Below are positions 1 to 34,377 of a stretch of DNA of 34,377 nucleotides, one piece after another. The stretch spans positions 1 through 34,377 of the forward strand of contig CATLTV010000037.1 in assembly GCA_950059285.1 (NCBI GenBank), given 5' to 3'. The stretch's first letter is position 1. Each line of letters starts with the position of its first letter. The notes under the pieces are model-generated. The model made no database searches, was not told the origin of the DNA, and was given only the letters and a program-made list of their open reading frames with translations. The stretch comes from an uncultured Pseudomonadota bacterium (lineage in GTDB: Bacteria > Myxococcota_A > Bradymonadia > Bradymonadales > Bradymonadaceae). The position numbers and the translations under genes are program-made.

Positions 1-58
1 TCGCCCCGACCTTGTTGTTCGACCTTGCAGGCTTACAGCCTGAATTTACAAAGAGCGT

Positions 59-832
59 TCAGGCAAGCCCTCGCTTCTTGATTTCTTGCACCACAAAACT
101 TGCCACATCAGGTGCTGTGGTGCCTGGGCCAAAGCCAGCGTCAAAGCCAAGCTCAAGCGCAAGCTTGTGAGAGATTCTTGGGCCACCAGCCACCACCACG
201 AGCTTCTGCCTCAATCCCTCTGCTTCGAGCATGTCGATAAGCTCGGCGAGGTTCTTGATGTGTACATCTTTCTGTGTGACGACCTGGCTGACGAGTAGGG
301 CGTCTGCGTTTTTCTCAATTGCATGTGCGATCAAGTCCTCATTGAGAACCTGCATCCCAAGGTTATATGCCTTGAGCATGGGGTAGCGCTCAAGTCCGTA
401 TTCGCCTGCGTATCCCTTCATGTTCATGATTGCATCAATGCCCACGGAGTGTGCGTCGGTGCCTGTGCATGCGCCAAGAATGGTGACTTTACGGCCAATT
501 TCCTGTCGGATGTAGTCGTTGATCTCGTAGAAGTCCATGCGCTCGGCTTCTACCTTGGCAACCTTGATGCTTGTGAAGTCGATGCTCTTTTTAAAGGCGC
601 CATAGACAATAAAGAAGGAGTAGCCCTCACCAAGATCGTGTGAGTGGTAGACACGAGGTTTCTTTAACCCCATCTTGGATGCGACCTGACGAGCAGCCTC
701 TTTTGCCTCCTCTCCATGAGGCACTGGAAGCGTGAACGAGACCTGTACTTGACCATCATCAAGCGTGTCTCCATATGGACGAACTTGTGTTAAATTGGGT
801 GGTGTCGCGCCTGTTCTTCCTGTGGTTCCCAT
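59..832 (-). CDS. kamE: Lysine 5,6-aminomutase beta subunit (B12-binding)
   Basis: This is the small subunit of the adenosylcobalamin/PLP enzyme that moves the terminal amino group of D-lysine or beta-lysine from C6 to C5, an early step of lysine fermentation. The product is about 257 residues, close to the roughly 260 of clostridial KamE. The cobalamin-binding signature DAHSVG lies at residues 126-131 with the cobalt-ligand His128, and Lys139 in NMKG matches the PLP-binding lysine of the family. A Rossmann-like C-terminal half ends in a GPGTTAPD segment. The open frame runs upstream to 970, but the ATG at 832 is preceded by a perfect AGGAGG with 8-nt spacing, so the shorter start is chosen. 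The alpha subunit (KamD) is not upstream, so it must lie beyond the left edge or elsewhere. Ornithine aminomutase OraE-type proteins are related but larger. Confidence 0.88.
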   Translation of the reverse strand: MGTTGRTGATPPNLTQVRPYGDTLDDGQVQVSFTLPVPHGEEAKEAARQVASKMGLKKPRVYHSHDLGEGYSFFIVYGAFKKSIDFTSIKVAKVEAERMDFYEINDYIRQEIGRKVTILGACTGTDAHSVGIDAIMNMKGYAGEYGLERYPMLKAYNLGMQVLNEDLIAHAIEKNADALLVSQVVTQKDVHIKNLAELIDMLEAEGLRQKLVVVAGGPRISHKLALELGFDAGFGPGTTAPDVASFVVQEIKKRGLA

Positions 833-840
833 GGTGTCTT

Positions 841-846
841 CCTCCT
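841..846 (-). promoter_or_regulatory. Ribosome binding site fixing the kamE start
   Basis: The minus strand reads AGGAGG here, 8 nt before the ATG at 832. It decides against the longer reading frame that begins at 970 and would overlap the divergent CYTH gene's leader. Confidence 0.75.
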
Positions 847-971
847 GTTCCTGAATATCCTGCTGGGAGACGTACTGACTGTAAAAAGCTCTACCATTGT
901 CACAGCCCTTGTGCAAAGCTCCACTTCTTTTCAATTGCTGCACGTTGATTACAACCAACCAAGGACACATT

Positions 972-1433
972 ATGTTAGAGATCGAACGTAAATTTCTGGT
1001 CGCCTCATCCTCATGGCAAGCTCACACAAGTTCAAGCGTTCCAATTGAGCAGGGCTACATGTGTAACTCACCTACGGTGCGCGTCAGGCGTTATGGTGAT
1101 CAGGGCTTTCTCACGATCAAGGGGCCTACACAGGGGATCTCACGTGCAGAATTTGAATATGAGATTGATCCTGATGAGGCTCAAGTGATGCTCGATACAT
1201 TGTGCCTTCCTGGCAGGATCAAGAAAGTGCGTCATATTCTTGAACACGCGGGCAAGGAGTGGGTGATTGATGAGTTTGCGCTTGAAAATCAGGGGCTTGT
1301 GCTTGCAGAGATTGAGCTTTCCAGCGAGGATGAGCAGTTTGAACTCCCCGACTGGGTTGGTGAGGAAGTCTCGGATGACCCGCGCTACTTCAACTCTGCG
1401 CTGGCACGAACTCCATTCTCAACGTGGGGATAA
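972..1433 (+). CDS. CYTH domain triphosphate tunnel metalloenzyme
   Basis: A 153-residue stand-alone CYTH protein of the short NE1496/TTM type, whose characterised members hydrolyse inorganic tripolyphosphate in a beta-barrel tunnel with Mg or Mn. The ExExK signature is at residues 3-7 (EIERK). The other tunnel residues follow in the usual order: RVRR, a TIKG lysine, RAEFEYEI, the WVIDEF strand and AEIEL, ending with the DDPRYFNSALA motif typical of this family. The start is the ATG immediately before the ExExK motif, with AAGGA just upstream. The open frame extends back to 897 but would add residues before the motif that the family lacks. The gene is divergent from kamE with 139 bp between starts. 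Substrate is inferred; some CYTH relatives use thiamine triphosphate or make cAMP. Confidence 0.85.
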   Translation: MLEIERKFLVASSSWQAHTSSSVPIEQGYMCNSPTVRVRRYGDQGFLTIKGPTQGISRAEFEYEIDPDEAQVMLDTLCLPGRIKKVRHILEHAGKEWVIDEFALENQGLVLAEIELSSEDEQFELPDWVGEEVSDDPRYFNSALARTPFSTWG

Positions 1434-1501
1434 CTTGACGTGGGGCCAACTATGGGAGAGGGTTTAATCGGCAAGGTGTGTGCACGATGCGCCTCTTGCT
1501 G

Positions 1502-1524
1502 GAAGATCGCGTCTGGTGATCTTC
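1502..1524. repeat. Inverted repeat upstream of small TPR-like gene
   Basis: Seven-base arms GAAGATC and GATCTTC are separated by 9 nt in the gap between the CYTH gene and the next gene. No T-run follows, so an operator is as likely as a weak hairpin. Short enough to be chance. Confidence 0.25.
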
Positions 1525-1562
1525 AATGACAACGTATGAACACAATACATTGAGTAGACATC

Positions 1563-1970
1563 ATGGATGATGCAGTGAATTGGCAAGAAGTGCTTATCAA
1601 GGCGGCTCAACAGGACGGCGATTTGCCCGAGGATCGGGCGCACGTGTTGAAGGGCTTGCATGCAATGCAACAAGGGGATCTCAAGGCCGCGATGACGTTA
1701 TTTCGTCGTGGACAGCGCAAAGATCAGGGCGACTTCTCCTGGATCGCAAGTGTGGCTCTTGGAGAGTGTTTGCGACTGGAGAACAAGGAGGGCGCCGCGC
1801 TCAAGGCATGGCGACTTGTGGCGTACGACCAGAGCGCACCTGTAAGCGCACGTTATGGTGCGTTGCTTGGTATGGCCAAACTCCTCGAAGCGCGAGACGG
1901 TGAAGATGCCGAGCTCGCCAAGGTCCAGAGTTTGCTCGCTGAACTTGATTTGCAAGTTTCTGTAATTTAA
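1563..1970 (+). CDS. Small TPR-like helical protein, function unknown
   Basis: A 135-residue, soluble, alpha-helical protein with no signal peptide. Pairs of helices such as residues 27-50 (a GLHAMQQGDLKAAMTLFRRG-type stretch) and the following ALGECLRLENKEGAALKAWR have the spacing and small-residue pattern of tetratricopeptide repeats. It sits 57 bp upstream of the giant TPR gene on the same strand, so the two are probably co-transcribed and could work together. No good Shine-Dalgarno is visible before the ATG. I do not recognise a named family; the TPR assignment is by pattern only. Confidence 0.65.
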   Translation: MDDAVNWQEVLIKAAQQDGDLPEDRAHVLKGLHAMQQGDLKAAMTLFRRGQRKDQGDFSWIASVALGECLRLENKEGAALKAWRLVAYDQSAPVSARYGALLGMAKLLEARDGEDAELAKVQSLLAELDLQVSVI

Positions 1971-2027
1971 TCTCTTTTGGGTGACATTGTGCAGATGTCC
2001 TCCCCAGGTTAAGGTAAGATACCCGCC

Positions 2028-5000
2028 ATGCAACTGACGTCCACAACCAAGCAAAATCCACTTGGGCTCAACATTGATTTCCTCTTTGGGCGAGGATTTC
2101 TGTGGGCTCGCCAGGCCCGTCTGTCAGACTGGATCGTGCTTGAAAACTTACGCATGGAGATCCCCGATCTTCAGTTTCCTTTCGATGCACGGGGTGGTGT
2201 ATCGCGCTTTCGCAACACGCGCTGTCTGGTCCGCGAGATCGAGATTAGCATCAGTGAGGCGGGGTTGCAGGATCTGATCGAGCGTGCAGCCTCGCAGATC
2301 GAGGGCTTTGAAGAGCTCAACATCAGGTTAAATGAAGGGGTCGCGCACGTGAGCCTGAAGCTCAGCGCATTTGGTGCAAACTCTCACGTGAGCTTTCGTG
2401 TCGCGCTTATTCCGCCCGAACCTGCGCGTAATGATGAGGTCCACCTCTCCATCTATGATTATCGTGCGTTTGGTCCGCTCCCTTATCCTGCACGCGTGCT
2501 TGCAACGGAGCTGTTGACCAGTCTCCTGAACACCCCTGCGCTTCGTCCTCCTGGACGAGGCGATGCGTTTACTGTGGGTGTGGCGGGAGATATTCTTAGT
2601 CTGCATCCGATCAAGTTGTTGTTGCTCTATCTGTTCCCCTCGCATGGCTGGAAGTTGCCAAACCTGGCAGGTGTGGTGCTTGATGGTGCGCGTATTCGCC
2701 CTGGGCAGCTCTCCTTGCGCGCATCGTCGCGTGGTGAGCGTTGGCATGACCCATCTTCTGCGACGTTCAAGAGTTATCAGATCATGGGAACGCTTGAGGG
2801 CGCCCGTGCTGTGGCTGCGTATGAGGCAAAAGATCTCTTTTCTAGCGTGGACACCGTGTTGTTTGAAGGTGGTCTTGAGCGTGCGCTTGAGCAGCTTGCC
2901 GCGTTGCGTGATCGTTATGGACCTCACCCCGAGCTTATCGCAAGGACGCTTGATTGCTTGCTCTCCGAGCCGTCCCCTGCAAATTTGGCCGAGGCTACTG
3001 CGATCTGTAAGGACCTCATTGAGGAGGACCCCGAGGATCTTCAGGCGCTTCTTGCGCTGCCTTCGATAGCACGTCATGAGCAGCGTTCAACACAGGAGAT
3101 TCTTGAACGTTACGAGCTGCTTGCACATTGCTTGAGGCAGCGTCATGAGCTTGATGACTGGGTGTTGTGTCAGATCACCATGGCGCAGCTTATTCTTGAG
3201 CGTGAGCCCGAGCAGGCCGCTACATATCTTCGTGAAATTCTCAAGGTTTCTCCACGTCATATGGATGCGCTTGAGCTGCTTGCACATTTGTATGAGCGTG
3301 TGGGTGAGTGGAATGGCTATGAGGAAGCGCTCAAGCGCTTGACAGGTGTGTATACCGATCGTGCATCACTGCTCAAAACATACCTTTCTCTTGCCAATCA
3401 TTTGCTTGATCGCAGGGGAGAACCTGCCGAGGCGAGGCTGTATCTAGAGAAGGTGTTGAGGCTGGACCCCACGAATCTTGAGGCGTTGGATACGCTTGGT
3501 CAGGGTTATCTGGTGGATGATGAGCCTCTTCGTGCACTCAAGGCGTTCTCCTCCGCCGCCAGAGCCGCCCAGGCCCATCAACAGCTTGCGAGGGCGGCGG
3601 CACTGCACCATCGGGTCGCGAAACTTTGGCGATTGCAACTACATAACTCCTCCGAGGCGCTTCTGAGCGTGCGTAGAGCGTTGCAATTGCAGGAGAAAGT
3701 GCCCCATTCGCCCGATGCATCTCCTGACAGGTTGCCCGTGCTGGTCTATCTTGAGGAGGCTGCACAACTTGCAGAGGAGCGCGAGCGCTGGGACGAGGCG
3801 CTGGAGTACAGAACAGCGCTACTCGAACATCTTGAGCGTGCCTATCAGAGCCCGCTCGACCTCACGCAAGAGGATGAGGGCGGTGTGCGAAAGCTCCAGC
3901 TCAAGGAGCGCTTGATTCAATCGCATCGCGCGCTGGCCACGATTTATGTGCGACGCCAGCGTGAAGATGCTGCGTCACCGCACTGGATGCGTGTGCTTGA
4001 GCTTAATCCACAGGATGAGCAGGCTGCTGCACGACAGGAAGAGTATCTGCGTTCAATGGGTCAACCCGAGCAGTTGATCGCGTTCTACAAGGATTTGATG
4101 GAGAAGGCCGATCGTCTCTCCAGAAAGGTTGAGCTGCATATTCGTCTGGCGAACCTCTATGATTCGTTGCAGATGACACGTGCCGCAGGAGACCAGCTCT
4201 CCGAGGCGTTGCGTCTTGATCCTGCAAACCACATCGCTCGCCGGCGTGTGGTGGAGATCCTCAAGGATGAAGGTCGTCACGAGTCGCTCGGTGCGTTGTT
4301 GTCTAACTTGTTGATAAAGTTGCAAGATCGAGAGGCTCGATACGAGGTTCTTGTGGCACTTGGTGAGGTGCAATTCACACACCTTGGCAAGGAGCGCGCA
4401 GCGGTGCGGTCCTTCTTTGAGGCGCTTGATTTGAGGCCAACAGACTTGCGTGCACTTCAGGGTGCGCAGCGAGCGCTTGAGCGTTTGATCGAGCTTGATG
4501 GTCATGAGTCGGCCGCTCCTGTGGGGAGTGAGACCTGTGCTGCGTTGCTTGAGCGCGTGTTGCATCGCCAGCTTGATTTGATGCCAGATGCGTTGGATCG
4601 TGCTTATGCGTTGGATCGCATCGCGGTGTTGGCGGAGTCGCGTGGCGCGATTGGTCAGGCTGTTGAGGCCAGAAAGCAGGCCAAGAACTTGCGTGATGAT
4701 GCAGGTCGACGAGGTCAGCTTGGTGGTTTTGCTGTCGATACACGTCTTGATGATTTGCTTGGGCCTGGACCTGGAAGTGAAGCGATAGAAGAGCAGACCC
4801 ATCAGGGGCCTTTCAGTGCACTTGAGGAGGCGACGCTTGCGCAGGAAAGCTCGGTGGTCAAGGAGCTTGTTGAGAAGAGCGAGGGTCCCTCCAGTGACAT
4901 TGAGAATTTCCGCGCGAAGATGCTGGATATTTTAAAGAGCCCATCCTCATTGCAGGAGTTGGCTGCGGGCGACAGCAGAGATTCCGGGGCGCTGAAGAAG

Positions 5001-6326
5001 TTGTTGAGCCAGTCGCTCAAGAAGTCATCCCTGGTGCCAGATAAGCCTGTACCAAGGATCAATCGTAAGAAGTCCGAGGCTGAGCTTACTGCTGCGCTTG
5101 AGGATGCTCGTGGGAGTGATGATTATGAGAGCGTCGTGAAGTACGGCGAACAGCTCTTGCAACGTCACTTTGACTCTGTTGACGATCTGGATCTTGAGCG
5201 TTCGCGTGTGGCGTCGTTGTCTGCCGAGGTGGGCGAGGTGCTGTATTACGATCTTGAAGAGAGTGAGAAGGCACGTGTGCATCTTGAGCGAGCGCAGCGA
5301 CTTGATCCTGAGGGGGCTGGTAAAAAAGCGAGCGTCCTCAATGCATTGGAGTCGATTTACGAAGAGGCTGGCGATGTGAGCGCAAGGATCAAGCTCTTGA
5401 AGAAGAGGTTGGATGCAGCTGACAGCGAGGATCTTGCTACGACCTACAGGTTGTTGCTTGCTCAGGTGTACTGGGATGAGCAGGAGGATGAGGACGCGGC
5501 GCGTGCAGAGCTTGAGTATATTCTTGAGCGCGATCCTCGTCATGAGGCGGCGCACAGGTTACTTGCAAGCATTGCGCTGGATCTTGAGGAGTGGCAGCGT
5601 GCGGCGCGTCATTATGAGCTGGTGCTCTCCGAGCGCAGTGGTGGCCTTGATGAGGTGGAGCTTGAGCGTGAGCTGGCTGATCTGTATTTGCACAGGTTGG
5701 ATCAGCCTGACCGTGCTTTGCGTCATTATGAGGGCGTGATCACAGCGGCTCCTGCGGATGCGCAGGCGTTGGAGGGGATCAAGCAGTGTCAGACCGTGCG
5801 TGATGACTGGCAAGGGTATTTGAAGAGCCTTGAGCGTGAGCTTGGGTTGTTGCTTGGCACCCCCTCTGAGGAGATGTTTGCCGAGTCCAGCGGGTTGTGC
5901 GTGAGCGTGGACAAGGTTCCTGCTGCGTTGCGTTCAGCGGCTAGCCAGATTGTGGCGGATGCTGCGCAAGTTGTGGAAGAGAAGCTTGAGCGTGATGAGT
6001 ATGCGCACAGGTTATGGCACGATGCGTATGCGTTGTGGGTTGAGAATGTGGATGCGCTTGAGCGTTGCATTGGGCTTGATCGAAAACTTGATAAATATCA
6101 AGATCTTGCAAGCGATCTTGAACTGCTGTCAGACATGTTGCTGGACATTACGGACAGGTTTAACAACCTGTATGACGCGGCATTGATCTACCGAAATCAT
6201 CTGCAAGAAAGCGAGCGCGCTCGCCAGGTGTTGGCTGAGGCCATCGCGATGGTGGAGGGAGTGAGCGATGAACCCGAGCGACTGGCGAGCGCACGAAGGG
6301 ATTTGTTGTCGTGGACACAGTCCTGA
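2028..6326 (+). CDS. Very large TPR protein with unknown N-terminal domain
   Basis: A 1432-residue protein built mostly of degenerate tetratricopeptide repeats, an all-helical protein-binding scaffold. There is no signal peptide or clear membrane segment, so it is probably cytosolic. Residues 1 to about 265 are not TPR: they look like a mixed alpha/beta domain that I do not recognise. Repeats run from about 290 to 900, with several canonical units such as YLEKVLRLDPTNLEALDTLG and VLELNPQDEQA. A low-complexity acidic/serine linker follows at about 930-1020, then a second repeat block reaches nearly to the end. Leucine-Glu-Arg-rich helices dominate throughout. The stop codon is 1 bp from the stop of the convergent hydroxylase gene, with no terminator between. 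The small TPR-like gene upstream is the likely operon partner. Role unknown; scaffold or co-chaperone is plausible. Confidence 0.85.
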   Translation: MQLTSTTKQNPLGLNIDFLFGRGFLWARQARLSDWIVLENLRMEIPDLQFPFDARGGVSRFRNTRCLVREIEISISEAGLQDLIERAASQIEGFEELNIRLNEGVAHVSLKLSAFGANSHVSFRVALIPPEPARNDEVHLSIYDYRAFGPLPYPARVLATELLTSLLNTPALRPPGRGDAFTVGVAGDILSLHPIKLLLLYLFPSHGWKLPNLAGVVLDGARIRPGQLSLRASSRGERWHDPSSATFKSYQIMGTLEGARAVAAYEAKDLFSSVDTVLFEGGLERALEQLAALRDRYGPHPELIARTLDCLLSEPSPANLAEATAICKDLIEEDPEDLQALLALPSIARHEQRSTQEILERYELLAHCLRQRHELDDWVLCQITMAQLILEREPEQAATYLREILKVSPRHMDALELLAHLYERVGEWNGYEEALKRLTGVYTDRASLLKTYLSLANHLLDRRGEPAEARLYLEKVLRLDPTNLEALDTLGQGYLVDDEPLRALKAFSSAARAAQAHQQLARAAALHHRVAKLWRLQLHNSSEALLSVRRALQLQEKVPHSPDASPDRLPVLVYLEEAAQLAEERERWDEALEYRTALLEHLERAYQSPLDLTQEDEGGVRKLQLKERLIQSHRALATIYVRRQREDAASPHWMRVLELNPQDEQAAARQEEYLRSMGQPEQLIAFYKDLMEKADRLSRKVELHIRLANLYDSLQMTRAAGDQLSEALRLDPANHIARRRVVEILKDEGRHESLGALLSNLLIKLQDREARYEVLVALGEVQFTHLGKERAAVRSFFEALDLRPTDLRALQGAQRALERLIELDGHESAAPVGSETCAALLERVLHRQLDLMPDALDRAYALDRIAVLAESRGAIGQAVEARKQAKNLRDDAGRRGQLGGFAVDTRLDDLLGPGPGSEAIEEQTHQGPFSALEEATLAQESSVVKELVEKSEGPSSDIENFRAKMLDILKSPSSLQELAAGDSRDSGALKKLLSQSLKKSSLVPDKPVPRINRKKSEAELTAALEDARGSDDYESVVKYGEQLLQRHFDSVDDLDLERSRVASLSAEVGEVLYYDLEESEKARVHLERAQRLDPEGAGKKASVLNALESIYEEAGDVSARIKLLKKRLDAADSEDLATTYRLLLAQVYWDEQEDEDAARAELEYILERDPRHEAAHRLLASIALDLEEWQRAARHYELVLSERSGGLDEVELERELADLYLHRLDQPDRALRHYEGVITAAPADAQALEGIKQCQTVRDDWQGYLKSLERELGLLLGTPSEEMFAESSGLCVSVDKVPAALRSAASQIVADAAQVVEEKLERDEYAHRLWHDAYALWVENVDALERCIGLDRKLDKYQDLASDLELLSDMLLDITDRFNNLYDAALIYRNHLQESERARQVLAEAIAMVEGVSDEPERLASARRDLLSWTQS

Positions 6327-6327
6327 T

Positions 6328-6858
6328 TTAGGCGCGTTGCTTTTTGAGTTTTGCGCGCTCGTCGGCGGTGGCAGCCACGCGAGTTCCCATCAGTTTATCA
6401 AACCATTCACAGGTGACACACCAGTTTGCATTGGAGGCCTCACGGTCTCCCATGTGGTGATCCCAGTGCCAGGGCATGTGTTCCTTGCACCATTCGGGGT
6501 CGAGGTGGGATTTCTTGTGCATTCTGTGGTAGTTCAGCCCGCTCAGAGAGCTGACAATAAAGAAAGCTGGCGCGACAAAAAGGAGAGGGGAGTGAATGAT
6601 AATGCCGAGGATAATGAACCAGAACTCGCGGCCATAAGCGTTCCATGAGACAACGCTTCCTTCAAATGCGGGGTCACCGCCTTCATGTTGTCGTGTGGCC
6701 TTGTGGTGGTCTGCGTAGTGGAAGCGAAACCTTGAGCCTTTACGTTTACCGAGTTCATGGAAGATGTACTTGTGTACAAACCACTCAAGGAAGACAGCAT
6801 AAACATAGCCCGCAAGTCCAGTTGTCAGGTGAAATAAAACGGCTTCGGCGATAGTCAT
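6328..6858 (-). CDS. Fatty acid hydroxylase / sterol desaturase superfamily protein
   Basis: A 176-residue integral membrane di-iron enzyme of the fatty acid hydroxylase superfamily, which adds hydroxyl groups to, or desaturates, lipid chains. The family's histidine clusters are all visible: HKYIFH near residue 29, HYADHH near 47, HRMHKKSH near 110-117 and HWDHHMG near 130. They lie between hydrophobic segments (about 8-28 and 74-106). At 176 residues it is at the short end of the family and has no cytochrome b5 fusion. An AGAGGG-like ribosome site precedes the ATG. Substrate cannot be told from sequence: fatty acyl chain, carotenoid and sterol enzymes share these motifs. It stands alone, convergent with the TPR gene. 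Confidence 0.82.
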   Translation of the reverse strand: MTIAEAVLFHLTTGLAGYVYAVFLEWFVHKYIFHELGKRKGSRFRFHYADHHKATRQHEGGDPAFEGSVVSWNAYGREFWFIILGIIIHSPLLFVAPAFFIVSSLSGLNYHRMHKKSHLDPEWCKEHMPWHWDHHMGDREASNANWCVTCEWFDKLMGTRVAATADERAKLKKQRA

Positions 6859-7176
6859 GATGGCCCTCTTTTTATAAGGTGTTCAAAAGTTATAGTGAGC
6901 CTCAAAGTTCAGGAGTATTAAAAGGAAGCTCCTTTCCCAGCAAGTTGTTGTAATCGTGTGTATAAGATGAGCTATTGTTGCTGAGCTATGAGGGGGACAG
7001 TCAAGGCACTCTCAAGAATAAGTGGAGTGGCTGTCGGTGAGGAGATTGAGAGGTCTCCAAGCAAGGTGAAGACTAAGCCCGATCATACTATAGGCAATTG
7101 TACGACAGATGGGGTTATGGTTTGTGGGGTGTTATCTTGTTGAGTTTATTTGTTTTTATTTGTTTTGAAAATTATT

Positions 7177-7192
7177 TGAAAATGCATTTTCA
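7177..7192. promoter_or_regulatory. 16-bp perfect palindrome, candidate operator
   Basis: The sequence TGAAAATGCATTTTCA is its own reverse complement. It lies 11 bp upstream of a consensus -10 hexamer and so would cover the -35 region of a plus-strand promoter, the usual place for a repressor site. No cognate regulator is identifiable. Confidence 0.4.
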
Positions 7193-7203
7193 CATGGTTT
7201 TGT

Positions 7204-7209
7204 TATAAT
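7204..7209 (+). promoter_or_regulatory. Candidate -10 hexamer (TATAAT)
   Basis: A perfect consensus -10 in an AT-rich stretch. There is no good -35 at 16-18 bp spacing (TTGAAA at 7176-7181 is 22 bp away). It points towards the 3' end of the kinase gene, so transcription from it would be antisense to that gene. In AT-rich DNA a chance match is quite possible. Confidence 0.25.
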
Positions 7210-7477
7210 ATTTATTGACATAATAAATTGATTTGATGGATTTGATTTTTTTACATCAAGGTATTCAGGAAGGGGGAGTGTGAGCTCACCTGCGAGCCCA
7301 TCGTGTGTAGGGGGGTCTGTTTAAGTGGATACATCCATGCCATCAAGAAGACATCGACAGGAGGGTGAGGCTGGTGCAGCGAACATGGGGGTGTTAGCTG
7401 TGGCATCGCTCGGGGAGTTCTTGACGAGATTTAAACAGATATCTCCAGTTACCTGTGACGAGGATTTTCATGATGCT

Positions 7478-8479
7478 TCAGGTGTGGAGGAGCTGCATGA
7501 CATCCTTACGCATGGCAGCTGCATGTTGGTAGCGCTGGTTGGGATCGCTTGCAAGGGACTTTGTGATGATGTGTGTAAGAGCTTGAGATATATTGTGTTT
7601 TTGTAGAAGTGTAGGGTCAAGTCGTGGGAAGTCCTGCCCCAGGTTGCGAGGGTCCTGACCTGTGATGACGTGCCATGCGGTTGCGCCAAGAGTGTAGAGG
7701 TCAAAGCGATGATCGATGTGGGCCTCGTGTCCGTTTTGCGCTTCAGGGGCGGCGTAACCAGTGGTGATGCAACCTGCGGTGGGTTCGGTGGTTTTTGAGC
7801 CAAGTTTGAGCGTGGTTGCGCCAAAGTCAATCAGTGTAAAGAAGTCGTTGTGGCTGACCAGAATGTTGGCTGGTTTGAGGTCCTGATAGATGAAGTAGGC
7901 ATCCTGTCCATTGAGATCGAACTTGCGATGCATCTTGATCCAGATGGTGAGTATCTCGCGCATCATCTTGAGGAGGTAAAGCTCAAGATGTTGTCGCCAC
8001 GAGCGATCACGCATGACCTCTTCAAGGGGTTTTCCCTGGATGCGTTCCATGACGAGGAAGGGTTCGCTCTGGAGGATATCTTGCGGCAGTGAGAACTCAC
8101 CTTGAATTCCTGTATGCTGAGCTTTCAGGGTGATGCTCTGGTCATAAAAGAAGTTATTTGGATTGGGGATATTATTGAGTCCATCGTCGCGAAACCTGAC
8201 GAGGATTTTCTTTTCCCACTCAAGGATCTTGCGTGCGTTGATGACATGCGAGAGCGCTTCATCCTGGGTGTAGCGAAAGTGTTTGGCGTCCTTGCCGCTG
8301 TCGTAGCGGGTGGTTTTGATGAGGACGCGATTATTGGCGCATCGAAGATCTGCGGCTTCATAGATGACGCCCATACCACCGCTATCAGCGAAGAGTTTTT
8401 CGACGCGGTAGCGCTGGTTCAGGGTAAATGGAAAGGAGGGGGTAGCCCCCTCCTTGTGTGTGTGGTTTGACGTGTGCAT
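7478..8479 (-). CDS. Soluble eukaryotic-like Ser/Thr protein kinase
   Basis: A 333-residue protein that is essentially one protein kinase domain with no membrane segment. Visible landmarks are the glycine loop GGMGVIYEA (residues 34-42), the ATP-binding lysine in VLIK (Lys55), a glutamate in the following helix (about Glu89), the catalytic loop YQDLKPANIL (Asp200, Asn205; HRD is replaced by YQD), DFG at 218-220 and an APE motif at 244-246. The catalytic Asp, Lys and Mg-binding residues are kept, so activity is likely, although loss of the HRD arginine argues against classic activation-loop control. An insert at about 60-130 between the lysine and the hinge is longer than usual. It is the last gene of the island, only 8 bp after the FHA gene, which suggests the FHA protein is its partner or substrate. 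Confidence 0.85.
   Translation of the reverse strand: MHTSNHTHKEGATPSFPFTLNQRYRVEKLFADSGGMGVIYEAADLRCANNRVLIKTTRYDSGKDAKHFRYTQDEALSHVINARKILEWEKKILVRFRDDGLNNIPNPNNFFYDQSITLKAQHTGIQGEFSLPQDILQSEPFLVMERIQGKPLEEVMRDRSWRQHLELYLLKMMREILTIWIKMHRKFDLNGQDAYFIYQDLKPANILVSHNDFFTLIDFGATTLKLGSKTTEPTAGCITTGYAAPEAQNGHEAHIDHRFDLYTLGATAWHVITGQDPRNLGQDFPRLDPTLLQKHNISQALTHIITKSLASDPNQRYQHAAAMRKDVMQLLHT
8433..8455. repeat. GC-rich hairpin inside kinase 5' coding region
   Basis: Ten-base arms AAGGAGGGGG and CCCCCTCCTT are separated by a 3-nt loop. On the kinase mRNA the hairpin lies about 24-46 nt after the start codon, where it could slow ribosomes or act as an attenuator between the FHA and kinase genes. Confidence 0.5.
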
Positions 8480-8487
8480 GGATCGTA

Positions 8488-9549
8488 TTATTCGGGGAGT
8501 TCAAACTTCATGGCGAGTATACCTGCGATGACAATGATATCACCATGCTTGAGGGGTTTGCGATCGCCTAATTCGAGGAGTTCATTGTTGAGTTGAAGTC
8601 CGCTATTGGAGACAGCGTAGAGCGTATAGTTCTTATTTTGCCTGTAGATATAGGCATGTTTTCTGGACACATACGCATCGTGATCCCAGGTAGTGAGGTC
8701 GATGTCGGGGTGGATATCTGCACGAATATCCTTGCGTCCAATCAAGGTTTCATCAGTTTCGATGTGATGTTCCAGCACAGGTTGTTTTTGGAAGTACAGC
8801 GTCAACGTGGCGGGTGATTGATAGGTGCCAGGTGAGGGGAGCTGTGCGTTTGGATTTGGTCCTGATGCAGGGAATGGGTTGTAAGGTGTGGCCTCCACGG
8901 CGACGGGTTCGGAAGGCGCATCTGTGAAAGAAGGCTCTTCAAGCGTGGGGGTTTCAATGGTGTTGATGGCGGCTTGTTCGTCGTAATCAGGCGCGACGAG
9001 TTCAGGCGACTCGGGTGGTGTGTACTGTTGTTCGTCTTCAGGCGTGACAGGAGGGGTGGGGTGGAGTTGTTCACCCATGGGTCCGAAGCCTTCATTGTAT
9101 TCGGGGGTGCCTTCTGGGTAAGCCTCTCCAGTCATATGGGAGTAGAGGACGTTTGCACGAGGTTCGTCCATGGTTGCGTCATTGGCGAGCACGTCTTCAG
9201 TGTGCATGGCCGTTTCTTCTGGATCGATGGGGCTTTGTGCAGGTTCGATGTAACCTTGCTCATAGGTTTGATCCAGGGGTGGTTCCAGGGCGATGTCATC
9301 GTGTGTGTCATCCATCTCAAAGGTAGCGCCTGCGCCTCCCACAGGTGCTTCTTCCATGGGAGGAGCTTCGTTGCTTGGCGGCTGATAAACAGGAGCATCC
9401 TCGGTCTGAAGTTGAGCAGCCATATTTTGCTCGGGAGGGATCACCTCGCCTGGCTGAGGTGGGGCGAGTCGTTCGCCGCACACTTCGCACGTAATGGCGT
9501 TGGGATCATTGGCGGTTTCGCAGATAGGGCAAATTACGGGTGCTGACAT
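8488..9549 (-). CDS. Zinc-ribbon and FHA domain protein
   Basis: A 353-residue soluble protein. The N-terminus has a CPIC...CEVC zinc ribbon (Cys7, 10, 21, 24). A long acidic, Pro/Glu/Asp-rich disordered linker spans about 30-250. The C-terminal 95 residues form a forkhead-associated domain, which binds phosphothreonine peptides: the LIGR strand, the SRKH motif, the SNSG turn and the final LKHGDIIVIAG strand are all present. Such proteins relay signals from Ser/Thr kinases, and the linker has threonines that could be kinase targets. The ATG is preceded by AGAGGA at 5-nt spacing. It is flanked by the vWA gene and a kinase gene on the same strand, which makes it the natural phospho-reader of this island. 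Confidence 0.87.
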   Translation of the reverse strand: MSAPVICPICETANDPNAITCEVCGERLAPPQPGEVIPPEQNMAAQLQTEDAPVYQPPSNEAPPMEEAPVGGAGATFEMDDTHDDIALEPPLDQTYEQGYIEPAQSPIDPEETAMHTEDVLANDATMDEPRANVLYSHMTGEAYPEGTPEYNEGFGPMGEQLHPTPPVTPEDEQQYTPPESPELVAPDYDEQAAINTIETPTLEEPSFTDAPSEPVAVEATPYNPFPASGPNPNAQLPSPGTYQSPATLTLYFQKQPVLEHHIETDETLIGRKDIRADIHPDIDLTTWDHDAYVSRKHAYIYRQNKNYTLYAVSNSGLQLNNELLELGDRKPLKHGDIIVIAGILAMKFELPE

Positions 9550-9607
9550 TGAATCCTCTGTGTTTACAGGGTTTTATGTGAGTGTTTTTTTGAGGTTATT
9601 AAGATGT

Positions 9608-10918
9608 TTAGATGAGCGACGAGGCGTCCACGAGCTGGATGCTGGAGGCGCGTTTCTGAGTCGACTTGTGGCGCGTGAAGTTCATATCTTCCTGAGAGAT
9701 TTTGCCTTCAGCGGCGAACTTTTGTTTAAGTTTGATGTAGTGGTTGGCCATATCGTCGTCGCCAAGTTCGCGGTATCTTTCGGCGAGCGTGTCAAAGAAG
9801 AGGGCTGCGTCACGGCTTTCATTGCGGGCCATGGCACGGTCGAGTCCTTCGACGAGACGACCGATCTCTGCCTCATCAAAGCTGCGTTCGACGGTGCCTT
9901 TGATCTCGCGGATGAGCTGTTGGTCACTGGTGTAGTTGATGAGGACAGATTGGAGGCTGCTGCCCTGTGTGATGTTCATCGATGGGATATCGTAGAACAG
10001 CTCTGCTTTGATGACGCGTACAGTGCCCGCGTCACGTTTGGGGACGGTGAGGGTGACGATATAGGCGTATTCCTTGTCACGTTCGACGTTGCCCACGGGG
10101 ATGGAGATGGTGCGGACATCACCAGGGAGCTTCATTTTACCAAGATAGGCAATTTCAGGGCTGAAGCGGTAGCCGCGCTTGGCACGAACCTGTGGTGTGA
10201 ATGTCAGGTCAAGGCGGACGTTCTTTGCGACAGTTGTGGTGACTGCCTGTACGCGCCTGGAGAAGACCTGTTTGATGTCTTCGGGGCGCTCGATTTTTTC
10301 GGTGTAGCCGTTGGAGCCAGCCACAAGACGCTGCATAAACTTGTAGTCAAACTCCGAGCCAAAGCCCATGGCATCGATCCCAAAGCCACGAGCGCTGATT
10401 TCCTGTGCGCGTTTGAGGCACTGGTCTTCATTTCCGGTAAGTTGTCCATCAGTGAACAGGACGATACGGGGGACGAGTTTTTCTTGTGGGACCATGCTGA
10501 GCGCATGTTCCGCGCGTGTCAGGGCGTGTTCCATGTCGGTGCCACCGCCCTGGTACTGGTCGATGATGTCGATTTTTTTATTGATCGCGGCTTGTGTGGA
10601 TGAGTCGAGGATGCGTGTGGGTTCGACGATATCGTAAGCGACAGACTGGAAGGCGATGACGGTGACAAAGTCGCCTGGGCGCAGCTGTGATACGGCGGCC
10701 TTGGCGGCTTCTTTGAGCGCGTCCAGTTCGGCCGAGCGCATGGATGATGAGACATCAAGAACCATGGCGAGGTGTGTGTTGAGTGCTGTTTGAGCGCCAC
10801 CTTCACGTAGCGCGTTTGCAGCGTTGATCTTGATCAAGACCTTGAGATCGGTCTCTTCAACCTGGGTTGAAACGTTGGGACGATTGATTTCATAGTCGAG
10901 CAAGATCTCTTCAGCCAT
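9608..10918 (-). CDS. Cytosolic von Willebrand factor A domain protein
   Basis: A 436-residue protein with a vWA domain at about residues 48-225. Its metal-ion-dependent adhesion site is complete: DVSSS (Asp55, Ser57, Ser59), a GGGTDM threonine and the FTDG aspartate. A beta-rich region follows (about 230-335) and then a helical tail with an ERYRELGDDDMANHY-like segment. There is no signal peptide or transmembrane helix, unlike BatA/BatB elsewhere in this window, so it probably acts in the cytosol as a metal-dependent scaffold. AGAGGAG lies 5 nt before the ATG. Its position between two kinases and an FHA protein suggests that it assembles or is phosphorylated by them. It resembles TerY-type or YfbK-type stand-alone vWA proteins in architecture, but I cannot assign it to either. 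Confidence 0.87.
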   Translation of the reverse strand: MAEEILLDYEINRPNVSTQVEETDLKVLIKINAANALREGGAQTALNTHLAMVLDVSSSMRSAELDALKEAAKAAVSQLRPGDFVTVIAFQSVAYDIVEPTRILDSSTQAAINKKIDIIDQYQGGGTDMEHALTRAEHALSMVPQEKLVPRIVLFTDGQLTGNEDQCLKRAQEISARGFGIDAMGFGSEFDYKFMQRLVAGSNGYTEKIERPEDIKQVFSRRVQAVTTTVAKNVRLDLTFTPQVRAKRGYRFSPEIAYLGKMKLPGDVRTISIPVGNVERDKEYAYIVTLTVPKRDAGTVRVIKAELFYDIPSMNITQGSSLQSVLINYTSDQQLIREIKGTVERSFDEAEIGRLVEGLDRAMARNESRDAALFFDTLAERYRELGDDDMANHYIKLKQKFAAEGKISQEDMNFTRHKSTQKRASSIQLVDASSLI

Positions 10919-10943
10919 CGATTCTCCTCTGTGTATCGGTCTG

Positions 10944-10971
10944 CCTGACGTTGGTCCTGGTGTACGTCAGG
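10944..10971. repeat. Inverted repeat upstream of vWA gene
   Basis: Eight-base arms CCTGACGT and ACGTCAGG flank a 12-nt spacer, 26 bp upstream of the vWA start codon. The TGACGT half-sites fit a dimeric regulator or a leader hairpin. No U-run follows on the minus strand. Confidence 0.35.
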
Positions 10972-11045
10972 AGTACGTTGTTGAGTTTTGTGTCTCTTGC
11001 GCGCAGGAGTGTATCAAACACCTGAAGAAAGGGCCAGAATGAAGG

Positions 11046-12953
11046 CTATGGCTTTGTCACGCTCTGCTTCTTCTGCAAGATAATCCACAAGCCGCTCATC
11101 AAGATAAGCCCGCTCATGTTCCAGACAATCATCATTTCCCAGGCGCGCGTGGGCATCCACAGTGAGAAGATGATGCTGAGCATAAAGAAAGGTATAACAA
11201 GCAGGAGCTTACGTTCGACAAAGAGGCCAAGCATGGAGATGCAGACCGCAGCAAGCAAGCTCTCCATGACCAGTGAGATATGTTCAGGCACGCCTTGCCA
11301 CAGGCAGATACCGCGCGTGATGAGACCTGCGCTCATGACCAGTGAGAGCGTGGTAAAGAGGCGTCGATTGACCTGATTGAGTTTCATCAGGTGTGGTGCG
11401 ACGAGGCTTAATGCAATTGCAAGCAGGGTGTTGATACCTTTGAGTAAGATGAGTGATTCGGGTGTGTTTGGCAGGATGTTTTTGTACAGGAGCGTGCGTC
11501 CTACTGCGGCGACAGTGGCCCAGATGAGCGTCATGGCGAGTATGATCCAGCCGCGCGTTTTCTGGGAGATGGACACATCATTATCGCTTTGTTCAGTGCG
11601 CATGTGTTGAACCCACGCTTCCTTGTCTGCGAGCTGTGTTTCAAGCTCTTCAAGCATGGAAATACGCTGTGTGTCCTTGCCACTCCACTGGTTTGCCTGC
11701 CCGAGAAGTTCTCTGGCAGCGGCAGCGTTTTCCTTGGAGAGCTCCATATCAAACATGACACGTAGCGCAGCGCCTTGCACACCTGCTGTATTGGATACGC
11801 CAAGCTTTTTTGCGCGCTCAAGCGCGAAGTTAAGCTCACCATACTTCTGATACATATGAGAGGTTACGATCTGTGAGTGTTCTTGTGTACCGTGTGTGAT
11901 GAGGAGTTTGAGGGTGTTGCGTGCGCTTTGCAGGAGCGCGACACCTTCGCGTTGGCGTCGGAATGTGGCGATGGCCTGTCGAAATTCTTCTGCGCTTTTG
12001 TAGCGGTTGAGAGGCTCACGCGACATGGCCTTGTTGCAAATTTTGGCGAGCATGGGTGGGACATCAGGAGGGTAATCGTAGGGGGCAGATGTGTATGCCG
12101 AGTTGAGGACAAGATAGAGTGTTGCGCCCTGATGTCGTGTTTGTTTGGTGAGGATATAATGTAACAGTCCGCCAAGCAGGTAGATGTCTGTCGCGGGGCC
12201 AACCAGCTCACCCTGTGCCGCGACAATTTCAGGGGCCATGAATCCTGGTGTGCCTTTTGGGTTTTTGATGTCCGAGGTGTGAGGCAGACCAGCCGCATCG
12301 GGGTCATTCTGGTCAGGCAAGTAGAGTGCGGAGATGCCCCAGTCCACCACATAGACCTCACCAAAGCTCCCGAGCATGACGTTGTCCGTCTTCAGATCCA
12401 GATGAACAATGCCCTTGCTGTGAGCGTAGTGTACGGCACGGCAGACGTGTTCAAGAATGGCGAGGTGACCATCAAGCAGATCATCTTGCGTGTTCAGGAG
12501 CGTGGGGAGCTCTGTGTCATTTCGGATGACTTGTTTCCAGTTCACGCCTTCCACTTTTTTCATCACATAGAGTGGTGCGTGAGGGTGTGATGGGTCCACG
12601 CCCATGGAATAGACGGGGATGATATTGGGGTGATCGAGGCGAGCGGTGATCTTTGCTTCGTGAATAAGCTTTTGAGCCTGATGTTGATCGCGTTTTTCTT
12701 CGCGCAACATTTTGACGGCCACCTCTCGCCCAAGACTGGTTTGTTTGGCCAGGTGTACAACGCCCATGCCGCCCTGTCCGAGGGGTTCAATGAGGTTGAG
12801 GTCATCAAAGTTCTGCCGCGAGTGTGGTTGTGCGGGTGTGTTGGACGCGTTCCAGTTCTTTGTCTCTGATTTGTGGTGTGCCTGTGCTGCGTAGATCTCC
12901 CAGATGGAGGTCAGTTCAGGATCGACATTGGCCTTGAGTTGAGTGTGTTTCAT
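11046..12953 (-). CDS. Membrane-anchored Ser/Thr protein kinase with C-terminal helices
   Basis: A 635-residue protein with the kinase domain at about 50-335, a helical, partly TPR-like linker at about 340-450 and a C-terminal membrane block of about six helices (468-628). Kinase landmarks: glycine loop GQGGMGVVH (59-67), Lys81 in VAVK, catalytic loop HLDLKTDNVM (184-193, Leu in place of the HRD Arg), DWG instead of DFG (204-206), and GTPGFMAPE (234-242). DWG is common in kinases of Planctomycetes and Myxococcota, so this need not mean inactivity. Both the linker and the kinase would face the cytosol. The ATG has no Shine-Dalgarno, and a TATAAC hexamer ends 8 nt upstream, so the mRNA may be leaderless. 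It lies between a TIGR04222-like membrane protein and the vWA gene. Confidence 0.88.
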   Translation of the reverse strand: MKHTQLKANVDPELTSIWEIYAAQAHHKSETKNWNASNTPAQPHSRQNFDDLNLIEPLGQGGMGVVHLAKQTSLGREVAVKMLREEKRDQHQAQKLIHEAKITARLDHPNIIPVYSMGVDPSHPHAPLYVMKKVEGVNWKQVIRNDTELPTLLNTQDDLLDGHLAILEHVCRAVHYAHSKGIVHLDLKTDNVMLGSFGEVYVVDWGISALYLPDQNDPDAAGLPHTSDIKNPKGTPGFMAPEIVAAQGELVGPATDIYLLGGLLHYILTKQTRHQGATLYLVLNSAYTSAPYDYPPDVPPMLAKICNKAMSREPLNRYKSAEEFRQAIATFRRQREGVALLQSARNTLKLLITHGTQEHSQIVTSHMYQKYGELNFALERAKKLGVSNTAGVQGAALRVMFDMELSKENAAAARELLGQANQWSGKDTQRISMLEELETQLADKEAWVQHMRTEQSDNDVSISQKTRGWIILAMTLIWATVAAVGRTLLYKNILPNTPESLILLKGINTLLAIALSLVAPHLMKLNQVNRRLFTTLSLVMSAGLITRGICLWQGVPEHISLVMESLLAAVCISMLGLFVERKLLLVIPFFMLSIIFSLWMPTRAWEMMIVWNMSGLILMSGLWIILQKKQSVTKP

Positions 12954-12961
12954 TGTGTTGT

Positions 12962-12967
12962 GTTATA
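12962..12967 (-). promoter_or_regulatory. Candidate -10 for leaderless kinase mRNA
   Basis: The minus strand reads TATAAC here, 8 nt before the kinase ATG at 12953, which places the predicted transcript start at or just before the A of the start codon. No ribosome binding site lies between. There is no good -35. Confidence 0.35.
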
Positions 12968-13048
12968 CAATTTTTGAGTGAAGTGAAGTGTAAAGAGACC
13001 AGGTGTGCGTTCATGTAAGTCGTATCGTGTGCGTGGTGGCTGTACGCG

Positions 13049-13813
13049 TCATCGTGAAGAAAAGATCGCCAATAAATAATCTTTATCCATGGGATCCATA
13101 TATTTCCATCGCCATGGGTGTTGTTTCATGGGTGTGTAGAGCTGCCTCCAGCGCATTAATTCACGGGTTCCTTGAGGAGTGAGGAGTGCCAGTGATGAGG
13201 CCCATTGCTGTAGGAAAAACGCGTGTACAATGGCTGCTGCGAGTAAGAACAGCGCGAGCGCCAGTGAGGTATTATATGTCATCAGCGCTCCTACCAACCC
13301 TGTGGCAAAGAGTAGCGATGTGGCAGCCTGGCTTGATGTATGGATACGTGTGCTGTGTTGGAGCGGTTTTAAATATCCCTGCGCAGCGAGTGTCTCATGG
13401 ATACGATCACCAAAGGGGCTGAGTGTGCCTGGGAGATCAAACTCACCGAGCAGTGCGCTCAGCGCCATGGGTGGGCGAGCGTGAAGCGCAAGCCAGATCT
13501 CTTGCTCCATACCACGTAAGAGTTGTGAGGGTGGGGCGTGAGGATTGGCGACATAGAAGGTTGTTTGACCAAGCGCCGAGTGTTCCTCATGTGTGATGAA
13601 CCATCCGCGCAAGGCAAGTTGCTCAAGTTTGAACTGTGTCAGGGAGAGCATGCCTCCCTTGAGGTACGCAACCTCTGTGGGTGTGAGGGAGCCAGTGACG
13701 TTGTTATCTTTATGGTGTGTTGCAAGAGGTTTTAGTGATTGAGCACGAATGTAGCGTGCTGCAATGAAGGTCATCAGGGGAAGTAATACGATGAAAGTCA
13801 GCGCAGTGTACAT
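13049..13813 (-). CDS. TIGR04222-like membrane protein
   Basis: A 254-residue protein with an N-terminal membrane helix (about 3-20) and two closely spaced helices at about 168-207. Between them, the segment LTPTEVAYLKGG followed by a helix and RGWF resembles the signature of the TIGR04222 family of uncharacterised bacterial membrane proteins. No catalytic motif is visible. The start codon abuts the stop codon of the upstream gene, and a perfect AGGAGG with 8-nt spacing (13822-13827) lies within that gene's last codons, so the two are translationally coupled and probably act together. The family has no established function. The assignment is by remembered motif and should be treated as probable. 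Confidence 0.72.
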   Translation of the reverse strand: MYTALTFIVLLPLMTFIAARYIRAQSLKPLATHHKDNNVTGSLTPTEVAYLKGGMLSLTQFKLEQLALRGWFITHEEHSALGQTTFYVANPHAPPSQLLRGMEQEIWLALHARPPMALSALLGEFDLPGTLSPFGDRIHETLAAQGYLKPLQHSTRIHTSSQAATSLLFATGLVGALMTYNTSLALALFLLAAAIVHAFFLQQWASSLALLTPQGTRELMRWRQLYTPMKQHPWRWKYMDPMDKDYLLAIFSSR

Positions 13814-14674
13814 TTATTCTTCCTCCTGGTTTGATGAGGATGAATCTGCGTCCAGGGTGTCTGCTATCGCCGAGAGTTCGACGAGGAGTTTGTAGAGATT
13901 ATCCGCAGTGTGCGTGAGGTGTGCTGCGCTGTGTATGGTATGTGTGCGTTGACGCATGGCGAGTAGGGTGTGGAGCAGGGTTGCGTCAATGGTTGCAAAG
14001 TAATCGGAGCATTGTGTGATGATGATCTTACGAGAGGCAATCCACCAGTCAGACTGGTGGAGGAACATGAGGGTTCCAAGGCAGGACCAGAGCGTGCTCA
14101 GGTGGAGATCGATGAATGTGTAAAGCTCTTCAGGGCGGTGATGAATGTGTGGCAGCTGTTGGCGAAGGTGGAAGAGCAGTGACCTGAGCTGTTGTTCAAG
14201 TCGAAGTCTGAGGTGGTCCCATGAAATGGACAGATTCATGAGGGCATCCTCGGGACCATGAAGCATGACATGGTGACGCTGAATATCGAGATACTTTAAA
14301 GGGAACACATCGGTGGACCGTAGTAACTCGGGCTGAGTGAGGATTTCCAGGGTCATGGGCCACGTCCTTTTGAGAGGGCGCAGGTGTTGATACAATGCAA
14401 CAATACGTTCTGGGGACGCGTCTTGAACGACAAGCATCAGGTTGAGATCGCTGCTGGTTTCGTGCCAGTTCTCGGCGTGCACGGCGCTGCCATGAAGTAT
14501 GAGCCAGTGATGCGTGCTTGTTTTCTTGGTGTCTGTGTGCTCCTTTGGCGCCAAGACATCATTCACACAAGCACGAATATTTTGGAGATGTTGTATGAGC
14601 ATGTCTGGCATGTGAGCCAGCTGTATCATAATTTCAGGAGCCAGCGTTTGAGATGAGAGCGTTGTGGATGTCAT
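13814..14674 (-). CDS. Degenerate nucleotidyltransferase-like protein
   Basis: A 286-residue soluble protein. Residues about 57-85 carry a LILHGSAVHAENW stretch followed by SSDLNLMLVV, which has the layout of the nucleotidyltransferase signature GS-x(10-13)-DxD. The second aspartate is Asn here (DLN), so the metal site may be impaired. The C-terminal half is all-helical with a WDHLRLRLEQQLRSLLFHLRQQ helix, resembling the helical domains that accompany minimal nucleotidyltransferases. The tail is Ser/Glu-rich. It is the first gene of the island and is coupled to the TIGR04222-like gene. There is no obvious Shine-Dalgarno before its ATG. Assignment rests on the fold signature only; the substrate is unknown. 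Confidence 0.65.
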   Translation of the reverse strand: MTSTTLSSQTLAPEIMIQLAHMPDMLIQHLQNIRACVNDVLAPKEHTDTKKTSTHHWLILHGSAVHAENWHETSSDLNLMLVVQDASPERIVALYQHLRPLKRTWPMTLEILTQPELLRSTDVFPLKYLDIQRHHVMLHGPEDALMNLSISWDHLRLRLEQQLRSLLFHLRQQLPHIHHRPEELYTFIDLHLSTLWSCLGTLMFLHQSDWWIASRKIIITQCSDYFATIDATLLHTLLAMRQRTHTIHSAAHLTHTADNLYKLLVELSAIADTLDADSSSSNQEEE

Positions 14675-14736
14675 GATATCTACAGGTCATGGAGTGATAG
14701 TGATCGATATGAGTTCATAATTAAATGTGCAAGAGC

Positions 14737-14765
14737 TTGTGTTCTGCAACAGCTTTCTTCATAAT
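14737..14765 (+). promoter_or_regulatory. Candidate promoter for the RCC1/collagen-like gene
   Basis: TTGTGT and CATAAT are separated by 17 bp, with the predicted start about 70 nt before the ATG at 14843. The -10 matches consensus at 5 of 6 positions and the -35 at only 3 to 4. Confidence 0.35.
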
Positions 14766-14842
14766 TATGCCTCTTTTTAAATTTGTACCAAGATGCTCCA
14801 TAAATCAATGGGGCGAGACATTAGAAATTAGGATGAAATAGC

Positions 14843-17269
<2,427 letters not shown>

Positions 17270-17286
17270 GCTCTTGTGATGTTCAT

Positions 17287-17328
17287 ATCATGCGGCCCAT
17301 GAACCTGCAGGTTCATGGGCCGCATGAT
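17287..17328. terminator. 42-bp perfect palindrome after RCC1 gene
   Basis: Arms of 21 bp with no loop are centred on a CTGCAG at 17305-17310, and the palindrome begins 18 bp past the stop codon. The hairpin would be very stable, but no U-run follows, so it may be a rho-independent-like terminator, an mRNA 3' stabiliser or a protein site. Confidence 0.55.
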
Positions 17329-17449
17329 GCTGTACACACGCCTGAGGTCTGAAAATAAATTCACCCTCATATGCCCTCATGCTAACGTGTATCTCGTCGT
17401 GTTTACGATGAGATGAATGCACGCTTTTTTACCCAAAGGTTTTAGTATT

Positions 17450-18976
17450 ATGTTTGTCAAGCTCAAGGCCTGGTCTCGTCTTGCCATCCTGTGTTCTCTT
17501 CTGGTTTCTGCGCCAGCACTTGCACAGGATGAACCTGTCGAACCTGTGGAGGAGGAATCCTCCCAGGAGATTGAGGCCCCTTTGTTTGATGTGTACCTCG
17601 GTGTCCTTGTCGGTCCTCATGTCAAGATCAAGAGTTGGGACTTGCACGAGACCTCCGAGCAAGGTTACACGCCAGCCGCAGCATGGCCGCAAGTAGGGCT
17701 GCGTTTTGGTGGCACTCTGTTCGCCTTCGTGTCACTTGATGCAGAGATTTCCTACCTGACCTATATGCCCGAGCAGGGTGCCCGTAACCATGCGCTCTCT
17801 TATCGCGCAGGTGCGCTCGCGCAGCTCTTCCCTAACAAGACATGGACTCCCTTTGCGACCGCTGGTGTGGGTGCCTATCACAACATCTTGGGTGCCAATG
17901 GAACCGATGTAGATATGCGTACTGATTACGGTTTTGGCCTGCGTTACGACATCTCGCCAAAGCTACGCGCTCGCGCAGATATGCGACATGTCTTCACCGA
18001 TGGTATTGGTGATTTTAGCCTCGGTCATAACCTCGAAGTTCAGTTCTCTGCCGAGTTCATCCCGTGGCACTCTATCAAGGATGCTGACGGGGATGGCGTC
18101 GAGGATCGCCTCGACATGTGTGTCATGGAAGCTGGTCCTGAAGAACTTCAGGGATGTCCTGACAGCGATAACGACGGACTGCTTGATAAGGAGGACCGTT
18201 GTCCAAACGCTGCTGGCCCCAAGGAGCAACGTGGCTGTCCTGATACTGACGGTGATAAACTCCTCGACCCGGATGACTCCTGTCCTGATAAAGCAGGCCC
18301 CATCAAACTCGGTGGTTGTCCCATGCCCGACAGTGACAAGGACGGACTACTTGATAACGAGGATATGTGTCCCGAAGTTGCCGAGGATGTGGACGGATTT
18401 CAGGATGATGATGGATGCCCTGATCTCGATAATGATCAGGATACCATCGCTGATGTCGATGATGAATGCCCTGATATCCCCGAGTCCATGAACGGTGTCC
18501 ATGATCGTGATGGTTGCCCCGAAACCGACCAGGACAATGATGGCATTGTTGACGGTTCTGATCTGTGCAAGGATCAGGAAGAAACCATCAATGAATTTGA
18601 AGACACTGATGGTTGCCCTGATGAGGTGCCTCAGGAGGTGCTCGATATGGATGGCATCATCGATGGTGTCACCTTTGCTGGAAAGGCCGATGCTCCTGTG
18701 ATCGCAACGCACTCCTATGTCAAAGTCGACAGCTTGATCGCATTGATGAAAAAACACCCATCCTTGCGTTACAACATCACAGTGCACACTGGCACTGATG
18801 GCGATGACCAGGACAATTACTTCCTGTCCGAACGTCAGGCCGAGGTCTTGCGTCAGTATATGCTCTCCAAGGGCGTCAAGTCTGAGCATGCTCAGACCAA
18901 GGGCTCTGGCGAGGTTCCTGAAGATGCGACCGCAGATCAGAAGAAGCACGGATATCTCATCCTTGAGCGTTTCTGA
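17450..18976 (+). CDS. OmpA-family outer membrane protein with TSP3 repeats
   Basis: About 508 residues. The signal peptide (MFVKLKAWSR... cut after PALA) leads into a predicted outer-membrane beta-barrel of about 170 residues. Next come about six thrombospondin type-3 repeats rich in DxDxDG and CP motifs, which bind calcium and form a stiff rod. The C-terminus (about 405-508) resembles an OmpA peptidoglycan-binding domain (HTGTDG, NYFLSERQAEVLRQYMLSKGV, GSGE), but the usual NRRVE arginine pair is replaced by LILER, so peptidoglycan binding is uncertain. The frame is open from an ATG at 17417; the ATG at 17450 is preferred because it gives a standard signal peptide and has AAAGG upstream. The proteins of this type tether the outer membrane to the cell wall. 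A 64-bp terminator palindrome follows. Confidence 0.87.
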   Translation: MFVKLKAWSRLAILCSLLVSAPALAQDEPVEPVEEESSQEIEAPLFDVYLGVLVGPHVKIKSWDLHETSEQGYTPAAAWPQVGLRFGGTLFAFVSLDAEISYLTYMPEQGARNHALSYRAGALAQLFPNKTWTPFATAGVGAYHNILGANGTDVDMRTDYGFGLRYDISPKLRARADMRHVFTDGIGDFSLGHNLEVQFSAEFIPWHSIKDADGDGVEDRLDMCVMEAGPEELQGCPDSDNDGLLDKEDRCPNAAGPKEQRGCPDTDGDKLLDPDDSCPDKAGPIKLGGCPMPDSDKDGLLDNEDMCPEVAEDVDGFQDDDGCPDLDNDQDTIADVDDECPDIPESMNGVHDRDGCPETDQDNDGIVDGSDLCKDQEETINEFEDTDGCPDEVPQEVLDMDGIIDGVTFAGKADAPVIATHSYVKVDSLIALMKKHPSLRYNITVHTGTDGDDQDNYFLSERQAEVLRQYMLSKGVKSEHAQTKGSGEVPEDATADQKKHGYLILERF

Positions 18977-18992
18977 TCTTGTTGTATGATAC

Positions 18993-19056
18993 GCCACAGC
19001 ATGGCCATCCTGGGCGACTTCGCTAGCGAAGTCGCCCAGGATGGCCATGCTGTGGC
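18993..19056 (+). terminator. 64-bp perfect palindrome terminator
   Basis: Two 32-bp arms are perfectly complementary with no loop (centre between 19024 and 19025), and the second arm runs straight into TTTTTTATTTT. It starts 17 bp after the OmpA-like stop codon. The 24-bp core shares 20 positions with the palindrome inside the BatD-BatE gene. Confidence 0.88.
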
Positions 19057-19092
19057 TTTTTTATTTTATTTATATTTCATGGAGTTATAGTT

Positions 19093-19830
19093 TTGCCGTG
19101 GCGGAGACACTACTTTAAAGGTAAACAAAAAGTTTGGCTGGAAATTGATGAACAGGGCGATTTTGTCAAGGATGACAAGGGCCTTGTCCCCATGCGTTAC
19201 AAGGTTGAAGACGCTGACCGCACATATTCAGCCAGCACACGAAGTATCGGAGATCCTGTCGAAGATACAGAACCTGTAGACGGAGAAAGCTCCGAAAAGG
19301 CAGCTTCCACACAAGCATCATCATCCACCAAAAAGAGTACGTCTGCACCCGCTCCAGACGATGCAGGGGCGTGTTTAGTCTCCACGCAAACTCCCGATGA
19401 ACTTCTCTCCGAACCTCCACCTCCCGAGGGCGTGATTGAGGTCTACACCGATGGGGCCTGTCAGGGAAATCCTGGCCCATGCTCTTATGGTGTCGTCATT
19501 CGTTACGGACCTCACTACAAGGAGATCAGTCAGTACCTTGGGCATGGTACAAACAACATCGCCGAGTTGACCGCGATCAAGGTCGCGTTAGAATCGTTCA
19601 AGCGCCGAGATCTCCCTGTCAGGCTTCACACGGATTCCAGCTACTCCATCGGTGCGATCACGCAAGGATGGAAGACCAAGGCCAACAAGGAACTTATTCT
19701 TGGTCTAAGAGATCTCGCACAATCCTTTGAAGATCTTGAGTTCATCAAGGTCAAGGGACACGCAGGGATTCCTCTGAATGAACGCGCGGACTCCATCGCT
19801 GTCGCGGCGATAGAGGCCACCAAATCATAG
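19093..19830 (+). CDS. rnhA: Ribonuclease HI with N-terminal extension
   Basis: Cleaves the RNA strand of RNA-DNA hybrids, for example at R-loops. The RNase H fold occupies about residues 114-245, with the four catalytic acids in YTDGACQGNPGPCSYG, NNIAELTA, HTDSSYS and NERADSIA, and a KVKGHAG loop carrying the catalytic-site histidine. The first 110 residues are extra: a short basic/aromatic domain (PWRRHYFKGKQKVWLEID) and a Ser/Glu-rich linker. This extension is not the usual hybrid-binding domain of eukaryotic RNase H1 as far as I can see. The start is a TTG with GGAG 8 nt upstream (19081-19084); the first in-frame ATG would cut off the extension. It lies alone between the terminator palindrome and moxR. 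Confidence 0.9.
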   Translation: MPWRRHYFKGKQKVWLEIDEQGDFVKDDKGLVPMRYKVEDADRTYSASTRSIGDPVEDTEPVDGESSEKAASTQASSSTKKSTSAPAPDDAGACLVSTQTPDELLSEPPPPEGVIEVYTDGACQGNPGPCSYGVVIRYGPHYKEISQYLGHGTNNIAELTAIKVALESFKRRDLPVRLHTDSSYSIGAITQGWKTKANKELILGLRDLAQSFEDLEFIKVKGHAGIPLNERADSIAVAAIEATKS

Positions 19831-20011
19831 ACAATCCTCAACTGTACTTTACGACGCCGCGTCGTGAAAAAACTGGCAATTTGAATCCATGTGATTCTCT
19901 TATGCTCTCAAGGCCAGACACTCGCCTGATAGATGCTCTCTTTGTAGCATCCTCAGGTAAGTGCATAATTCGTATACAATTCAAGGTTATAACAAGGAGT
20001 TACAGGTAGTG

Positions 20012-20995
20012 ATGGATAACGCATCTTCGCAATCTATTCATGAGGCGAGCGCGTTTGTTGAACGCGTCACAGAAGAACTTTCCAAGGCCGTGATTGGGCA
20101 GCGTTACATGGTTGAACGTCTGCTGATCGGCATGCTGACAGGCGGTCACGTCTTGCTTGAAGGCGTCCCTGGTCTTGCAAAGACTCTGACAGTCAAGTCC
20201 TTGTCGGAGTGCGTGGATCTCAACTTCGCACGTATTCAGTTTACACCAGACCTCCTCCCCGCTGACCTGATCGGTACGATGATCTTTGATCAATCATCCC
20301 GCGATTTTGTCGCGCGCAAGGGGCCAGTGTTCACCAACATCCTGCTCGCCGACGAGATTAACCGCGCTCCTGCCAAGGTTCAGTCCGCGCTTCTTGAAGC
20401 GATGCAGGAACGTCAGGTCACCATTGGTGAAACCACACACAAGCTCCCCTCTCCCTTCCTTGTGCTCGCCACACAAAACCCCATCGAGCAAGAGGGTACA
20501 TACCCACTGCCTGAAGCGCAGGTTGACCGCTTCATGCTCATGATTCGTGTGGGTTATCCAAGCCGCGCTGAAGAGCGTCAGATCATGGATCTTGTGACCG
20601 AGAGCGACCTCTCAAGCGCCATCTCCAGCGTGGCAAGCGTCGAGGATATCTTTGCGGCCCAAAAGGCAGTCAGGGAAATTCCTATTGATGACAAACTCAA
20701 GGATTACATCGTGGATATCATCTGCGCGACACGTAATCCCGCAGACTACGGACTTGGCGATCTTCAGGACTATATCGAGTTTGGTGCGTCTCCACGTGCC
20801 ACCATCTTCCTGAACCTCGCTGCGCGTGCACACGCATTTATCCGCAGAGAAGAGGCTGTCTTCCCCGAAGACATCAAGGCAATTGCAAAGGATGTATTAC
20901 GCCACAGGGTCGTGCTGACCTATGAGGCCGAGGCCGAAGAACTGACCCCCGAGATGTTGATTGATCGTCTTCTTGACACGATTGAAATTCCATAG
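20012..20995 (+). CDS. moxR: MoxR-family AAA+ ATPase
   Basis: A 327-residue cytosolic AAA+ ATPase of the MoxR family, chaperone-like ATPases that act on vWA proteins encoded nearby. Walker A is GVPGLAKT (51-58), Walker B LLADE (111-115) with the NRAPAKVQSALLEAMQE helix, sensor 1 is in ATQNPIEQEGTYPLPEAQ (153-170), and the C-terminal lid follows (RNPADYGLGDLQDYIEFGASPRA region). AAGGAG at 19994-19999 fits a start at the GTG 20009 or the ATG 20012; upstream codons to 19961 are open but lack family similarity. It normally sits directly before DUF58 and bat genes. Here an SDR gene and an opposite-strand lipase gene separate it from them by about 2.9 kb. Confidence 0.93.
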   Translation: MDNASSQSIHEASAFVERVTEELSKAVIGQRYMVERLLIGMLTGGHVLLEGVPGLAKTLTVKSLSECVDLNFARIQFTPDLLPADLIGTMIFDQSSRDFVARKGPVFTNILLADEINRAPAKVQSALLEAMQERQVTIGETTHKLPSPFLVLATQNPIEQEGTYPLPEAQVDRFMLMIRVGYPSRAEERQIMDLVTESDLSSAISSVASVEDIFAAQKAVREIPIDDKLKDYIVDIICATRNPADYGLGDLQDYIEFGASPRATIFLNLAARAHAFIRREEAVFPEDIKAIAKDVLRHRVVLTYEAEAEELTPEMLIDRLLDTIEIP

Positions 20996-21034
20996 AACTT
21001 GCTATTAACCTCCTTTTTTAAGGGCTGTATCGTT

Positions 21035-21883
21035 ATGAAAACACTGGATAATAAAGTTGTCGCCTTGACAGGTGCTGCGTCGGGGATCGGACGCGAGCTT
21101 GCGCTTGCACTGGCCAGTATGGGCTCTCATCTGGCGCTGTCCGATGTGGACATGGAGGGGCTCCTCGCCGTCCAGGAAGAGTGTGAGGCGATTGGGCATC
21201 CTGTGCACGTGGCTCTGGTTGATGTCTCTGATAAAAAGGAGGTCGAGGAGTGGGCTAGTGAGGTCAATGAGCATTATGGTCAGGTACATGTCCTGATTAA
21301 TAACGCAGGCATCGCGGCACATGGCACGATCGAGGAGCTTCCCGACGAGATCTTTGAGCAGGTCATGTCCGTCAACTTCTGGGGAGTGGTCCACGGCACA
21401 CGTGCTTTCTTGCCCTTCTTGAAGCGAGCTTCACAAGCTCATATCGTGAACCTGTCAAGCTTGTTTGGGCTTGTCGGTATACCAGGGCAGGGGGCTTACA
21501 ATTCATCCAAGTTCGCGGTGCGAGGGTTTAGCGAGGCGCTGACACAGGAGCTTGAGCTGCTCTCTCCTCATGTCAAGTGTTCGTGTGTTCACCCAGGCGG
21601 GGTCAAGACCAACATCGCACGCGCCGCTCGCTTTGTCGGTCAACAGCTCGGTCGCACCGATCCCGACAAACTCGCCAGACGTTTTGATAAGGTCGCCTCC
21701 ACGACTGCCGAGGATGCCGCCCAACAAATTATCGCAGGTCTTCTTGCAGACAAGAGGCGCATCCTTGTGGGCAAGGACGCGCAAATGCTCGATGCGCTTC
21801 AGCGTTTCATTCCTTCACATTATCACGACATCGTGATGCGTCCTTACAGGAAGGGGCTCCAGAGAGCAAAGCGTTCCAAGTAA
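21035..21883 (+). CDS. Short-chain dehydrogenase/reductase
   Basis: A 282-residue classical SDR oxidoreductase. It has the nucleotide-binding TGAASGIG (12-19), an aspartate ending the second strand (LSDVD, Asp37) that usually means NAD rather than NADP, the NNAG motif (89-92), a catalytic serine in NLSS (141-142) and YNSSK (Tyr155, Lys159). The start is the ATG at 21035 with AAGGG upstream; an in-frame TTG at 20999 adds 12 residues not needed for the fold. It follows moxR by 39 bp on the same strand and is probably co-transcribed with it. The substrate is unknown; secondary alcohols of lipids or sugars are typical. A 77-bp hairpin lies 7 bp after the stop. Confidence 0.9.
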   Translation: MKTLDNKVVALTGAASGIGRELALALASMGSHLALSDVDMEGLLAVQEECEAIGHPVHVALVDVSDKKEVEEWASEVNEHYGQVHVLINNAGIAAHGTIEELPDEIFEQVMSVNFWGVVHGTRAFLPFLKRASQAHIVNLSSLFGLVGIPGQGAYNSSKFAVRGFSEALTQELELLSPHVKCSCVHPGGVKTNIARAARFVGQQLGRTDPDKLARRFDKVASTTAEDAAQQIIAGLLADKRRILVGKDAQMLDALQRFIPSHYHDIVMRPYRKGLQRAKRSK

Positions 21884-21890
21884 GACTTGA

Positions 21891-21967
21891 GCAAAAAAAG
21901 AGGGGCGCGGTGGGGGCGAAAATTTACGGAGTAAATTTTCGCCCCCACCGCGCCCCTCTTTTTTTGC
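21891..21967. terminator. Bidirectional terminator hairpin, 37-bp arms
   Basis: Perfect 37-bp arms around a GGA loop fill the gap between two convergent genes, 7 bp from one stop and 5 bp from the other. The arm ends are A- and T-runs, so each direction gives a GC stem followed by U residues: a two-way intrinsic terminator. Confidence 0.93.
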
Positions 21968-21972
21968 GAGCA

Positions 21973-23451
21973 TCAGGGAAGCTGATGCTTCTCAATAAGT
22001 GAGAGCTGCGCCTCAATGCTCAGGTCGCGTGACTCAAGGTGGGTAGCATCCTCAAGTACAAACTCCATATCCTGTCCAGGAATGCGTGAGGTTGGCTCTC
22101 CCCAGATCAAGGAGCCTTCGCCGACCACGTTGATGAGTTCATCTTGTGGAGACCAGATGGACGCGACAAAGTCACCTTCATAACCTTCCTCAGTATCAAG
22201 TGTTTTCAAGAGGTCGCTTCGGCCCGCGCGCCCCCAGTACATGCCTGGGTAAAGTCCATGGGTCATGCCACAGGTAGGTACGGTCTGACCGACCCATCCA
22301 CAGGCAAGGAGACCTCTGTTTGCGCCTGCGATGCCAACAAAGGCATCCACACGGTCACCCAATGCAGGACCAATATCATAGATGAGCTGTCCAAGGTTGT
22401 CGGTTTCCTCACCGCCAAGCAGGGCGCGACGAGCGAGCGTGACGCCCATGGAATGCGAGATGATGTCCACTTTTTCTGCGCCTGTGTAGTCAAGTACAGC
22501 CTCAATGAACTTCCTGAGCCTCATGATGTTCTCATAAGAGTGGTACTGCTCCGAGGCTTGCGCCGTGTTTGCATCGCCCCAGGTGATGGCGTACATCTCG
22601 GAGGAGTTATAACCACCAGCCTCCTTGAAGTGCTGGATGCTTTTTTGCCATCCTCCAAGCTCGCCGCCCATGGCGCGGTCAGAGTTGCCATGAATGAAGA
22701 TCACAGGATCGCGTGTGATTTGATCTTCCTGCAAGACCTTGCCGCCATAGCTGCTGCCTGCAAGTGAAGGTCGCGCAAAGTTCTCCTCGGCATAACCGTT
22801 TGCCTCAAGCCACTGTGAGAAGTGCAAGGTGAAGCCCACCGCAGGATCCTCATCGGAGGTTGGGACAGGATCGTTTTGCAGATTTTCGGGCGCAAACCTC
22901 AGCGATGTTTGAGCGCATTGCTGTGACTGACAGCTTGCCATGAGCTCAAAGGGTTGAGGTTCCTCGCCGAGGTCACCGCTGATGACGAGCCAGTAGTAGC
23001 CTTCCTCAAGTTCGCGCTCAAGGATCAGGTCCTGTTGGGCGTTTGAGCGAGACTCAAGCCAGGAGACTTCTTCCCAGGATGCATCTTCAATGTTCCAGCG
23101 TTTGATGGTGGTATGTAGGTTTGCCTGAGGTCCAAAGCCACGCAATCGGAAGGTCACAGAATCGCGAGATTCGAGTGTGAACAACCAGCTAAGCTTTTGT
23201 TCCTCGGCGAGCAAAAAGAGCACCTTTTCAAGCCAGGGGAGTGTGCCCTGTGTCTCGATGGGTTGGTCTTGATTGATCTCGGTGGAATTTGTGGTGAGCG
23301 CCTCGGTGTTTTCATCCACGGGTGTAGATGAGTCGGGTTCGAGGCTGTCCTGACATCCTGTCAAAAAGAAGAGGATGATCAAGGTTAGGAGAGCTTTGAG
23401 TGTGTTGCAATGTGTAAAATTAAGTAATAATTTTGAGCGCTTGCAATGCAT
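21973..23451 (-). CDS. Lipase class 2-like lipoprotein (alpha/beta hydrolase)
   Basis: A 492-residue lipoprotein: the signal sequence ends in LTGC with Cys33 as the lipid-attachment residue. Residues about 70-180 form a beta-rich domain resembling a pre-peptidase or carbohydrate-binding module. The C-terminal half is an alpha/beta hydrolase of the secreted lipase class 2 type, with an oxyanion-hole HG (254-255), the nucleophile elbow SHSMG (Ser334), an acid in SPQDELI (Asp437) and a late His471 in ATHLES. Several cysteines in CGWVGQTVPTCG may form a disulfide. It would hydrolyse ester bonds of lipids at the outer envelope. It lies on the opposite strand to its neighbours and interrupts the moxR-to-bat array, so it is probably not functionally tied to it. 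Confidence 0.87.
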   Translation of the reverse strand: MHCKRSKLLLNFTHCNTLKALLTLIILFFLTGCQDSLEPDSSTPVDENTEALTTNSTEINQDQPIETQGTLPWLEKVLFLLAEEQKLSWLFTLESRDSVTFRLRGFGPQANLHTTIKRWNIEDASWEEVSWLESRSNAQQDLILERELEEGYYWLVISGDLGEEPQPFELMASCQSQQCAQTSLRFAPENLQNDPVPTSDEDPAVGFTLHFSQWLEANGYAEENFARPSLAGSSYGGKVLQEDQITRDPVIFIHGNSDRAMGGELGGWQKSIQHFKEAGGYNSSEMYAITWGDANTAQASEQYHSYENIMRLRKFIEAVLDYTGAEKVDIISHSMGVTLARRALLGGEETDNLGQLIYDIGPALGDRVDAFVGIAGANRGLLACGWVGQTVPTCGMTHGLYPGMYWGRAGRSDLLKTLDTEEGYEGDFVASIWSPQDELINVVGEGSLIWGEPTSRIPGQDMEFVLEDATHLESRDLSIEAQLSLIEKHQLP

Positions 23452-23882
23452 TTTGCGTCCTCATGAAACCAGAGCATGAGAGCCGACGACGTGGTTAATA
23501 TGGCGACTTTGACGCGGTGCGTCAAACAGTATTTGTGTGACAATTTCAAGGATGCTAGATTTATGAGTCACCATGCGTGTTTGCCACGGTTTGTTTTTGC
23601 GTCATGACCTTGTCTGTTCACACAGACTACAAAATCCTACATATACTTGACGCCTCGTGTGCTGGTTTTATGTTGGTTGTGATCACATGTGAGCGCCCCT
23701 CATGATGCTGCCTTGACCAGATGCATCCTCCCTTCAAACAGGTGCGATAGTGTGGTCATCCTGTGAAGTTTGTGTGACACGTTGATGATGCGCTCCTTGA
23801 TTATTTATGGTGTGCATTGTTGTGGTGTCTTGTATGACATCTTGTTTATTGTCCCTGTGTTGAATCTGGATTTCGTAACACT
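23452..23882. other. Intergenic control region upstream of DUF58/bat genes
   Basis: About 430 bp between divergent genes with no coding frame worth calling. It holds a candidate promoter (23647-23674), a TGTGATCACA palindrome (23678-23687), and two of the three exact copies of TTGTGTGA that flank the DUF58 gene (23533-23540, 23770-23777). Probably the regulatory region of the bat genes and of the lipase. Confidence 0.5.
23647..23674 (+). promoter_or_regulatory. Candidate promoter for DUF58/bat genes
   Basis: TTGACG and TATGTT are 16 bp apart. The -35 matches 5 of 6 consensus bases and the -10 4 of 6. The predicted leader is about 200 nt. The palindrome TGTGATCACA lies 4 bp downstream of the -10, over the predicted start, where a repressor could act. 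Confidence 0.35.
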
Positions 23883-24761
23883 ATGCTCTCAAAAGATCTT
23901 ATTAAAGCTGTGAAGCACCTTGAAATCATTGCACGTCGCGCCGTCAATGATCAGCTCGCTGGACAGTATCATAGCGTCTTCAAGGGCAGGGGGATGGACT
24001 TTGTCGATGTACGTGAGTACCAACCCGGTGATGATATTCGCGTCATTGATTGGAATGTCTCCGCCCGTACGGACACGCTTCATATCAAACAGTTTGTCGA
24101 GGAACGCGAGCTGACTGTGTTCCTGCTTGTGGACGTTTCGGGGAGCCAGCTCTTTGGCTCTCAGAATAAACGCAAGCAGGCATGTGCAGCCGAGCTGGCC
24201 GCGTTGATTGCCTTTAGCGCGATCAAGAACAATGACCGCGTGGGTTTGATCCTGTTCTCCGACAAGGTGGAGTGCTTTGTTCCCCCGAAAAAAGGTAAGA
24301 AACATGTCCTGCGTGTGATCTCCGAGATCTTGCAGGCCAAGTCTTCCTCGCGTGGCACACGTATCCAGTCTGCTCTTGAGTTATTGGGCCGCATCACGCG
24401 TAAAAAAGCGCTCGTATTTCTCATCAGCGATTTTCAGGATGACGGTTTTGAGACTCGTCTTGGTGTCGTGAGTCGACGTCACGAGGTGATCCCAATTATG
24501 GTGATTGATCCTCTTGAAGAGGACCTCCCCAACATGGGGATTGTGCACATTGAAAACCCCGAGACAGGCAAGATCCTCACCGTGGACACATCCTCTGTGA
24601 AGCTCCGAAAAGCCTTCTCTCTTCGCGCACGTAGAAACCGTGAAGCCCGTGAGAAAATGTTCCGAAGACGCAAGATCGATCATCTGCTCATTCGCACCGA
24701 GGACGATTACATCGGGGCGCTTGTGCATTATTTTAGAGCTCGAACGCGGCGTTCGAAATGA
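23883..24761 (+). CDS. DUF58 domain protein
   Basis: A 292-residue DUF58 protein, the usual companion of MoxR and the Bat proteins. The N-terminal signature REYQPGDDIRVIDWNVSAR lies at residues 44-62, and the vWA-like fold begins with VDVSGS (Asp84, Ser86, Ser88), so a metal site is possible. No membrane segment is seen, unlike many longer DUF58 proteins. Proteins of this family are thought to link the MoxR ATPase to membrane-bound vWA partners; biochemical function is not established. There is no strong Shine-Dalgarno before the ATG. The next gene starts 133 bp downstream, a gap that contains a 27-bp inverted repeat. Confidence 0.92.
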   Translation: MLSKDLIKAVKHLEIIARRAVNDQLAGQYHSVFKGRGMDFVDVREYQPGDDIRVIDWNVSARTDTLHIKQFVEERELTVFLLVDVSGSQLFGSQNKRKQACAAELAALIAFSAIKNNDRVGLILFSDKVECFVPPKKGKKHVLRVISEILQAKSSSRGTRIQSALELLGRITRKKALVFLISDFQDDGFETRLGVVSRRHEVIPIMVIDPLEEDLPNMGIVHIENPETGKILTVDTSSVKLRKAFSLRARRNREAREKMFRRRKIDHLLIRTEDDYIGALVHYFRARTRRSK

Positions 24762-24803
24762 AAACCACGTCCAGTTGTGTTATCCCTCTGCTTCCTAGTT
24801 GAT

Positions 24804-24830
24804 TGTGTGATCCTCTCTTTATGTCACACA
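24804..24830. repeat. Inverted repeat TGTGTGA-N13-TCACACA
   Basis: Seven-base perfect arms lie in the gap between DUF58 and the next bat-locus gene. The spacing does not fit a CRP/FNR site (N6). It could be an operator for an internal promoter or a leader hairpin. Confidence 0.35.
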
Positions 24831-24894
24831 TTGGCTCATTACACGAAACCCTTAGTTGTTACGCTTAGTTATAGGTCTCTGAAGGAATCCTGAC

Positions 24895-26214
24895 ATGCAT
24901 CGACGATCTCAACCCCTCTTATTCGCTGCTGTCCTGCTTCTCTTTGGGTGCGCGCTGTTATCCAATCCTGCGCGTGCTCTGGCCCAGGCTGAACCCTCAC
25001 ATGAGAAGCAACAAGAACCTCTGAACGTTCAGGTGTCCCCGCTTGCCCCTCTCCCCGAGACGGCCAGGGTCGGGCAGCCACTTACTCTTGAGTTCTCCAT
25101 CCAGCATCCTGCGTCTGTGGAGCTTCGCCCTCCTGAAAGTTCCACCTCCTCGCGTTACTCCATTGCAACACAGGAGCTTGTCACCACAAGCTCCCCCGAG
25201 AACGCGCCGCATCAATCCAAGCTCTCGTTGACGCTCCTACCTCTACGCGCGGGCACCGCTCAGTTTGATGGCCTCGAGCTTGTGGTCACCTCTGCAACAC
25301 ACCCCGAATCAAAGATCGCGTTGCTCACAGGTGAGATCAAGTTTATCTCCACGCTCACCGCAGATCAGACCTTTAAACCAGCGCTTCCTCCTCGCGCGAT
25401 CGAGCAAGAGGATTACACTCCCGTCAAGGTTGCGCTTGGTATCGCTGGTGGGCTCCTCCTCATTGGGCTAGTTGGGTTTGCTGTCAATGCGATGAAACCC
25501 GAACCTTTGCCGCCTACACCACCTGCCATTGATGAGGTCGCGCTTGAAGCCTTGCAGGCGCTCCAATCTCAACCTCCATCCTCCGAGCCCGAGGTTGTCT
25601 CGTTTTACACTCACATGTCTGAAATTATGCGTGAGTATCTTGGCAAGCGTTACGGATTCCCTGGTGTGGAGTACACCACTGCCGAGATCCTCTCCGCCAT
25701 TCCACTGGCCATGCTTCCTCCATCTCTTGGAATGAACGAAATTACACGCTGGCTTCGCTCCAGTGACCGCGTGAAGTTCTCCACTCTTAGGCCCTCCACC
25801 GAACAATCTCTCGCGGACCTTCGACAGGCGATCGCCATGGTTGAACTCACTCGCCCGCCCAAGGTCGAACCTCTCCTTGAAGACTCCTCCGAGGACTCTT
25901 CCGACGAGGCCAATGAGGCAAACTCCATCCAGTCCAAAACCTCTGATGTCATCGTTGAAAATACCACGCCACAACCTGCATCCGTGGAAGATGCTCATCA
26001 GGAGGATGTGGTTGGTGATGAGGAAGTGTCTGAAGTTATTGATGAAAGTGAAGGTGTGGGTGATGTCGATGAGCCTGCCGAAGAGGAGGTTGAACCTCCA
26101 GTGGTTGACGATTTGAACAGCTCTCTTGGCTCGTTGAGCTGGGATGAGCTCTCCGAAATGGTTGACGACATGGACGATGATGAGCTTCAAGAGGACAGGG
26201 AGGTTCAGTCATGA
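24895..26214 (+). CDS. Bat-locus single-pass membrane protein, uncharacterised
   Basis: A 439-residue protein with a signal peptide (cut after ARALA, about residue 30; a FGC at 17-19 could instead be read as a poor lipobox). A periplasmic beta-rich domain of about 130 residues precedes one transmembrane helix at 176-199. A cytosolic helical domain at about 213-325 (TTAEIL and WLRSSDRVKF segments) resembles the small cytosolic domain found after the membrane helix of BatD-type proteins. A long acidic tail follows. It overlaps batA by 4 bp (ATGA), so the two are coupled. Position between DUF58 and batA is where many Bat loci carry a short membrane protein such as DUF4381, but the motifs of that family are not seen. 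Confidence 0.8.
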   Translation: MHRRSQPLLFAAVLLLFGCALLSNPARALAQAEPSHEKQQEPLNVQVSPLAPLPETARVGQPLTLEFSIQHPASVELRPPESSTSSRYSIATQELVTTSSPENAPHQSKLSLTLLPLRAGTAQFDGLELVVTSATHPESKIALLTGEIKFISTLTADQTFKPALPPRAIEQEDYTPVKVALGIAGGLLLIGLVGFAVNAMKPEPLPPTPPAIDEVALEALQALQSQPPSSEPEVVSFYTHMSEIMREYLGKRYGFPGVEYTTAEILSAIPLAMLPPSLGMNEITRWLRSSDRVKFSTLRPSTEQSLADLRQAIAMVELTRPPKVEPLLEDSSEDSSDEANEANSIQSKTSDVIVENTTPQPASVEDAHQEDVVGDEEVSEVIDESEGVGDVDEPAEEEVEPPVVDDLNSSLGSLSWDELSEMVDDMDDDELQEDREVQS

Positions 26215-27269
26215 TGGACCCCAACGTGAAATTTGCATATCCGCTCGTGTTGGCATTCCTTGCCGTGATTCCGTTGCTGGCAATCTGGCGTTTCTGGCCT
26301 TCATTAAGAGATCGTCAGCGTGGAACAATGCTCTTCTCACAGTTCAAACTGCTTGCTGACCAGCCGCAGTCCTGGCGAGTGAAGTTGCTTCCTGTGCTTG
26401 ACCTCATGGTGCTCGCTGGTTTGTCGCTGGCTATTGTGGCGCTTGCACGACCCCAGTCCATGAGCGCCGAGGATATTGAGGTCGAAGGCATTGATATCTA
26501 CCTGGCCCTTGATATGTCGGGCTCCATGCGCGCGATTGATCTTTCTGAGAAAGAAATCCGCCCCTTCCTGAACAAGAATAAAACCCCACCTGATCGTTTT
26601 GACTCGGCGGTTTCAACGCTCAAGGATTTCGTGGGAAGTCGCAACTACGACCGCATCGGTATGGTTGTGTTTGCACAGGATGCCTACCTTCAGTTTCCGT
26701 TGACGCTCGACTACCAGACGATCACCAGCATGCTCGACAGACTCAAGCTTGGTGATATTGATGAAAACGGTACGGCGATTGGTAACGCGCTTGGCAGAGC
26801 GATTGCTGGTCTCAAGGATAGCGATGCGCGCAGCAAGATTGTGATCCTGATCACGGATGGTGACAGGCGAGGAGGAAATATCTCTCCTGTAAATGCAGCT
26901 GAGATTGCTGCGGATGAGGGGATCAAGATCTTCCCCATTCTGGTGGGGCGTGATGGTGCTGCGCTTGTCCCCGTGGGTCGCAACCTGTTCACCAATCAGG
27001 TCTCGTATCAACAACGCGAATTCCCAATTAACCCCGACTTGCTCAAGGAGATCGCCACCAAGACAGATGGCGAATACTTCCGCGTGGCAGATGCCAAGGG
27101 GTTGAAGCAGGGGCTCCACGATATTCTCGATCGCTTTGAGCGTTCACGTATCAAGGACGCCTCCAATGTGGAGTATCAGGAGCGTTATCACCAGTGGTTA
27201 TGGTGGGCTGTGCTCCTGCTCGTGACGCAGTTTGTGCTGCGTTATACTGTGTTTCGTAAGTTCCCATAA
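26211..27269 (+). CDS. batA: BatA, membrane-anchored vWA protein
   Basis: A 352-residue aerotolerance-type protein: two N-terminal membrane helices (about 10-28 and 59-80), a vWA domain facing the periplasm and a final helix at about 327-345. The metal site is intact: DMSGSM (Asp101, Ser103, Ser105), the NGTAIGNAL threonine and the ITDGD aspartate. Length and layout match BatA. The start overlaps the previous stop; GGGAGG lies 7 nt upstream of the ATG. Bat proteins were named for a role in oxygen tolerance in Bacteroides, but the molecular function remains open. It is followed after 21 bp by the BatB-BatC fusion. Confidence 0.92.
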   Translation: MMDPNVKFAYPLVLAFLAVIPLLAIWRFWPSLRDRQRGTMLFSQFKLLADQPQSWRVKLLPVLDLMVLAGLSLAIVALARPQSMSAEDIEVEGIDIYLALDMSGSMRAIDLSEKEIRPFLNKNKTPPDRFDSAVSTLKDFVGSRNYDRIGMVVFAQDAYLQFPLTLDYQTITSMLDRLKLGDIDENGTAIGNALGRAIAGLKDSDARSKIVILITDGDRRGGNISPVNAAEIAADEGIKIFPILVGRDGAALVPVGRNLFTNQVSYQQREFPINPDLLKEIATKTDGEYFRVADAKGLKQGLHDILDRFERSRIKDASNVEYQERYHQWLWWAVLLLVTQFVLRYTVFRKFP

Positions 27270-27290
27270 GATAAGAAGAAAGGATAGATT

Positions 27291-30200
27291 ATGCAGTTTG
27301 CTAACTCACAGGCGCTCTCCTGGCTTCTTGCTCTGATTCCATGCGCACTTGTGTTGATTGGTTACTTTGTCTGGAAGCGTCGACTTAAAGCCAGTCTTGG
27401 TCATACTCCAATGATTTCGGCGATGATGTCCGAGGTGTCCATCACGCGTCAGATCGCCTCGGGGATTGCTTCCCTGCTTGGTATCGCGTTGCTGATTGTG
27501 GCGCTGTTGCAACCTCAATGGGGACAGGCCGATCAGCTCGTCAGTCGCTCGGGTATTGATGTGGTCTTTGCGCTGGATCTTTCACGTTCAATGCTCGCTC
27601 AGGACGTGGCTCCATCGCGCCTTGATGCCGCCAAAAAAGAGATCTCCACCACGCTCAAGCAACTTGCAGGCGATCGCGCAGGTCTGGTTGTGTTCACTTC
27701 TGTCAGCTTTGCACAGTCACCGCTGACCAGTGATTATGGTGCGTTGCGGTTCTATTTGCGAAAGCTCAAACCAGGTCAGATGCCCATGGGGGGAACCTCT
27801 GTCGGGCGAGCCATCTTTGATGGTGTAGACCTGCTCATTGGGAATGATGAGAAGCGTGAGGATGGCTCTCCCACCATGAAGCGCGCCAAGAATCAAATTA
27901 TTGTGCTGATTACAGATGGTGAGGATCACGAATCAGATCCGATGGCTGCTGCACGTCAAGCTCATGATGAGAATATTCACATTGTGACCGTCGGCCTCGG
28001 GTCAGCAAAGGGAGAACGCATCCCAACTTATAATCAGGATGGTTCCATTTCTGGATATCAGCGCAATAGAAAAGGGGAGCTTGTGTACTCCAAGCTTGAT
28101 GCGTCCACGCTCAAGAAGATCGCGTCGGAGACAGGTGGCGTGTATATCCCATACAAGGGTGAAAACTCAGTGGCTTATGCGCTTGTGGATTACATCAACG
28201 CGCTCGAAAAAAGCGAGCTTGAGGCGATGATGAAGCAACACTACAAAGAGAGATTTTTTCTCTTTTTAATACCAGGGATTTTACTGCTTCTGGTGGGCTT
28301 CTTGCTTGGTGATCGCCGTCGTCCTCGCGCCAAACGTGTGGGCGCAGGTGGTGATGGCGAGGTGACCAAATACCTGCTCACCTCACTCATCCTGTGTGCA
28401 CCGCTGTTCACTGGCTGTGAAGAGGTTCTGATGCGCGAGGTGGAGAGTGTGAAGCAGGCTAACTCTCTGATCGAGAAAGGAAAACCAGAGGGTGCGCTCA
28501 AGCTCTACGATGAGGCAAGCGAAACCCTCCCTCCACTTCCAGAGCTTTCCTATAACAAGGGGCGCGCTCAGATGGAGCTTGACTCCGAGGTCGCGCTGGC
28601 TCAGGAAGCATTTGCCAAGGCGCTTGAAACCGACGATCCACACCTGCGCTTTGATGCGCTCTACAACCTCGGTCTGGCGCTCGCCAAGCAAGAGAAGTGG
28701 AAGGATGCTTATGAAACCTTCCAGCAGGCCCTTATGATTTATGTCACAAACCCCGAGTGGCAGGCGTCTGCAAAGTATCAGGATGCCGTGGTCAACATGG
28801 AGGTCGCATGGCAAAAGCTCTTCCCCCCATGTGCCACGCTTGAGGATGATAGTGAGGAGAATGATTCTCCTGAACAAGCCACCGCACTTGAAGAGATGAA
28901 GGTCGAAGATCGTACGCTCTGTGGTGGTGATGATGATTTTTATGTGATTCCTGTCGTGCCTGGTTCGCGTGTGACTATCAAGGCAACCTTTGAGGACCTG
29001 CGTGAGGTGCTTGATCCAGAGCGCGTGTTCTTGCCCAAGCAGGAAGACTTGCAGCTTGTGCTGACAGATCGCTCGGGGCAACGCATCATCGCTGTGGATC
29101 AGGGTGTGCGTGATGATGGTGACAAGAGCGCTAACATCACCTCATTCACATCAAAGCTTGGTCGACGCAGTCGCGTGAAACGTCAGGTGCTTGATCTTGT
29201 GGTGACTCCCGAGATGTTGGGGGAGGAGAGCTCCGAGATGCTCCTGAAGCTCAAGGCTGGGGATGAGCGCGAGTTCAAGTATGCGTTTGATGTGGAGGTG
29301 ATTCCGCCCTGTCTTGCGCTTGAAGATCAATTTGAACCCAACAATACACAATCTCAGGCCAAACCTCTTGAGGCGACCGCCAACAGCTTGCACTTCTGTC
29401 CAGGTGGTGATGACTGGTTCACATTTGATGTGGCTCAGGGGGATCATCTGTTTGTGGACCTCCAGACCCAGCAGGATATGGAGCTTGAGCGTCCTCCCGT
29501 GTTGGCATTTGAGGTGCGTGACGCCCGAGGAAAAGTGGTCAAGACAGGTGAGGCGGATGGTGGTTTTCTGACAGCCCAGCTCTGGCAAGCTGATGCTGAA
29601 CAGCGTTACTTTGTGCGCGTCTTTGATCCTTCCAAGGAAGGCGTGGAGCAAGGGCCTTATGCGCTGTCCCTTTATCACTACGGGGCATGTCCAGAGAGCA
29701 ACGATCGCTACGAGGATAACAATGATCCTCAGTCTGCAACTCAGCTTGATCCTCAAATTCAATCGCACCGATACTTGCGTATCTGTCCGAATGATCGAGA
29801 CTTTTTTACAGTCACATTGCCCGAGCCAAAGCAACAGTCTAACCCTGCTGCACCACAACCTGCTCCCACACAGGGGAAGCAGGCAGATGTCAAAAAACGT
29901 AACCTCTCCATGGCGTTAACGCCTGTGGTGTCGCCCATTTTCAAAGAGGTCGAGCCCAAAGAGGTCGCCAACGATGTGCCTCCTGATGCAGAGCTTCAAC
30001 CAAGACCGCTTGCCTTTGTGGTGCTTGATCCTTCCAATGGCGCGTTGCTTGCGCAAGGCAAACCCGAGGAGGTCGCACCTTCTGAGGACGCCACCAACAC
30101 CACTGCGAATGGTGGGGAGCCCGAGCAGCAGGAGCCCGCCTTGCCAGGTAAGTTAATCCTCAACCATGAGCTTGAAGCAGAGCAGGCTTTGCTTGGTGTG

Positions 30201-30644
30201 CAAGGGCCAGAACTCTTTTATCACCTCGACTCCATGAATCCTTCTGGTGGCCAGCAAAACCAGGATGATCAACAACAGGACTCCGACGATCAACAGGACT
30301 CGGAGAACCAGGACGATCAGCAACAGGAGCAGCAAGATGACGGCTCTGGTGAGGATGAAAACAAGGAGCAAGAACAGCAGGATGATGGCGATGGCAAGGA
30401 TGGTCAGGAAGAGGAGCAAGAAGAGCAGGAGAAAAAAGATGGTGAGCAGGATCAGCCTTCGGATGAAAAGTCCGAGGAAGAAGAGCAAAACCCATCCAAT
30501 CAACCACCTGAACAGATGGAAGAGGCCAAGCGAATGCAGCGTGTAGAGGATATCTTGCGTGCGTTGGAGGATAACGATGATAACTTCCAGATGCGCAAGG
30601 CGCTTGAGAACGCACCAGGCCGTTATATTGAGAAGAACTGGTGA
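27291..30644 (+). CDS. batB-batC: BatB-BatC fusion with PPC-like domains
   Basis: A 1117-residue fusion. Residues 1-345 are BatB: helices at 9-27 and 57-74, a vWA domain with DLSRSM (Asp96, Ser98, Ser100) and ITDGED, and a helix at 322-340. A second hydrophobic segment at 361-375 ends in FTGC (Cys376) and looks like a retained lipoprotein signal. TPR helices follow (about 385-510). Then come three modules of the pre-peptidase C-terminal type starting at 514, 674 and 800, each with a Cys, an ExN(N/D)-like stretch and C(x)GGDDxF or CPNDRDFF. A Gln/Glu/Asp-rich low-complexity tract spans about 985-1080, and the end (VEDILRALEDND to EKNW) is the typical BatC terminus. AAAGGA precedes the ATG. No frameshift is needed: the reading frame is open throughout. 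Confidence 0.9.
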   Translation: MQFANSQALSWLLALIPCALVLIGYFVWKRRLKASLGHTPMISAMMSEVSITRQIASGIASLLGIALLIVALLQPQWGQADQLVSRSGIDVVFALDLSRSMLAQDVAPSRLDAAKKEISTTLKQLAGDRAGLVVFTSVSFAQSPLTSDYGALRFYLRKLKPGQMPMGGTSVGRAIFDGVDLLIGNDEKREDGSPTMKRAKNQIIVLITDGEDHESDPMAAARQAHDENIHIVTVGLGSAKGERIPTYNQDGSISGYQRNRKGELVYSKLDASTLKKIASETGGVYIPYKGENSVAYALVDYINALEKSELEAMMKQHYKERFFLFLIPGILLLLVGFLLGDRRRPRAKRVGAGGDGEVTKYLLTSLILCAPLFTGCEEVLMREVESVKQANSLIEKGKPEGALKLYDEASETLPPLPELSYNKGRAQMELDSEVALAQEAFAKALETDDPHLRFDALYNLGLALAKQEKWKDAYETFQQALMIYVTNPEWQASAKYQDAVVNMEVAWQKLFPPCATLEDDSEENDSPEQATALEEMKVEDRTLCGGDDDFYVIPVVPGSRVTIKATFEDLREVLDPERVFLPKQEDLQLVLTDRSGQRIIAVDQGVRDDGDKSANITSFTSKLGRRSRVKRQVLDLVVTPEMLGEESSEMLLKLKAGDEREFKYAFDVEVIPPCLALEDQFEPNNTQSQAKPLEATANSLHFCPGGDDWFTFDVAQGDHLFVDLQTQQDMELERPPVLAFEVRDARGKVVKTGEADGGFLTAQLWQADAEQRYFVRVFDPSKEGVEQGPYALSLYHYGACPESNDRYEDNNDPQSATQLDPQIQSHRYLRICPNDRDFFTVTLPEPKQQSNPAAPQPAPTQGKQADVKKRNLSMALTPVVSPIFKEVEPKEVANDVPPDAELQPRPLAFVVLDPSNGALLAQGKPEEVAPSEDATNTTANGGEPEQQEPALPGKLILNHELEAEQALLGVQGPELFYHLDSMNPSGGQQNQDDQQQDSDDQQDSENQDDQQQEQQDDGSGEDENKEQEQQDDGDGKDGQEEEQEEQEKKDGEQDQPSDEKSEEEEQNPSNQPPEQMEEAKRMQRVEDILRALEDNDDNFQMRKALENAPGRYIEKNW

Positions 30645-30666
30645 GAGTTGTAGTGATAGATGATGT

Positions 30667-30684
30667 TGGACACATCAGTGTCCA
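30667..30684. repeat. Small hairpin between the two bat fusion genes
   Basis: Seven-base arms TGGACAC and GTGTCCA flank an ATCA tetraloop in the 62-bp gap between the genes. It lacks a U-run, so it is more likely a processing or stability element than a terminator. Confidence 0.4.
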
Positions 30685-30706
30685 GTGTTTGGAGTTGTGA
30701 ACGAGG

Positions 30707-33427
30707 ATGATGGATATGGATCGTATGTGGAGTGGAGCCAGTCAAAATACGTGTGTGAGGCTCCTGCTCATGACGAGTCTTTGTCTGACAGGACTGCTCA
30801 CCTCTTCGGATGTGGCAGCGCAGAAAGATGACAGCACAAAGGTCATCAGGATCAAGAATGGGCAGGATGTTGGTGGTGTTGAGATCAGCGCATCGATCAG
30901 CGATGCCGTGGTCGAGCTTGGCGATACATTTGAGTATGTATTGACTGTGTCTGCGCCAAGCTCCGCCAATGTACGTGTGCTTGAGCCTCCTGACTTCAGA
31001 CCATTCTCACAGGTGGGCAGCAACCAGAGCACGCAATGGATTCTTCGTAATGGCGTCTCGGAGCGCAACTTTACAATGATCTATCGACTGCGCACGCGAA
31101 GGCTCGGAAAAAAGATCAACATCGCGCCCCCCGTGATTCTTGTGGATAAGAAGAAGTTTTCGCCACAGGGTTTGGTGGTCAAGGTCGTAAAGCAAGGCGA
31201 GGGGCCAAAAAAAGGGCTCAAGGAGGGGAAAGACAAGTCTGTGTTTGTGGATGCGTCCATCTCACTTCAGCGCGATCCTTATGTAGGCGAGCAAATTGTG
31301 CTCCAGTATGATTTGATGGCCAATCCACGTAAGATTGAAGCTCAGCCAAGACCTCCAAGTGAGCCTAACCTTGATGATTTTTGGATCGAAGAACTTGATG
31401 ACCGCACGCTTGGTTCTCAGCGTGGTGTGCGTGTAGGTGGGCAATATTTCAAGCAAACATTGCTACGTCGTTATGCCATTTATCCGCTTGAAGCAGGTGA
31501 GGCGACGATCGATGCCATGACCGTGCCTATTGTGACGGGTGGTTTTATGCAGGCTCGCAAGGAGTTTGAACTTCAAAGCGAACCGATCACGTTGAACGTC
31601 AAGCCATTGCCTGAAGGTGCTCCCGAGGACTTTTATGAAGGCAACGTCGGAGACTGGGAGTTTCATGTCACCTCGGATAGGTTGCGCACCCGAGTTGGGC
31701 GAGCTGTGACTATTCGCATTTCTGCACGAGGAACGGGGCAGGCGTCACGAGTCAAGCTCCCCGAAATTGCCGAAAATGAGACACAGTATCGTCGCAGTGA
31801 TGTTGATGAGAACGTCGAGCACAAGACTCAGGGTGGGCAGGTCATCAGCGAGAAGTCAATTAGCTACTCCATCGTGCCTCTCAAGGAGGGCATGATCGAG
31901 ATTCCTGCGCTACGATTCTCTTACTTTGAGCCAAGCTCAGGCGAGTATCGTACAAAGCAACACGCAGCAATTAGAATTGAGGTTGGTGCAGGGGAGTTGC
32001 CACCCGAGCCTGTGAAGGAAGAGGATGCGGTGACACGCAAGGAGGCCAAGGATCAGGACGTCATGAGCGCGCTCAGAAGTGAGATTGCGCCGCTCCCTGA
32101 TTCAATGCAACCTCAAACGCTTGATGGTAAAAAGTTTTATCGATCAAATGTTTACAAGGGGATTGTGTTGGGTTTGCTCGCGTTGATGCTGGGGCTTTTG
32201 GTGCGACCGCTTGTGATGTTGTTCATGCGCCGCGAGAGTCCTGCAAAGCACAGGGCTCAGGTCTTGAAAGAGAGCCTTGGCATGTTGGAGCGTGCTTCTC
32301 AGGAGGAGAGCTACGAACTTGTTTATGAGGCGATCAAGCTGTACTGCTCCGATGCGCTCGGGATTTTAAAAGGTTACATTACACCAAAAGAGCTTCCCAA
32401 ACGCCTCAAGTCTATTGGCATCTCGTCAGAGCTTTCCGATGCGTTGTCAGACATTTTGAAGGAGAGCTATTCAGCGAGGTATTCACGCTCTGCTGAAGTG
32501 GAGCGATCTGCAAAGGAACTGTCTTTGGAAGCGAACAAGGTCTTGAAGGCGATCCACAAGGAGGTTGCTCCCTTGCTCAAGCAGGCGTCCAAAGCGGGTA
32601 AGGTTGCGACGATGCTTCTTGTCGTGGGTCTTTGTGGCCAGACACCGTGGTTGGTGGCGACTGCGCATGCGCAGTCGCCACCAACCACGGTGTCTGGCGA
32701 TATCGCCAGAGCCGAGACACTTCACAAGGAACACAAGTGGGAAGAGGCAAAGGCCGCCTGGGATGCGTTGAGTAAGAAATATCCCATGGATGCTGACCTT
32801 CATTATGCGCTGGGCACGGCATGTCTTCAGCTTGAGGAGCTTGGGTGCAGCGTGCTCGCCTTGGAGCGAGCCTTGTTGCTCGATCCTCGCCGCGAGGATG
32901 CCGAGAAAAACCTCGACGTGGCTCAACGTATGTTGCGTGTCAAAAAGATCGAGTCCTTGCGAGGACGAAGTCAGGTGATTGAAGGTAGCGAGGACTTTTT
33001 CTGGTGGGATATCGCGCGCAAGGTTGATCCTGCTGTGATGTCCATTCTGTTGTTGATTAGCACTGTGATTGTGATTCTGGCGTTGCTTATTCAGCCTCGT
33101 CTCTCCGAGGGGACACCTCGTGACCTTTTAAGGGCTGTAGGTGGTCTTGCTCTGTTGGTGGTGATTGGTACAGGAGGAGCGCTTCTGTTCAGAGGTCAGG
33201 TGATTGATGGAACCGATGCAGTGGTGCTCACTGCCGAGTCACCAACCCTGAAGGAGGGACCCAGCGAGCACGCTGCCGAACGTGTGTATCGTTCACCAGT
33301 TGTGCCTGGTATGCGCTTTATCAAGCTTGAGGAGCGGACGGGCTGGGTCAAGCTCAAGCTACCTGATGGCTCTGGTGGTTGGGTTACATCGACCATGGTC
33401 GATGATTTGTCCGTGACATCAAAGTAG
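30707..33427 (+). CDS. batD-batE: BatD-BatE fusion (oxygen tolerance domain, TPR, SH3-like)
   Basis: A 906-residue fusion. Residues 1-40 are a signal peptide (...SDVAAQ). BatD-type beta domains fill about 50-430, with a membrane helix at 484-507 and a cytosolic helical domain to about 630. A second hydrophobic stretch at 633-656 ending AHA|Q looks like the signal peptide of BatE. TPR helices (665-740), two membrane helices (777-796, 807-828) and an SH3-like domain (838-900, GMRFIKLEERTGWVKLKL) complete BatE. Alternating helices place the TPR and SH3 parts in the periplasm. A GAGG motif best fits the third ATG (30716), so the first three residues may not be translated. A 62-bp perfect palindrome lies inside the frame over codons 644-664. 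The last codons form half of a terminator stem. Confidence 0.88.
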   Translation: MMDMDRMWSGASQNTCVRLLLMTSLCLTGLLTSSDVAAQKDDSTKVIRIKNGQDVGGVEISASISDAVVELGDTFEYVLTVSAPSSANVRVLEPPDFRPFSQVGSNQSTQWILRNGVSERNFTMIYRLRTRRLGKKINIAPPVILVDKKKFSPQGLVVKVVKQGEGPKKGLKEGKDKSVFVDASISLQRDPYVGEQIVLQYDLMANPRKIEAQPRPPSEPNLDDFWIEELDDRTLGSQRGVRVGGQYFKQTLLRRYAIYPLEAGEATIDAMTVPIVTGGFMQARKEFELQSEPITLNVKPLPEGAPEDFYEGNVGDWEFHVTSDRLRTRVGRAVTIRISARGTGQASRVKLPEIAENETQYRRSDVDENVEHKTQGGQVISEKSISYSIVPLKEGMIEIPALRFSYFEPSSGEYRTKQHAAIRIEVGAGELPPEPVKEEDAVTRKEAKDQDVMSALRSEIAPLPDSMQPQTLDGKKFYRSNVYKGIVLGLLALMLGLLVRPLVMLFMRRESPAKHRAQVLKESLGMLERASQEESYELVYEAIKLYCSDALGILKGYITPKELPKRLKSIGISSELSDALSDILKESYSARYSRSAEVERSAKELSLEANKVLKAIHKEVAPLLKQASKAGKVATMLLVVGLCGQTPWLVATAHAQSPPTTVSGDIARAETLHKEHKWEEAKAAWDALSKKYPMDADLHYALGTACLQLEELGCSVLALERALLLDPRREDAEKNLDVAQRMLRVKKIESLRGRSQVIEGSEDFFWWDIARKVDPAVMSILLLISTVIVILALLIQPRLSEGTPRDLLRAVGGLALLVVIGTGGALLFRGQVIDGTDAVVLTAESPTLKEGPSEHAAERVYRSPVVPGMRFIKLEERTGWVKLKLPDGSGGWVTSTMVDDLSVTSK
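32558..32575 (+). promoter_or_regulatory. Possible internal start for BatE inside the fusion
   Basis: AAGGAGG at 32558-32564 lies 8 nt before an in-frame TTG (32573) that opens a textbook signal peptide (Lys-rich start, then VATMLLVVGLCG, cut after AHA). A separate BatE of about 284 residues could be made here. Lys-Glu codons also give AAGGAG by chance. Confidence 0.4.
32637..32698. repeat. 62-bp perfect palindrome within coding sequence
   Basis: Thirty-one base pairs on each side of the centre (between 32667 and 32668) are perfectly complementary with no loop. It encodes residues 644-664 of the BatD-BatE protein. Its central 24 bp match the terminator palindrome at 18993-19056 at 20 positions. 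Confidence 0.97.
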
Positions 33428-33489
33428 AGACAAAGAGGGCGAAGTATTGCGCAGCAAAACCCCACCCTCTCTGTCTCTACTTTGATGTC
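33415..33489. terminator. Bidirectional terminator overlapping both stop codons
   Basis: Twenty-five-base arms with a single mismatch (33433 against 33471) and a 25-nt loop span the ends of two convergent genes. The stem includes the final coding bases and stop of each gene, which is why both proteins end in TSK. U residues are few, so termination may be rho-assisted. Confidence 0.7.
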
Positions 33490-34226
33490 TGTTGATAGAG
33501 GTGTGTGATGGCCTGCGAGATGTATGTCGCAAGCTCTTCTCCATGTGTGTTGATGTTTTTTTGAAAGCGTTCATCCTGAACGTAGATCAGCGCGAGGCCC
33601 TGATGGATTTCAGGTGTGCAGGTATAGAAGTAGTTTGAAATAAGCTCCCTGTGTTGGAGCGCAAGGCGTGTTGCGCGAGGGTCATCAGGAGGCGTGTTGT
33701 TTTGTTTTAGCGTATTGAACGCGTCGTAGAGCGTGGCATGTTCCTGTTGAATCTTTTGCCAGTCCTCGGGTGTGTACTTTTGTGTGCGTCGCGAGGACTC
33801 TTTGTATGCAGAGGTGTGGCCCCAGGTGTGTTGTGTCTCTTCTTCGTGGAGTGAGGCATCAAAGCCGTTGAACATATCTTTGGACTCCATGGTAACTCCT
33901 TGTTGGTGTGCTTGAATGGTCTGGTTGAGGGTTTGCAAGATGGTGTTGATGTGTTGCTTTCTTTCAGTCAGAGCGAGGCGCAATTTGAGCAAGGCATCAA
34001 GCTTGTTGTAGTCAGGGTCATCGAGGATCGATGCGATCTCATGAAGTGAAAAGCCAAGCTCTCTGTAGAACATAACATCTTGTAAACGTTCTATATTTGG
34101 TTGCGTATAAACTCTGTAATCGTTCTCTGCGCGAGAGGGGCAAACAAGGCCAATCGCGTCATAGTGGCGTAATGTCCGTGGTGTAAGTCCCGTGAGAGTT
34201 GCGACCTCTTTTGTTGTCCATGTCAT
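33477..34226 (-). CDS. MerR-family regulator with TipAS drug-sensing domain
   Basis: A 249-residue regulator, close to the 250 or so of TipAL and Mta. The winged-helix MerR domain occupies residues 1-70 (TTKEVATLTGLTPRTLRHYDAIGL, with YRVYTQPNIERLQ), a coiled-coil dimer helix about 75-110 and the TipAS effector domain about 115-245 (MFNGFD, HTWGHTSAYKESSRRTQKYTPEDW, then HRELISNYFYTCTPEIHQGLALIYVQDERF). TipAS domains bind bulky antibiotics such as thiopeptides, and the protein then activates promoters with overlong spacers, usually its own and an efflux pump's. AAGGAG lies 4 nt before the ATG. The upstream control region is at the right edge of the window; no target gene is visible. Confidence 0.93.
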   Translation of the reverse strand: MTWTTKEVATLTGLTPRTLRHYDAIGLVCPSRAENDYRVYTQPNIERLQDVMFYRELGFSLHEIASILDDPDYNKLDALLKLRLALTERKQHINTILQTLNQTIQAHQQGVTMESKDMFNGFDASLHEEETQHTWGHTSAYKESSRRTQKYTPEDWQKIQQEHATLYDAFNTLKQNNTPPDDPRATRLALQHRELISNYFYTCTPEIHQGLALIYVQDERFQKNINTHGEELATYISQAITHLYQQTSK

Positions 34227-34286
34227 GGTTCTCCTTGTGTGTAAGAAATGTGTGGCCTCGTTGGCCAGTGATTCTTGTATGAGGGG

Positions 34287-34299
34287 TGACGTGGCGTCA
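34287..34299. promoter_or_regulatory. Inverted repeat TGACG-TGG-CGTCA upstream of merR-type gene
   Basis: A 13-bp inverted repeat lies about 60 bp before the regulator's start codon, where MerR proteins bind between -35 and -10. No clear hexamers flank it at the expected spacing. Confidence 0.3.
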
Positions 34300-34315
34300 G
34301 GCTCAAGAGTGTTTT

Positions 34316-34346
34316 GAGCTTTTAAAAATAAAATTTTTAAAAGCTC
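34316..34346. repeat. AT-rich hairpin near right edge
   Basis: Fourteen-base arms GAGCTTTTAAAAAT and ATTTTTAAAAGCTC flank an AAA loop. It may be the terminator of a gene beyond the edge or a regulatory site for the MerR-type gene. Confidence 0.45.
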
Positions 34347-34377
34347 TTCAAAGACACGAGGCGATCACGGGGCGAGG

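Follow-up and report, generated by a model that had tools for sequence, protein, structure and literature searches.

Six genes on one strand

The window considered here, that is, the whole 34,377-nucleotide stretch of DNA that was analysed, contains a run of six open reading frames on the minus strand, all of which were confirmed with the limits given in a first-pass annotation of the sequence. In gene order, they encode a putative AadA/MNT-fold nucleotidyltransferase (NTase)-like protein (positions 13814..14674; 286 amino acids (aa)), a TIGR04222-like membrane protein (13049..13813; 254 aa), a membrane Ser/Thr kinase (11046..12953; 635 aa), an ArnB-like vWA protein (9608..10918; 436 aa), an ArnA-like protein consisting of a zinc ribbon, a linker and an FHA domain (8488..9549; 353 aa), and a soluble Ser/Thr kinase (7478..8479; 333 aa). 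Because the spacing calculated from the coordinates, from the NTase-like gene through the soluble kinase gene, is 0, 95, 127, 58 and 8 bases, three junctions are tight, as had been described, and the remaining two are not.

Sequences resembling ribosome-binding sites (AGGAGG, GAGGAG and GAGGA) precede the TIGR04222, vWA and FHA genes. The promoter scan was uninformative, with 8 promoter-like sites against 6.9 expected, and the 16 terminator-like sites (7.9 in shuffled sequences) included none that lay convincingly at a coding-strand gene junction. The neighbours of the six-gene stretch have housekeeping or surface functions. A Pfam scan of 18 window proteins gave no PP2C match, in keeping with the earlier statement that no phosphatase is present, and no MoxR AAA+ gene adjoins the vWA gene in the window; the nearest MoxR gene lies about 9 kb away on the opposite strand (19961-20995).

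A three-gene core conserved in Bradymonadia

The comparison set comprised 38 related genomes (labelled G000, G007 and so on, G000 being that of the window), in which loci were located with tblastn. Orthologues of the vWA protein and the soluble kinase are present in exactly the same 12 of the 38 genomes, all of them Bradymonadia (Myxococcota); because these genomes are related, this co-occurrence does not represent 12 independent events. The vWA, zinc-ribbon-FHA and kinase genes are contiguous, in this fixed order and on one strand, in 10 of the 12 core genomes, where the junctions are short gaps or 4-base overlaps; in G001 and G012, the vWA gene is relocated and the FHA and kinase genes are still paired. 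The same order recurs in diverged copies at six further loci, together with one fragment at a contig end. Between G000 and G007, the vWA proteins are 69% identical, the kinases 61% and the FHA proteins 48%.

What is conserved is an operon of three genes, vWA, zinc-ribbon-FHA and Ser/Thr kinase; the remaining three are neighbours at this locus. The proposed kinase/FHA/vWA signalling unit is thus retained with respect to its linkage, which is conserved across many genomes, and abandoned as one six-gene system; scattering of the genes among relatives, which had been named as the observation that would speak against the proposal, is not seen for these three.

The vWA-like matches at three loci of the f3 genomes (L069, L070 and L073) were not counted as trios: their arrangement is different, with a zinc-ribbon/kinase-like/PP2C-like protein and a vWA protein adjoining a histidine kinase and a response regulator. 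The relatives on plasmids are only vWA proteins with 24-27% identity, mostly from Rhizobium and cyanobacteria, and a viral origin was rejected, given that no relatives of the vWA protein were found in viral contigs.

The core proteins

The soluble kinase (Pkinase, 3e-19) retains K55, YQD200LKPAN205 and D218FG, with the catalytic residues invariant, and is therefore, judged by motif, predicted to be catalytically competent. The description of its neighbour as a zinc-ribbon FHA reader holds as well. The FHA domain of this protein (residues 269-341; 8527..8745, minus strand) has a Pfam match at 5.1e-10, and its phosphothreonine-binding residues (GR/SRxH motif) are intact; the zinc ribbon (residues 5-28; 9466..9537, minus strand) gives weak matches (0.004-0.006). 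Cysteines C7, C10, C21 and C24, as well as G271 R272 and S295 R296 H298, are invariant in 13 homologues of the FHA protein, the exception being the G007 protein, which has no zinc ribbon. ArnA (5a8i/8s05_C) is among the PDB matches (E 0.0011), ranked behind CHK2 and others. The linker between the two domains is variable, long, acidic and rich in TP/SP.

The vWA protein (VWA_2, 1.2e-16 in Pfam) has 12 orthologues with 52-69% identity, and the metal site previously described as intact is invariant in all 12 (MIDAS residues D55xS57xS59, T127 and D157). In an AlphaFold2 (AF2) model with pLDDT 80, the vWA domain (residues 47-226) is inserted in a beta-sandwich (6-32, 229-330) that is followed by a helix bundle (341-403) and a disordered tail (414-436). 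The model best matched, in Foldseek, the vWA protein of Catenulispora acidiphila (4fx5; 5e-28), followed by ArnB in the ArnAB complex (8s05; 1.1e-23, TM 0.64/0.71), the ArnB paralogue vWA2 (5a8j; 9.9e-20, TM 0.56/0.65) and then Sec23/24-type structures. Accordingly named, this is a predicted ArnB/Sec23-core architecture. Identity to ArnB over the fold alignment is about 16%; a profile-based sequence match to 8s05_A (E 1.1e-8) covers residues 45-245 only, that is, the vWA domain, and the ArnB C-terminal family is not among the Pfam matches of the protein at E<=1. Between a 4fx5-type protein and ArnB, a match of predicted folds alone cannot discriminate. The Catenulispora protein and YfbK-like proteins share the three-domain fold and differ in that phospho-regulation is not reported for them in the literature surveyed.

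The C-terminal tail (residues 414-436; 9611..9679, minus strand) is the least ordered segment of the model (pLDDT <50) and, at the same time, has the highest conservation of all segments of the protein (mean 0.84), with 10 of its 23 positions, including the motifs RHxST420 and LVDAS, invariant in the 12 orthologues. Thr420 (codon 9659-9661, minus strand), within RHKST420QKR, is also aligned with a threonine in the six diverged copies. The tail is a candidate for the phosphothreonine peptide that the FHA domain would bind. The presence of an invariant threonine in a disordered segment is only suggestive of a phosphosite, and the conservation of the tail could have another cause, for example if the tail were a signal for localisation or degradation.

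A putative phosphoswitch

On balance, we favor the view that the vWA-FHA-kinase operon works like the ArnA-ArnB-ArnC phosphoswitch of the archaeon Sulfolobus (PMC6509490, PMC7472852, PMC12852372; PDB 8s05, 5a8i, 5a8j), with the kinase included in the operon; the phosphorylation is what we infer. By analogy with the ArnAB structure (PMC12852372), the FHA protein would dock on the vWA/beta-sandwich scaffold via its zinc ribbon, forming a loose complex. The operon kinase would then phosphorylate the C-terminus of the scaffold, Thr420 in the disordered tail being the prime candidate, and the FHA domain would clamp the phosphorylated tail, yielding a tight complex. Through the vWA MIDAS, this complex may capture or release a target, altering the expression or activity of some output, and an unlinked phosphatase would reset the switch. 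A more specific proposition, namely, a bacterial ArnAB-type switch in the form of a self-contained operon of kinase, reader and Sec23/24-core scaffold, with a single invariant threonine peptide at the C-terminus of the scaffold as the phospho-signal, appears plausible, if a little short of probable.

The features shared with the Arn switch extend to all three components: a reader in which a Cys4 zinc ribbon and a linker precede an FHA domain whose phosphothreonine-binding residues are intact; a scaffold with a vWA domain set into a beta-sandwich, a C-terminal helix bundle, an intact MIDAS and a candidate C-terminal threonine; and a Hanks kinase. There are also differences. The host is bacterial, the kinase gene is inside the operon, a flagellar or archaellum link was not seen, one member lacks the zinc ribbon, and sequence identity to ArnB is marginal (~16%, as given above). 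Furthermore, the mapped phosphosites of ArnB are within the helix bundle, whereas the conserved threonine here is in the tail beyond it. ArnB-like architectures are widespread and mostly without a role in phosphorylation-dependent processes (PMC12852372).

The same three genes could instead form a circuit of the GarA/OdhI or type VI secretion system (T6SS) Fha kind, in which the linker of the FHA protein is the substrate of the kinase and is bound in cis by the FHA domain, the vWA protein serving as a downstream effector and not as the phospho-target. The composition of the linker is compatible with this scheme, and in family f1, it carries a conserved island with Ser/Thr, VLYSPLTGxAYPxG(T/S)PE(Y/F)xEGFGPMGEEL. 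This island, however, is missing from the FHA proteins of families f2 and f6 in which the trio persists, whereas the vWA tail is conserved in 12 of 12 orthologues, and T6SS genes were not seen among the window proteins scanned. We therefore regard a linker-based circuit as unlikely.

Should the ArnAB-type reading be correct, this class of reader-scaffold switches would span archaea and bacteria. The bacterial gene set holds every part of the ArnAB circuit, the kinase included, in one operon and pinpoints one residue, Thr420 in the 23-residue tail, as a candidate phosphosite, so that the function of ArnB/Sec23-core vWA proteins in bacteria becomes testable with three purified proteins.

The accessory genes

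The membrane kinase (Pkinase, 5.4e-35) is outside the conserved core. Both kinases of the first-pass annotation were confirmed by Pfam, but the six membrane helices attributed to this one are unproven because a simple hydropathy scan gives five clear membrane segments, two of them abutting. Its C-terminal half has relatives with 18-28% identity both in 20 further genomes and at other sites in G000; none of these relatives shares a contig with the core. In G007, there is no membrane kinase between the TIGR04222 and vWA genes. The membrane kinase is a local insertion, one of a scattered paralogous kinase-TM family.

The NTase-like protein has no Pfam match of its own. The assignment of its fold, as had been suggested, is nevertheless reasonable because four of its relatives match NTP_transf_2 (best 1.9e-6) and a low-confidence model (pLDDT 65) resembles AadA (Foldseek, 6e-5). 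GSA...SDxN replaces the usual GS...DxD, and G62 S63 A64 S75 D76 N78 are invariant in alignment A3. The call of a TIGR04222-like protein likewise stands (5.4e-10), although its score, 39.3 bits, is below the curated NCBIfam cut-off of 43; the corresponding neighbour in G007 scores 67.7 bits, above the cut-off.

These two genes are a second unit that adjoins the core in just two genomes and is elsewhere linked to MNIO/DUF692 genes. Away from the core, a DUF692 gene lies next to the NTase-TIGR04222 pair in G032 and next to the NTase gene alone in G015, in a likeness to the TIGR04222/MNIO (DUF692) clusters (PMC12452194). The hallmarks of an MNIO-modified TIGR04222 precursor, a Cys-rich C-terminal region and an MNIO partner, are both missing here: the window protein contains 0 Cys, and G000, at 95% completeness, yielded no DUF692 gene, so that MNIO modification of this protein was rejected.

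A single six-gene signalling or biosynthetic operon, in which the NTase (as modifier) and the TIGR04222-like protein (as membrane substrate) are the output under control of the core, is an improbable alternative. The order NTase-TIGR04222-vWA-FHA-kinase is shared by G000 and G007, which belong to two genera, and 0 bases separate the NTase and TIGR04222 genes. The distribution nonetheless argues against a six-gene unit: the membrane kinase is unlinked elsewhere, TIGR04222 is linked to vWA in G000 and G007 only, no TIGR04222 gene is detectable in 10 of the 12 core genomes, and 9 of the 12 have no NTase relative. Between G000 and G007, moreover, the NTase and TIGR04222 proteins are only 29% and 22-24% identical, far more diverged than the core proteins.

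Defense systems and related gene clusters

An anti-phage or conflict system, whether kinase-based abortive infection or a TerY/Ter-type or MoxR-vWA ternary system, is very improbable. Kinase-vWA mixtures are known in Ter and ternary systems (PMC7159879), and both kinases match the PADLOC models PD-T4-6 and MADS mad6. These models, however, match Hanks kinases generally: 33 kinase models match each of the two proteins (best 4.9e-58 for the membrane kinase and 1.2e-29 for the soluble one), and a first look at G000 yielded 113 kinase candidates. PADLOC gave no match for the FHA, vWA, TIGR04222 and NTase proteins and, among 10 neighbouring proteins, a single 53-residue MerR-type match, so that a defense island at this locus was rejected. 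Unlike conflict systems, the core evolves slowly, its gene order is fixed, and no variable effector accompanies it in any of the 12 genomes; PP2C and a linked MoxR are missing as well. These findings shift the interpretation away from phage defense.

The suggested kinship to TerY-type triads of vWA, PP2C and zinc-ribbon kinase was likewise not upheld. The vWA and kinase genes are adjacent in those triads too, and a zinc ribbon is present, but here there is no PP2C, the ribbon is on the FHA protein instead of the kinase, and the vWA protein has the predicted ArnB/Sec23-core fold, which makes the Arn system the closer parallel. In a cyanobacterial cluster on the Gloeothece plasmid Cy782202, genes for vWA, FHA and kinase proteins likewise follow one another; this cluster differs in having a PP2C and an FHA-kinase fusion, and its vWA protein is just 24.5% identical.

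A conserved vWA-FHA-kinase core

The first-pass annotation described six linked genes on the reverse strand of the window, encoding a soluble Ser/Thr kinase (7478-8479), a zinc-ribbon-FHA protein (8488-9549), a 436-aa vWA protein (9608-10918), a membrane kinase (11046-12953), a TIGR04222-like protein (13049-13813) and a nucleotidyltransferase (NTase)-like protein (13814-14674). All six ORFs are present at these limits, and domain searches found the assigned domain names correct or nearly so, with the TIGR04222 match slightly below the NCBI cut-off (39.3 vs 43 bits) and the NTase-like family recognizable solely via its relatives. Linkage is conserved across genomes for the vWA, FHA and soluble kinase genes, the core, and not for the membrane kinase or, outside two genomes, the NTase/TIGR04222 genes. 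The window forms contig 37 of an assembly (G000) of 6.65 Mb in 441 contigs. In the GTDB-220 contig collection, the nearest named relatives were uncultured Myxococcota, including one Lujinxingiaceae MAG, and the names of these relatives suggest that the group is Bradymonadia.

Single-protein queries against 38-39 related genomes detected close vWA orthologues (E < 1e-150; 52-69% identity over all 436 residues) in 12 genomes, and close soluble-kinase orthologues (E < 1e-100) in the identical set. In 10 of the 12, the fetched loci show vWA, zinc-ribbon-FHA and kinase genes contiguous in this order on one strand. In G007, the contig ends inside the kinase gene; in G001 and G012, FHA adjoins the kinase and the vWA gene is on a separate contig. 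Several of the 12 genomes are fragmented MAGs. The core junctions are short or overlapping, with the FHA stop and kinase start sharing 4 bases in four loci (L024, L027, L043 and L044). Because the 12 genomes are mutually related, this co-occurrence does not amount to 12 independent events. Among 379 genomes sampled from the phylum, strict orthologues are confined to the same 12, and the GTDB-220 scan detected no further lineage with the core at the sensitivity of the peptide patterns used. A diverged second set in the same gene order is found in G022, G023, G024 and G025 (vWA identity 24-28%, tblastn), with a contig-end fragment carrying the kinase pair in G021; G027 and G033, of another family, also have this set, and their kinases are very large (open frames of 1469-1625 aa).

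In G004 and G005, vWA and FHA are separated by a lipoprotein gene (L022:7650-8987 and L023:3075-4391, respectively; 438-445 aa, CGVNPDR...), and the G004 product has zero Pfam matches. By eye, NADH-dehydrogenase-like (nuo) genes lie convergently downstream of the kinase in both genomes. Genome families f2 and f6, like the diverged copies, have a second kinase-like gene 3' of the kinase (L027:13841-14995, L028:4775-5878, L029:13383-14603, L030:7062-8165, L031:13405-14571, L032:3924-4952, L033:12792-13838, L035:13055-14131 and L049:1247-2242); none was found at this position in the window. Given the missing DFG Asp and an altered HRD region (FRDLNPDH, FWELSPDH), its product looks like a pseudokinase partner.

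Features of the core proteins

An AlphaFold prediction for the vWA protein, built from a 12-sequence alignment (mean pLDDT 80, pTM 0.73), places a strand pair at the N-terminus, followed by the vWA domain (47-226), the remaining part of a beta-sandwich (229-330), a bundle of helices with modest pLDDT (341-403; about 71-77) and an unstructured tail (414-436). Foldseek against PDB ranked first a Catenulispora acidiphila vWA protein (4fx5, E 5e-28), followed by ArnB in the archaeal ArnAB complex (8s05, E 1.1e-23, TM 0.64/0.71) and the ArnB paralogue vWA2 (5a8j, E 9.9e-20), and then by pilus adhesins, inter-alpha-inhibitor and many Sec23/Sec24 chains. The sequence profile matched 4fx5 over residues 51-361 (4.5e-11) and 8s05_A over residues 45-245 only (1.1e-8). 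The modelled fold alone does not separate ArnB from 4fx5-like proteins, which have no known phospho-role.

The tail, predicted to be disordered, has the highest mean conservation of all segments among the 12 orthologues (0.84 vs 0.73 for the whole protein), with 10 of its 23 residues invariant; only 27 of the 414 windows of this length reach that level. Its common form is MNxxRHKSTQKR...LVDASSLI, where RH.ST and LVDAS are invariant, and an aligned Thr is present in the diverged copies too (STVVRGG..., GTQKKRR...). As a short, conserved, unstructured Ser-Thr peptide in an FHA protein's partner, with a kinase encoded next door, the tail resembles what would be expected of a phosphothreonine docking site.

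In the FHA protein, four cysteines are invariant, the linker varies in length, and the FHA domain has invariant GR272 and S295RxH; the protein's PDB matches include ArnA, weakly and ranked below CHK2. Linkers of family f1 (window 8488-9549; L021:4970-5935) share the island VLYSPLTGxAYPxG(T/S)PE(Y/F)xEGFGPMGEEL. The G007 protein lacks the zinc ribbon and carries this island in two copies, as if the second had taken the ribbon's place. K55, a YQD200LKPAN loop and D218FG are all present in the soluble kinase, and K55, D200, K202, N205 and D218 are invariant in 16 homologues.

A putative ArnAB-like switch

In Sulfolobus, ArnA (zinc finger and FHA) partners ArnB (vWA, beta-sandwich and helix bundle) (PMC6509490, PMC7472852, PMC12852372). 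Since every part of the ArnAB circuit is found in the core, which differs in that the kinase is also inside the operon, the core most likely represents a bacterial switch functioning like ArnAB, in which phosphorylation is predicted. By fold and layout it is a candidate member of an ArnAB family in the strict sense, the sequence match to ArnB covering residues 45-245 rather than the whole length. No gene naming an output was found linked to the core across all lineages.

Related layouts include a Gloeothece plasmid, Cy782202 (L079:4884-10786), with consecutive vWA, FHA, PP2C, FHA-kinase and kinase genes, which differs from the core by carrying a phosphatase. In family f3, one protein joins a zinc ribbon to a kinase-like central region and a PP2C-like C-terminus (L069:6064-9263, L070:9015-12214 and L073:8553-11574). 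Genes for a PAS-containing histidine kinase and for a response regulator precede it and a vWA gene comes after it, an arrangement that may be a fused TerY-like triad (vWA, PP2C and kinase) under two-component control.

Accessory genes

Relatives of the membrane kinase's C-terminal half occur in 20 other genomes (18-28% identity), with a second one in G000, none of them on a core-bearing contig; this scattering identifies the membrane kinase as one member of a dispersed kinase-plus-membrane family. The NTase-like and TIGR04222-like genes adjoin the core in G000 and G007 only, where the order NTase, TIGR04222, vWA, FHA, kinase is the same, with no membrane kinase interposed in G007. Elsewhere, an NTase relative and a TIGR04222 gene lie directly upstream of a DUF692/MNIO gene in G032 (L074:4229-7074), and in G015 an NTase relative directly precedes an MNIO gene (L046:1052-3408). 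The NTase-TIGR04222 pair is thus a second unit that, in two genera, came to sit upstream of the core. Five NTase sequences share the GSA...SDxN motif without variation, and the NTase may accompany TIGR04222/MNIO clusters as a partner not described so far. Over part of their range, TIGR04222 proteins are described as putative substrates of MNIO enzymes, many of them having no cysteine or no MNIO partner (PMC12452194); the window protein has zero cysteines, and a search of G000, which is 95% complete, found no MNIO gene.

Genomic neighborhood

The suggestion that the island is a defence system found no support: the PADLOC kinase matches are generic, the neighbours are TPR, fatty-acid-hydroxylase, RCC1/collagen-repeat, OmpA, RNase H, MoxR/DUF58/vWA and lipase-type genes, and the slow evolution and fixed order of the core are unlike the pattern of conflict systems. 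The first 53 residues of a MerR-type regulator (33477-34226) match PADLOC mad1 (6e-11); with no further MADS-specific gene seen nearby, this is probably an ordinary MerR. Divergent from the island, 14843-17269 encodes a large protein that contains collagen-like repeats together with six DUF7151 and seven RCC1 repeats; G001, G004 and G012 have similar genes close to vWA.
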